From: Prevotella sp.
Lineage (GTDB): Bacteria > Bacteroidota > Bacteroidia > Bacteroidales > Bacteroidaceae
Direction: 5' to 3'
DNA length: 48,593 bases
Assembly: GCA_017475265.1 (NCBI GenBank)
Contig: JAFVFY010000016.1
Coordinates: 1-48,593 of the forward strand
Shown here: positions 1 through 48,593 of the stretch, piece by piece
How positions within the stretch are numbered: position 1 is the first letter of the stretch
Layout of the letters: each line of letters begins with the position of its first letter
The notes under the pieces: generated by a model
Database searches by the model: none
Seen by the model: the letters and a program-made list of their open reading frames with translations, nothing else
What the model was told of the DNA's origin: nothing
Position numbers and translations under genes: made by a program

Positions 1-10
1 ACTTAGGGGG

Positions 11-556
11 CTAAAATAACCAGGCATCCTTTAATAAAGGCTGCGCGAGGTCTTTCTCGCTGGTTAACACCTGCTTGGGGTCTATAGGCCAATCGATGCC
101 TAGGTCGGGGTCGTTCCAGCGGATGCCAGCCTCGGCCTGAGGAGCATACACATTATCAACTTTATAAGTGAATATGGCCTCGTCGCTCATCACCAGAAAG
201 CCGTGGGCAAAGCCACGGGGTATGAACAACTGGCGCTTGTTCTCCTCACTCAGCTCCACCATGACGTGCTTGCCAAAGGTTGGCGAACTGCGGCGAATGT
301 CTACTGCCACGTCTAGCACCGTTCCCTTGATGACACGCACCAGTTTGGCCTGCGAAAACTCGCCCTTCTGGTAGTGAAGACCGCGCAAGACACCGAACGA
401 CGACTTCGACTCGTTGTCCTGTATGAAATTCACCGCACCGATATTCTCCGTAAATTCTTGCTGTTTCCAGGCCTCAAAGAAATAACCCCTGGAGTCCTTA
501 AATACCTTAGGTTCAATGACAAAAACGTCTTTAATGAAAGTATCGTTATAAATCAT
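11..556 (-). CDS. rfbC: dTDP-4-dehydrorhamnose 3,5-epimerase
   Basis: Cytoplasmic epimerase that converts dTDP-4-dehydro-6-deoxyglucose to the L-lyxo isomer, the third step of dTDP-L-rhamnose synthesis for surface polysaccharides. The 181-residue product matches the family's usual length. Visible motifs are LRGLHYQ with the catalytic His61, the cupin stretch IPRGFAHGFLV, and the C-terminal GIRWNDPDLGIDWP block. An upstream TTG at 562 is possible, but the ATG at 556 gives the normal N-terminus. It is transcribed away from the RluA gene from a very good promoter at 586-616. The rest of the rhamnose pathway is not visible and would lie beyond the left edge. Function is confident from family motifs. 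Confidence 0.95.
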   Translation of the reverse strand: MIYNDTFIKDVFVIEPKVFKDSRGYFFEAWKQQEFTENIGAVNFIQDNESKSSFGVLRGLHYQKGEFSQAKLVRVIKGTVLDVAVDIRRSSPTFGKHVMVELSEENKRQLFIPRGFAHGFLVMSDEAIFTYKVDNVYAPQAEAGIRWNDPDLGIDWPIDPKQVLTSEKDLAQPLLKDAWLF

Positions 557-585
557 ATCCAATGAATATGTTTGTTTTCAACGTG

Positions 586-616
586 CAAAAGTAAGAAATA
601 ATGCTGACGTGACAAA
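586..616 (-). promoter_or_regulatory. Bacteroidetes-type promoter of rfbC
   Basis: On the minus strand TTTG (616-613), a 19-base spacer and TACTTTTG (593-586) match the Bacteroidetes primary sigma factor consensus TTTG-N19-TAnnTTTG. Transcription should begin near 580, giving a leader of about 25 bases before the ATG at 556. Confidence 0.75.
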
Positions 617-712
617 GCAATTTCAGAAGATTAACAGATTGTAAGCCTTTTCTGTAAGTATGAAACGGGGAAAAAGGGCAAAACCCTAAATATGGTAAAA
701 AACAAAAGGTTT

Positions 713-746
713 TTTGAGGCTATTTCGCCGTTTTGTTGTACCTTTG
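713..746 (+). promoter_or_regulatory. Promoter of the RluA-family gene
   Basis: TACCTTTG at 739-746 fits the TAnnTTTG box. A TTTG lies at 713-716 with a 22-base spacer, slightly long. The box supports the ATG at 772 as the real start, since an in-frame start at 733 would lie upstream of the predicted transcript start. Confidence 0.6.
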
Positions 747-771
747 CACCGAAATTGCGAAACAGGACATC

Positions 772-1671
772 ATGCGAGTTAATACAGAAAGTCAGCGTCA
801 GGGCGACTACGCACATTACGTGGTAGCCGAGCCTGCGCCGCTATTGGAATTTCTACTGGCCAACGTCGGGCTGAGCCGCTCGAAGGTGAAGGCTACGCTT
901 CAGGGACGCGGCATCAAGGTGAACGGCAAGACCGTCACACAGTTTGACTACCCCCTCCAGCCAGGCACGAAGGTGGCCGTGTCGCGCTCCAAGCGCAATC
1001 AGCAGGGTTTCAAGAGCCGTTACGTGAAGATAGTCTACGAAGACCGCTGGCTCATCGTCGTGGAGAAGCGTGAAGGCATCCTCTCAATGGCTGCCGGACA
1101 CTCGACGCTGAACGTGAAGACGGTACTCGACGACTACTTCAAGAAGTCACGCCAGAAGTGCACCGCCCACGTCGTTCACCGTTTGGACCGCGACACCAGT
1201 GGACTAATGGTCTACGCAAAGGACATGGAGACAGAGCAGATACTGGAGCACAACTGGCACCAGCTGGTCTATGACCGCCGCTACGTGGCCGTGCTCAGTG
1301 GAGAGATGGAGGACGACGAGGGAACCATCGAGAACTGGTTAAAGGACAACAAGGCCTACATCACCTACTCCTCGCCTGTAGATAATGGTGGTAAGCTGGC
1401 CATCAGCCACTTCCACGTCCTCGACCGAACGACGGAGCACTCGCTCGTGGAGTTCCGGCTGGAGACGGGACGCAAGAACCAGATCCGAGTACATGCTGCC
1501 GACATGGGACATCCCGTTTGCGGAGACACGAAGTACGGCAACGGCAACGACCCGCTGCACAGACTTTGCCTACACGCCTGGTTGCTCTGCTTAACCCATC
1601 CCGTCACTGGCGAGCGCCTGGAGTTTGAGACTCCAGTACCTACGCCGTTCAGACTGATTTTTAAACATTGA
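772..1671 (+). CDS. RluA-family RNA pseudouridine synthase
   Basis: Isomerises specific uridines in rRNA or tRNA to pseudouridine. The 299-residue product has an N-terminal S4 RNA-binding domain (about residues 25-70, with LSRSKVKATLQGRGIKVNG) followed by the RluA catalytic domain. The motif HRLDRDTSG carries the catalytic aspartate (D139), and ETGRKNQIRVH is the conserved C-terminal block. The start at 772 was chosen because the promoter box at 739-746 lies downstream of the longer in-frame start. Which RNA position it modifies cannot be told from sequence alone. Confidence 0.92.
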   Translation: MRVNTESQRQGDYAHYVVAEPAPLLEFLLANVGLSRSKVKATLQGRGIKVNGKTVTQFDYPLQPGTKVAVSRSKRNQQGFKSRYVKIVYEDRWLIVVEKREGILSMAAGHSTLNVKTVLDDYFKKSRQKCTAHVVHRLDRDTSGLMVYAKDMETEQILEHNWHQLVYDRRYVAVLSGEMEDDEGTIENWLKDNKAYITYSSPVDNGGKLAISHFHVLDRTTEHSLVEFRLETGRKNQIRVHAADMGHPVCGDTKYGNGNDPLHRLCLHAWLLCLTHPVTGERLEFETPVPTPFRLIFKH

Positions 1672-1680
1672 CTTCAGAAT

Positions 1681-1798
1681 TAAGACTTTAGACTATAGAC
1701 TATAGACTTTAGACTATAGACTGCAGACTTTAGACTTCAGACTTTAGACTTTAGACTTTAGACTTTAGACTTCAGACTTTAGACTTTAGACTTTAGAG
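1681..1798 (+). repeat. GACTTTAGACT-type simple repeat array
   Basis: About 118 bases made of irregular tandem units such as GACTTTAGACT and GACTATAGACT, ending two bases before the ATG of the small membrane protein gene. The top strand is short of G except at the fixed unit position. It is one of several repeat arrays in this window that abut a start codon. Confidence 0.9.
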
Positions 1799-1800
1799 AT

Positions 1801-1959
1801 ATGAATAACTGGATGTATTACGTTGCGGCTCTTGTGGTCATCGTATTGGCGGCTTGGGTCATTAAGAAGGTGACGAGCTGCATCGTCAAGACCGTGGCCA
1901 TGGCGGTTATTGTGGCAGTCATCGCCTACATTTATTTCTTTGTATTAAACGTAAATTAA
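1801..1959 (+). CDS. Small two-helix membrane protein
   Basis: A 52-residue open frame that begins at an ATG just after the repeat array and ends 10 bases before yfhO. Two hydrophobic stretches (about residues 6-20 and 31-48) are separated by a short basic loop containing IKKVTSC, as expected for a small helical-hairpin inner-membrane protein. I do not recognise a named family. Support comes from its tight placement before yfhO, the clean start and stop, and the strongly membrane-like composition. It could assist or be co-translated with the YfhO protein, but this is inference from position only. Confidence 0.6.
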   Translation: MNNWMYYVAALVVIVLAAWVIKKVTSCIVKTVAMAVIVAVIAYIYFFVLNVN

Positions 1960-1969
1960 ACATAAAACG

Positions 1970-4567
1970 ATGAAATCATTAAAGCAATGGCTGCCCGACG
2001 TGCTGGCAGTACTGTTTTTCGCCATCTTGGCGTTTGCCTATTTCTATCCCGCCGACGTTGAGGACCGTGTGCTCAACCAAGGCGACATCTCCGCCGGCAT
2101 AGGCTCAGGCCAGGAGGCCAGTGACTACCAGAAAAAGACCGGCGAGCGCACCCGCTGGACCAACTCGCTGTTCTCGGGCATGCCGACGTATCAGATCGCT
2201 CCGTCGTACAGCAGTACCGACACGCTCTCTACCGTGGAGAGAGCCTACCACCTGTGGCTGCCCGACAACGTGTGGTACGTGTTTGTCTATCTGCTGGGCT
2301 TCTACATCCTGCTGCGTGCCTTCGACTTCCGCTGGCACCTGGCAGCCCTAGGCTCCGTGCTATGGGCTTTCAGCACCTATTTCCTTATCATCATCGCTGC
2401 CGGACACCTGTGGAAGGTGATGGCTCTGGCCTATCTGCCGCCGATGATTGCGGGTATTGTGCTCGCTTTCCGAGGGAAATACCTGTGGGGACTCATCGTC
2501 ACGGCATTCTTCGGCGCGTTGGAGATACATGCCAACCACCTACAGATGACCTATTACTACCTTCTGCCCACCATCCTCATCATGCTGGCGTTCATCATCG
2601 ATGCCATCAAGGAAAAAAGGTATCATCACATTGGCAAAGCCTTGGGAGCCTGCATTGTCAGCGCCCTCCTTGCCGTGCTCATCAATGGCTCTAACCTCTA
2701 CCACACGTGGCAGTACTCCAAAGAGACCATGCGCGGGAAGAGCGAGCTGGTGAAGGCTGACGCTGCCAACCAGACGAACAGCGGACTGGAGCGTTCATAC
2801 ATCACCGACTATAGCTATGGCATCGGGGAGACATGGACATTGCTCATTCCCAATGCCAAGGGCGGTACTTCTACTCGCGCTTTGGGAGAGAATGAGAGCG
2901 TAAAGGAAGAGGGAGCCAAGCACTCATTCAACCTGGGAGGCGGACAGGTCATACCCTACAACTATTTCTTCAGCCAGATGCCGCAATACTGGGAAGAGAG
3001 CATGGAGGAAGGCAGCAACGGCACGATGGGCCCCGTATACGTGGGAGCCTTCGTGATGTTCCTCTTCGTGCTGGGACTTTTCATTGTCCGTGGCCCAATG
3101 AAGTGGTGCCTGCTGGCTGCCACCGTACTGAGCATCATGCTCGCCTGGGGAAAGAACTTCATGGGGCTGACAGACTTCTTTATCGACTATATTCCAATGT
3201 ACGCCAAATTCCGCGCCGTGGAGTCGATATTGGTCATTGCAGAGTTCACCATTCCGCTATTGGCCATACTGGCACTTAAACAGTTGATTGAGGTGAGTGA
3301 TGGGGGTAATGGGCTTAATGGGGCTAATGGGGCTAATGGGCTTAATGGGATTGTTGGGAAGTTGGGGATACAGAAGGCTATCTATATTGCCTACGCCATC
3401 ACTGCCGGCTTCTGCCTGCTCTTTGCCTTGCTGCCCGGTGTGTTCTTCGACTTCTACACCAATGCTGAGTATTCCTATTTCAGTCAGGCTTTGCCACCTG
3501 CTGATGTTAATACGTTCATGGAGAGCCTGAGCCGTGCACGCCAGAGTGTGTTTACAGCCGACTGCTGGCGGTCGTTCATCGTCATCACCATCGGTGCCGT
3601 GCTGATCATGCTTTACCGCGCCAAGAAGCTGAAGGCCCTGCCTATGGTCGCCCTGCTCGTCGTGCTCTGCCTCGTTGACCTGTGGCAGGTGAACAAGCGC
3701 TATCTGAACGACGACATGTTCAAGCCCCGCCGTGAGCGCCAGCAGATTCGTCCACTGACTCCTGCCGACCGAGAGATACTCGCTGACCCGGCACTCTACT
3801 ACCGCGTGCTGAACCTTAATGCCAACCTGTTCAACGAGAACGAGACATCGTACTACCACAAGAGCATCGGTGGCTACCATGCTGCCAAGTTACGCCGCTA
3901 TCAGGAACTTATCGAGGCTTACATCAGCCCGCAGCAACAGGCCGTGCGTCAGGCCATCAGCGACACCAACGGAGACCTATCGCAGGTGAATGGAGACAGT
4001 CTTTGGAATATACTCAACATGCTCAACGCCAAGTACTTCCTTCTGGCTAACGCTCAGGAGCCAGAGAAGAGTTTCCAGGTGCAGAACCCCTACCCTATGG
4101 GCAATGCATGGTTCGTGGACAAAGTGAACTACGTGGACAATGCCAACCAGGAACTTGACGGGCTGAAGGATGCCGACCTGAGACATACTGCCGTAGCCGA
4201 CAAGCAGTTCCAGGCCGTGCTTGGCGAGGCCACCGTACAGGACTCCACAGCAGTCGCAGAGCTTACATCCTATGAGCCTAACGAACTGAAATATAACGTG
4301 AAAAGCAATCAGGGTGGTATCCTTGTGTTCTCCGAGATTTACTATCCAGGCTGGGAGGCCACTATCGATGGTCAGCCTGTGGAGCTGGGCCGTGTGGACT
4401 ACGTGCTGCGCGCCCTCCGCATTGAGCCTGGCCAGCATGAAGTCACGCTGAGCTTCTTCCCAAAGACGCTCGACACCACCGAGACGCTGGCATACGTGGC
4501 ACTCGCCATTTTGGCACTCCTCGTCATCGTCCTCCTCGTCATGGCCATTGTGAAGAAACGCCGATAG
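1970..4567 (+). CDS. YfhO family multi-pass membrane protein
   Basis: An 865-residue integral membrane protein of the YfhO family. Members are thought to be polytopic glycosyltransferase-like proteins acting on lipid-linked substrates, by analogy with B. subtilis YfhO in lipoteichoic acid glycosylation; the role in Bacteroidetes is unknown. About a dozen hydrophobic segments occupy residues 10-600. A soluble extracytoplasmic region of about 200 residues follows, with the typical FSEIYYPGWEATIDG block, and a last helix before the basic end KKRR. Around residues 443-464 a low-complexity run, rich in Gly-Leu-Asn-Gly and Ala-Asn-Gly, interrupts the sequence between two helices. It is encoded by a TTAATGGGG-type repeat and looks like an in-frame insertion. 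Family assignment is strong, biochemical role weak. Confidence 0.88.
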   Translation: MKSLKQWLPDVLAVLFFAILAFAYFYPADVEDRVLNQGDISAGIGSGQEASDYQKKTGERTRWTNSLFSGMPTYQIAPSYSSTDTLSTVERAYHLWLPDNVWYVFVYLLGFYILLRAFDFRWHLAALGSVLWAFSTYFLIIIAAGHLWKVMALAYLPPMIAGIVLAFRGKYLWGLIVTAFFGALEIHANHLQMTYYYLLPTILIMLAFIIDAIKEKRYHHIGKALGACIVSALLAVLINGSNLYHTWQYSKETMRGKSELVKADAANQTNSGLERSYITDYSYGIGETWTLLIPNAKGGTSTRALGENESVKEEGAKHSFNLGGGQVIPYNYFFSQMPQYWEESMEEGSNGTMGPVYVGAFVMFLFVLGLFIVRGPMKWCLLAATVLSIMLAWGKNFMGLTDFFIDYIPMYAKFRAVESILVIAEFTIPLLAILALKQLIEVSDGGNGLNGANGANGLNGIVGKLGIQKAIYIAYAITAGFCLLFALLPGVFFDFYTNAEYSYFSQALPPADVNTFMESLSRARQSVFTADCWRSFIVITIGAVLIMLYRAKKLKALPMVALLVVLCLVDLWQVNKRYLNDDMFKPRRERQQIRPLTPADREILADPALYYRVLNLNANLFNENETSYYHKSIGGYHAAKLRRYQELIEAYISPQQQAVRQAISDTNGDLSQVNGDSLWNILNMLNAKYFLLANAQEPEKSFQVQNPYPMGNAWFVDKVNYVDNANQELDGLKDADLRHTAVADKQFQAVLGEATVQDSTAVAELTSYEPNELKYNVKSNQGGILVFSEIYYPGWEATIDGQPVELGRVDYVLRALRIEPGQHEVTLSFFPKTLDTTETLAYVALAILALLVIVLLVMAIVKKRR
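3296..3361 (+). repeat. In-frame TTAATGGGG-type repeat inside yfhO
   Basis: Tandem copies of GGGCTTAATGGG and GGGGCTAATGGG encode a Gly-Asn-rich segment with no stop. The same repeat family occurs between the histidine kinase and response regulator genes at 15290-15366, so this is probably an inserted repeat and not native coding sequence. Confidence 0.8.
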
Positions 4568-4634
4568 ACGAATAGACGGATATGCATATTTACAGTAGAA
4601 TACACATGTTTGATTAATTAAACATAATAAGTCT

Positions 4635-6806
4635 ATGACCAGGATTACGACGTTAGCTGCTATCATGCTTTTGCCTGTTTTGGCAAATGCAAAGATTATC
4701 ACTCTTGTTACTGAAAGTAAACAGTATTATTATGTTGACACGGACGCGACCCCGAAGGTAGCCAAAATCGTGAGACCCCCAAGTGGCTATTATTCTGGCA
4801 GTCAGGTTTTCCCAAGTGCTGTCAGGTTTGTGGACGATATATATACTGTGACGGAAGTCGGCGACTGGGCCTTCTGCAAAGGGGAGAACACGGGAAACGA
4901 TGAGATAATCTCGGTCACGCTGCCGAATACGATTACGAAAATCGATATCGATGCTTTCTATGGCTGCTCTAACCTTACGTCCGTAAACATTCCGGAAGGT
5001 GTTACGGAGATTGGCCACGGTGCTTTCTCCCAGTGTTTCAGCCTTCCTTCAATCACGTTGCCTGAAGGTCTGAAGCAGATCACCTACAACTTGTTTAACG
5101 CCTGCAGCAGCCTTACTACCATCACCATCCCTAGCAGTGTCACAGACATAGGCAAGACTGCATTCACAAACTGTACGGGTCTGACGTCGCTAACGATGAA
5201 CTGCAACCCAACCTTGGGCAACGATGTGTTCAAGGGCTGTTCCAACCTAAAGGAGGTGACTTTCAATGGTGAGACGGTGCCAGCCATTTTTTCCCAGTGG
5301 GACTTGGAGAAGGTGACAATAGGCGACAAGGTCAGGAATATAGCAAACCGGGCTTTCTACAAATGTACAAGCCTGAAGACACTGGCCTTGTCAAACCAGG
5401 TGGAGACCATTGGCAAGGAAGCTTTTTATCAGTGTTCACAGCTTGAGACACTGACATTGCCCTCACAGCTGACGGACTTGGGCGAGGCAGCCTTTGCGAA
5501 TTGTTCTAGCCTAACTGACCTCACCATGTCGGGAAATCAGGCAACGATAGGGACGCAAGCTTTCTACAACTGCTACAGCCTGAGCAATGTGACCATGACA
5601 GGCCACATCAAGTACATGGACCGGCTGGCCTTTGGTAATTGCACCCTGGAGACACTCAACATCACTGACATGGCTGCATGGTGTTCAATAGACTATTTCG
5701 ACGTGTGGAGCGGTCCTATAGCCTACGTCAGTCACTTCCTCTATAACGGTCAGGAGGTGGTGAGCGACCTCGTCATTCCCGAAGGGGTGACTTCACTGGG
5801 CCTGGGAGCCTTTGCGGGCCGCTTGGAACTTGTCTCCGTAAGCCTGCCTTCGACCCTCACATCCATCGGCAACTATGCTTTTTATACTTGTCCCAAGCTA
5901 GCGTCGGTTACGCTTCCAGACGGTGTGACCTCCATCGGCGACAATGCTTTTGGCGATTGTTCGGCCCTTAGCACCATAACCCTCTCCCAGAAGCTGAAGA
6001 GCATTGGATACCGGGCTTTCTACAATTGCAAGAATCTCAAAACCTTAAACATCTCGCCAACACTTGCAGACATAGGCTATAATGCTTTCCAAGGATGTAG
6101 CGGCCTCGAAATCGTGAACATCACCGACATTGCAGCCTGGTGCAGCATCAATTTTGGCAATGACGAGGAAAGCGTGTCCTATTCCAATCCGCAGTCATAT
6201 TCTCATTGCCTCTACAAGGACGGAAAGATGATAAGTGAACTGACAATACCCGAGGGAGTGACAGAGATAAAAAGCCGGGCCTTTGCCTCCAACTACGGCT
6301 TGGAGTCCGTCACCATTCCCAGTACTGTCACGAAAATAGATGATTACGCATTCGGCTATTGCAAGGCGATTGCCGAGATGATCTGCCGGGCCAAAGATGT
6401 GCCAACTGTCACAAGCAGGACTTTCTATGATGGTAGCCAGACGTCAATACGCAAAGCAACGCTTTATGTCCCCGAGTCATCGTTAGAGAAATATAAGAAC
6501 GCAGCCTACTGGAAAACGGCAAAGGAAATACTGGCCATGCCCGACGATATGCCAACGAAGTGTGCCACACCATACGTCAGCTATGAGAAAGGGAAGATAA
6601 CCTTCCATTGTGACACCGAGGGAGCAGAGATTGTCTCATTCGTGGATGACGCAAACGTGAGGGCTCACAACACCAACAGGATTCAGGCCGAGCCGACATA
6701 TATAGTCAGGGCATACGCCAGGATGAAGGGCTGTGAGGACTCGGAGGTTATGACGGCCAAGTTTGTGTGGCATAACGCCAATCCCCAAATCACATATATT
6801 AAATAA
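4635..6806 (+). CDS. Secreted BspA-type leucine-rich repeat protein
   Basis: A 723-residue exported protein. A signal peptide (residues 1-19, cleavage after ANA) is followed by many LRR_5/BspA repeats of about 23 residues with the pattern sIGxxAFxxCxxLxxVxIPxxVTxI, spanning roughly residues 60-610. The C-terminal 90 residues (from about 630) resemble the beta-sandwich tail often seen after LRR_5 arrays in Prevotella. BspA-like proteins bind host or matrix proteins or carbohydrates; the ligand here is unknown. Unlike its neighbour it has no dockerin-like end. The next LRR gene starts 15 bases downstream, suggesting an operon of tandem duplicates. Confidence 0.9.
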   Translation: MTRITTLAAIMLLPVLANAKIITLVTESKQYYYVDTDATPKVAKIVRPPSGYYSGSQVFPSAVRFVDDIYTVTEVGDWAFCKGENTGNDEIISVTLPNTITKIDIDAFYGCSNLTSVNIPEGVTEIGHGAFSQCFSLPSITLPEGLKQITYNLFNACSSLTTITIPSSVTDIGKTAFTNCTGLTSLTMNCNPTLGNDVFKGCSNLKEVTFNGETVPAIFSQWDLEKVTIGDKVRNIANRAFYKCTSLKTLALSNQVETIGKEAFYQCSQLETLTLPSQLTDLGEAAFANCSSLTDLTMSGNQATIGTQAFYNCYSLSNVTMTGHIKYMDRLAFGNCTLETLNITDMAAWCSIDYFDVWSGPIAYVSHFLYNGQEVVSDLVIPEGVTSLGLGAFAGRLELVSVSLPSTLTSIGNYAFYTCPKLASVTLPDGVTSIGDNAFGDCSALSTITLSQKLKSIGYRAFYNCKNLKTLNISPTLADIGYNAFQGCSGLEIVNITDIAAWCSINFGNDEESVSYSNPQSYSHCLYKDGKMISELTIPEGVTEIKSRAFASNYGLESVTIPSTVTKIDDYAFGYCKAIAEMICRAKDVPTVTSRTFYDGSQTSIRKATLYVPESSLEKYKNAAYWKTAKEILAMPDDMPTKCATPYVSYEKGKITFHCDTEGAEIVSFVDDANVRAHNTNRIQAEPTYIVRAYARMKGCEDSEVMTAKFVWHNANPQITYIK

Positions 6807-6821
6807 AAGGAGGGACAGAAC

Positions 6822-8555
6822 ATGAAAACAAAAGCATTATTTCTGACCATTCTTTCGCTGTCGGCAGCAATGTCTGCCCTGTCATTCAACGGTGTTGCGA
6901 CCATCGGCGGCATCACATACAATCTGGTTACAAAGGCAAAGGTTGCCACTGTAGTGAGCAACTCCGGACAGTACAAGGGAAACCTGAGGATTCCCTCCAC
7001 GGTGGAGTATGAGGGGACGGTATGCAATGTTACCGGCATAGGAAATGAGGCGTTCAAGAACTGCTCAGAGCTGTGGTCGATAGTCATTCCTGGTAGTGTT
7101 ACCACGATTGGGGAAAGTGCCTTTGAGGCATGCACGAGCCTCAGCATCATAAAATTTGAGGACGAAGGGCTGTTGTCCATCGGCGAGGGTGCCTTCTATT
7201 TGTGTACGAGTCTCTCCTCCATATCCCTTCCCAGCAGCCTGACAGCCATTCCCCCTGGTGCCTTTGTGGGATGCAGCAGCCTGACAAGTGTCTTTATCCC
7301 GAATAGTGTGACAAGTATTGGACTTGGAGCCTTTGGCAGATGTACCTCCCTGACATCGCTTACGATACCTGAGAGCGTCACCAGCCTGGGCGAGGCCGTG
7401 TTCTTAGGTTGCACGAGCCTTACATCCATACCTATGGGTAAAGGCATTAAAGTCATTCCCAAAAACGCCTTTTCAGGTTGTACGGCACTCAATTATGTGG
7501 CTATACCCGAGGGAATAGAGACAATTGACGAGTACGCCTTCAACGAGTGTTGGAACATTTCGGAGCTTTATTTCCCCAGTAGTCTGACCGACATAGAGAG
7601 CAACGCCTTCGATGCCTTGCCAAACCTCATAACGCTGGACATCACCGACGTGGGTAACTGGGCACAGATTTATTTCCCTGACTATAACCGTAATCCTGTG
7701 GCATGGGCACAGTATGTGTCGGTAAATGGTATGGATCTTACGAATCTGGTGATTCCCAGTGGCGTGAAGGAAATACAGGAGTCAACGTTCCCAATATGTC
7801 GTGAGCTTAAATCCATCACCATCCCCAGCAGCGTGACCAAGATAGACGGAAACGCATTCTACTGGGGACCGAAGCTTACCACCGTCGTTCTTGGTAGTGG
7901 CGTGGAGAGCATCGGCAGCAATGCTTTCGGCAAGTGTGAAGAGCTGACAGATGTCTATTGTTATGCCCTGACTCCCCCGGAACAGATGTATGCCTTTAAG
8001 GACTCATACGTCAATTACGCTAAACTGCACGTACCGTCATCGGTAGTGACAAAGTACAGGAATAACGAGTACTGGGGAAAATTTGGTGAAGTTGTGGCTA
8101 TCACCGACAATGATCCCAAGGCGGACATGCCTCAGTGTGCCAAGCCCACCATCAGATACATTAACGGTAATGAGATCTTCTTCGATTGCAGCACGCCTGG
8201 CGTGGAGTTCCAGTCAATGATAGTTGATTCCGACATTGGCGGCCATGTGGGCAAGGAACTATACGTCACAGCTACATATACGGTCAAGGTGATGGCTATA
8301 CGCGAGGGCTACGCTCCCAGCGACGTGACTATTGCCGAAATAAACTGGCTGGAGAGCCAGCCTGATGTAGAAGCAGACGATCTGCGCGGTGACGTGAACG
8401 GCGACGGCGTAGTGGATGTGGCTGACATAGCATCTGTTATCAGCGTCATGGCAGGGAGCGCAGAAGAACTGCGACAGTCTGCCGACGTGAACGACGACGG
8501 CACCGTTGATGTAGCCGACATTGCCACTGTTATCAGTATCATGGCTTCAAATTAA
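6822..8555 (+). CDS. Secreted BspA-type LRR protein with dockerin-like C-terminus
   Basis: A 577-residue exported protein with a signal peptide (about residues 1-19), LRR_5 repeats (about 60-390), a linker/beta domain (about 430-510), and a C-terminal dockerin type I-like module. The module has two F-hand calcium loops, DVNGDGVVDVADI and DVNDDGTVDVADI, each followed by a short hydrophobic helix ending near VISVM or VISIM. Dockerins normally bind cohesins, but no cohesin is visible in this window. In Prevotella such tails occur on many secreted proteins and their partner is not clear to me. The ATG at 6822 follows the preceding LRR stop by 15 bases. Confidence 0.9.
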   Translation: MKTKALFLTILSLSAAMSALSFNGVATIGGITYNLVTKAKVATVVSNSGQYKGNLRIPSTVEYEGTVCNVTGIGNEAFKNCSELWSIVIPGSVTTIGESAFEACTSLSIIKFEDEGLLSIGEGAFYLCTSLSSISLPSSLTAIPPGAFVGCSSLTSVFIPNSVTSIGLGAFGRCTSLTSLTIPESVTSLGEAVFLGCTSLTSIPMGKGIKVIPKNAFSGCTALNYVAIPEGIETIDEYAFNECWNISELYFPSSLTDIESNAFDALPNLITLDITDVGNWAQIYFPDYNRNPVAWAQYVSVNGMDLTNLVIPSGVKEIQESTFPICRELKSITIPSSVTKIDGNAFYWGPKLTTVVLGSGVESIGSNAFGKCEELTDVYCYALTPPEQMYAFKDSYVNYAKLHVPSSVVTKYRNNEYWGKFGEVVAITDNDPKADMPQCAKPTIRYINGNEIFFDCSTPGVEFQSMIVDSDIGGHVGKELYVTATYTVKVMAIREGYAPSDVTIAEINWLESQPDVEADDLRGDVNGDGVVDVADIASVISVMAGSAEELRQSADVNDDGTVDVADIATVISIMASN

Positions 8556-8699
8556 TCCCCTACTTCCCCGCCAAGATTGAATTGTTGATTACATACACAT
8601 GAATCCCGTAAGGAAAGAATATTGTGGACAGACCGGAATACAACCTCTATAGCTTGGCACGAGAACAGTAGGACTTTATTAAATCATAAATCATAAAGA

Positions 8700-9194
8700 A
8701 TGGAAGTTATACAAAGTTTCACTATCGACCACACTCACCTGAAGCCAGGCATCTACGTCTCACGTGAGGATAAAGGTTTTACTACTTTCGACCTCCGTAT
8801 TACGGAGCCTAACAAGGAACCTGCTGTGGCTCCAGCGGCCATGCATAGCCTGGAGCACTTGATGGCCACCTGGTTCCGTAATTCGGAGGCAAAGGACGAT
8901 GTGGTGTACGTAGGCCCCATGGGCTGCCTCACAGGTATGTATATCATCATGACAGGAACGTACACCGTAGAGGACATGCGGCGCTTGACCATTGCGTGCC
9001 TCCAATGGATTCTCACCCAGACAGAAGTTCCCGCCACACGTCCTGAGGCATGCGGCAACTATCTGCTTCACGACCTTCCGATGTGTAAGTGGGAGAGTGC
9101 CCGCTACCTCGACCGCCTAGAGCATGATTTCCATTGTGAGTACACCAAGCTTCAAATCACCCTCGAAGACGGTAGGGTCTTTGCTGACGCATAA
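8700..9194 (+). CDS. luxS: S-ribosylhomocysteine lyase
   Basis: Cleaves S-ribosylhomocysteine to homocysteine and the autoinducer-2 precursor DPD in the activated methyl cycle. The 164-residue length is typical. Key residues are visible: the zinc motif HSLEH (His49, Glu52, His53), the catalytic cysteine in GPMGCLTG (Cys76), and the third metal ligand in ACGNYLLHD (Cys122). The usual partner nucleosidase gene (pfs) is not adjacent. The following gene starts 16 bases downstream, so the two may be co-transcribed. The 144-base upstream gap contains an AT-rich TAAATCATAAATCATAAAG run just before the ATG. Confidence 0.97.
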   Translation: MEVIQSFTIDHTHLKPGIYVSREDKGFTTFDLRITEPNKEPAVAPAAMHSLEHLMATWFRNSEAKDDVVYVGPMGCLTGMYIIMTGTYTVEDMRRLTIACLQWILTQTEVPATRPEACGNYLLHDLPMCKWESARYLDRLEHDFHCEYTKLQITLEDGRVFADA

Positions 9195-9210
9195 TCCGCG
9201 CAGAAACAGA

Positions 9211-12200
9211 ATGGAAGAGACAATCAAGATACCGCAGGAGTTTAACACGTTCTACCTGAAGGACGTGTCGTTTGTAAACCTGATGACGCGGCGCATATTC
9301 AATGTGCTCATCGTGGCCAATCCCTACGATGCCTTCATGCTCGAGGACGACGGACGGGTGGATGAGAAGGTGTTCGACGAATACACGGAACTGGGTATGC
9401 GCTACCCGCCGTCGTTCACGCAGGTGAGTACCACCGAAGAAGCACAGCGCGTGCTCGATACAACGAATATCGACCTCGTGATCTGTATGCCTGGTAATGC
9501 GGATAACGACGCCTTTACTGTGGCCCGTGAAGTGAAGGCCATCAAGCCCTCGGTGCCTTGCGTAGTGCTTACGCCCTTCTCCCACGGTATCACCCGTCGT
9601 ATGCAGGACGAAGACATGTCCATCTTCGACTACATCTTCTGCTGGCTGGGCAACACCAACCTCATCCTCTCCATCATCAAGCTCATCGAGGACAGGATGA
9701 ACATTGAGCACGATATTGCAGAGGCCGGCGTGCAGATGATTCTACTGGTGGAGGACAATATCCGTTTCTACTCCTCCATGCTGCCCAACCTATACAATTA
9801 TATATTAGCACAGTCGAAGCGCTTCTCTACCGAGGCACTCAACCCCCACGCTGCTGCCCAGCGTAAACGCGGACGCCCCAAGGTGGTACTGGCCACGAGC
9901 TACGAGGAGGCCATGCAAATCTACGAGAAGTATCACGACAATACACTCGGCATTATCAGCGACACACGCTTCCCCATCGATGCGCTGCAAGGCCGTCTGC
10001 ACGAAGTGGAAGAGGGCGATGCCGAGGCAGGACTGAAGCTGTTACGCGAAATAAGACGAAGGGACGAGTACGTGCCCCTCATCCTGACCAGCTCGGAGAC
10101 CGTTAACCGTGAGAAGGCCGAGGCCGAGGGTTTCCACTTCGTAGACAAGAATTCCAAGAAGATGAATGTGGACCTGCGCCATCTGCTGGAGGAGCACATG
10201 GGCTTCGGAGACTTCATTTTCCGTGACCCTGTGACGAAGGAGGAGGTGATGCGTATCACGTCGCTCAAAGACCTGCAGGACAACATCTTCAAGATTCCCC
10301 ACGACTCGCTCATGCGCCACCTGCGCCGTAACCACATCAGCCGCTGGCTTACGGCACGTGCCATCTTCCCTGTGTCGGCGTTCCTGAAGCAGGTGACGTG
10401 GCATAAGGTGCCCGATGTTGATGCTCACCGCAAAATCATATTGGAGGCCATCGTGCAGTACCGCCGGCTGAAGAACATCGGCGTCGTGGCCGTCTTCGAC
10501 CGTCTGAAGTTTGACCGTTACGCCCATTTCGCCCGCATCGGCGAAGGCTCGCTGGGCGGCAAGGGCCGTGGCCTGGCCTTCCTCGACAACATCATCAAGC
10601 GCCACCCGGAGCTGAACCAGTTTAAGAACGCCACGGTGCAGATTCCGAAGACGGTTGTGCTGTGTACCGACTTCTTCGACCAGTTCATGGACGACAACAA
10701 CCTCTGGTCTATTGCCCTTAGCGATGCCCCCGACGAGATTATTCTGCAGCACTTTCTAAAGGCACAGCTTCCCGATGCACTTATTGCCGACTTCTTCACC
10801 TTCTTTGATGCCGTGAAGAGTCCTATCGCCGTGCGTTCCTCGTCGCTGCTGGAGGACAGTCACTATCAGCCCTTCGCCGGCATCTACGCCACCTATATGA
10901 TTCCCTATCTGGACGACCAGTACGAGATGCTGCGCCAGCTGGCCTGTGCCATCAAGGCCGTCTATGCCTCGGTCTATTACCGAGACTCAAAAGCCTACAT
11001 GACCGCCACGCAGAACGTCATCGACCAGGAGAAGATGGCCGTCATACTCCAGGAAGTCGTAGGCCAGCAGTACGGTGACCTCTACTACCCCACTTTCTCC
11101 GGCGTGCTGCGTTCGCTGAACTACTACCCTATCGGCGACGAGACCGCTGAGGAGGGCATCGCCTCGCTGGCCCTCGGCCTTGGCAAGTATATTGTCGATG
11201 GTGGCCAGACGCTCCGTGTCTCACCCTACCATCCTCATCAGGTGCTGCAGATGAGCGAAATGGAGACAGCTCTGACAGAGACTCAGACGAGGTTCTATGC
11301 GCTGGAGACAAGACCCACCCCCGCCCCCTCCCAAGGGGAGGGGAGCCTGGATAGCAATAGTAATCAATCCCCCCTCCCCTCGGGAGGGGCTGGAGGTGGG
11401 TTGTATTGGTCTGTCGATGATGGCTTCAACATCAAGAACCTGCGGGTGAAGCAAGCCGACAAAGACGGTTCGCTGAACTACATCGCCTCGACCTACGACC
11501 CCGTAGATGGAATCATACGCGACGGCATCTACGAGGGTGGACGCAAGGTTATCTCTTTCTGCGGCGTGCTCCAGCAGGGCGTTTTCCCTTTGCCGGAACT
11601 GTTGCAGCTATCGCAGAAATTCGGTGCCGAGGAGATGCGTAGGCCAGTGGAGATAGAGCTGGCCTGTAATATCCGTAATGGCATGTTGGACTTCTACCTT
11701 CTACAGATTCGACCCATCGTGGACTCGAAGCAGGTGCTGGAGGAAGACCTACAGAAGATTCCCGACGAGGACTGCCTGCTGCGCAGCTACAACTCCCTTG
11801 GTCATGGTATCTCGGAAGATGTCTATGATGTGGTGTACGTCAAGACCGACGACAACTTCACCGCTGCCAATAACCCACAGATAGCCACAGAGATAGAATA
11901 TTTCAACAGGAAGTTCCTGACACGTTCTGCAGCACCCAACGATACTAGTTCAGACCCCCAGCCCTCTAACTCAGGGGGCTTAGGCTACATACTTGTCGGC
12001 CCAGGCCGCTGGGGTTCGAGTGACCCTTGGCTGGGCATACCCGTAAAGTGGCCTCATATCTCTGCCGCTCGTGTCATCGTAGAGACGGGACTGAAGAACT
12101 ACCACGTAGACCCTTCGCAGGGAACGCACTTCTTCCAGAACCTTACCTCCTTCGGCGTGGGCTACTTCACCATCAACACCTACACCGGCGACGGCATCTT

Positions 12201-12330
12201 CCGTAAGGAGCTGCTCGACCAGATGCCTGCCGTGGAGGAGACGGAGTATGTGCGCCACGTACGCTTCGACCACCCGCTAAAGATTATGATGGACGGCAAG
12301 AAACAGGAAGGCGTGGTGCTCTTCAAATAA
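9211..12330 (+). CDS. Receiver-domain/PEP synthase-like ATP-binding protein
   Basis: A 1039-residue cytoplasmic protein. Residues about 30-125 look like a degenerate response-regulator receiver domain. Residues about 175-330 look like a complete one, with the acidic pair E181/D182, phosphoacceptor candidate D251, T293 and K313. From about 440 to 860 comes the PEP synthase/PPDK nucleotide-binding domain, with GEGSLGGKGRG, RSSSLLEDS and the closing LLQIRP. The C-terminal 190 residues (GPGRWGSSDPWLG) are unfamiliar. I see no phosphohistidine swivelling domain and no PEP-binding barrel, so it is unlikely to be a full PEP synthase. The longer in-frame start at 9124 overlaps luxS, so the ATG at 9211 is preferred. 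Two repeat-derived insertions lie near residues 700-731 and 914-924. Confidence 0.8.
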   Translation: MEETIKIPQEFNTFYLKDVSFVNLMTRRIFNVLIVANPYDAFMLEDDGRVDEKVFDEYTELGMRYPPSFTQVSTTEEAQRVLDTTNIDLVICMPGNADNDAFTVAREVKAIKPSVPCVVLTPFSHGITRRMQDEDMSIFDYIFCWLGNTNLILSIIKLIEDRMNIEHDIAEAGVQMILLVEDNIRFYSSMLPNLYNYILAQSKRFSTEALNPHAAAQRKRGRPKVVLATSYEEAMQIYEKYHDNTLGIISDTRFPIDALQGRLHEVEEGDAEAGLKLLREIRRRDEYVPLILTSSETVNREKAEAEGFHFVDKNSKKMNVDLRHLLEEHMGFGDFIFRDPVTKEEVMRITSLKDLQDNIFKIPHDSLMRHLRRNHISRWLTARAIFPVSAFLKQVTWHKVPDVDAHRKIILEAIVQYRRLKNIGVVAVFDRLKFDRYAHFARIGEGSLGGKGRGLAFLDNIIKRHPELNQFKNATVQIPKTVVLCTDFFDQFMDDNNLWSIALSDAPDEIILQHFLKAQLPDALIADFFTFFDAVKSPIAVRSSSLLEDSHYQPFAGIYATYMIPYLDDQYEMLRQLACAIKAVYASVYYRDSKAYMTATQNVIDQEKMAVILQEVVGQQYGDLYYPTFSGVLRSLNYYPIGDETAEEGIASLALGLGKYIVDGGQTLRVSPYHPHQVLQMSEMETALTETQTRFYALETRPTPAPSQGEGSLDSNSNQSPLPSGGAGGGLYWSVDDGFNIKNLRVKQADKDGSLNYIASTYDPVDGIIRDGIYEGGRKVISFCGVLQQGVFPLPELLQLSQKFGAEEMRRPVEIELACNIRNGMLDFYLLQIRPIVDSKQVLEEDLQKIPDEDCLLRSYNSLGHGISEDVYDVVYVKTDDNFTAANNPQIATEIEYFNRKFLTRSAAPNDTSSDPQPSNSGGLGYILVGPGRWGSSDPWLGIPVKWPHISAARVIVETGLKNYHVDPSQGTHFFQNLTSFGVGYFTINTYTGDGIFRKELLDQMPAVEETEYVRHVRFDHPLKIMMDGKKQEGVVLFK
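11308..11405. repeat. Double-hairpin GC-rich repeat element inside the PEP synthase-like gene
   Basis: The left half is ACCCACCCCCG plus a hairpin with arms CCCTCC / GGGAGG. A spacer containing ATAGCAATAGTAATCAAT follows, and the right half is a hairpin CCCCTCGGGAGGGG plus GGAGGTGGG. The ends are inverted copies. It is read in frame as a Pro/Ser/Gly-rich segment. The right-hand translation, SNSNQSPLPSGGAGGGL, closely matches that at the start of the S4 protein gene. Confidence 0.85.
11953..11982. repeat. Single-hairpin GC-rich repeat in the PEP synthase-like gene
   Basis: A short run beginning GACCCCCAGCCCTC and ending CAGGGGGCT can fold on itself. It is read in frame as a Ser/Pro/Gly-rich stretch between two conserved blocks. 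It looks like a shorter or decayed member of the element at 11308-11405. Confidence 0.55.
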
Positions 12331-12343
12331 TAATCTGGGAGTG

Positions 12344-12359
12344 CGGGTGGGGACACCCG
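12344..12359 (+). terminator. Possible weak hairpin terminator
   Basis: CGGGTG (12344-12349) and CACCCG (12354-12359) form a six-pair stem 14 bases after the stop of the PEP synthase-like gene. There is no clear T-run, so termination is uncertain. Confidence 0.35.
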
Positions 12360-12445
12360 AACCCCAAAAGCCGACGAGTAGCTTAGATTTGTGACTTATT
12401 AATATTTTTTGGGGAAAGTTTTTTCCTCATGTCGGAAATTAGTAC

Positions 12446-12453
12446 TATTTTTG
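12446..12453 (+). promoter_or_regulatory. Promoter box of kdgK
   Basis: TATTTTTG matches TAnnTTTG, with a T-rich stretch about 20 bases upstream in place of a clean TTTG. Transcription from here gives a leader of about 45 bases before the ATG at 12505 and argues against the longer in-frame start at 12409. Confidence 0.55.
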
Positions 12454-12504
12454 TCGCTGCAAATAAATAACCAACTAATATTCATTAAATCAAACATCCA
12501 GACT

Positions 12505-13527
12505 ATGGCAAAAATTGTAACATTGGGCGAGATCATGCTTCGCCTGTCGCCTCAAGGCAACGACCGTTTCATCCAGAGTGAGAGTTTCCGCATCATCCCC
12601 GGCGGCGGCGAGGCCAACGTAGCCATCAGCGTGGCCAACTATGGTCATGAGGCATACTACGTCTCCAAGCTGCCCAAGCACGAGATAGGTCAGATTGCCG
12701 TCAACGCCCTGCGCCGCTATGGTGTAAACACGCAGTTCGTGGCCCGTGGCGGAGACCGCATCGGTCTGTACTACGCCGAGACGGGAGCCTCGATGCGTCC
12801 CTCGAAGGTTATCTACGACCGTGCCCATAGTTCCATCGCCGAGGCCGACCCCTCAGACTTCGACTTCGATGCCGTCATGGAAGGCGCACAGTGGTTCCAC
12901 TGGAGCGGCATCACGCCCGCCATCTCCGACAAGGCTGCCGAGCTGACTCGCCTGGCCTGTGAGGCTGCCAAGCGTCACGGCGTCACCGTCAGCGTAGACC
13001 TGAACTTCCGCAAGAAGCTGTGGACCTCAGAGAAGGCCATCAGCATCATGCGTCCCCTGATGAAGTATGTCGATGTGTGCATTGGTAACGAGGAGGACGC
13101 AGAACTTTGCCTGGGCTTCAAGCCCGATGCCGACGTGGAAGGCGGCAAGACCGATGCAAGCGGTTATGAAGGAATCTTCAAGCAGATGATGCAGGAGTTT
13201 GGCTTCAAGTATGTTGTCTCGACCCTCCGCGAGAGCTATAGCGCCACGTTCAATGGCTGGAAGGCACTTATCTACGACGGCAAGGAGTTCTACCAGAGCA
13301 AGCGCTACGAAATCAATCCCATCATCGACCGCGTAGGTGGCGGCGACTCGTTCTCTGGTGGTCTCATCCACGGTCTGCTCACGAAGAAGACACAAGGTGA
13401 AGCCCTTGAGTTCGCCGTGGCAGCCAGTGCCCTGAAGCATACCATCAACGGTGACTTCAACCTCGTCACCATCGATGAAGTTGAAGCACTGGCCGGCGGT
13501 AATGCCAGCGGAAGAGTACAAAGATAA
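12505..13527 (+). CDS. kdgK: 2-dehydro-3-deoxygluconate kinase (PfkB family)
   Basis: Phosphorylates 2-keto-3-deoxygluconate (KDG) to KDPG in uronate and pectin breakdown. The 340-residue product has the PfkB signatures: GGGEANVAISVANYG near the N-terminus and DRVGGGDSFSGG near residue 280, with the catalytic aspartate in GGGDS. The ATG at 12505 begins the conserved KIVTLGEIMLRL strand; the longer frame has an unrelated N-terminus upstream of the promoter box. It is followed by the matching aldolase gene kdgA after a 251-base repeat-rich gap, which makes the substrate assignment firm despite the broad PfkB family. Confidence 0.92.
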   Translation: MAKIVTLGEIMLRLSPQGNDRFIQSESFRIIPGGGEANVAISVANYGHEAYYVSKLPKHEIGQIAVNALRRYGVNTQFVARGGDRIGLYYAETGASMRPSKVIYDRAHSSIAEADPSDFDFDAVMEGAQWFHWSGITPAISDKAAELTRLACEAAKRHGVTVSVDLNFRKKLWTSEKAISIMRPLMKYVDVCIGNEEDAELCLGFKPDADVEGGKTDASGYEGIFKQMMQEFGFKYVVSTLRESYSATFNGWKALIYDGKEFYQSKRYEINPIIDRVGGGDSFSGGLIHGLLTKKTQGEALEFAVAASALKHTINGDFNLVTIDEVEALAGGNASGRVQR

Positions 13528-13531
13528 AATG

Positions 13532-13569
13532 AATTTACGATTTACTAATTTACGATTTACGATTTGATA
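13532..13569. repeat. Left inverted arm of ATTTACGATTT-type array
   Basis: Copies of TTTACGATTTAC run toward a central hairpin. The complementary form, AAATCGTAAAT, occurs to its right at 13684-13771, so the two arrays flank the centre as inverted repeats. Confidence 0.85.
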
Positions 13570-13575
13570 CCTTTG
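13568..13575 (+). promoter_or_regulatory. Possible promoter box in the kdgK-kdgA gap
   Basis: TACCTTTG matches TAnnTTTG but no clear TTTG lies 19-21 bases upstream. If active it would transcribe the structured centre and kdgA. Confidence 0.35.
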
Positions 13576-13581
13576 TCATAA

Positions 13582-13674
13582 TGACGGAGTTGGAATTGAA
13601 GGCACGGTTTCGAACTTTTAGTATTAGCATTGTCAATTTGGTTCGGATAATGCCTAACGACCTTGCCTCCGTCA
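13582..13674. other. 93-base long-stem hairpin between kdgK and kdgA
   Basis: Three stacked stems can form: TGACGGAG/CTCCGTCA (13582-13589 with 13667-13674), AGGCA/TGCCT (13600-13604 with 13651-13655) and TTCGAAC/GTTCGGA (13609-13615 with 13641-13647, one G-U pair). Internal loops are 10/11 and 4/3 bases, and the apical loop is 25 bases. Sequence between the stems is not repetitive. It may be a structured leader RNA, a processing site or the core of a repeat element. Confidence 0.6.
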
Positions 13675-13683
13675 CTATAGCAC

Positions 13684-13771
13684 GTAACAAATCGTAAATC
13701 GTAAATTCGTAAATCGTAAATCCAACGAAAGAAGTAACAAATCGTAAATCGTAAATTCGTAAATCGTAAAT
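13684..13771 (+). repeat. Right arm: 38-bp direct repeat of AAATCGTAAAT units, two copies
   Basis: An identical 38-base block occurs at 13684-13721 and 13734-13771, offset by exactly 50 bases. Each block holds four AAATCGTAAAT-like units. The second ends 7 bases before the kdgA ATG. Confidence 0.9.
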
Positions 13772-13778
13772 TAAATAG

Positions 13779-14447
13779 ATGGCAAAATTCGATAAGATAG
13801 CCGTATTGAAGAAAATCGGCGACACGGGCATGGTTCCCGTGTTCTATCACAAAGACCTGGAGACTTGTAAGAATGTGGTGAAGGCCTGCTATGAGGGAGG
13901 CGTCCGTGCCTTCGAGTTTACTAACCGTGGTGACTTCGCTCAGGAAGTGTTCGGCGAACTGGTGAAGTGGGCCGATAAGGAGTGTCCTGAACTGGCCCTC
14001 GGCATTGGTTCGGTGGTCGATGCTCCGACAGCTGCTCTTTACATCCAGCTGGGTGCTAATTTCGTCGTAGGCCCGCTGTTCAACCCCGACATCGCACCTG
14101 TTTGTAACCGTCGTCTCATTCCCTACTGCCCCGGCTGCATGACCGTCTCGGAGATTGGCAAGGCTCAGGAGCTGGGCTGCGACCTGACGAAGGTGTTCCC
14201 TGGCGACGTCGTAGGTCCCAACATGGTGAAGGGTCTGAAAGCCCCGATGCCTTGGTCAAAGATTATGGTCACCGGTGGTGTTTCGCCCGACGAGGAGAAC
14301 CTTACGAAATGGTTCAAGGCTGGTGTGTTCTGCGTTGGCATGGGCAGCAAGCTCTTCCCCTCAGACAAGGTGAAGGCCGGCGACTGGCAGTACGTCACCG
14401 ACAAGTGCCGCGAAGCCCTCGGCTACGTACAGAAGGCTCGCGCATAG
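13779..14447 (+). CDS. kdgA: KDPG / 4-hydroxy-2-oxoglutarate aldolase
   Basis: Splits 2-keto-3-deoxy-6-phosphogluconate into pyruvate and glyceraldehyde-3-phosphate, the step after KdgK. The 222-residue product is a class I aldolase TIM barrel. The catalytic glutamate lies in FEFTNRG, and the Schiff-base lysine is in LTKVFPGD, matching the K-FFPA site of the family. [13 protein letters not shown] and [12 protein letters not shown] are the phosphate and pyruvate-binding loops. With kdgK it forms a two-gene route for uronic acids, consistent with pectin use (note the esterase at 40713-42440). Confidence 0.93.
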
Positions 14448-14514
14448 AAACAGAATCCTGTGCCAGCACGTATTCCTAGGAACATCCCACAAAAAAGGAT
14501 AGGCCTAATTTAAA

Positions 14515-14546
14515 GTGGAGGGTGTGTCAATTGACACACCCTCCAC
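14515..14546. terminator. Perfect 32-bp palindrome, bidirectional terminator
   Basis: GTGGAGGGTGTGTCAA is followed directly by its exact reverse complement, with no spacer. It lies between the convergent stops of kdgA (14447) and the response regulator (14561). A T-rich run, ATTTTCTTCT, follows on the plus strand and TTTAAATTAGG on the minus strand, as expected for a shared rho-independent terminator. Perfect symmetry across 32 bases is unusual, so a protein-binding role is also possible. Confidence 0.8.
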
Positions 14547-14560
14547 ATTTTCTTCTATCT

Positions 14561-15259
14561 TCAATCCTCTTCAGGCGTGATGAGCTTGTAGCCCTTGCCG
14601 TGGATGTTGATGATTTCAATCTGCGGGTCTTCCTTGAGGTGCTTGCGCAGCTTGGTGATGTAGACGTCCATAGAGCGGGCGTTGAAGTAGTTGTCATCAA
14701 TCCAGATGGTCTTCAGGGCGAAGTCGCGCTGCAGAATCTCGTTAGCGTGTGAGCAGAGCAGGGCCAACAGCTCGTTCTCCTTCGTGGTGAGCTTGGTCTG
14801 CTTGTCGCCGATGCTGAGCAGCTGCTTCTGAGTGTCGAAGGTGAACTTTCCAACGTGGTAGAGCGTTGACTCCTTGTTCTTCTTACCACGTACGCGGCGC
14901 AGGATGGCCTCAATACGGAACACGAGCTCCTCCATAGAGAAGGGCTTGGTGATGTAGTCGTCGGCACCGAGCTTGAAGCCCTCGAGGATGTCGTCCTTCA
15001 GCGTCTTGGCGGTGAGGAAGATGATGGGCACTTCCGGGTTGGAGCTGCGGATTTCCTGTGCGAGTGTGAAGCCGTCTTTCTTAGGCATCATCACATCGAG
15101 CACACAGATGTCGAACTTGGTCTTGAGGAAAGCCTTGTAGCCGGCCTCGCCGTCAGGACATAACTCTGCCTCGTAGCCCTTTGCGGCCAGATATTCACGA
15201 AGCAACATTCCGAGGTTCTCATCGTCCTCGCAAAGTAAGATTTTCAGCTTGTCTTCCAT
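14561..15259 (-). CDS. OmpR-family response regulator (RprY-like)
   Basis: DNA-binding partner of the adjacent histidine kinase. The 232-residue product has an N-terminal receiver domain with acidic pocket CEDDEN and phosphoacceptor Asp in CVLDVMMPKKDG (about residue 54), T/S at FLTAKT and Lys at ITKPFS. A C-terminal winged-helix domain ends with INIHGKGYKLI. It resembles Bacteroides RprY. The kinase gene lies upstream on the same strand, 109 bases away, with the gap filled by TTAATGGGG repeats. Targets cannot be inferred from sequence. Confidence 0.92.
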   Translation of the reverse strand: MEDKLKILLCEDDENLGMLLREYLAAKGYEAELCPDGEAGYKAFLKTKFDICVLDVMMPKKDGFTLAQEIRSSNPEVPIIFLTAKTLKDDILEGFKLGADDYITKPFSMEELVFRIEAILRRVRGKKNKESTLYHVGKFTFDTQKQLLSIGDKQTKLTTKENELLALLCSHANEILQRDFALKTIWIDDNYFNARSMDVYITKLRKHLKEDPQIEIINIHGKGYKLITPEED

Positions 15260-15289
15260 AATTCTTTGAGTTTTTATAGGGTTAATGAA

Positions 15290-15366
15290 TAATTGGGTTT
15301 TATGGGGTTTGATGGGTTTGATGGGTTTTATGGGGTTAATGGGGTTAATGGGTTTTATGGGGGGGA
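15290..15366. repeat. GGGGTTAATGGG-type repeat between kinase and regulator genes
   Basis: Tandem variants of GGGTTTTATGGGG, GGGTTTGATGGG and GGGGTTAATGGG fill most of the 109-base gap. On the coding strand the region reads CCCATTAACCCC, nearly free of G. The same family occurs in frame inside yfhO at 3296-3361. Confidence 0.9.
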
Positions 15367-15368
15367 GA

Positions 15369-16928
15369 TCAGGCTTCTTCCTTCAGGACAGGCAGGGTTA
15401 CCGTGAACTTCGTGCCTTTACCCAGCTCACTCTCGCACTTTATCTCACCCTCGTGCAGGTTGATGATTTTCTTCACGTAGGCCAGTCCGAGACCGAAACC
15501 CTTAACGTCGTGGACGTTGCCGGTATGAACGCGATAGAACTTTTCGAAGATTTTCTTCACGTTCTCCTTCTTGATGCCCTGACCGTTGTCCTGGATGGAG
15601 AAGCAGAGGTGCTCTCCCTCGTTCCAGGTGCGGATGTGGATGTTCACCGGCTCGTCGGGCTTGCGATATTTCACGGCGTTGTCCATGAGGTTGGTAATGG
15701 CGTTCTGGAAGTGCACTTCGTCGACGTACACCGCTGAGTCCACGGCCTCTATCTCGGTGGTTATCTTTCCTCCCGTATGTTCCACGCGCAGGGAGAATGT
15801 CGATGCCGTCTGCTCCAACAGTTCGTTGAGGTCAAGTTCCTTCTTCTTGAACGAAGCCGTCTTCTGGTCGAACATCGACATCTGGAGCACCTTTTCCACA
15901 AGGAATCTCAGTCGGCGGCTCTCATCGCGGATGACGCCTCCCAGGTGTTTCATCATCGACGGGCTCTTGCTGACCGACTCGTCGTTAAGCATCTGTGCTG
16001 CGAGCGAAATACTCGAGATGGGCGTCTTCAGCTCGTGGGTCATGTTGTTGATGAAGTCGTTCTTTATCTCCGTATAGCGTTTCTGCCGGAAGATGATGAC
16101 GATGGTGAAGATGAACGTGATGAGCAGCACGAAGGTGAAGATGACGGCGGGAATCATGAACCTCACGCTGGAGAAAATGTAGGAACTCATGTCGGGGAAG
16201 TGAATCCTCACCACGCCTCGCTTCGAGGCCGGGTCATTAATGAAGAGCACCTGCCTGTAGCTCAAGTCTGAACCCTCTTCGGTGTAGTCAGAGCAACGGT
16301 AAACCTCGCGCCCGTCGGATGTGAGCACCACAAAGTGATAGGGAATGTTGATGCCATTGTTCTGCAGCTCTTGGCGCAGGTCCTTGTCCAGGAGGTTGAA
16401 GTTCACGCGCTCCTTGAGTGGCTTCTCGCTGGCGGTATATAATATATTGTACACGACCTCGTCGAGCAGTCCTTTCTGATAGACGTAGCGTTTACGTACC
16501 GTCTCCTGCAGAGACTTCGCGGCCTCAGAAATCTGGTCTTTGTCCGACCGCATAATCATTGCCTTGGGCACCTGAGCGGGCTTACTGATGAAGGTCTTCA
16601 GCTCAAACTCCTGATAGAACGTGCCGTCGTCGGTCGACACGGAGAACTGGTGCTGGTGCTGGATGCTGCCATCGAGGCTGTTCACGATGATGGAGTCCTG
16701 GTTCAGGGCCTTGCGCTCCACCTCCTTCACGTCCTTCTCCAGGTATCGCTGCGTCTCGTTAATCTCCAGATTGCGCGATGCCTGATAGAGGCTACGGTAG
16801 ACGCTCTCGTCGAACTGCTCCTTCTTCATCTTCGCCATCTCTTCGATGTAGGAGATTTGTACGAAAAGCAGCCCCAGGAACGAGAGTCCCATCACCACGG
16901 CAATAATCCATATCGTTGATTTCTTCAT
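15369..16928 (-). CDS. Membrane sensor histidine kinase (RprX-like)
   Basis: Sensor for the adjacent response regulator. The 519-residue product starts with a transmembrane helix (about residues 5-25) and has a periplasmic region of about 210 residues and a second helix near 240-262. The dimerisation/phosphoacceptor motif NNMTHELKTPISS carries the phospho-His. The HATPase domain follows, with the N box around NAITNLMDNAVKY, then FSIQDNGQGI and GFGLGLAYVKKI. A longer in-frame start at 16958 adds ten polar residues; the ATG at 16928 begins the normal MKKSTIW helix. The signal sensed is unknown. Confidence 0.92.
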   Translation of the reverse strand: MKKSTIWIIAVVMGLSFLGLLFVQISYIEEMAKMKKEQFDESVYRSLYQASRNLEINETQRYLEKDVKEVERKALNQDSIIVNSLDGSIQHQHQFSVSTDDGTFYQEFELKTFISKPAQVPKAMIMRSDKDQISEAAKSLQETVRKRYVYQKGLLDEVVYNILYTASEKPLKERVNFNLLDKDLRQELQNNGINIPYHFVVLTSDGREVYRCSDYTEEGSDLSYRQVLFINDPASKRGVVRIHFPDMSSYIFSSVRFMIPAVIFTFVLLITFIFTIVIIFRQKRYTEIKNDFINNMTHELKTPISSISLAAQMLNDESVSKSPSMMKHLGGVIRDESRRLRFLVEKVLQMSMFDQKTASFKKKELDLNELLEQTASTFSLRVEHTGGKITTEIEAVDSAVYVDEVHFQNAITNLMDNAVKYRKPDEPVNIHIRTWNEGEHLCFSIQDNGQGIKKENVKKIFEKFYRVHTGNVHDVKGFGLGLAYVKKIINLHEGEIKCESELGKGTKFTVTLPVLKEEA

Positions 16929-16980
16929 TTTTTCCTTCTTTTGGTCGGCGCTATGCACAGCGTCGTTTGTTTTGACGATG

Positions 16981-16988
16981 CAAAGATA
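16981..16988 (-). promoter_or_regulatory. Promoter box of the kinase-regulator operon
   Basis: TATCTTTG on the minus strand matches TAnnTTTG, with TTCG (one mismatch to TTTG) 19 bases upstream. The rest of the 293-base intergenic region up to 17221 is AT-rich, with TTAATT-type runs, and holds the divergent promoter at 17161-17191. Confidence 0.6.
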
Positions 16989-17160
16989 AGGATTATTCTA
17001 GGAAACACGAATCAATTAAGTTAATTATTTCTGTTAATTTTAACGTTATTAACAATAATATTACTTTTTAATTGACTATAATTAATTACAATGTTAACAC
17101 TAAAGCTATTATTTTGGTCACCGGGAAAAGAAACCAAACCATAAAAAAATCATAATAACA

Positions 17161-17191
17161 TTTGTCGTATTCAGAATTTTTGCTACCTTTG
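17161..17191 (+). promoter_or_regulatory. Promoter of the aldo/keto reductase operon
   Basis: TTTG (17161-17164), a 19-base spacer and TACCTTTG (17184-17191) match the Bacteroidetes consensus fully. Predicted start near 17198 places the ATG at 17222 about 25 bases into the transcript and rules out the longer frame from 17162. Confidence 0.8.
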
Positions 17192-17221
17192 CAGCTAAAA
17201 TATACAAAACAGTTATCAACT

Positions 17222-18172
17222 ATGGTTTACAATGAATTAGGCCGTACAGGCTTACGCCTCTCGAACCTTGGATTTGGAGCTTCCTCCCTTGGCAGCGTGT
17301 TCCGCAGCATCCGAGAGGAAGAGGGCATAGAGGCCGTTTTTACTGCCCTTGACAATGGTATCAATTTCATCGACGTGTCGCCCTACTATGGCCATGAGAA
17401 GGCCGAGACCGTGCTGGGCAAGGCCCTGCGACAGTTGATGCGCGACCGCTACGTGCTCTCCACAAAGGTGGGACGCTATGGCAAGGACGGCGTCAACACA
17501 TGGGACTACTCGGCAGAGCGCGCACGCAGCAGCGTCTACGAGAGCATGGAGCGCCTGGGCGTGGACTACATTGATATTATTAATGTACACGACGTGGAGT
17601 TTCAAGCCGCCCTGCCCGGAGGACTGCTGAAGATTGCCGAAGAGACGCTGCCTGCACTTGTTGAACTGAAGCGCGAGGGAGTCGTTGGTCATGTGGGCAT
17701 CACAGACCTGCAGCCAGAGAACCTGAAGTGGGTTATCGAACACTCGGAAGAGGGCACAGTGGAGAGCATACTCAATTTCTGCCACTACTCGCTCAACGAC
17801 ACTTTGCTGGCCGACTATCTGGGATTCTTCGAGATGCACGGCATAGGTGTCATCAACGCCTCACCCTTCTCCATGGGACTGCTCTCCGACCGAGGCACGC
17901 CTGACTGGCACCCTGCACCAAAACTACTGAAAGATGCCTGTGCACGGGCCGCTGCCTATTGCCGCGAGCAGGGCTACCCCATCGACAAGCTGGCCATACA
18001 GTTCTCGACAAGCCTTAACCCGCGCATCGCCTCAACACTCTTCAGCAGCGCCAACCCGAAGAACGTGCTGAAGAACATCGCCTACGTCAACGAGCCCATA
18101 GACGAGGAACTGGTAGAGAAGGTACAGAAAATCATCGGCGACCAGATGTTCGTGCGCTGGAAAAACAGCTAA
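17222..18172 (+). CDS. Aldo/keto reductase family oxidoreductase
   Basis: NAD(P)-dependent oxidoreductase with a TIM-barrel fold, 316 residues. The family tetrad is visible: Asp and Tyr in FIDVSPYYGHEKAE, Lys in LSTKVGRYG, and His in INVHDVEF. The sequence resembles the L-fucose/L-galactose dehydrogenase branch more than general AKRs, so a sugar 1-dehydrogenase role is plausible. The next gene is an amidohydrolase of the type that includes sugar lactonases, which fits a dehydrogenase-lactonase pair but is only inference. Exact substrate unknown. Confidence 0.88.
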   Translation: MVYNELGRTGLRLSNLGFGASSLGSVFRSIREEEGIEAVFTALDNGINFIDVSPYYGHEKAETVLGKALRQLMRDRYVLSTKVGRYGKDGVNTWDYSAERARSSVYESMERLGVDYIDIINVHDVEFQAALPGGLLKIAEETLPALVELKREGVVGHVGITDLQPENLKWVIEHSEEGTVESILNFCHYSLNDTLLADYLGFFEMHGIGVINASPFSMGLLSDRGTPDWHPAPKLLKDACARAAAYCREQGYPIDKLAIQFSTSLNPRIASTLFSSANPKNVLKNIAYVNEPIDEELVEKVQKIIGDQMFVRWKNS

Positions 18173-18178
18173 GTTATT

Positions 18179-18209
18179 TTCGATTTACGTATTTTCGATT
18201 TTCGATTTG
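18179..18209 (+). repeat. TTTTCGATTTACG-type repeat before the amidohydrolase gene
   Basis: Units of ATTTTCGATTT and GATTTACG occupy the 45-base gap between the aldo/keto reductase stop and the ATG at 18218. It is the same family as the arrays at 13532 and 22595. Confidence 0.8.
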
Positions 18210-18217
18210 ATAGTAGC

Positions 18218-19150
18218 ATGATTATCATCGATGCACACAGCCACCTGTGGTACACGCAGGACACAGAGTGGAACGGGAAACGGATTTCGCCGCTGCACAA
18301 CGGGCGGGCGATGTTCCTGGGTGAGGAGCGGCAGATGCTGCCGCCCTTCATGATTGACGGGCACAACACGGCGGAGGTGTTCCTCTCCAATATGGACTAT
18401 GCACAGGTCAGCGCAGCCGTCGTGGTGCAGGAGTTCATCGACGGACTTCAGAACGACTACCTCAACGAGGTGAAGGCGAAGTACCCCGACCGGTTCTTCT
18501 GCTTCGCTATGGCCGACTATCTGAAAAACGGTTTCTTTGAACAGGCACGCCAGTTGCTCATAGACGACGCCTTCCCCGGCATGGCCATCCCCGGCCACCG
18601 TCTGCTGGGCCGCAGCCTGCTCTCCGACGAGATGATGCAGATGTTCAAGTTCATGGAGGAGAACGGGAAGGTGCTCTCCATCACCTTAAAGGACGGCGAC
18701 GAACAGGCCGCCGAGCTGAACGAAGTTATCGAGGAATGCCCGAACCTGAAGATTGCCATCGGACACCTCTGCATGGCCGACCAGCCCACCTCGCCGCCCT
18801 GGGACAATCCCTCGTGGCTGATGCAGGTGTGCCTGGCGATGAACGAGAACGTCTACCTGGAGTGCGGCGGCATCACCTGGCTCTACAACACGGAGTTCTA
18901 CCCCTTCCCCTCGGCCATCCGTGCTTTGAAGGAAGCTGCCGACACGGTGGGATGGGAGAAGCTGATGTGGGGCTCTGACTATCCCCGTACCATCACGGCC
19001 ATCACCTACCGCATGTCCTACGACTTCATCACCAAGAGCAAGGAGATAAGCGAAGATGCCAAGCGGCTGCTTCTCGGAGAAAACGCCAGGAATTTCTATG
19101 GCTTTGGCGACCTCATCGACCTGCCCTACGTGAAGAATATGAGCGAGTAA
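18218..19150 (+). CDS. Amidohydrolase family 2 (TIM-barrel metal hydrolase)
   Basis: A 310-residue metal-dependent hydrolase. The N-terminal metal motif is IDAHSHLWY (HxH), a later histidine lies in IAIGHLCMAD, and the C-terminal aspartate is in MWGSDYPR. Amidohydrolase-2 proteins include sugar-lactone hydrolases, decarboxylases and dehydratases. Pairing with the sugar-dehydrogenase-like aldo/keto reductase suggests a lactonase, but the sequence does not settle this. The start at 18218 follows a short repeat run. Confidence 0.82.
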   Translation: MIIIDAHSHLWYTQDTEWNGKRISPLHNGRAMFLGEERQMLPPFMIDGHNTAEVFLSNMDYAQVSAAVVVQEFIDGLQNDYLNEVKAKYPDRFFCFAMADYLKNGFFEQARQLLIDDAFPGMAIPGHRLLGRSLLSDEMMQMFKFMEENGKVLSITLKDGDEQAAELNEVIEECPNLKIAIGHLCMADQPTSPPWDNPSWLMQVCLAMNENVYLECGGITWLYNTEFYPFPSAIRALKEAADTVGWEKLMWGSDYPRTITAITYRMSYDFITKSKEISEDAKRLLLGENARNFYGFGDLIDLPYVKNMSE

Positions 19151-19151
19151 C

Positions 19152-19184
19152 ATTAAATCTCAAATCTCAACCCTCAAATCTCAA
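19152..19184 (+). repeat. AATCTCAAATCTC repeat abutting the proB start
   Basis: Units AATCTCAA, CCCTCAA and AATCTCAA fill the whole 34-base gap up to the proB ATG. The sense strand has no G at all. The same family is found in frame within murF-alr (28513-28604). Confidence 0.85.
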
Positions 19185-19952
19185 ATGGAAAAACGAATCG
19201 TAGTGAAGGTGGGCTCCAACGCCCTTACCCGTCCCGACGGTCGGCTGGACATGACGCGCATGTCGGCCCTTGTCGACCAGATTGCTTGGCTGCGCCAGCA
19301 CGACTATGAGGTCATACTGGTGTCGTCGGGAGCCGTAGCCTGCGGACGACGCGAGCTCAAAGTGGAGCACGAACTGGACTCCGTGGAGCAGCGGCAGCTC
19401 TTCTCCGCCCTTGGACAGGCAAAGCTCATCGGCCTCTACTACGACCTGTTCCGCGAGTACCACATCCACGTGGGCCAGGTGCTCACCATGAAGGAGAACT
19501 TCCGTCCCGGCGAACAGTACCGCAACCAGCAGGCCTGTATGCGTGTGATGCTGGAGAACGGCGTGCTGCCCATCGTCAACGAGAACGACACGGTGAGCGT
19601 CACCGAGCTGATGTTCACCGACAACGACGAGCTCAGCGGCCTCATCGCCCAGATGATGGATGCCCAGACGCTGGTGCTGCTGTCTAACATTGACGGTATC
19701 TTCACCGGCCATCCCGATGACCCTGCCTCGCGCCTCATTGACAAGGTGACGCCCGGCACAGACCTCTCACAGTACATACAGACGGAACGCAGCTCGGCAG
19801 GACGCGGCGGCATGCAGTCGAAATATGCCACAGCGTCGCTCGTGCAGAAGGCTGGCATACGTGTCATCATCGCCAACGGCAAGCGCGACGACATACTCAT
19901 CAACCTGGCGGAACGGCCCGCCGAAACGCCTCACACAGAGTTCCAGCCATGA
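19185..19952 (+). CDS. proB: Glutamate 5-kinase (no PUA domain)
   Basis: Phosphorylates L-glutamate to gamma-glutamyl phosphate, the first step of proline synthesis. At 255 residues it is the short form that has only the amino-acid kinase domain and lacks the C-terminal PUA domain of E. coli ProB. Motifs are KVGSNALTRPDG, VSSGAVACGRREL, LPIVNENDTVS and the C-terminal GRGGMQSKYATA. proA and proC are not in the window. Its last four bases overlap the start of the next gene (ATGA), implying co-translation. Confidence 0.94.
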   Translation: MEKRIVVKVGSNALTRPDGRLDMTRMSALVDQIAWLRQHDYEVILVSSGAVACGRRELKVEHELDSVEQRQLFSALGQAKLIGLYYDLFREYHIHVGQVLTMKENFRPGEQYRNQQACMRVMLENGVLPIVNENDTVSVTELMFTDNDELSGLIAQMMDAQTLVLLSNIDGIFTGHPDDPASRLIDKVTPGTDLSQYIQTERSSAGRGGMQSKYATASLVQKAGIRVIIANGKRDDILINLAERPAETPHTEFQP

Positions 19953-20614
19953 AGGTCATCGTCTCCAATGAAATAGAACAGGTATGTCCGGTATTCATCG
20001 GGGCTTGCGTCGATGCACAGGTGGTGAACACGCCCTACTGCGAGGAGCTGTGGCAGGAAATCAACAGACGGTGTGAGCAGTTTCGTAAAGAACTGACCAC
20101 CGAGTCGCTGAAGGAAATCACCAGCATAGCCGCCACACGACAGGTCTACAAGGCCTGTGGCAAAGACCCTTCGCGCTACCGTCCTGCCTCCGAGGCCTTG
20201 ATACGCCGTGTGCTGCAGGGTAAGGAGCTGTACCAGCGTGACACACTCGTCGACCTGGTGAACCTCGCCTCCATCGTCTTTGGGTACAGCATTGGAGGCT
20301 TCGATGCCGACAAGTTCGTGGGCGACACGCTGACCCTCGGCATAGGCCGTGAGGGAGAGCCTTACGAGGGCATCGGTCGGGGCATGATCAACATCGCGGG
20401 GTTGCCCGTCTACCGCGATGCAGAAGGTGGCGTGGGCACTCCCACCAGCGACCATGAGCGCACGAAGATGCAGCTGACGACCACCCACCTCGTCGTGCTC
20501 ATCAACGGCTACGACGGCAACGAGCAGCGTGTCCGCGATAATGCCGAGTTCATCCAGACATTGCTCCGCAAGTATTGCCAGAGCGACGGAGGAACATACT
20601 ACGTGTACCAATAA
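19949..20614 (+). CDS. B3/B4 tRNA-binding domain protein
   Basis: A 221-residue stand-alone homologue of the B3/B4 editing domain of phenylalanyl-tRNA synthetase beta subunit. The family landmarks seen are CGKDPSRYRPASEALIRRVLQG and GRGMINIAGLPVY. Free-standing B3/4 proteins are presumed to bind or edit tRNA or bind amino acids, but no activity is established as far as I know. It overlaps proB by four bases and is followed 26 bases later by udk. Confidence 0.85.
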   Translation: MKVIVSNEIEQVCPVFIGACVDAQVVNTPYCEELWQEINRRCEQFRKELTTESLKEITSIAATRQVYKACGKDPSRYRPASEALIRRVLQGKELYQRDTLVDLVNLASIVFGYSIGGFDADKFVGDTLTLGIGREGEPYEGIGRGMINIAGLPVYRDAEGGVGTPTSDHERTKMQLTTTHLVVLINGYDGNEQRVRDNAEFIQTLLRKYCQSDGGTYYVYQ

Positions 20615-20640
20615 ACAATAACCAATAAACTATAATCGCC

Positions 20641-21255
20641 ATGACTATCATCGGAATTGCAGGCGGCACCGGTTCGGGCAAGACCACCGTCGTAAGAAAA
20701 ATTGCCAAGGCTCTGCCGCCTCATTGCGCAGCCGTCATCCCCCTGGACTCGTACTACAACGACACCTCCGACCTCACACCCGAGGAGCGCAAGGCCATCA
20801 ACTTCGACCATCCCGACGCCTTCGACTGGAAACTGCTAACCGAGCACATCAAGAAGCTGAAGAACGGCGAGGCCATCGAGCAGCCCACCTATTCTTATAT
20901 AGAGAGCAACCGACAGAAGGAGACCATCCACGTAGAGCCCAAGCCCGTCATCATCATCGAGGGCATCATGACCCTCCACTACAAGAAGCTGCGCGACATG
21001 ATGGATCTGAAGATTTTCGTCGATACAGACAGCGACGTGCGCCTCATACGCAACATTCGCCGTGACGTGGTGGAGCGTGGACGAACCGTAGACATGGTGC
21101 TCGACCGCTACGAGAAGGTGCTCAAGCCCATGCACGAGCAGTTCATCGAGCCCACGAAGAAGTTCGCCGACATCATCGTACCCCAGGGCGGCGAAAACCG
21201 CACGGGCATCAACATCCTGAAGACTTACATCGAGGGCATCGTGACGGAAGTATAA
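20641..21255 (+). CDS. udk: Uridine kinase
   Basis: Phosphorylates uridine and cytidine to their monophosphates in pyrimidine salvage. The 204-residue length is typical. The Walker A motif GIAGGTGSGKTT begins at residue 5. LDSYYND (substrate-binding region), NFDHPDAFDW and the lid region RNIRRDVVERGR are conserved. It is the last + gene before a run of minus-strand genes. No hairpin terminator is evident in the 27-base gap to the convergent aminotransferase gene. Confidence 0.95.
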   Translation: MTIIGIAGGTGSGKTTVVRKIAKALPPHCAAVIPLDSYYNDTSDLTPEERKAINFDHPDAFDWKLLTEHIKKLKNGEAIEQPTYSYIESNRQKETIHVEPKPVIIIEGIMTLHYKKLRDMMDLKIFVDTDSDVRLIRNIRRDVVERGRTVDMVLDRYEKVLKPMHEQFIEPTKKFADIIVPQGGENRTGINILKTYIEGIVTEV

Positions 21256-21282
21256 TGTCACATAAGGGAGGAATAATGCCGG

Positions 21283-22584
21283 TTAGTTGTTCTTCTCGAA
21301 GAGTGCCATGCGCTCCTCCAGCTGTGCATACTGGTGGTCTTCGATGAAGGAGGTGCAGACGCGGAGACCTTCTTGATGGCTTCCCGTAGTGATGAGCGAG
21401 ATGGCCGAGACACCGTAGTACATCAGTTCGTGGGCGAGCTGGCCGCTGGTCATGCCGGGATATCCGATGGTGAAGTAGAAACCGTCGGCAACGGGCTGGT
21501 CGAGGTCCTTGTCGTAGACGATGTAGAAGTTGTGACGAAGGAAAATCTCCTTCAGCTTATGGGCGCGGTCGCCGTAGACCTTCACCTCCGAGCGGAAGTC
21601 ATACTCTCCGTCGACGGCAGCACGGAGCATAGCGGCCATAGCATATTGTGCGGAATGGCTCGTGCCCGACGAGAGGGCGTAGAGCATACGGGTGGAGAAC
21701 ACCAGACCGAAGGGCAGACCCTCGTAGCGGGCGGCCAGGTCATCGTAGTGACGATGGAAGAGCTTGTCGCCGATGCAGGTCACGCCGATGCGCTCGCCGG
21801 CATAGCTGAAGGCCTTCGAGCCCGAGATGAGCAGCATGTAGTTGTCGGTATAGCGGGCCACAGTAGGCTGGTAGGGCGGCTGGAAGGGGACACTCAAGTC
21901 CTGACGGAAGTCCATGGCGAAGTAGGCCAGGTCTTCCATCACGATGGCGTCGTACTTGGTGGCCAGCGTGCCGATTTGCTGTAGCTCCTGCTCCGTGAGG
22001 CACACCCACGACGGGTTGTTGGGGTTGGAGTAGACGATGGCGCAGATGTTGCCCTTCGAGAGATAGCTCTCCAGCTTTGGGCCGAGCTTCTCGCCACGGA
22101 AGTCGTAGACGTCGAAAGTCTCATACTTCACCCCGAGCACCTGCAGCTGCATCTTCTGCACAGGGAAGCCTGGGTCGATGAAGAGCACGGTGTCCTTGGC
22201 TTTCGAAGCCTGCGAGCAGGTGAGGAACGAGGCGAAGGTGCCCTGCATACTACCACAGACGGGCACGCAGCCCTCGGAAGCGATGTCCACGCCGATGAAG
22301 GCCTTGACGAAACGTGAGGCCTGGCGCTTCAGCTCCGGATAGCCCTGGATGTCGGGATAGGAATGGGCGATGCCGTCCTGCAAGGCTTTCACCTGGGCAT
22401 CGACACCCACCTGAGCAGCGGGCAGACCGGGGATGCCCATCTCCATCTTGATAAACTCTACGCCGCTCTGCTGTTCAGCCTTGGCGGCTACCTGCTTCAC
22501 CTCACGGATGGTGGCCTTGGCGAAGTCCTTGATGCCAAGACCAGCGATGAGGCTGTCTACTATCTCTTTCTTAATTGGAGTCAT
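21283..22584 (-). CDS. PLP-dependent class I/II aminotransferase
   Basis: A 433-residue fold-type I aminotransferase. The Schiff-base lysine is in LISGSKAFSYAGERIG. YSNPNNPSW holds the conserved Asn of the PLP site, and MEMGIPGLP and YPDIQGYPELK are N-terminal substrate-loop motifs. The amino acid substrate cannot be assigned. The gene is preceded by a 4 x 41-bp minisatellite that forms its 5' leader region. Confidence 0.9.
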   Translation of the reverse strand: MTPIKKEIVDSLIAGLGIKDFAKATIREVKQVAAKAEQQSGVEFIKMEMGIPGLPAAQVGVDAQVKALQDGIAHSYPDIQGYPELKRQASRFVKAFIGVDIASEGCVPVCGSMQGTFASFLTCSQASKAKDTVLFIDPGFPVQKMQLQVLGVKYETFDVYDFRGEKLGPKLESYLSKGNICAIVYSNPNNPSWVCLTEQELQQIGTLATKYDAIVMEDLAYFAMDFRQDLSVPFQPPYQPTVARYTDNYMLLISGSKAFSYAGERIGVTCIGDKLFHRHYDDLAARYEGLPFGLVFSTRMLYALSSGTSHSAQYAMAAMLRAAVDGEYDFRSEVKVYGDRAHKLKEIFLRHNFYIVYDKDLDQPVADGFYFTIGYPGMTSGQLAHELMYYGVSAISLITTGSHQEGLRVCTSFIEDHQYAQLEERMALFEKNN

Positions 22585-22594
22585 GGTTATTTAC

Positions 22595-22758
22595 GATTTA
22601 CAGATTTTCGATTTACGATTTATTTGGGGATTTTCGATTTACAGATTTTCGATTTACGATTTATTTGGGGATTTTCGATTTACAGATTTTCGATTTACGA
22701 TTTATTTGGGGATTTTCGATTTACAGATTTTCGATTTACGATTTATTGGGGAATTTTC
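22595..22758 (-). repeat. 41-bp minisatellite, four copies
   Basis: Four head-to-tail 41-base units start at 22595, 22636, 22677 and 22718. The first three are identical and the fourth has small changes near its end. Each unit contains GATTTACAGATTTTCG, GATTTACGATTT and TTTGGGG. The array lies 10 bases upstream of the aminotransferase ATG and 7 bases from the exchanger stop. Copy number is likely to vary between strains. Confidence 0.95.
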
Positions 22759-22765
22759 GATTATT

Positions 22766-23725
22766 CTAGATGTTGTACAGTAGCCAGCAAAGATAGGCTG
22801 CATAGCCAAGGGTGAGGACGGTTCCCTCCCATCGCTCCACCTTGAACTTGGTGAAGGAGAAAAGCCACAACAGCACGACGGAGACGAGCATGGTAGCCAT
22901 GTCGATGATGGTGATGCCTTCTATCTGCATGGGGCAGATGACTGACGTGAGGCCAAGGATAAGCAGGATGTTGAACACGTTAGAGCCAATGACATTGCCA
23001 ATGGCCAATGCTGACTGTCCCTTACGAGCTGCTACGACACTGGTGGCGAGTTCGGGAAGGGAGGTTCCTCCGGCTACGATGGTAAGTCCGATGACGCTCT
23101 GGCTCACGCCGAGGGTCTCTGCCACCGATGTAGCTGAGTCTACGAAAAAATTAGAGCCGACAATGAGCAGAGTAAGTCCCAGAACGACAAACAGCAGACT
23201 CTTCCAAACAGGAGACACAGCGGTCTCGGAGGATTCAATATTGCCAGCACTCTTTCGCGTGACGGCGAAGGTATAGATCATGAAGAGTGCGAAAGCAGCC
23301 AGCAAGAGGGTACCATCCATACGGCTTATGATATGGCCCTTGAGCGAAAGACCGAACTGGCCGTCGACACAGAGCATGGCCAGCAGCAACGTGGCACCAG
23401 CGGTGAAGGGCATGTCCTTGTACACCGCAGGACGAGTGACGACAATAGGCATCACCATCGCCGACACACCGACAATGAGCAGGGTGTTCATGATGTTGGA
23501 ACCCACAACGTTTCCAACGGCAAGGTCGGGCGTGCCATTGAGTGCCGACACCACGCTGACGAACAATTCCGGAGCTGACGTGCCAGCGGCGACAATGGTA
23601 AGGCCGATGACCATCTCAGAGACGTTCATACGACGAGCCAGGCTGGCAGCACCTTCCGTGAGACGGTCGGCACCGTAGAGCACCATCGCCACACCTAAAA
23701 TTATCAATAAACAGTCTAACAACAT
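22766..23725 (-). CDS. Calcium/sodium antiporter (CaCA family)
   Basis: Inner-membrane cation exchanger of 319 residues in the YrbG/CaCA family. Both internally homologous alpha-repeats are seen: GTSAPELFVSVVSAL with GNVVGSNIMN in the first half, and GGTSLPELATSVVAA with GNVIGSNVFN in the second. The glutamates in APEL and LPEL are the ion-binding residues of the family. About ten transmembrane helices are present. It sits between the minisatellite and a hairpin repeat element, both in non-coding gaps. Confidence 0.93.
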   Translation of the reverse strand: MLLDCLLIILGVAMVLYGADRLTEGAASLARRMNVSEMVIGLTIVAAGTSAPELFVSVVSALNGTPDLAVGNVVGSNIMNTLLIVGVSAMVMPIVVTRPAVYKDMPFTAGATLLLAMLCVDGQFGLSLKGHIISRMDGTLLLAAFALFMIYTFAVTRKSAGNIESSETAVSPVWKSLLFVVLGLTLLIVGSNFFVDSATSVAETLGVSQSVIGLTIVAGGTSLPELATSVVAARKGQSALAIGNVIGSNVFNILLILGLTSVICPMQIEGITIIDMATMLVSVVLLWLFSFTKFKVERWEGTVLTLGYAAYLCWLLYNI

Positions 23726-23740
23726 CTTTTTTTATTAATG

Positions 23741-23862
23741 GAGTGAAGGGGGAGTGAAAGGAGAGTGAAAGGGGAGTGAAAGTGACGATACTTTTGATGG
23801 CAGGGGGAGGTAATGTCCCTTTCACTTCTCTTTCACTCCCCTTTCACTCCTCTTTCACTCCT
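23741..23862. repeat. Inverted GGGAGTGAAGG element, copy A (intergenic)
   Basis: Left arm: repeated GGGAGTGAA units (23741-23784). Core: ACGATACTTTTG (23786-23797), 11 bases, AGGTAATGTCC (23809-23819). Right arm: repeated TTTCACTCCCC units, the inverse of the left arm, running into the 3' end of the S4 gene. The same arms and core occur at 27207-27315 inside a gene. Confidence 0.9.
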
Positions 23863-24361
23863 CATCATTATAGTCTGTTTCATCCCAGCTGTCGAAGTCG
23901 AAGCCACCGAAGTCCTCCATCGCAGGACCAACGAAGGCATCCATCTGACGACGGTCTTTCTTCGTGGGACGGCCTGTGCCACGGGCACGCCCTACGAAGC
24001 CACCGATGCGGTTCATCTCCAAAAGGTCGTACTGGTCCTGGGGGGTGATGTTCTCGTAGATTTCAGGCAGTAACTTTGCCCCTACACGCTGCTCGATGGT
24101 CTTGAGTATGCGGAAGGAATAGGTCACGGGGGGCTTGCGCACGCTCACCTCGTCACCCACCTTCACCATGCGCGAAGGCTTCACATTGGTGCCGTTGACG
24201 GCTATGCGACCGTTCTTACAGGCATCGGCGGCAATGGTGCGGGTCTTGAAGATACGGGCGGACCAGAGCCATTTGTCAATTCGGGCCAACCCACCCCCTT
24301 CCCCTCCCGAGGGGAGGGGTGTTTGGTTGCTTCTGCTATTGCTGGTATTCTGCATAATCAT
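23855..24361 (-). CDS. S4-domain RNA-binding protein (Hsp15-like)
   Basis: A 168-residue protein with an S4 domain (about residues 25-70: LARIDKWLWSARIFKTRT then NGRIAVNG) like Hsp15, which binds stalled 50S subunits. The basic/acidic C-terminus contains GRPTKKDRRQ and a string of acidic residues. The first 25 residues (Asn/Ser/Pro/Gly-rich) come from a GC-rich repeat element, so the native start was probably nearer LARIDKW. The current ATG overlaps the pth stop as TGATG. A second ATG lies at 24355. Confidence 0.85.
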   Translation of the reverse strand: MIMQNTSNSRSNQTPLPSGGEGGGLARIDKWLWSARIFKTRTIAADACKNGRIAVNGTNVKPSRMVKVGDEVSVRKPPVTYSFRILKTIEQRVGAKLLPEIYENITPQDQYDLLEMNRIGGFVGRARGTGRPTKKDRRQMDAFVGPAMEDFGGFDFDSWDETDYNDEE

Positions 24362-24420
24362 CAGGCCTCGACTATCCTACTCCCCTCCCTTGGGGAGGGG
24401 TCGGGGGTGGGTTTCTTTCC
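24288..24420. repeat. Double-hairpin GC-rich element straddling pth and S4 genes
   Basis: AACCCACCCCC plus hairpin CCCCTCCCGAGGGGAGGGG lies on the left, and hairpin CTCCCCTCCCTTGGGGAGGGG plus GGGGGTGGGTT on the right, as inverted halves. The central spacer contains the TGATG that ends pth and starts the S4 gene. Its translated ends match those of the element at 11308-11405. Confidence 0.9.
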
Positions 24421-24981
24421 TAGTCTGTTATACTGGTTCATGGTGATGTCTATGCCAGCCAGGACGAAGCTCTTGATGATATCGGTGAGCAGCTCTATGC
24501 GGGGTTGCAGGACGGTGAGTTCGTCCTCGGTGAAGCGGCCGAGCACCCAGTCTATCTGTCCTCCATGTGGAAAGTCGGCACCGATGCCCATGCGCAGACG
24601 GGCATACTGCTGACCGATGAGTTGCTGGATATGTCCCAGGCCGTTATGACCACCGTTGCTGCCGCTGGCCTTCAGACGGAAATCACCAAGGGGCAGGGCA
24701 ACGTCATCGCTTATGACGAGCAACCGCTGCTGGTCGATGTTCTCCTGTTGCAGCCAGTAGCGCACAGCATTACCACTGAGGTTCATGTACGTGGTGGGCT
24801 TCAGCAGGAACACCTTGCGACCTTTCAGCGACGTCTCTGCCACGAAGCCGTAGCGGCGGTCACTGAAAACAGCATTGGATGCCTTTGCGAAGGCATCCAA
24901 CACCATGTAGCCAGTATTGTGGCGGGTGCCGGCGTAGTCATCACCGGGGTTTCCCAGCCCAACAATCAAGTATTTGTCCAT
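24361..24981 (-). CDS. pth: Peptidyl-tRNA hydrolase
   Basis: Releases peptides from peptidyl-tRNA that drops off the ribosome; essential in most bacteria. The 206-residue product carries the motifs LIVGLGNPGDDYAGTRHNTG (catalytic His and Asn), KPTTYMNLSGNAV, VISDDVALPLG and GSNGGHNGLGHI. Family members end near MNQYNRLGK. The further 15 or so residues, Pro/Ser-rich, are encoded by the repeat element at 24288-24420, which also supplies the stop. It lies 3 bases after rplY, a common arrangement. Confidence 0.95.
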   Translation of the reverse strand: MDKYLIVGLGNPGDDYAGTRHNTGYMVLDAFAKASNAVFSDRRYGFVAETSLKGRKVFLLKPTTYMNLSGNAVRYWLQQENIDQQRLLVISDDVALPLGDFRLKASGSNGGHNGLGHIQQLIGQQYARLRMGIGADFPHGGQIDWVLGRFTEDELTVLQPRIELLTDIIKSFVLAGIDITMNQYNRLGKKPTPDPSPREGSRIVEA

Positions 24982-24984
24982 ATA

Positions 24985-25587
24985 TTACTGTGCGGCCTCA
25001 ACAGCAGCGGCGGCGCTCTTCGATGCGCGGGTCTCCTTCACCGAGCATACAACCACCTGAGCGGGAGTAGCCAGCGTAAGACCTTCGAAGCTCAGTTCGC
25101 CCACCTTGATGGCCTTGCCAAGAGCGAGGTTGGTAACGTCGATGTCGAGGATTTCGGGAATCTTGCCGTAAGGAGCTGTGACATCAATCTTGCGGATGCT
25201 GAGGTTCAGCTTACCACCATCGCGCACACCCTGAGCCAGACCGTTGAGCTTCACGGGGATACCCACGGTGATGGGCTTCGTCTCAGTCACCTCGTAGAAG
25301 TCTGCATGCAGCAGAGCGTCTGTCGTGGGATGGAACTGCAGCTCCTTGATGATAGCCTTGTGGGGCTTGCCGTCGAGGTTGATGTTCACTACGTACACAT
25401 GGGGTGTGTAGACAGCCTTGCGAATCTCGGTGAAGGGAACGCTGAAAGCCACTGCCTCGGGCAGACCCTTGCCGTCCTTCTTCTCACCATACAGGTTGCA
25501 GGGCACCAGACCCTCCTTGCGCATCATCTTCGATGCCTTCTTGCCAGTAGCCTCACGCTTCTGACCGTTGATTGTGATTTCTCTCAT
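24985..25587 (-). CDS. rplY: 50S ribosomal protein L25 (Ctc form)
   Basis: Binds 5S rRNA in the large ribosomal subunit. At 200 residues it is the long Ctc type, with an N-terminal L25 domain (to about residue 95, including ASKMMRKEGLVPCNLYG) and a C-terminal beta domain (about 95-180). The last residues are Ala-rich. pth follows after 3 bases, so the two are probably co-transcribed from the promoter at 25689-25696. Confidence 0.94.
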   Translation of the reverse strand: MREITINGQKREATGKKASKMMRKEGLVPCNLYGEKKDGKGLPEAVAFSVPFTEIRKAVYTPHVYVVNINLDGKPHKAIIKELQFHPTTDALLHADFYEVTETKPITVGIPVKLNGLAQGVRDGGKLNLSIRKIDVTAPYGKIPEILDIDVTNLALGKAIKVGELSFEGLTLATPAQVVVCSVKETRASKSAAAAVEAAQ

Positions 25588-25669
25588 TGTTGTGTTACTC
25601 TAAATTAAGTTGTTAATAATTTGTTTTGCTTAATTCGCCATCACACGAAAAATATTGATTTTCTCGGGT

Positions 25670-25683
25670 GCTTTTCGAAAAGC
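25670..25683. promoter_or_regulatory. 14-bp palindrome at the predicted rplY transcript start
   Basis: GCTTTTCGAAAAGC is perfectly symmetrical and sits 6 bases downstream of the TACCTTTG box, across the expected start of transcription. It could be an operator or the first hairpin of the leader. Confidence 0.45.
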
Positions 25684-25688
25684 GGCTG

Positions 25689-25696
25689 CAAAGGTA
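25689..25696 (-). promoter_or_regulatory. Promoter box of rplY-pth
   Basis: TACCTTTG on the minus strand matches TAnnTTTG; no clear TTTG upstream. The predicted leader before the rplY ATG is about 95 bases. Confidence 0.55.
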
Positions 25697-25778
25697 GTAA
25701 TAAAATATGTATTACGCATAAGATATTTAGTTTTTTTAGCAAAAGAACGATACAGAAAGCCCCGATAAAGTCCGATAT

Positions 25779-26555
25779 TTATATGGCTGAACCTTTTGTT
25801 GCCTGTATTGCGCTGCGCATTTCCTTGAGGAGGTCGCTGGCAAAGATGAAGTCTGTGAGCGGCTTGCAGGTAGAGTTCAAGATTTCAGAGGACTGCCCCT
25901 GCCAGCCTTTCTTCCCTTCGAAAATAAAAAGGATGTTCTCGCCAATGCCCATCACGGAGTTCATGTCGTGGGTGTTGATGATGGTGGTCATCTTGAACTC
26001 ATGGGTGATGCTGCTGAGCAGTTGGTCGATGACGAGGCTCGTCTTGGGGTCGAGGCCGGAGTTTGGCTCGTCGCAGAAGAGGTACTTGGGGTTCAATGAA
26101 ATGGCACGGGCAATGGCAACACGCTTCTGCATGCCACCACTAATCTCACCGGGAAACTTCGTCTCGGCACCAACGAGGTTGACACGGTCGAGGCAGTCCA
26201 TCGCACGCTTCTGACGTTCACGCAGAGTCATTAAGGAGAACATATCGAGCGGGAACATCACGTTCTCCAGCACGGAGAGGGAGTCGAAGAGGGCCGCACT
26301 TTGGAATATCATCCCCATCTCGCGGCGCATCATCACCTTCTCCTTCTTCGTCATCTTCACGAAGTCGCGACCGTCGTAGAGCACCTGTCCGCTAGTGGGT
26401 TCAAAGAGTCCCACGAGGTTCTTCATCAGCACGGTCTTTCCGCTGCCGCTCTGTCCGATGATGAGGTTTGTCTTTCCGTCCTCAAAGGTGATGGAGATGT
26501 CGTGGAGCACCTCGCGACCGTCGAATGACTTGTATAGGTTCTTTACTTCTATCAT
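25779..26555 (-). CDS. ABC transporter ATPase, MlaF-like
   Basis: A 258-residue cytoplasmic ATPase. Walker A is IGQSGSGKTV, the signature is EISGGMQKRVAIARA, Walker B is LFCDEPNSGLDP, and the switch His is in INTHDMNS. The sequence pattern (LVGLFEPTSGQVLYDG, SGGMQKRVA) is that of MlaF, the ATPase of the Mla phospholipid transport system in the outer-membrane lipid asymmetry pathway. The permease MlaE and the MCE-domain protein MlaD, usually next door, are not adjacent here. The gene's start overlaps the stop of the double ABC ATPase gene by four bases. Confidence 0.87.
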   Translation of the reverse strand: MIEVKNLYKSFDGREVLHDISITFEDGKTNLIIGQSGSGKTVLMKNLVGLFEPTSGQVLYDGRDFVKMTKKEKVMMRREMGMIFQSAALFDSLSVLENVMFPLDMFSLMTLRERQKRAMDCLDRVNLVGAETKFPGEISGGMQKRVAIARAISLNPKYLFCDEPNSGLDPKTSLVIDQLLSSITHEFKMTTIINTHDMNSVMGIGENILFIFEGKKGWQGQSSEILNSTCKPLTDFIFASDLLKEMRSAIQATKGSAI

Positions 26556-27853
26556 TTCAGTTCCATTCTTTTGTTAATGCACTTTGGCAGTTCTTCTTCG
26601 TAGTGGGAGACCATGATAAGGGTATTCTCAGGCTTGGAGCAATAGTCGTTGATAATGGCTTTCACCATCTCGCTATTGTGGTCGTCAAGGCCATGCATCG
26701 GCTCGTCGAGGATGAGGAGGTCGGGGCTTTTGACGAAGGCACGGGCAAGGAGAACAAGACGTTGCTCACCGCTGGAGAGGGTGAGGAAGGAACGCTGCTC
26801 GAGGTCGCCGATGGCGAAAAGACGCATGGCCTGGCGGCATTGCTCCCGCTCCTGTTCGTTGGGACGGACGTAGAGCCCCACGGTGTCTTTCAGTCCGCTG
26901 GCCACGACTTGTATGGCAGGGAGGTTGCGCTGGTAGGAACGGTGCATCTCCGGCGATACATAGCCTATGCGCCGCTTGATGTCCCAGATGGTCTCACCCG
27001 TTCCCCGTTGGCGGCCAAAAAGACTGATGTCGCAGGCATAGCCCTGAGGATTGTCAGCACAGATGAGCGAAAGCAGCGTTGACTTGCCACTGCCGTTAGG
27101 GCCAGAGAGTGCCCAGTGCTCGCCCTGACAGATGGTCCAGTTGATGTCGTTGAGGATGGTGCGTGAACCGTAACGAACGGTGACATGGTGCATTTCCACT
27201 ACTGGGGATGGGGAGTGAAGGGGGAGTGAAGGGGAAGTGAAGGGGGAGTGAAGGGAACGATACTTTTGTTCATCCTGTCCATTAGGTAATGTCCTTTTTA
27301 CTTCCCATTCACTCCATACTTCAGCATAGTCGGGAACATCGCTCTCTCTTGCTACCACTAAATAGATAGTGATGTTCTCCTTCTCAGCCAACTCCCTCAG
27401 CAATTCCTTCAACAGCTGGCGAGTAGGGTTGTCAAGACCGATGAAGGGATTGTCGATGATGAGCGTACGGGGATGGGAGAGAAGCGTTTTGATGAGTTGC
27501 AGCTTGCGCAGCTCACCACTGGAGAGCTGGATGACATACTTGTCGAGAGCATCCTCAAGATGCATCATGGCGATGAGCCGTTGCTGGTATTCGCGACGCT
27601 GCGGGGTGTCATTGCCAGTAAGCGTGTAAGTGCGCTCTATGGCTTGGGCCACGGTGGGTGTCTCTTGGTCGATGTCGTGCTGGTTCCAGCGCAGCTGCAG
27701 GTAGTAGGCGCGGTCGGTCTGTGCACCGTAGCTGTCACAGAAGGCTATGTAGCGCACGCTGTCGGAGGCCATCTGCCGCCTCATCTGCTCCACGTAACGG
27801 GTCTTGCCGCTGGCGTTGGGACCTACTATGGCGATAACCATAAGATTTGACAA
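26552..27853 (-). CDS. Tandem ABC ATPase (ModF-like)
   Basis: A 433-residue soluble protein with two ABC modules. Module 1 (about residues 1-185): VGPNASGKTR, LSSGELRKLQLIKT, LIIDNPFIGLDN. Module 2 (about 217-433): SGPNGSGKST, LSSGEQRLVLLARA, LILDEPMHGLDD. It resembles ModF/PhrA-type duplicated ATPases with no permease. The inter-module linker (about 180-216) is encoded by a complete copy of the GGGAGTGAA inverted element, giving a Ser/Pro/His-rich stretch. Role unknown; ModF has been linked to molybdate in E. coli only by its locus. Confidence 0.8.
   Translation of the reverse strand: MSNLMVIAIVGPNASGKTRYVEQMRRQMASDSVRYIAFCDSYGAQTDRAYYLQLRWNQHDIDQETPTVAQAIERTYTLTGNDTPQRREYQQRLIAMMHLEDALDKYVIQLSSGELRKLQLIKTLLSHPRTLIIDNPFIGLDNPTRQLLKELLRELAEKENITIYLVVARESDVPDYAEVWSEWEVKRTLPNGQDEQKYRSLHSPFTSPSLPLHSPSPVVEMHHVTVRYGSRTILNDINWTICQGEHWALSGPNGSGKSTLLSLICADNPQGYACDISLFGRQRGTGETIWDIKRRIGYVSPEMHRSYQRNLPAIQVVASGLKDTVGLYVRPNEQEREQCRQAMRLFAIGDLEQRSFLTLSSGEQRLVLLARAFVKSPDLLILDEPMHGLDDHNSEMVKAIINDYCSKPENTLIMVSHYEEELPKCINKRMELK
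27207..27315. repeat. Inverted GGGAGTGAAGG element, copy B (inside a gene)
   Basis: Left arm of GGGAGTGAA units (27207-27255), core ACGATACTTTTG (27257-27268), 15 bases, AGGTAATGTCC (27284-27294), right arm TTTACTTCCCATTCACTCC (27296-27314). The core blocks are identical to those of copy A at 23741-23862. The whole element is open in the reading frame of the tandem ABC ATPase. Confidence 0.9.
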
Positions 27854-27875
27854 TTTGACGATTTACTATTTGACT
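27843..27875 (-). repeat. TTTGACGATTTACTATTTGAC repeat before the ABC ATPase
   Basis: Units of ATTTGAC and GATTTACT fill the 23-base gap between murF-alr and the ABC ATPase start and run a few bases into the coding region. The same family is in frame in murF-alr (29322-29374) and in the GT2 gene (34468-34520). Confidence 0.75.
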
Positions 27876-27876
27876 A

Positions 27877-30459
27877 TTAGCATTGGAAATAAACGCGCTT
27901 CACACGGTTGGAGACGGAGGTGAGCACTTCGTATGAGATGGTGTTCATGGCGTCGCTAAGTACTGTTACGGGCAGGTCGCGACCGAAGATTTCCACGCGG
28001 TCGCCCTCCTTGCAAGGAATGTCGGTGACATCGATGAGCGCCACGTCCATGCAGATGTTTCCCACGTACTCCGCCCGTTGTCCGTTCACCAAGCAGTAGC
28101 CGTTGCGGTTGCCCAGCCGACGGTCGAGGCCATCGGCATAACCTATGGGTATGGCAGCAATGATGCTGTCGCGTGTCAGCGTACCACGGCGGCTGTAACC
28201 CACGGTTTCTTCCTTGGGCACATGGCGTAGTTGCAGGATGGTGGTGATAAGGGTGGAAACAGGAGTGTGCGTGTAGAGGCCAATGCCTAGGCGGCACATG
28301 TCGAGCTGCCGTTCGGGGAAGTGCTCTATGCCAGCGCTGTTGTCTATATGACGCAGGATTTTGTGGGTGAAGGCAGCCTGCAGTTTGCGGCTGGCTTCGT
28401 CGAAGAGCTGGAACTGGCGGGCGGAGAAAGCATCGAAGTCAGGACTGTCGCTACCCACGAAATGGGTGAATACCGAACGAGGGATGATGGCCTGCTGGTG
28501 GGTGAGGCGGGAGATAAGCTCAGGGATTTGAGATTTGAGATTTGAGGTTTGAGGTTTGTCATTATCAGAAATCTCAAAACTCAAATCTCCCACCTCAAAT
28601 CCTAAACGGTGCATGCCCGTGTCGAGCTTGACGTGCACGGGCCAGCCGGTGATGCCCTGTGAGCGGGCGGCACGGATGAGGGCATCCATAAGACGGAAGC
28701 TATAGACCTCTGGCTCCAAGCCATAGTCGAAGAGTGTCTTGAACGACGACATCTCAGGGTTCATCACAATGATGTTCTGCGTGATGCCCGCCTTACGCAA
28801 CTCCGCACCCTCGTCGGCTACGGCCACGGCGAGGTAGTCCACGCGGTGGTTTTGCAGTGTCTTGGCTATCTCAATGGCACCAGCACCGTAGGCATCGGCC
28901 TTTATCATGCAAACCATTTTCGTTTCCGGACGCAGCAACGAACGATAGTAGTTCAGGTTGGAGACCAGGGCATCGAGGTCTACCTCAAGGATGGTCTCGT
29001 GAACTTTCTGCTCCAGCATCTCGCTGATTTGCTCGAAGCCGAAGCGACGGGCACCCTTGAGCAGCACCACCTCGTCGTGAAGACTGGCGAACACCTGACT
29101 GCGGAGCAACTGTTGGACATTTGGGAAGAAGTACAACGACTGACCATTGACCATTGAGGATTGACCATTGAACTGGTCAGCCTGTGACGAGATTTCAGGG
29201 CCTACGCAGATGAGTTTATCCACACCACGCTTTGCCACGAGGTCGGCCACCTGGTGGTATAGCTCTTGCGGTGATTCGCCACTCTGGTATATGTCGCTGA
29301 GGATAAGAGCCGTGGATATTTGACTATTGGACGATAGACCATTTGACGATTTACTATTTGACAATTTACTATTTAATGCCCTGCGCTTCATGAAGTCGAG
29401 GGCGATGTCGAGCGACTGCAGATCGTTGTTGTAGGAGTCGTTGATGAGCGTGATTCCCCGTTGTCCCTCCTTTACCTCCAGGCGCATGGCGATAGGCTCC
29501 AAGGCTGCCATAGCGTTGGATACCTCTTCGGGGGTAAGCCCCAGATAAAGGGCCGTGGCGGCACAGGTGATGCTGTTTTCTATGGATGCCTCGTCGGAAA
29601 AGGGGATGGTGTAGCTACCCTCTATACCTTTATATATATAGGTGATTTGAGAGGTGAGGGGTGAGGGCTGGGCATTGTCGATGCTTTTCACGAAGAAGGG
29701 AGCCTTGTCGCTGTAGCGGCTCCAGCCTATGCGCTCTCCCTGATAGTTGCAGCGACGCATGCAGCGACTGATGGTGTCGTCGTCGGAGGGATAGACGAGC
29801 GCTTTAGTACCGTGGAAGAGTTGCATCTTCTCCATGCATTTCTCCTCCAGGGTGCGGAAGTTCTCCTGGTGGGCGGTGCCCAGCGAAGTGAACACGCCGA
29901 TAGTGGGTTGTATGATGTCACTCAGTGGTAGCATCTCGCCCGGCTCGCTGATACCGGCCTCGAAAAGGGCCACCTGCGTCTGGGCGTTGAGCATCCATAC
30001 GGAGAGGGGGACGCCTATTTGGGAGTTGTAGGAGCGTGGCGAGCGTGTCACCCGGCGGTCGTTGGTGCGCAGCAGCTGGTAGAGCCATTCCTTAACCCAT
30101 GTCTTGCCGTTGCTGCCGGTAATGCCCACTACGGGGATGTCGAACTCCTCGCGGTGACGCTCTGCCAGGCGTTGCAGGGCTGCCAATGATGAGTGTACAC
30201 GGAGGAAATTGGCCTCCGAGTAGGCGGTCTCGTAGGCTTCAGGTATCTGTTCCACGACGAAGGAACGCACACCACGGCTATATAGTTCGCCGATGTAGCG
30301 GTGACCGTCGCCCGACTTGGTGGTGAGGGCGAAGAAGAGTGTCTGTTCGGGGAAGCACAGCGAACGGCTGTCCGTGAGCAGCCATCCTACTGTGGCATCG
30401 GCCTCGCCATAGCGGCGGGCACCGATGAGGGTAGTGATTTCTTCTATGCTATAAGCCAT
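27877..30459 (-). CDS. murF-alr: Bifunctional MurF ligase / alanine racemase
   Basis: An 860-residue fusion typical of Bacteroidetes. The N-terminal half adds D-Ala-D-Ala to UDP-MurNAc-tripeptide; its ATP loop is GITGSNGKTWVKEW near residue 115. The C-terminal half (from about 485) is a PLP alanine racemase making D-alanine: PLP lysine K520 in MIKADAYGAG, catalytic tyrosine Y755 in VGYSRRGT, and IPIGYADG. Coupling both steps in one protein feeds cell-wall precursor synthesis. Four repeat-derived in-frame insertions are visible, near residues 258-275, 360-380, 428-440 and 618-650, all between conserved blocks. Confidence 0.95.
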   Translation of the reverse strand: MAYSIEEITTLIGARRYGEADATVGWLLTDSRSLCFPEQTLFFALTTKSGDGHRYIGELYSRGVRSFVVEQIPEAYETAYSEANFLRVHSSLAALQRLAERHREEFDIPVVGITGSNGKTWVKEWLYQLLRTNDRRVTRSPRSYNSQIGVPLSVWMLNAQTQVALFEAGISEPGEMLPLSDIIQPTIGVFTSLGTAHQENFRTLEEKCMEKMQLFHGTKALVYPSDDDTISRCMRRCNYQGERIGWSRYSDKAPFFVKSIDNAQPSPLTSQITYIYKGIEGSYTIPFSDEASIENSITCAATALYLGLTPEEVSNAMAALEPIAMRLEVKEGQRGITLINDSYNNDLQSLDIALDFMKRRALNSKLSNSKSSNGLSSNSQISTALILSDIYQSGESPQELYHQVADLVAKRGVDKLICVGPEISSQADQFNGQSSMVNGQSLYFFPNVQQLLRSQVFASLHDEVVLLKGARRFGFEQISEMLEQKVHETILEVDLDALVSNLNYYRSLLRPETKMVCMIKADAYGAGAIEIAKTLQNHRVDYLAVAVADEGAELRKAGITQNIIVMNPEMSSFKTLFDYGLEPEVYSFRLMDALIRAARSQGITGWPVHVKLDTGMHRLGFEVGDLSFEISDNDKPQTSNLKSQIPELISRLTHQQAIIPRSVFTHFVGSDSPDFDAFSARQFQLFDEASRKLQAAFTHKILRHIDNSAGIEHFPERQLDMCRLGIGLYTHTPVSTLITTILQLRHVPKEETVGYSRRGTLTRDSIIAAIPIGYADGLDRRLGNRNGYCLVNGQRAEYVGNICMDVALIDVTDIPCKEGDRVEIFGRDLPVTVLSDAMNTISYEVLTSVSNRVKRVYFQC
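28513..28604. repeat. Inverted GATTTGAG / CTCAAATC element inside murF-alr
   Basis: Left arm GATTTGAGATTTGAG, centre GGTTTGTCATTATCAG, right arm AAATCTCAAAACTCAAATCTC and further units: inverted arrays around a short core, in the racemase half. It translates without stops. Confidence 0.85.
29142..29174. repeat. GACCATTGA repeats inside murF-alr
   Basis: Four copies of GACCATTGA or GATTGACCATTGA in frame in the MurF half, giving a Gly-Gln-Ser-Met-Val-Asn-rich stretch. Confidence 0.8.
29322..29374. repeat. ATTTGACGATTTACT repeats inside murF-alr
   Basis: Irregular copies of ATTTGACTATT and GATTTACTATTTGAC in frame, encoding a Ser/Asn/Leu/Lys stretch just before the conserved ALILSDIYQSG block. 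Confidence 0.85.
29640..29672. repeat. GATTTGAGAGGTGAGGGGTGAGG stretch inside murF-alr
   Basis: A short run of TGAGAGG/TGAGGGG units encoding a Ser-Pro-Leu-Thr-Ser stretch. It resembles a partial member of the GATTTGAG family. Confidence 0.5.
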
Positions 30460-30502
30460 GGGGATTTACGTATTTAATAATAAGAATTTCTCTAAGAGAC
30501 TG

Positions 30503-30534
30503 CAAAGTTATGAAAATAAACAGAAAGCCCGCAA
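30503..30534 (-). promoter_or_regulatory. Promoter of murF-alr
   Basis: TAACTTTG (30510-30503, minus strand) with TTG (30534-30532) 21 bases upstream. Predicted leader about 38 bases. Confidence 0.6.
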
Positions 30535-30632
30535 GAAAAAGATGTTAAATTTGCTCAAGAAGCAGAAAAGGAAGAGTTATGGCTGATACCCCACTCTACT
30601 TAATTATGTTTAATTTTTACTCATTTGTAACA

Positions 30633-30660
30633 TTGATGCAACAAAAAAATAGTAATTTTG
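30633..30660 (+). promoter_or_regulatory. Promoter of the polysaccharide operon
   Basis: TAATTTTG (30653-30660) matches TAnnTTTG, with TTG (30633-30635) 17 bases before it and TTTG (30624-30627) 25 bases before it. The start codon at 30669 is only 8 bases after the box, so the mRNA should be leaderless or nearly so. Confidence 0.6.
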
Positions 30661-30668
30661 CACCCCGA

Positions 30669-32246
30669 ATGACAGGAAGTAACACGCGAATAGCCAGGAA
30701 TACCCTGTTTCTCTACATTAGGATGTTCTTCGTCCTCGCCGTATCGCTGTATACGTCGAGGGTTATTTTGCGTACCCTTGGCGTTAGCGACTACGGTGTC
30801 TACAACGTGGTGGCGGGCTTCGTGTCGATGTTCGGATTCCTGAACGTCACACTGGCGGCGAGCATGCAGCGCTTCTATAACTACGAAGGTACTTCCGATG
30901 CCAAGTGGGGCTACCGCAGGGTCTATGCCACAGGCCTGACCATTCACTTGGCCATTGCCTTTGTCCTACTGGTGCTGATGGAGACACTGGGCTGGTGGTA
31001 TGTAAACAATGTGATGGTGGTGCCACCAGAACGACTGCTGGCCGCTAACGTGGCCTATCAGATGGCCGTCGGCTCGCTGCTCCTCGTCGTGCTGGAGATT
31101 CCCTACACGGCATCCATCCTGGCACGCGAGCGCTTCGACTTCTACGCCCTTGTGGGCATCCTGGAGGTGACACTTCGGCTGCTGGCCGTCATCGCCCTTC
31201 CCTGGCTGCCCTACGACAAAGTTATCGCCCTGGCCACGCTGACGATTACCATCTCGGCAGTACGCTTCCTGATGTTCTTTGTGTATGCAAAGAAAAAGAC
31301 CCTCCCCCAATCCCTCCCTGTAGGGAGGGGAGTATATACCTCTGAGGCAGAAAGCAATTACACCCCTCCTTTGGAGGGGCAGGGGGAGGTTCCCTCTCTC
31401 CTCCGCCAGATGCTGTCGTTCTCTGGCTGGAACGTTCTGGGTACATTCTCGCAGGTGTTGAAGGGTCAGGGTGTGAACATGCTGCTCAACGTGTTCTTCG
31501 GCACGGTTGTCAATGCTGCCCGAGCCGTTGCGTTCCAGGTGAACGCAGCCATTACTGGTTTCTCAAACAACGTGGCGATGTCGTTTCAGGCACAGATTGT
31601 GAACAGCTATGCAGCCCGCGAACATTCGCGGCTGATGAACCTCTTCTATGCCGAGTCACGCATCTGTTTCGTGCTCATAGCCTTTCTCATTACGCCACTG
31701 GTTCTGGAGATGGACTTCGTGCTGAGCCTTTGGCTGGGCGACAGCGTTCCGCCACAGACAAGGATATTCACCATCCTGGTGCTCATCGACTCGCTGGTGT
31801 GCACGCTGGAGATGCCCTGCACGCAGGTGGCCTACGCCGTGGGGCGCATACGAGACTACAAGGTGGTGCCAGCCGTGGTTTCTCTGTTGCTCCTACCCAC
31901 GGCCTGGGTAGGGTTGAGGATGGGTATGAGCGCCGTTTCGGTGTTTACCATGACCATTGTGTTCTCCGTTCTTCAGGTGACGGCGAGCATGACGATGCTA
32001 CATCGCATCTTTACTTATTCCGTGACGGAATACCTAAGGCGGGTGCTGCTGCCGTGCTTCCTGTTCCTGTGCCTGAACGTCGTGGCTCCGCTGATGGTCT
32101 GCCGACTGATGGACAGCTCATGGTTGCGTCTTGTGGCTGTCTGCATCGCGGAAGGCATTGCAGGTTTGCTGCTGGCATACTTCCTGGTCTTGGGCAAGAG
32201 TGAGAAGGAGCTTTTATTGAATTACCTTAGAAAGCTGAGACGATGA
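30669..32246 (+). CDS. Polysaccharide flippase (Wzx/MATE-like)
   Basis: A 525-residue membrane protein with about 12-14 helices that should move lipid-linked oligosaccharide units across the inner membrane. The N-terminus (NTRIARNTLFLYIRMFF, then LGVSDYGVYNVVAGFVSMF) is typical of Bacteroidales O-antigen flippases, which fixes the start at 30669 and not at the longer frame from 30579. A GC-rich hairpin repeat encodes an extra segment at about residues 210-241, between two helices. First gene of a surface polysaccharide operon; its stop overlaps the next start (ATGA). Confidence 0.9.
   Translation: MTGSNTRIARNTLFLYIRMFFVLAVSLYTSRVILRTLGVSDYGVYNVVAGFVSMFGFLNVTLAASMQRFYNYEGTSDAKWGYRRVYATGLTIHLAIAFVLLVLMETLGWWYVNNVMVVPPERLLAANVAYQMAVGSLLLVVLEIPYTASILARERFDFYALVGILEVTLRLLAVIALPWLPYDKVIALATLTITISAVRFLMFFVYAKKKTLPQSLPVGRGVYTSEAESNYTPPLEGQGEVPSLLRQMLSFSGWNVLGTFSQVLKGQGVNMLLNVFFGTVVNAARAVAFQVNAAITGFSNNVAMSFQAQIVNSYAAREHSRLMNLFYAESRICFVLIAFLITPLVLEMDFVLSLWLGDSVPPQTRIFTILVLIDSLVCTLEMPCTQVAYAVGRIRDYKVVPAVVSLLLLPTAWVGLRMGMSAVSVFTMTIVFSVLQVTASMTMLHRIFTYSVTEYLRRVLLPCFLFLCLNVVAPLMVCRLMDSSWLRLVAVCIAEGIAGLLLAYFLVLGKSEKELLLNYLRKLRR
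31299..31392. repeat. Double-hairpin GC-rich element inside the flippase gene
   Basis: GACCCTCCCCC plus a CCCTCCCTGTAGGGAGGGG hairpin, a spacer TATATACCTCTGAGGC and more, a CCCCTCCTTTGGAGGGG hairpin, then GGGGGAGGTT. It has the same layout as the elements at 11308 and 24288 with diverged sequence, and is open in the flippase frame. Confidence 0.85.
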
Positions 32247-33535
32247 GACCTTGGAAGTTGTTGCTCTACTACCTGCTGCTGTTGGGTGTCATGGTCTCCT
32301 GGACTAATGTGGCTGCTGCGCCACCACTGCCAGTGCGTGTGGCTTTCCTCGTGGCAGTGGTCTATCCCGGTCTCAACGATGTGCGCGGACTATTCGTGGC
32401 TGCTCTTACTTGCTTCTGGAGCATTGCCTCGCTAGGCTACACCTACTCCTTCATGCCTACAATGCCCCATATCTACGTGATAGCCTTGACCGTAGGTCTC
32501 TGGCTCTTCTGGGACCGCCATAAGGAGATTACCAGCCGTCTGCTGGGAGGCGAGAACAGTCTGGTGTTCTTCTTCCTCATCTATGTGTGGCTTAGCGACG
32601 CTTACACGGAGTCACAGTTGGGCTACAACGCCTACACACTGCTGACGATGACGATGATAGTGCCCTTCGTGCCGGTTATCAATCGCCGCACGGTGACCTA
32701 TTTCTCTCTTAGCTTCATGACCATCACCGCCGTGCTGTCGTACTACCTCATCCTGACGCGAGACATTTTCACCTACGGCTCAACGGGGTTCACACCAGAG
32801 CTTGACCGCATAGGCTGGAGCGACCAGAACTATCTGGGCCTGGGTGTGGCCATGGGAGCGTCCATCGCCTTCACCTGCCTCATGCACGCCCGCCTATACC
32901 GCTGGTATTTCCTCATTTACAGCATCGCCGTGTTTGGCGTCAGCATCCCGGTGCTCCTCATGATGGGTTCTCGCACGGCGTTGTTGTGCCTCGTCGTAAG
33001 CGTATTGGTGCAGCTGATGTTCTCCAAAGCGAAGAAGAAATGGAAAGCCATGCTCGTCATGATGGGCCTGGGCTTCCTGTATTATCTCTATACCAACGAG
33101 TATTTCGAGCTTCTGGCAAACCGTGCCGAGGCAGAGGATGGCACGGGGTCGAACCGTTTGCTGATATGGAGAAAGAAGTACTTCGCCTTTGTAGACAGCG
33201 TCACTATCAGCGATTTGATTTTCGGTGTTGGCAAGGACAAGGGAGTAGGCATAACGCCGATAATAGGCAAGAACAACGTGGGTTTCCATAACGACTTCCT
33301 GGCCTTCTTCGTAAGCTACGGAATCATAGGACTTTTATTCTTCACCGCCCTCATCTGCCGACCCTTGAAGAAACTCAAGTGGCACTCGCCCTACCGTACG
33401 GCGGTCATCGCCAACTCGGCTTTCCTCATCGTGGCCTGTAACACACTGGAACCGTTTTTCATGGACATGTTCCCTGTCTACGCTTTCTTGTTCTACACCC
33501 TGCTACTGACAAAGGTGAAAGATGCGGATGCCTAA
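32243..33535 (+). CDS. O-antigen polymerase/ligase-like membrane protein
   Basis: A 430-residue protein with about 10-12 hydrophobic helices and a long extracytoplasmic loop in the C-terminal half holding HNDFLAFFVSYG, the Wzy/WaaL-type motif. It probably polymerises repeat units or ligates polysaccharide at the periplasmic face. The start overlaps the flippase stop by four bases. Such proteins diverge fast, so polymerase against ligase cannot be decided. Confidence 0.82.
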   Translation: MRPWKLLLYYLLLLGVMVSWTNVAAAPPLPVRVAFLVAVVYPGLNDVRGLFVAALTCFWSIASLGYTYSFMPTMPHIYVIALTVGLWLFWDRHKEITSRLLGGENSLVFFFLIYVWLSDAYTESQLGYNAYTLLTMTMIVPFVPVINRRTVTYFSLSFMTITAVLSYYLILTRDIFTYGSTGFTPELDRIGWSDQNYLGLGVAMGASIAFTCLMHARLYRWYFLIYSIAVFGVSIPVLLMMGSRTALLCLVVSVLVQLMFSKAKKKWKAMLVMMGLGFLYYLYTNEYFELLANRAEAEDGTGSNRLLIWRKKYFAFVDSVTISDLIFGVGKDKGVGITPIIGKNNVGFHNDFLAFFVSYGIIGLLFFTALICRPLKKLKWHSPYRTAVIANSAFLIVACNTLEPFFMDMFPVYAFLFYTLLLTKVKDADA

Positions 33536-33557
33536 TAAGTGAAAAACAGAACGGATA

Positions 33558-34166
33558 ATGAGTAAACTTTATAAATCATACATGCACCTTGTGAGTCGCT
33601 GGAACGCCTGGCGAAGCCGCTTCCCTTGGAACGAGGGGATGTTCATGGACGGCCGCTGCTACGTATGGGAACCCAACTTCCTGCTGCGCCACTTGAAGGG
33701 ACAGCACCGGGGAAGAATAGAGGTGGGGCGCAACTTCAAATGTATCAACCGCTTTGCCACCAACACCATAGGACTGATACAGCCGTGCCTGTTCACCGTC
33801 TTTCCCAATGCAAAAATATGCATTGGCGACAATGTGGGAATATCGGGTTCTACCTTACGCAGCACCATTTCCATCACCATCGGAAACAACGTGATGATAG
33901 GTTCGGGATGCCTCATTACCGACACCGACGACCATCCGCTGGACGCTAGGCAGCGGCAGGAAGAAAACTTCTACAAAAATACCGTTAGCAGTCCGGTGGT
34001 CATCGACGACGATGTGTTCATCGGGGCACGCTCCATCATCCTCAAAGGCGTGACCATAGGCCAGGGAGCAGTCATCGGAGCAGGGTCGATAGTGACAAAG
34101 GACGTGCCGCCACACACCATCGTAGCAGGAAATCCTGCAAAGGAGATAAAAGTGATAAGCGATTAA
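33558..34166 (+). CDS. Left-handed beta-helix (hexapeptide) acetyltransferase
   Basis: A 202-residue member of the LbH acyltransferase group that acetylates sugars. Hexapeptide repeats run from about residue 50 to 190 (IGDNVGISGS, IGNNVMIGSGC, IDDDVFIGARSIILKGVTIGQGAVIGAGSIVTKDVPP). The active-site His is likely in DTDDHPLD. It ends with the family's VAGNPAKEIK. It probably decorates the polysaccharide made by this operon. Confidence 0.9.
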   Translation: MSKLYKSYMHLVSRWNAWRSRFPWNEGMFMDGRCYVWEPNFLLRHLKGQHRGRIEVGRNFKCINRFATNTIGLIQPCLFTVFPNAKICIGDNVGISGSTLRSTISITIGNNVMIGSGCLITDTDDHPLDARQRQEENFYKNTVSSPVVIDDDVFIGARSIILKGVTIGQGAVIGAGSIVTKDVPPHTIVAGNPAKEIKVISD

Positions 34167-34205
34167 GAAACAAGCAATTAAGTATTAAGTAATAAGGAAA
34201 GAGTT

Positions 34206-35222
34206 TTGGTAACCGTTGCAGTATTGATGACATGTCATAACCGAAGGGAAAAGACCCTGCGGTGCTTGGAGTCGTTGTATGAAGCCCTCAACTCTCAACT
34301 CTCCGCTCGGCCGAAGGACGCTTGCGCAGCAAGAACTCTCAACTCTCAACTCTCAATTCTCAATTCTCAATTCTCAACTCTTAACTCTCAACTCTCTACC
34401 GAGGTGTTCCTCACCGACGATGGCTGTACTGATGGCACTGCCGAGGCCGTTCTTTCCAACGCCCAACACTCCAATGGTCAAATAGTAAATAGTCCAATAG
34501 TCCAATACCCAACGCCCAACATTCACATCATCCAAGGCGACGGCAACCTCTACTGGGCCGGCGGAATGAGACTTGCCTGGCGTGAGGCCATGAAAGAAGG
34601 CCCGTGGGACTACTACCTGCTGCTCAACGATGACACCGTGCTCAACAACGACGCGCTTGTCACGCTCTTCGACGCCGAGCGCTATTGCCAGGAACATTTC
34701 GGCCGTGAGGGCATCGTCTCGGGCATGGTCTGCGACCCCTCCGATACCTCGCGCATCACCTATGGCGGCGAGGTATTCATCAGCCGCTTCACAGGCCGTC
34801 GGCGTATGCTCGGCCCCGCTGACGAACCCCAGCTCTGCGACTGGACTCACGCTAATATCCTACTTGTACCACAATGTGTGGTGGAAGAGCACGGCATCCT
34901 CTACGAGGGCTACCGCCACGGTCAGGCCGACCTGGACTATGGCTACCGTGCCCGCAGAAAGGGCATCCCAGTGGTGGTGACACCAAAGGCATGTGGTACC
35001 TGTCCTTTCGATCATCCCAACATTCAAGGCATAGAGGAGCGGCTATGCGCCATGACACTTACAGAGCGTCGCGAATACCTGAATCACCCGCTACACAGCG
35101 ATGCCGACTACCTCACGATGATTCGCCGGTGTATGCCGGCGAAATATCCTCTCACTTGGTTCTTCAGGAAGTTAAACCTCTATGCACCTCGTCTCTACTA
35201 TTGGCTGAACAAAAAAAGATGA
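34206..35222 (+). CDS. Family 2 glycosyltransferase
   Basis: A GT-A fold transferase of 338 residues, rhamnosyl/galactofuranosyl-type by look. The first beta strand VTVAVLMTCHNRR only fits if translation begins at the TTG at 34206; the first ATG (34227) would cut the nucleotide-binding strand. Upstream in-frame sequence hits a stop at 34179. The DxD-like motif is LLNDDT and the acceptor region is GDGNLYWAGGM. Two repeat-derived segments interrupt the fold: residues about 28-64 (between the first helix and TEVFLTDDGCTDG) and about 88-105. Confidence 0.88.
   Translation: MVTVAVLMTCHNRREKTLRCLESLYEALNSQLSARPKDACAARTLNSQLSILNSQFSTLNSQLSTEVFLTDDGCTDGTAEAVLSNAQHSNGQIVNSPIVQYPTPNIHIIQGDGNLYWAGGMRLAWREAMKEGPWDYYLLLNDDTVLNNDALVTLFDAERYCQEHFGREGIVSGMVCDPSDTSRITYGGEVFISRFTGRRRMLGPADEPQLCDWTHANILLVPQCVVEEHGILYEGYRHGQADLDYGYRARRKGIPVVVTPKACGTCPFDHPNIQGIEERLCAMTLTERREYLNHPLHSDADYLTMIRRCMPAKYPLTWFFRKLNLYAPRLYYWLNKKR
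34288..34398 (+). repeat. AACTCTCAACTCTCAATTC repeat array inside the GT2 gene
   Basis: A block of AACTCTC and AATTCTC units, interrupted by a 35-base GCTCGGCCGAAGGACG / CTTGCGCAGCAAG segment that can form a small hairpin. It reads through in frame as a Leu-Asn-Ser-Gln-rich stretch. The sense strand of the array is free of G. Confidence 0.9.
34468..34520 (+). repeat. AATAGTCCAATAGTCC repeat inside the GT2 gene
   Basis: Units such as GTCAAATAGTAAATAGTCC and AATAGTCCAATACCC lie in frame just before the conserved IHIIQGDGNLYW block. They are the inverse complement of the ATTTGACTATT family in murF-alr. Confidence 0.75.
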
Positions 35223-35247
35223 ACAACGAATTGCACGTATTTCACGA

Positions 35248-36267
35248 ATGGCAATGAAGAAAGACATTAACTGGATAAACGCCATAAAGGCCATTTGTAT
35301 GCTGATGGTCTATGTGGTCCACTGCGAGTCGTACTACGGCCTGTGGCTAGGCCACGTGAACGTTTTCCTGCACCCAGTATATGTTAATGCTTTCTTCTTC
35401 GTGAGTGGCTATCTGCTGTTCCGCAAACAGCTGTCTCAGCCCATTATCGACGAGCCACGCGACAAATACATTTCAAATGGCGGGGAAGGTCGTAAGATGT
35501 TGGCCAACATCATATTCCGCCTGTGGCTTCCAGCTTTTATTTTCTCCATCATCTGCTTCCTGCCCAACATGTTACTCAAGGGCGAGACCTCGTTGATAGG
35601 CAGTTTTCTGTACAAGACCGTCGGCGGAGGCACCTATTGGTTTGTCGGTGCACTTCTCGTGTGTCAGCTATTCATCCTTTCCCTGCTGCTCACCCGGCAA
35701 CGTTCCGTGTGGTTCTATGCCGTGGTGCTTGGACTGGTGGCTGTGGCAGGCACCGCTGCCCTACCCTATTATGACTTCATACCCAACTATTATGCTTTCC
35801 AGCTGGCGCCGCTATGCATGAGTTTTCTCGCCCTGGGAGCACTCTACTGGCACTATGAGCAACGTCTCACCTTCCATCGCTCTGCCCTCATGCTCCTGGG
35901 TATGACTGTGGTCTACGTGGCCTATTTCATCATCCTGCGCCATGATGCCCTGACAGTCATCAGCATGGGACTGTTCAATCTTCCGGGGTTCGTGGGCAGT
36001 GCCCTAGGCTGCCTGCTCATGGTCGCAGTATGTAAGCGGCTGCCACGTATTGGTTTTCTCACGTTTATTGGCCAGAACAGCATCGTGTTCTACCTGTTGA
36101 GCGGTGCCGTGCCAGTGGTCGTAAACATGGCGTTCAAGCGCATCATACCCATGCCCGGCATTGTTGACCTGCTTGTCTACATTGCCGTCTGTATAGCCCT
36201 CGCAGCTGCCATCACCTTCGTTATCGTACGCTATCTGCCATTCCTAACCGACATAAGAAAAAGATGA
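35248..36267 (+). CDS. Acyltransferase family 3 membrane protein
   Basis: A 339-residue polytopic protein with about ten helices, of the acyltransferase-3 type that O-acetylates polysaccharides across the membrane. The N-terminal motif INWINAIKAICMLMVYVVHCE includes the family's conserved His, and NAFFFVSGYLLF follows. The start could be the ATG at 35248 or at 35254; the second gives MKKDINW. Its stop overlaps the next start by four bases. Confidence 0.88.
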   Translation: MAMKKDINWINAIKAICMLMVYVVHCESYYGLWLGHVNVFLHPVYVNAFFFVSGYLLFRKQLSQPIIDEPRDKYISNGGEGRKMLANIIFRLWLPAFIFSIICFLPNMLLKGETSLIGSFLYKTVGGGTYWFVGALLVCQLFILSLLLTRQRSVWFYAVVLGLVAVAGTAALPYYDFIPNYYAFQLAPLCMSFLALGALYWHYEQRLTFHRSALMLLGMTVVYVAYFIILRHDALTVISMGLFNLPGFVGSALGCLLMVAVCKRLPRIGFLTFIGQNSIVFYLLSGAVPVVVNMAFKRIIPMPGIVDLLVYIAVCIALAAAITFVIVRYLPFLTDIRKR

Positions 36268-37307
36268 ATGTAGGCCTTATCCTCCCCGGTTCCCTTTGGT
36301 ACGCACCCTACATGCGCATCTATACCCGCCTTCTCGACGGGCTGGGCATCCCTTATGGTATCATCTCGTGGAACCGTGAGGGCGATGACCACGCAGAGGG
36401 TTTCCAGTATCAGGTGTCCTGTCCGCAGGGCCACGGCTCTGCCAGTTTCAGTGCCTACCGTGGCTATATCAGCTTCATCCGTCGCACAATACGTGAACAG
36501 GGATTCGACCGTCTCATTGTCTTTGGCCCGCAGATGACCTGCCTGCTCTCGCCGCTACTGCTTTCCCGCTTCCGCCATCGTTACATCATCGATTACCGCG
36601 ACCTCAGCATCGAGCAGCGTCCTGGCTTCCGCCAGCTTTTTGCTCTCATGCTGCGCTACAGTTGCGCCAACGTAGTGTCCTCACCGGGTTTCCTGCCACA
36701 TCTACCGAAAGCAGAGTACATACTGTCACATAATCTACAGACCCACCCCCGGCCCCTCACTGTTGAGGGAGGGGGTTATAAAGTCCTCACCATCGGTGCC
36801 ATCCGCGACCTAGAGGCGAATATGGAAGTGGTGAAAGCGCTTGCCAACCGAGAAGGCTATGCTATGCAGTTCGTTGGCAAAGGCCATGCTGCACCGATCA
36901 TAGAGAACTACTGCAAGGAACACGACATCAGGAACGTGTCGTTCACCGGTTTCTACGAGAAAGAGCAAGAAGCAGCATACGTAGAGCAGTGTACAGTAAT
37001 GAACATCTTCTATCCCCGTGTCATCACCCACGATACGGCCCTCTCCAACCGTTTCTACCTCTCGCTTCAGCACCATAAGCCCATGATTGTGACACGGGGC
37101 ACTACACAGGGCGACTATGCCGAGCGCTATGGCGTGGGCGTTGCCGTCGATGACTGTCACGACCTCGCCGAACGTCTGTGTGATTTCCTCAACCAAGACC
37201 GCTCTGCCTACGAGCGGCGTTGTGACGACCTGCTGGCACAGTTCATGGAAGACCAGAAACGCTTCGAGGCCGCAGTGGCAGAATTTGTCGGAAAAAGAAA
37301 GACCTAA
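36264..37307 (+). CDS. Glycosyltransferase (GT-B-like)
   Basis: A 347-residue cytoplasmic protein of GT-B layout. The N-terminal half is MNVGLILPGSLWYAPYMRIYTRLLDG and IDYRDLS; the C-terminal half has VLTIGAIRDLEANMEVVKALA and FVGKGHAAPIIENYC, the usual nucleotide-sugar side. No specific donor is evident. A single GC-rich hairpin repeat encodes Thr-His-Pro-Arg-Pro and a Gly run at the hinge between the halves (about residues 160-171). Confidence 0.78.
   Translation: MNVGLILPGSLWYAPYMRIYTRLLDGLGIPYGIISWNREGDDHAEGFQYQVSCPQGHGSASFSAYRGYISFIRRTIREQGFDRLIVFGPQMTCLLSPLLLSRFRHRYIIDYRDLSIEQRPGFRQLFALMLRYSCANVVSSPGFLPHLPKAEYILSHNLQTHPRPLTVEGGGYKVLTIGAIRDLEANMEVVKALANREGYAMQFVGKGHAAPIIENYCKEHDIRNVSFTGFYEKEQEAAYVEQCTVMNIFYPRVITHDTALSNRFYLSLQHHKPMIVTRGTTQGDYAERYGVGVAVDDCHDLAERLCDFLNQDRSAYERRCDDLLAQFMEDQKRFEAAVAEFVGKRKT
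36743..36774. repeat. Half GC-rich hairpin element inside the glycosyltransferase gene
   Basis: GACCCACCCCCGGCCCCTCA, a short loop and GAGGGAGGGGG. It matches the left half of the element at 11308, without a right half. Confidence 0.75.
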
Positions 37308-37334
37308 TCATCGTAAATACAAATAATAACGACT

Positions 37335-37946
37335 ATGTTTTCAGCACTGAAAGAATACCTGTTCCGCTATAAGCGCGGACTCTACATTTTCTACCACCGC
37401 TACTTTGGATTCCGAAAGAAGGATTTCGGCTATTACGGCGAGCACGTGTCACTCATCCCGCCACTCACCATCACCAATCCCCATAACGTGTATCTCTATG
37501 GCTACAACGGCATCTTCGACGCACGTATTCTGTCGCCAAAGGCACGCTTTATCATGAAGCAGCATAGTGGTGCAGCCCAAGGACTTAACGTTGTCACTGG
37601 CGGTCATCCTTACCTGCCTAGGCAGTTTTTCGACATGATTAAGAAAGATGCCTCCGATACCAGCTATGACCGTGACGTGGTGGTCGAGGAAGATGTTTGG
37701 ATAGGTGTCAACGTGACGTTGCTCTCGGGCGTAACTGTCGGACGAGGCTCTATCATCGGTGCCGGAGCCGTGGTAAGCAAGGACGTGCCGCCCTATAGCA
37801 TCGTGGGTGGCGTGCCAGCACGGTTCATCAAGTTCAAATGGACCATCGACGAGATATTGGAGCACGAACAAGCCATCTACCCAGAGGAGGAACGACTGTC
37901 GAGAGAAACGCTGGAAGATGTGTTCAAAAAGTATGCCACCCGTTAA
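37335..37946 (+). CDS. Hexapeptide acetyltransferase (WbbJ/Vat-like)
   Basis: A 203-residue left-handed beta-helix acyltransferase. Repeats run through [38 protein letters not shown], and [14 protein letters not shown] is the usual C-terminal block. The active-site His is probably in MKQHSG or TGGHPY. Last gene of the polysaccharide operon; the C-terminal helix is acidic and basic mixed. Likely an O- or N-acetyltransferase for a sugar of the same polymer. Confidence 0.88.
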
Positions 37947-38025
37947 TCCAGCCATTTCCTTCTGAAAAAACTGTAAAATCTAAGCTTTTTCCTAAAGAAA
38001 TAGGTGTCGTCTCAATTCTTTTTCG

Positions 38026-38033
38026 TACTTTTG
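38026..38033 (+). promoter_or_regulatory. Promoter box of yidC
   Basis: TACTTTTG fits TAnnTTTG and is followed by GCAGCC; no clear TTTG upstream. Leader about 48 bases. Confidence 0.55.
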
Positions 38034-38086
38034 CAGCCAAAAATCACAAAACAAGGCAAAATAAAACGAAAAAGTAATAGAGAAAA

Positions 38087-39979
38087 ATGAACAGAGACAC
38101 ACTTATTGGCTTCATCCTCATTGCGGTAGTCCTCATCGGTTTTAGCTGGTGGAACCAGCCGTCGCAGGAAGAGGTTGATGCCTACTATCGTCAGCAGGAC
38201 AGTATTGCTGCTGCCCAGGCCAATGCCGAGAAGAAGAAGGCTGAGGCACAACAATTGGTTGAACAACAGGCCGAGGCCGCCGCACAGGGCGACACCACGG
38301 CCCTTTTCTATGCCGCCCTCAACGGCACCGACCAGCCCTTGACATTAAAGAACGACAAGGTGGAGCTGACCGTCAATACCAAGGGCGGCACCATCAGTAG
38401 CGCACGAATGAAGGGATTCCTCAACCGCGACAACACGGACGACGTAATGCTCTTCACCCGCGAAGGACAGCAGATGAACTTCATCCTCGAGGCTAAGGAA
38501 GACAACATCATTACCCGCGACCTCTTCTTCACGCCCACCGAGGCCACCGACAGCACCCTCACGCTTACCGCCCCCTCCGGTTCCCCCGGAGGGTATCTCC
38601 AGCTCCGTTACCGCCTGGGTCCCGACTATATGCTCCACTTCTCTTTGCAGACCGTCGGCATGGGCAAGCTCTTCAGCCCCACCCGCAAGACGATGGCTAT
38701 AGAATGGGAGGACTCCTGCCGCCAGCAGGAGAAGGGCTTTACGTTTGAGAACCAGCGCTCGGCTCTGACCTATAAGAAACGCGGTGGAGGCACCGACTAT
38801 CTTACGGAGACCAGCGACAAACAGGAGACCACCGAAGATGCCCTTGACTGGGTAGCCTTCAAAAACCAGTACTTCTCGGTCGTGCTCATCTCGAAGGACG
38901 GTTTCGAACCAGGAGCCATGCTCACCAGTACGCCGCAGGACAAGAGCACGCACATCCTGAAATACTATGATGCACGGCTCACCACGGCTTTTGACCCCAC
39001 GGGCGAGAAGCCGTCGGAGTTTGAGATGTACCTCGGTCCCAACAACTTCCGTCTGCTTCAGGACGTAGAGGAGCAAAGCGAGTTTGGCAAGGACCTCGAA
39101 ATGGAGCAGCTCGTCTATCTCGGCTGGCCACTCTTCCGCTACATCAACCGCTGGTTCACGCTCTATGTCTTCGACTGGCTCACCAGCTTTGGGTTCAACA
39201 TGGGTATCGTGCTCATCCTCATCACCTTGCTGCTGAAGGCCATCACCTACCCTATGGTGAAGAAGAGCTACATGTCGTCAGCCAAAATGCGCGTGCTGAA
39301 GCCGAAGCTCGACGAGGCCACGAAGCAATACGACAAGCCCGAGGATGCCATGCAGAAGCAGCAGGCTATGATGCAACTCTATTCGCAGTACGGCGTATCG
39401 CCCCTGGGCGGCTGTCTGCCCATGCTCATCCAGATGCCTATCTGGATTGCGATGTTCAACTTCGTGCCTAACGCCATACAGTTGCGCCGCGTCTCCTTCC
39501 TCTGGATGGACGACCTCTCGACCTACGACCCCATTCCCGTCATCGGACAGTGGAGCGAACAGCTGTGGCTCATCGGTGACCACCTCTCGCTGACGTGTAT
39601 CCTCTTCTGCGTCAGCAACCTGCTCTACTCCTACATGACCATGCGCCAGCAGCGCGACCAGATGGTGGGACAGCAGGCTGAGCAGATGAAGATGATGCAG
39701 TATATGATGTACGTCATGCCGCTGATGTTCTTCTTCATCTTCAACGACTACGGCTCGGGTCTGAACTTCTACTACTTTATCTCGCTGTTCTTCTCAGCCG
39801 CCATCATGTGGCTGCTCCGCAAGACCACCAATGACGCCAAGCTCCTCGCCATCCTCGAGGCCCGCTACAAGGAGAACCAGAACAACCCGAAGAAACAGAG
39901 CGGACTGGCAAAACGACTGGAAGAAATGCAGAAACGCGCCGCAGAGATGCAACAGCAGCAACGCAACGCCAAACGGTAA
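38087..39979 (+). CDS. yidC: Membrane protein insertase YidC
   Basis: Inserts and folds inner-membrane proteins with or without Sec. At 630 residues it is the Gram-negative long form: an N-terminal helix (about 5-20), a charged linker, a large periplasmic beta domain (about 75-350), then the conserved five-helix core starting near TSFGFNMGIVLILITLLLKAITYP, including GVSPLGGCLPMLIQMPIWIAMF. The C-terminus is basic and Gln-rich, as expected for ribosome contact. A Pro-Ser-Gly-Ser-Pro-Gly-Gly segment near residue 165 overlaps a CCCTCCGG/CCGGAGGG hairpin. Confidence 0.96.
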   Translation: MNRDTLIGFILIAVVLIGFSWWNQPSQEEVDAYYRQQDSIAAAQANAEKKKAEAQQLVEQQAEAAAQGDTTALFYAALNGTDQPLTLKNDKVELTVNTKGGTISSARMKGFLNRDNTDDVMLFTREGQQMNFILEAKEDNIITRDLFFTPTEATDSTLTLTAPSGSPGGYLQLRYRLGPDYMLHFSLQTVGMGKLFSPTRKTMAIEWEDSCRQQEKGFTFENQRSALTYKKRGGGTDYLTETSDKQETTEDALDWVAFKNQYFSVVLISKDGFEPGAMLTSTPQDKSTHILKYYDARLTTAFDPTGEKPSEFEMYLGPNNFRLLQDVEEQSEFGKDLEMEQLVYLGWPLFRYINRWFTLYVFDWLTSFGFNMGIVLILITLLLKAITYPMVKKSYMSSAKMRVLKPKLDEATKQYDKPEDAMQKQQAMMQLYSQYGVSPLGGCLPMLIQMPIWIAMFNFVPNAIQLRRVSFLWMDDLSTYDPIPVIGQWSEQLWLIGDHLSLTCILFCVSNLLYSYMTMRQQRDQMVGQQAEQMKMMQYMMYVMPLMFFFIFNDYGSGLNFYYFISLFFSAAIMWLLRKTTNDAKLLAILEARYKENQNNPKKQSGLAKRLEEMQKRAAEMQQQQRNAKR

Positions 39980-39987
39980 GAACGTGT

Positions 39988-40413
39988 ATGGAGAACAATG
40001 ACATACGCTGGCAACAGCGACTGCACAACTATAGCCGGGCACTGGCTAAACTGAACGAGGCGGCCGCCATAGTGGCTCGGTCGGCCGAATATGGTTACGA
40101 CGTGGATGAGCTTATAAATGAGGGGCTTATACAACGATTCGAATATACCCATGAACTGGCATGGAACGTGATGAAAGACTATGCTGAATACCAGGGTATG
40201 ACAGACATACGAGGTTCCCGCGACGCTATCAGATATGCACTACAGGCAAATCTCGTAAACGAGCGGGAGTGGATGAAATCGATTGAGGACAGGAACCTTT
40301 CGTCACATCATTACGACAGTGCTACGGCGGAAGCCGTGAGAAATAGAATTATCGGTTATTATCAGCCCATGTTCAATCACTTTGAGGAAACAATGAAATC
40401 CCTTCTGGCATGA
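39988..40413 (+). CDS. HepT-like HEPN toxin / HI0074 family protein
   Basis: A 141-residue helical protein of the nucleotidyltransferase-substrate-binding (HI0074) group. It carries the RX4HXY motif of HepT toxins as RNLSSHHY (R102, H107, Y109). In characterised type VII systems HepT is an RNase silenced when MntA adds AMP groups to that tyrosine. The start is 8 bases after yidC, and its stop overlaps the MntA-like start (ATGA), the usual tight toxin-antitoxin pairing. Activity here is inferred. Confidence 0.85.
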   Translation: MENNDIRWQQRLHNYSRALAKLNEAAAIVARSAEYGYDVDELINEGLIQRFEYTHELAWNVMKDYAEYQGMTDIRGSRDAIRYALQANLVNEREWMKSIEDRNLSSHHYDSATAEAVRNRIIGYYQPMFNHFEETMKSLLA

Positions 40414-42440
40414 AATACGGAATGTTACCTGAAGAGCTACAACAGATGCATGAAATCTTCGCGTCTGTGCCACATATCGAGGAAGTAACTTTATATGGTT
40501 CGCGTGCAAAAGGCACCAACAAGCCTTTCTCGGATGTGGACATTACACTCCTTGGCGATCAACTGACGGATGATGACCTCACGGAAGTAATGTACAAACT
40601 GTCAGAGTCGTCACTTCCATATTTCTACGATGTGTCAATCAAGCAAAATATCACCGACCCGGAACTGCTGAGTCACATAGAGCGTAGAGGGAAAGGCATA
40701 TATCGGAGACTGATGATGGCCATCGTTATTGCCCTGAGCACAACAATGGCATTTGGTCAGGCCTTTGACAACCTGCCCGACCCTATTGAGGATGCGAACA
40801 AGGTGGTGGATAACACCCCCGACAGCATCGCAAAGGCACTCATGTCACGCCCTCAGCCCGGCAGCTCGCGCAAAGGCGCCAATCCCGTGCTCTTCCTCAT
40901 CGGCAACTCTACCATGCGCAACGGCACGAAGGGCAACGGTTCGAACGGACAGTGGGGCTGGGGATATTTCGCCAACAAATACTTCGACGAAAGCAAGATC
41001 ACCGTTGAGAACCAGGCGCTCGGCGGCATGTCCACCCGAACCTTCTACACCGACCTCTGGCCCGCTGTTCATCAGGCATTGAAGCCCGGCGACTGGGTCA
41101 TTGTCTCTATAGGCCACAACGATACCGCCGACTACTTTGATGCCCGACGAGCCCGTGGCGTCATCCCCGGCGTAGACCCCGACACGATGATTGTCGGCTT
41201 CAACGAGCGTACACAAAAGCAGGACACTGTTTATAGCTACGGCACCTATCTGCGGAAGTATATCAACGACATCCGACAGAAAGGTGCCAACCCCATTCTT
41301 ATGTCGCTCACCCCCCGTGATGCCCGCGATGAGAATACAGGTAAGATTATCCGCAAGCCACAAACGGAGTGGGCAGCCTATATCGCAGCCGTGGAGGGTG
41401 TTCCCTTCGTTGACCTGAACGAGCGCAGCGGTGCAAAGCTTGACAGCTATAGCGAGTGGAAGCAACACTATCATTTCCTTGGCGACAAAATCCACACCTC
41501 GAAGTTCGGTGCTGAGATGAACGCCCTCAGTGCCGCCGAAGGTCTCTGGGAGAGTAAGAACCCGCTGCTCAAGCCGCTGCAGGCCATAATGCAGAACGTC
41601 GAGCCAGAGGTTTACGTAGTAGGGCACGCTTCCGAGCGTGCCAATCCTGCCTCTTCTGCAACGCTTGGAAGCGTTACCCACTATAGTCGTCCCCGCGTCT
41701 TTTTCACCGGCGACTCCACCGTGAAAAACTCCGACAAGGACGACGACGGCATGTGGGGCTGGGCCTCGCAGGCATATACCGTCTTCGACACGACGAAGGT
41801 GGTGCTAGTCAATGCAGCCCGCGCCGGACGCTCCACTCGCTCGTTCATCCGTGAGGGTCTCTGGGACAAGGTCTACAACTCCCTGCAACCCGGCGACTTC
41901 GTGACCATCCAGTTCGGCCACAACGACATTTGTCCCATCACCGACCAAAAGGCCCGTGGCGTCATCCCTGGCACTGCAGACACGCTCCACGTCTATCACA
42001 TGGACAACGACACCTACGAGGTGGTTTACTCCTTCGGCTGGTACCTGCGCAAGATGATTGACGACGTGCGCGAGAAGGGCGCCACGCCCATCCTCGTCTC
42101 CCTTACCCCGCGCAACGAATGGCCCGGCGGCAAGATTGAGCGTCGAGACGGCACCTACGGCAAATGGTACCGTGAGGTCGTGGAGGAGACAGGTGTGGAG
42201 TTCATCGACATGCACAATATCTCTGCCGACTTCCTCGACAAGAAATTCGCCGTAAAGCGCCTCTCGCCCGACAAGGAGAAAGCCAAGGAACAGCTTGCCG
42301 ACATCAAGCAGAAGGCTGGTGATACCTATTTCAAGAAAGACCACACCCACACCTCCAAGCTTGGTGCCCAGATGAACGCCCAGTCATTTGCCAAGGGCCT
42401 TCGCGACGCTCATCACGAACTGGCAAAATACCTGAAATAA
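40410..42440 (+). CDS. Fused MntA-like nucleotidyltransferase and double SGNH esterase
   Basis: A single 676-residue frame with three parts. Residues 1-100 are a minimal nucleotidyltransferase with GSX10DXD (G30-S31 to D42/D44), the MntA antitoxin signature, ending GKGIYRR as free MntA proteins do. Residues 102-117 are a signal-peptide-like core (AIVIALSTTMAFGQ). Two rhamnogalacturonan acetylesterase-like SGNH domains follow: GNST, GGMSTR, GHND, KIHTSKFG; then GDST, GRSTR, GHND, HTHTSKLG. A cytosolic enzyme upstream of an export signal makes little sense. Either this is a recent frame fusion (TGATGATGG at the joint would be a stop/start overlap in the adjacent frame) or translation restarts at 40713/40716. 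Confidence 0.75.
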   Translation: MKYGMLPEELQQMHEIFASVPHIEEVTLYGSRAKGTNKPFSDVDITLLGDQLTDDDLTEVMYKLSESSLPYFYDVSIKQNITDPELLSHIERRGKGIYRRLMMAIVIALSTTMAFGQAFDNLPDPIEDANKVVDNTPDSIAKALMSRPQPGSSRKGANPVLFLIGNSTMRNGTKGNGSNGQWGWGYFANKYFDESKITVENQALGGMSTRTFYTDLWPAVHQALKPGDWVIVSIGHNDTADYFDARRARGVIPGVDPDTMIVGFNERTQKQDTVYSYGTYLRKYINDIRQKGANPILMSLTPRDARDENTGKIIRKPQTEWAAYIAAVEGVPFVDLNERSGAKLDSYSEWKQHYHFLGDKIHTSKFGAEMNALSAAEGLWESKNPLLKPLQAIMQNVEPEVYVVGHASERANPASSATLGSVTHYSRPRVFFTGDSTVKNSDKDDDGMWGWASQAYTVFDTTKVVLVNAARAGRSTRSFIREGLWDKVYNSLQPGDFVTIQFGHNDICPITDQKARGVIPGTADTLHVYHMDNDTYEVVYSFGWYLRKMIDDVREKGATPILVSLTPRNEWPGGKIERRDGTYGKWYREVVEETGVEFIDMHNISADFLDKKFAVKRLSPDKEKAKEQLADIKQKAGDTYFKKDHTHTSKLGAQMNAQSFAKGLRDAHHELAKYLK

Positions 42441-42468
42441 TTGTACCGCTAAAAACGACCGTCTCATC

Positions 42469-44418
42469 ATGAACTATAACAAATACCCCCATCTCACCAG
42501 CCCTATCCAGTTGGGCAAGGTGACATTCCGTAATCGTATCTTCTCCGCGCCAATGGGTGCGACAGACATTACCGCAGACTGCTGTCCCGGCCCCCGCACG
42601 CAAGGGTTTTATGAGCTTCGCGCCAAGGGCGGTGCCGCTGCCGTTACCGTCAGCGAACTCGTTGTTCATCCTGAAACCGACGGCAGCCACATGCTTCACC
42701 TCGACCTTGAGACGGTGGGCTGCCTTGCTGCCCATACCTTCGTGGCCGATGCCATCCGTCGTCATGGGGCTGTGCCAAGCATCGAGCTTTCGCACTCGGG
42801 CCAGTATGCTGGTACCTATATGTCTGACAAGAACAAGAAGGCGAGCCTCAACCAATGGGGGCCAAGCGACGGCACACGTCCTGACGGTCGTCCTGTGAAG
42901 GCGCTCTCCAAGGAGCAGATTGCCGACATTGTGAAGACATACGGCGAGAAGGCTGCGCTCTGTAAGCGTGCTGGCTATGAGATGATTATGGTTCACGCAG
43001 GTCATGGCTGGTTGTTGCACCAGTTCCTGTCGCCCTATCTGAATCATCGTACCGACGAGTACGGTGGCTCGCTGGAGAACCGCATCCGTATTGTCCGCGA
43101 GGTGCTTGCCTCAGTACGCAACGCTGTAGGCCCTGGTTTCCCCGTCGAAGTGCGTCTCAGCGGCAGCGAACTGTTCGATGGCGGCTATGGCATTGAGGAC
43201 GGCATCAAGATTGCACAGGCTGTGGAAGAGTATGTCGATTTGATTCACGTCTCAGCCGGTTCCTATCAGTTCGGATTCTTCAACACCACACCGCCGATGT
43301 TCGATGAGCACGGCGTGAACGTATGGTTGGCTGCAGAGATTAAGAAGCACGTCAACAAACCTGTGGCCACGATTGGCGGACTGAGCGACCCCGAGCAGAT
43401 GGAGCATATCATCGCCGAGGGGAAGGCCGACGTGGTGTATATGGGTCGTCAGTTACTGGCTGATCCGTTCCATCCGCAGAAGGTGATGGCCGGAAAGGAA
43501 GACCGTATCGTGAAGTGTCTGCGTTGCTACACCTGTATGGCGGAGCGCCCCGTGACCTTCACTCGCCGTTGTGCCGTCAATCCGTTGATTGGCCGTGAGA
43601 TAGAGGGTATGGAGGTTCTTCCTGCCCGTCAGAGCAAGAAGGTGATGGTGGTGGGTGCCGGCGTTGCGGGACTCAAGGCTGCCGTCACGGCTGCCCAGCG
43701 CGGCCACAAGGTGATTCTCTGCGAGAAGACGGACAAGGTTGGCGGTATTCTGAAGTCGGAACAGGCGCTCCCGTTCAAATACGAGATGTATGAACTGGGT
43801 GTCGTCCTGGAGCGCCAGGCCAAGGATGAGGGTGTGGAGATTCGTCTGAACACCACCGTCACGCCTGAGTATGTGGAGAACGAAAGTGTCGATGCACTCA
43901 TCCTCGCCGTTGGTTCCACGCCGCTCGTTCCGCCCATCCCCGGCATTGATGCCGACAACGTCATCATCGTCAACGACTATTATCTCAACAAGGATAAGGT
44001 CGCTGATAGCGTCGTCGTGCTGGGCGGCGGGCTTGCTGGCTGCGAGTGTGCCATCCATCTGGGTATGGAAGGCAAGAAGGTGGAGTTGGTTGAGATGCGC
44101 GACACCCTGGCTGCCGACTGCAACATCCGCCAGCGCCCCATCCTGATGCGTAAGGTGGCTGAGTTCTCTACGGCTCATACGGAATATACCGGTCAGAAGA
44201 TTACAGCCGATGGTGTCGTCTGCAAGGATAAGGACGGCCACGAGGTGCTCGTTCCAGGCAAGACTGTCATCTGCGCCCTTGGCCAGCGTGCCAACCGTGC
44301 CGATGTCGAAGCCCTCCGCCGCTGCGCCCCCTTCGTCCGTGAGGTAGGCGACTGCGTCCGTCCCGCCAACATCACTAAGGCCATCTACGAGGCCTATCAC
44401 GCCGCGTTGGATATTTAG
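42469..44418 (+). CDS. NADH:flavin oxidoreductase (Old Yellow Enzyme/enoate reductase type)
   Basis: A 649-residue flavo-iron-sulfur enzyme like 2,4-dienoyl-CoA or 2-enoate reductases. The N-terminal FMN barrel (about 1-350) includes MIMVHAGHGWLLHQFLSPYLNHRTDEYGG without break in the HxxH-type active-site region. A 4Fe-4S cysteine cluster is in CLRCYTCM with a later RRCAVNP. Two nucleotide-binding motifs follow: VVGAGVAGLKAAVTA (FAD) and VLGGGLAGCECAIHL (NAD). It reduces an activated C=C bond or similar; the substrate is unknown. It begins 28 bases after the esterase, but functional linkage is not evident. Confidence 0.9.
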   Translation: MNYNKYPHLTSPIQLGKVTFRNRIFSAPMGATDITADCCPGPRTQGFYELRAKGGAAAVTVSELVVHPETDGSHMLHLDLETVGCLAAHTFVADAIRRHGAVPSIELSHSGQYAGTYMSDKNKKASLNQWGPSDGTRPDGRPVKALSKEQIADIVKTYGEKAALCKRAGYEMIMVHAGHGWLLHQFLSPYLNHRTDEYGGSLENRIRIVREVLASVRNAVGPGFPVEVRLSGSELFDGGYGIEDGIKIAQAVEEYVDLIHVSAGSYQFGFFNTTPPMFDEHGVNVWLAAEIKKHVNKPVATIGGLSDPEQMEHIIAEGKADVVYMGRQLLADPFHPQKVMAGKEDRIVKCLRCYTCMAERPVTFTRRCAVNPLIGREIEGMEVLPARQSKKVMVVGAGVAGLKAAVTAAQRGHKVILCEKTDKVGGILKSEQALPFKYEMYELGVVLERQAKDEGVEIRLNTTVTPEYVENESVDALILAVGSTPLVPPIPGIDADNVIIVNDYYLNKDKVADSVVVLGGGLAGCECAIHLGMEGKKVELVEMRDTLAADCNIRQRPILMRKVAEFSTAHTEYTGQKITADGVVCKDKDGHEVLVPGKTVICALGQRANRADVEALRRCAPFVREVGDCVRPANITKAIYEAYHAALDI

Positions 44419-44447
44419 CCTGAATTATTCATTAACTTTTCTTTTTC

Positions 44448-44488
44448 ACACGAATTATTCATTAATTTAATTTTTGAATAATTTGTGT
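44448..44488 (+). terminator. AT-rich hairpin after the oxidoreductase gene
   Basis: ACACGAATTATTCA (44448-44461) and TGAATAATTTGTGT (44475-44488) pair over 14 positions with one G-U, loop 13. It lies 30 bases after the stop and could be a terminator or part of the surrounding TTCATTAA/AATTCGTG repeat. Confidence 0.5.
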
Positions 44489-44539
44489 TTAATTCGTGTT
44501 AATAATCAAAGCCATTATTCGCACTTTTTTGCCGATTTG

Positions 44540-44571
44540 TTTGGTCGTTTCGATTGAAAAGTGTAATTTTG
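44540..44571 (+). promoter_or_regulatory. Promoter of the DUF4143 ATPase
   Basis: TTTG (44540-44543), a 20-base spacer and TAATTTTG (44564-44571) form a good Bacteroidetes promoter. The box lies inside the first of three 33-base repeats; the other two would be in the mRNA leader. Confidence 0.7.
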
Positions 44572-44638
44572 CAGCACGAAATTTTATTGAAAAGTGTAGT
44601 TTTTGGCTGCCAAAAGTTATTGAAAAGTGTAAATTGCC
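44553..44638 (+). repeat. Three 33-bp repeats upstream of the DUF4143 ATPase
   Basis: ATTGAAAAGTGTA occurs at 44553, 44586 and 44619, exactly 33 bases apart. The bases after each copy also stay similar (ATTTTGC, GTTTTTGGC, AATTGCC). The third copy ends 7 bases before the ATG. Confidence 0.9.
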
Positions 44639-46003
44639 ATGCTGTACAGGAAGATTACATCGTACATCGAGGACTATCTGAAGTCCGATAATGACAAGAT
44701 TCTGATACTGGAGGGAGCCCGCCAAGTAGGTAAGTCGTTCAGTATTCGTGAGGCGGGTACTCGTCTGTACCCGAACTTCGTGGAGATCAACTTCGTGGAG
44801 GATGACGAGGGTGAGCAGCTCTTCAAGAACATCCATAAGAAAGAGGACTTCTACCTGACCCTTAGCATGGTGGCAGGTGACAAGCTCAACAATCGCGATG
44901 ATACGCTGGTGTTCCTCGACGAGATTCAGCACTATCCGCAGTACCTCACCATGCTGAAGTTCCTGCGTGAGGATAACCGCTACCGCTATATTGCCAGTGG
45001 CAGTCTGTTGGGTATCACCCTAAAAGACACCACCTCCATTCCAGTGGGCAGCATCACCATCAAGGATATGTTCCAGCTCGATTTCGAGGAGTTCCTGATT
45101 GCCAACGGCTTCGGCACGGAGGCTATTGACATGCTGCGCAAGTCCTACGAGAACCGCCAGAGCCTTTCGGAAGAGCACCATAACCATGTACTCGACCTGT
45201 TCCGTCGCTACCTGCTGGTAGGCGGTCTGCCCGATGCTGTCAATACCTACCTCGAAACGCATAACATTGTGAAGGTGCGCGAGGTACAGGATGGCATCCG
45301 TAGCCTTTATGCCAGCGATGCTTCCAAGTACGAGAAGGAGCACAACAAGAAACTGCTCATACGCCGTATCTACGAGATGATTCCCTCACGGATGGAAAAC
45401 AAGAAGAAGCGTGTGGTGGTTCAAAACATCCGTGACAAGAAGGGCGACCGCTTCGACCAGTACAAGGAAGAGTTCGAGTACCTGATATCATCAGGTATTT
45501 CCTTGGCCGTTAATGCCATATCCAACCCTCATTTCCCATTGAGTGAGTCACTCCAGAAAAACCTTCTGAAGCTTTATCTGAACGACGTGGGCCTCCTTAC
45601 TGGCATACTCTATCGAAACAACATCCGTCCCGTTCTCGACGATGTTCGCAGCATCAATCTCGGTTCCGTCTATGAGAATGTGGTAGCCCAGGAGCTTCGC
45701 GCACATGGGCATAAGCTCTACTATTACGACAATCGCAAGCAGGGCGAGGTTGACTATCTGGTTGACAACCACACCACGATGAGCGCCCACCCGATAGAAG
45801 TCAAGTCGGGCAAGGACTACACCGAACACAGTGCTCTCAACAATCTTCTGAAAGTTCCTGAGTACAATGTCCTTGCGGCCACTGTCATTTCCAACGAGCG
45901 CAAGGTCTATCAAGAAGGCAAAGTGACGTATATGCCCGTCTATTTCGTGATGTTTATGGAAGCTGATACACCTCAGACTGACGAAGAAGAATATATTTTT
46001 TAA
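44639..46003 (+). CDS. AAA-type ATPase with DUF4143
   Basis: A 454-residue protein common in Bacteroidetes. Walker A is LEGARQVGKSF near residue 23, Walker B is TLVFLDEIQHYP, and sensor-like YIASGSLLG follows. The DUF4143 domain spans about residues 195-390 and has the GEVDYLVDN and PIEVKSGKDY blocks, which resemble a nuclease-like PD-(D/E)XK core. Function is unknown; members occur as scattered, often multicopy genes. The start is set by the ATG immediately after three direct repeats. Confidence 0.9.
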   Translation: MLYRKITSYIEDYLKSDNDKILILEGARQVGKSFSIREAGTRLYPNFVEINFVEDDEGEQLFKNIHKKEDFYLTLSMVAGDKLNNRDDTLVFLDEIQHYPQYLTMLKFLREDNRYRYIASGSLLGITLKDTTSIPVGSITIKDMFQLDFEEFLIANGFGTEAIDMLRKSYENRQSLSEEHHNHVLDLFRRYLLVGGLPDAVNTYLETHNIVKVREVQDGIRSLYASDASKYEKEHNKKLLIRRIYEMIPSRMENKKKRVVVQNIRDKKGDRFDQYKEEFEYLISSGISLAVNAISNPHFPLSESLQKNLLKLYLNDVGLLTGILYRNNIRPVLDDVRSINLGSVYENVVAQELRAHGHKLYYYDNRKQGEVDYLVDNHTTMSAHPIEVKSGKDYTEHSALNNLLKVPEYNVLAATVISNERKVYQEGKVTYMPVYFVMFMEADTPQTDEEEYIF

Positions 46004-46064
46004 ACGTAGTACCAATAGCGTAGCAGATGGTTCTTCACATAGAGGTAGACCTGAATTTTAAACA

Positions 46065-46098
46065 CTGCCCGAATACCGTTTATATGGTATTCGGGCAG
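46065..46098. terminator. Strong hairpin between convergent genes
   Basis: CTGCCCGAATACC (46065-46077) and GGTATTCGGGCAG (46086-46098) form a perfect 13-pair stem with an 8-base loop. It sits between the ATPase stop and the amidase stop and should terminate both transcripts. Confidence 0.8.
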
Positions 46099-46128
46099 CA
46101 TTTCAAAAGGAATTTTACTGTAGGGTAG

Positions 46129-46536
46129 CTACAGGTCTTTGTACTCTGAGCAGTCGAAACAGGGACAGGCTTTCTTCACTCCAGGCAGGTCACTATGGCC
46201 AACGATTTCTGCCTGTGGATGCTCAGCCTTCAGCCGTTTGAGCAGCGTTAGCATAGCTTTCTTCTGTTTAGCGGTACGGGTGTCGGCGGGGTTCCCTTGT
46301 GAGTCCAAACCACCTTCATAGCACACGCCGAGTGAGTGTTGGTTGTAGCCCTTGGCATGGGCACCAATCAGCTGTTCATGGCGTGTCTGGTAGATCCGTC
46401 CGTCGCGGGTGATGTAGTAGTGGTAGCCCGTAAAGCCGAAACGGTCGGCATGGCAGCGTATCAGCGCCGTGACAGGAAAGTTTTGGTTCGAGCGCGTGGC
46501 CGAACAGTGAATGACAATCAGATCAATTCGTCTCAT
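46129..46536 (-). CDS. N-acetylmuramoyl-L-alanine amidase (Amidase_2)
   Basis: A 135-residue zinc amidase resembling phage T7 lysozyme that cuts between MurNAc and L-Ala in peptidoglycan. Visible metal ligands are His in VIHCSAT and the His/Cys pair in VGHSDLPGVKKACPCFDC. YHYYITRDGRIYQ and IGAHAKGYNQHSLGVCYEGG are conserved. There is no signal peptide, so export would need a holin or lysis. It ends the DUF4248/HU/smalltalk gene set, as I recall it often does in Bacteroidales mobile or phage-like modules. Confidence 0.92.
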   Translation of the reverse strand: MRRIDLIVIHCSATRSNQNFPVTALIRCHADRFGFTGYHYYITRDGRIYQTRHEQLIGAHAKGYNQHSLGVCYEGGLDSQGNPADTRTAKQKKAMLTLLKRLKAEHPQAEIVGHSDLPGVKKACPCFDCSEYKDL

Positions 46537-46610
46537 AGCATTTCTGAATAATCAGTTTTTTCACCAGGTCTTACAGCTCTGCACATTTAGAGTCCATTGA
46601 TAAGGGACTG

Positions 46611-46727
46611 CTATAATGCAGGGCTCAAGCACGATGTGGTTGTAAGAGTGGTCACGATGGCGGTGAGCACTGTGATGATGAACTGGATGATGGTCTTCCA
46701 AGTCTTCAGGTCTTTCAGGAATTTCAT
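46611..46727 (-). CDS. Smalltalk protein
   Basis: A 38-residue peptide starting MKFLKDLKTWKTIIQF. A single hydrophobic segment (about residues 13-28, IIQFIITVLTAIVTT) is followed by LTTTSC. This pattern, a short basic N-terminus, one helix and a lipobox-like TTSC end, is that of the Bacteroidetes 'smalltalk' family, which has no known function. Longer upstream in-frame starts lack family similarity. It lies 74 bases upstream of the amidase gene. Confidence 0.75.
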   Translation of the reverse strand: MKFLKDLKTWKTIIQFIITVLTAIVTTLTTTSCLSPAL

Positions 46728-46929
46728 AATCGTTAAGTCTGAGTTTAGTTTGTTGTGTCGGTTCTTGATTTGGAAAGAAATTGGCAGGAATTGGCCAGAA
46801 ATCTTTGTTTTGAACACGAATCGCCACAAATTGACCATGAATATTCATTAATGAGAAATTCGTGATTCATTCGTGGCAATTCGCGTTAGAAAAGAGAAAT
46901 CCGTTTAATCCGTCAAATCTGTGGTCGGA

Positions 46930-46976
46930 AAAAACAATTCGTTCAATTCGTCAAATTCGTTCAATTCGTTGTTGAA
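46930..46976. repeat. TTCAATTCGTCAAATTCG repeats
   Basis: Units of TTCAATTCG and TCAAATTCG in the 255-base gap between the smalltalk and HU genes. AATTCGTGATTCATTCGTGG further left (46858-46877) is a related run. I see no other gene or strong signal in this gap. Confidence 0.75.
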
Positions 46977-46982
46977 AAAGAA

Positions 46983-47420
46983 CTACGGGTTCGGAGTGTC
47001 ATCGTCGTCCTTCTTGGCCTTCGTGGTCGCCGTGGCCTTCTTCAGTGTAGCCTCCAGGTTCAGGTTCTTGGCTACCAGTTCTCCGGTGGCGCGGGAACGG
47101 AGCTTCACGCCCTTGATGTTACCCGTCACGGTGAAGTCCTTCTCGGTGTCGGCACCGCCACGGTTCTTGATGCCGAGGGAGAAGATGGCGAGGTCGTCGA
47201 TCTTCACGTTCTTGCCCTCCAGGAGCAGTTCCTTGATGCAGCCCACCATGTCGGTGAGCATCCCCTTGATGACCCCCTTCGAGAAGGGTGTGTTGTGCTT
47301 ACTCATGTGCCCGGCAAGCCCATCGAGTGTTACGGTCTCCTCGATGACGGGATAGGCAAAGAACTTCCCGAAGACTGTCGAGTTCTCGTTCTTGTTCTGA
47401 CGCAAAATGTACAAAATCAT
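46983..47420 (-). CDS. HU-like DNA-binding protein (HU-HIG type)
   Basis: A 145-residue protein of the Bacteroidetes histone-like group. The N-terminal region (GKFFAYPVIEETVTLDGLAGHMSKHN) and middle (GVIKGMLTDMVGCIKELLLEGKNVKIDDLAIFSLGI) form the HU-type helix-sheet core, and the tail is Lys/Ala then Asp-rich. It is expected to bind or bend DNA. It sits between DUF4248 and smalltalk genes. A TACCTTTG box at 47521-47528 gives a leader of about 95 bases containing a small inverted repeat (ACTCTG-T-CAGAGT at 47493-47505). Confidence 0.88.
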   Translation of the reverse strand: MILYILRQNKNENSTVFGKFFAYPVIEETVTLDGLAGHMSKHNTPFSKGVIKGMLTDMVGCIKELLLEGKNVKIDDLAIFSLGIKNRGGADTEKDFTVTGNIKGVKLRSRATGELVAKNLNLEATLKKATATTKAKKDDDDTPNP

Positions 47421-47520
47421 AATCGTTTACTTTTTGTGTTGGTTTGAAAAATGAGAGTGCCAGATATGCTATCGCGAATCACATTCCCTGCAACTCTGTC
47501 AGAGTGTTTCTCTGATATTG

Positions 47521-47528
47521 CAAAGGTA
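47521..47528 (-). promoter_or_regulatory. Promoter box of the HU-like gene
   Basis: TACCTTTG on the minus strand matches TAnnTTTG; no clear TTTG at the expected distance. Confidence 0.5.
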
Positions 47529-47615
47529 CTACTTTTTGTCAGCGCGATTTCCGTTTCCTGTCGTTTGCGCCATATCGCGCAGTCTTTCTGCGATTTCCGT
47601 GATTTCTGTGTGACA

Positions 47616-47801
47616 TCAACCATTCACGTCAATGCAGAACTTGTCTGCGAGGAACATCACGACGTGCGGCGGCAGCACCTTCATCCTCGGGGTCACGCCC
47701 ATTTCCTGTAGTACGCGCTGGTAGGGCCTGCACCAGCTGTTCAGTGTCCTGACCGACACCCCGGCACGGTCGGCCAACTGTTGTTTGCTCATTGCTTTCA
47801 T
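47616..47801 (-). CDS. DUF4248 family protein
   Basis: A 61-residue protein with a helix-turn-helix-like N-terminus (SKQQLADRAGVSVRTLNSWCR) followed by PYQRVLQEMGV and LPPHVVMFLADKFCID. This matches DUF4248, which I know only as small Bacteroidales proteins near HU-like and VirE/VapE genes. The fold suggests DNA binding. The start is 22 bases from an array of four 22-bp repeats, so it could bind those repeats or regulate itself through them. Start at 47801 or the Met at residue 4. Confidence 0.8.
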   Translation of the reverse strand: MKAMSKQQLADRAGVSVRTLNSWCRPYQRVLQEMGVTPRMKVLPPHVVMFLADKFCIDVNG

Positions 47802-47823
47802 AACTATATTGTTTTTGGTTGCT

Positions 47824-47911
47824 AAGTATCATATTTACAGGTGATAAATGCCATACTTACGGTGTCCAAGTGCCATACTTACGTGTCGCAAGTGACATAT
47901 TCTTGTGGGAC
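47824..47911. repeat. Four 22-bp iteron-like direct repeats
   Basis: The core CATA(C/T)TTAC occurs at 47830, 47852 and 47874, with a degenerate CATATTCTT at 47896, exactly 22 bases apart. Each unit opens AA(G/A)TG or AAGTA. Two units share CCATACTTACG. Unit size and spacing are like plasmid iterons. Confidence 0.85.
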
Positions 47912-48017
47912 AGTAGGACAGTAAAGACAGTAGAAAATTGAAACATTTTCGCGTACACACGCACACACGTACGCGAGAAAAGTTTAAAAGTTACTGTCCT
48001 TTACTGTCCACTGTCCC
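47907..48017. repeat. 111-base nested inverted repeat beside the VapE-like gene
   Basis: Outer arms: GGGACAGTAGGACAGTAAA and onward (47907-47933) against the near-exact reverse complement (47991-48017), differing by two single-base gaps. Each arm is itself built of three GGACAGTA / TACTGTCC units. Inner hairpin: TCGCGTAC (47949-47956) and GTACGCGA (47969-47976) with an ACACGCACACAC loop. The right arm covers the last codons and stop of the VapE-like gene. Confidence 0.85.
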
Positions 48018-48593
48018 TTTCCGGTTTCGCTTCGTCGGCCATGATGCGCTGTGCCGCAGCCATCTCTTCGCCTGTGCGTTGCACCACGATGTAGCCCCTC
48101 TGACTGCCATGCTTCACCCTCTTGTAGCCCAGGTCGTTGAAGGCCCTGCCAAGATGGACGGCACTGAGTTTCTGCGAAATGTTCGCACTCACTATCTGCA
48201 TGGCACGGGCCACAGGCATGAAGATGCCGCCCTCAATGCCTACGGGCTTGCGGAAATAGAGATGCACCAGTTCCTTCTCCATTCTGGGTGCCTCGAACTG
48301 GCTGTTGTGCTGCTGTAGCCGCACGATCTCCTCCTGCGTGAACCAGTAGCGGAAGCCCTGCTGGTAGAGCGCATACGCCTGCGAATAGATGCCCTCGTAG
48401 TCGAAGGGATGCTCACGCGGCGACTCTATCGACTCCACCTCGAAGGGCAGCCAGCGGCGGTTGCCCGTGGGGTCTGAGAGGAATTGCACGTTGTTGCCCG
48501 TGCCGCAGAACGAGGCGATATGCTTGCGGTGCTCGTGGAAGTGGGCGTAGGCCGCCCGCTCGTCGATGGAGGGCATGGTCACCGCCGCCTTCA
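48001..48593 (-). CDS. VapE/VirE-type protein, C-terminal part (cut by window edge)
   Basis: The frame is open to the right edge, so the 5' part is missing; about 197 codons are visible. MPSIDERAAYAHFHEHRKHIASFCGTGNNVQFLSDPTGNRRWLPFEV matches the region of virulence-associated E proteins, which are helicase/primase-like P-loop ATPases of mobile elements, running through GNRRW. After about residue 100 a helical C-terminal domain follows. The GTG at 48582 is not a real start because coding continues upstream (KAAV before TMPS). Together with DUF4248, HU and amidase it marks an element remnant or module. Confidence 0.85.
   Translation of the reverse strand, partial: KAAVTMPSIDERAAYAHFHEHRKHIASFCGTGNNVQFLSDPTGNRRWLPFEVESIESPREHPFDYEGIYSQAYALYQQGFRYWFTQEEIVRLQQHNSQFEAPRMEKELVHLYFRKPVGIEGGIFMPVARAMQIVSANISQKLSAVHLGRAFNDLGYKRVKHGSQRGYIVVQRTGEEMAAAQRIMADEAKPERDSGQ

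Follow-up and report, generated by a model that had tools for sequence, protein, structure and literature searches.

This locus raises the question of what a run of 22-bp repeats placed between a VapE-like gene and a small HTH gene does: is it a replication origin or an operator, and which neighbouring protein would bind it? The earlier note had proposed an origin or operator with either the DUF4248 or the VapE-like protein as the binder. What stands of that proposal is a candidate binding-site array for which the DUF4248-type HTH protein is the favoured binder; the VapE-bound origin is not supported by the comparison of related loci described below.

The array and its position

The window, by which we mean the whole 48,593-nt stretch of DNA analysed, is contig C12 of a 4.75-Mb source genome in 135 contigs. 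Its relevant features, which on the minus strand run in the order vapE, HTH gene, HU-HIG gene, smalltalk-type gene and amidase gene, are as follows.

48001..48591, minus strand: VapE-like gene, C-terminal part (PF05272, E 1.9e-16), truncated where the contig ends (48593)
47907..48017, no strand assigned: inverted repeat in which GGACAGT-type words (47907-47933 and 47991-48017) flank a CGCGTAC/GTACGCG hairpin (47946-47979); overlaps the vapE stop
47817..47904, minus strand: four-unit array with a 22-bp period, degenerate in its first unit (47904-47883)
47616..47801, minus strand: 61-aa HTH protein, DUF4248-related by family alignments (HTH_3, E 5e-4, below cut-off); favoured candidate binder
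47521..47528, minus strand: TAnnTTTG box (TACCTTTG), read directly; candidate promoter of the HU-HIG gene
46983..47420, minus strand: HU-HIG protein, encoded by the gene after the HTH gene (PF18291, E 5.8e-13, over cut-off); alternative candidate binder
46611..46838, minus strand: smalltalk-type small protein (PF20096 and NF033879, over cut-off), start uncertain
46129..46536, minus strand: N-acetylmuramoyl-L-alanine amidase (PF01510, E 2.3e-20)

The repeats had been described as four copies of a CATA(C/T)TTAC core at precise 22-bp steps. The step is indeed exact, but only three cores are: CATAYTTAC starts at 47830, 47852 and 47874, and the fourth site, at 47896 (CATATTCTT), keeps the phase and matches the core only in part. 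Read in the direction of the flanking genes, the three units after the degenerate one occupy 47882-47861, 47860-47839 and 47838-47817, and the whole array lies, as had been noted, between the end of the VapE-type gene and the small HTH gene, in a gap of 199 bp. CATAYTTAC occurs five times in the window, twice as an isolated site outside the array (654 and 4585), and 0.24 occurrences per window are expected from shuffling (largest value 2 in 100 shuffles). The self-match of the gap at lag 22 was 44 of 66, compared with a maximum of 37 in 1000 order-1 simulations. Tandem repeats at a fixed helical spacing are a property that the array shares with iterons, and its spacing also falls within the repeat-to-repeat range of about 20-22 bp seen in LytTR sites. 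The window also holds other tandem repeats, namely a 41-bp unit repeated 4.2 times (22589-22762), GACTTTA repeated 18 times (1670-1797) and a 33-bp unit repeated 2.4 times (44553-44632).

In the sense of the HTH gene, the array ends 15 nt before the ATG. No TAnnTTTG box, a motif that we take to be a promoter box, was seen by eye between the array and this ATG. A sigma-70 scan returned one 9-of-12 site that overlaps the last array unit (47832-47803), and sites of this quality in the region number 2, compared with 2.4 expected.

The name DUF4248 is weak for the HTH protein of the window, because this protein gave no match to PF14053 (DUF4248) at E up to 1 and its relatives match below the curated cut-off: three of four scanned relatives gave E values of 0.0025, 0.028 and 0.046 and two further ones 0.0045 and 0.13, with scores of 12.8-18.3 bits against a curated cut-off of 27. 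In Porphyromonas gingivalis the small DUF4248 protein PG_RS02100, whose deletion leads to hyperpigmentation and an oxidative-stress tolerance phenotype, is encoded beside queG, not vapE, according to the available part of PMC6231650, a paper that uses none of the terms VapE, HU family and direct repeat. The DUF4248 literature found, as far as its available text extends, holds nothing on repeats.

Sister copies in the same genome

When the 199-bp gap was used as a BLAST query, 14 matches were found in its own genome, and its kinship to other copies was 97%, 88%, 84% and 85% over most of its length. The best of the own-genome copies carry the dyad core AAGTATSATACTT. A search for the tandem dyad AAGTATNATACTT-N9-AAGTATNATACTT with up to three mismatches detected 32 pairs at 16 places in the genome and none with the reversed control; the array of the window is a worn copy and is absent from these 32 pairs. 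The palindrome score of its consensus was non-significant (p=0.51). The distance between neighbouring cores at 17 own-genome loci was 22 in 108 cases, and any other distance was seen at most 6 times (both strands counted). Among 75 own-genome units, which were picked for resemblance to the core, information resides in AA.TAT.ATA.TT, and the spacer carries next to none. The distribution of the exact word is local: among 150 genomes of the genus, 5 have tandem pairs with no more than one mismatch. Full-length DUF4248-type matches in the genome number four, and at 3 of the 16 places the array precedes one.

Recurrence before DUF4248-type genes

Among 299 genomes of the genus, 76 have DUF4248-type genes. 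Our sample of relatives consisted of the best 80 of 89 loci found in named assemblies, 70 of which (by our own count) are titled Prevotella or Prevotellaceae; together with the window they yielded 77 usable upstream regions, or 70 after removal of redundancy. A significant array (p up to 0.01) was detected in 33 of these 70 regions, the window included. The lag was 22 in 22 of the 33 arrays, 21 in three, 23 in one, 42 or 44 in three and another value in four. The periodicity that had been predicted for homologous upstream regions is thus seen in 29 of the 70, at 21-23 or 42/44 bp; the window is one of the 70, and one of the 29 is a short-period repeat (L152). With a score of at least 28 of 44 at lags 21-23 within 200 bp, short-period repeats excluded, arrays were found upstream of 23 of 76 DUF4248-type genes and of 3 of 191 other genes; a looser score of 25 gave 39 of 76 versus 10 of 191. 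The stretches downstream of the DUF4248-type genes, where 16 of 67 were significant and six had lag 22, include arrays in the gap before the HU-HIG gene and are no clean control.

The words of the arrays vary from locus to locus. Inspected by eye, about 31 of the 40 array consensuses look like versions of a single A-rich/T-rich dyad, and the remaining words are unrelated, as in a 21-bp array with AATAAGCG in L137. Dyad symmetry as a universal property of the arrays was considered and is unsupported, palindromes at p up to 0.05 having been found in 1 of 34 upstream arrays, 2 of 15 gap arrays and 8 of 35 arrays in a hand-picked HU set. Two small genes that read as HigB/HigA toxin-antitoxin-like lie between the DUF4248-type and HU-HIG genes in L125 and L126. 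Two scans of viral contigs, with 21 and 74 pattern matches, revealed none that encodes a relative.

The array of the window lies directly 5' of a gene for a DNA-binding protein, and arrays recur at this place in relatives, as expected of an autoregulatory site. We tentatively read it as an autoregulatory tandem operator of the DUF4248-type HTH gene directly downstream and not as a VapE iteron origin, and we give this reading somewhat less than an even chance of being right. Dimers of the HTH protein would sit on dyads two helical turns apart, hence on one face of the DNA, and, perhaps binding cooperatively, would jointly control transcription of the HTH gene and possibly of the HU-HIG, smalltalk-type and amidase genes as well. 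The control would most likely be negative autoregulation. Against this reading, an array upstream of the DUF4248-type gene is missing from 22 of the 50 loci that have an HU-HIG gene within 700 nt.

Arrays before HU-HIG genes

The HU-HIG protein encoded next could be the binder instead, with one array per operon serving the HU-HIG transcription unit wherever the array is placed; we regard this as unlikely, though it accounts for several observations. Arrays precede HU-HIG genes generally. Such genes were taken in order of E value from 40 searched genomes, and of the 80 stretches obtained, 76 were usable and nonredundant. At a score of at least 30 and lags 21-23, short-period repeats excluded, 28 of the 76 carried an upstream array compared with 3 of the 191 other genes (OR 37, p 2e-14), which were drawn from ten of the same genomes as plain 330-bp upstream stretches that include coding sequence. 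Eight other lag triplets gave zero or one array each. The arrays are unevenly distributed among genomes (9 of 15 genes in G003, 5 of 9 in G017 and 0 of 5 in G006), and some words are palindromic, e.g. AAAACGTATATACGTTTT (L292) and GAATTATAGCTATAATTC (L295). A DUF4248 match just upstream was found in three of the stretches (L289, L301 and L318), and among the 28 with arrays it was detected at L289 only. In G003 the word AAGTATCATACTT stands before an HU-HIG gene at three places without a DUF4248-type gene.

Unexpectedly, the gap between the DUF4248-type and HU-HIG genes also holds arrays, with different words. Among the 57 of the 80 loci in which HU was detected (the omitted 23 include seven that are cut short), 20 had an array upstream only, 20 in the gap only, 3 in both places and 14 in neither at a score of 26, so that upstream and gap arrays tend to exclude one another (p 0.0005). 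The HU gene is more than 700 nt away in seven of these loci; in the 50 with HU within 700 nt the respective numbers were 17, 18, 2 and 13 (p 0.0008). The words of the gap arrays track the HU protein (partial r 0.51, p 0.0005, n 23) and, less closely, the DUF4248-type protein (0.24, p 0.008).

Other results argue against HU-HIG as the binder of the upstream arrays. They are still present at 10 of 19 loci in which HU-HIG either was undetected or lies further off than 700 nt, compared with 28 of 50 with HU near. The word of L132 recurs at loci whose HU proteins score 0.13-0.20 against that of L132, although the HU gene of L132 is 2.4 kb off. HU genes in general show a weak correlation of word with protein (r 0.17, p 0.001, n 33); the most similar pair of words (L253 and L282; 18 of 22) comes from proteins with a similarity of 0.18. 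In the window, the HU-HIG gene is preceded by a TAnnTTTG box of its own, at a distance of about 290 bp from the array; boxes of this kind 3' of HU arrays (9 of 33) were uninformative. HU-type proteins, moreover, usually have little sequence specificity. A purely HU-HIG reading is weakened by the arrays that lack HU, by the weak word-protein correlation and by the arrays elsewhere in the genus that have no HU-HIG gene in their vicinity.

Once HU similarity was removed, the word of the upstream array correlated with similarity of the DUF4248-type protein (partial Mantel r 0.35, p 0.0015, n 33); the corresponding value for HU similarity was 0.27 (p 0.005). Physical linkage to the nearest gene could produce either correlation. 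Given that the arrays persist without a near HU gene and that the words partly track the proteins, each array would most simply belong to the gene behind it, and the array of the window to the HTH gene. The similar 21-23-letter arrays before two families of DNA-binding genes most likely serve as docking sites for the proteins that these genes encode.

The HU-HIG clade (PF18291) comprises expanded and diversified DNA-binding genes in Bacteroidota, as is seen here, and its expansion was reportedly described by Burroughs and colleagues in 2017. PF18291 matches number 30 each in G003 and G018, 11 in the genome of the window and, in other families, 1-4 in all but one of 16 genomes, counts that include ordinary HU proteins, which the model also catches. 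A literature search on HU-HIG, HU clades and HU autoregulation found no report of arrays before HU-HIG genes, and in the available texts from a search on DUF4248, smalltalk, HU, VapE in Bacteroides, 22-bp palindromic repeats, SaPI origins and BrickBuilt such arrays are undescribed.

One could envisage, more speculatively than the operator itself, a scheme of private addresses in Prevotella-type genomes, in which members of the DUF4248-type HTH and HU-HIG families each have their own fast-changing word, set every 21-23 bp before the gene. Such words might insulate paralogues from one another and could be copied elsewhere in the genome, so that further loci come under the control of that protein. 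If each array does bind the protein encoded behind it, matched protein-word pairs from two families could be read from sequence by the dozen, what the expanded HU-HIG proteins recognise would become testable, and ready-made orthogonal regulators would be at hand for gut and rumen Bacteroidales.

Arrays elsewhere in the genus

In 525 kb of other stretches from the genus we counted 19 arrays at lags 21-23, some of them between convergent genes. Part of this sequence comes mostly from contigs that have HU-HIG genes elsewhere, and a search confined to that part and to HU-HIG genes found none. Other families of the order yielded 3 arrays over 273 kb, of which two share a stretch; 50 kb of E. coli contained none. 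The 22-bp arrays are thus a wider habit of the genus, concentrated before HU-HIG and DUF4248-type genes. Four 22-bp palindromic arrays (L335:2507, L335:6913, L334:8057 and L336:13481) lie between genes, two of them between convergent genes; a search of the surrounding 20-kb stretches that was confined to HU-HIG genes found none.

Such abundance would also be compatible with a dispersed minisatellite or part of a MITE, spread by slippage or transposition and devoid of a regulatory role, an explanation that we consider improbable. The sister copies occupy 16 places in the genome, where some are remnants or solo arrays and some of the solo ones are accompanied by the vapE inverted repeat; six arrays, of the AAGTATNATACTT type, adjoin a family of self-complementary repeats of about 450 bp. 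The conservation of the dyad alone, the fixed 22-bp phase, the restriction of the HU-HIG excess to lags 21-23 and the excess before DUF4248-type genes all speak against it. A comparable element in the same order is the BrickBuilt MITE of P. gingivalis, which is intergenic and multicopy, consists of tandem units (23 nt there) and has promoter activity; unlike the arrays described here, which have per-locus words before DNA-binding genes, it represents one word family in one species, as far as the available text of PMC4596501 goes. The self-complementary family itself has about 18 genome copies (L051:1440-2200 and copies in G000).

A regulator encoded elsewhere

A regulator encoded elsewhere, such as a LytTR protein, is a still less probable binder. 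LytTR sites are private direct repeats at a spacing of about 20-22 bp, L113 has GCCACTTAC at 21 bp, and an array remnant at C23:472-610 ends about 90 nt before a LytTR gene frame that starts at C23:699. LytTR sites are direct repeats, however, and the sister copies here are dyads; only that one of the five LytTR genes matched in the genome is within 1 kb of a listed array; and the words of the loci are too different for one shared factor. None of the five LytTR matches is on contig C12, which ends inside vapE.

As an analogy, the nearest parallel known is that of LytTR operons, whose autoregulatory repeats are private and conserved in spacing. In the available text of PMC6193735, the private direct repeats of the LytTR regulatory system, for example ACCACTTAC-12 bp-ACCACTTAC, lie just 5' of the regulator's own operon and are spaced by about two helical turns, with, as here, low conservation of sequence and high conservation of spacing. 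The systems differ in that two repeats are present there and three to five units here, in that the consensus ACCACTTAC is a different one, and in the lack of a LytTR gene on the contig.

VapE and the inverted repeat

That the array represents iterons of a VapE-bound origin, as the earlier note had allowed, is suggested by 22-bp iteron-like repeats beside a VapE-like gene and by a gap G+C content of 39-41% versus 60% in vapE, but is very improbable, for the array is absent from 29 of 50 loci with vapE upstream (present in 21) and present in 13 of the 19 where a DUF6371-type gene takes the place of vapE and in 5 of 7 that are others or cut (at the score of 25 of 44 that 10 of the 191 control genes also reach), no DnaA box (TTATNCACA, up to one mismatch) was found in 47301-48593, although not all iteron origins need one, and vapE has an inverted repeat of its own that is a better candidate. 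VapE as the binder and the array as an origin were rejected on this failure of linkage to an initiator gene. Like plasmid iteron origins, the locus has tandem 22-bp repeats near a replication-type gene; unlike them, its repeats precede a regulator gene, with neither vapE linkage across loci nor a DnaA box.

In SaPI-type origins, a helicase gene is followed 3' by repeats arranged around a centre. The inverted repeat of the window has this layout: directly 3' of the VapE-like gene, GGACAGT-like words head towards the CGCGTAC/GTACGCG hairpin and come back as reverse complements. By analogy with SaPI and PICI replicons, whose words likewise flank a centre and vary between copies, this inverted repeat is a better origin candidate than the 22-bp array. 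SaPI initiators have helicase activity and primases, according to the available part of PMC7145576. Unlike in SaPI and PICI elements, no integrase or primase was recognised by eye among the reading frames that surround the complete own-genome copy (region 2500-9500 of L037), and a role in replication here is putative. A complete paralogue of the VapE-like protein has 441 aa.

Of 51 segments, taken from 50 vapE loci and the window, 33 had complementary arms at p 0.016, which is the floor with 60 shuffles, and the other 18 fell short of it; the segments extend into the array where one is present. The words of the inverted repeat vary by locus, with GTAACAGATG, GTGACGAA, GTGAAGG and others. At L009 (G000:C23:472-1649), an inverted repeat stands together with the array remnant that ends about 90 nt before the LytTR gene frame.
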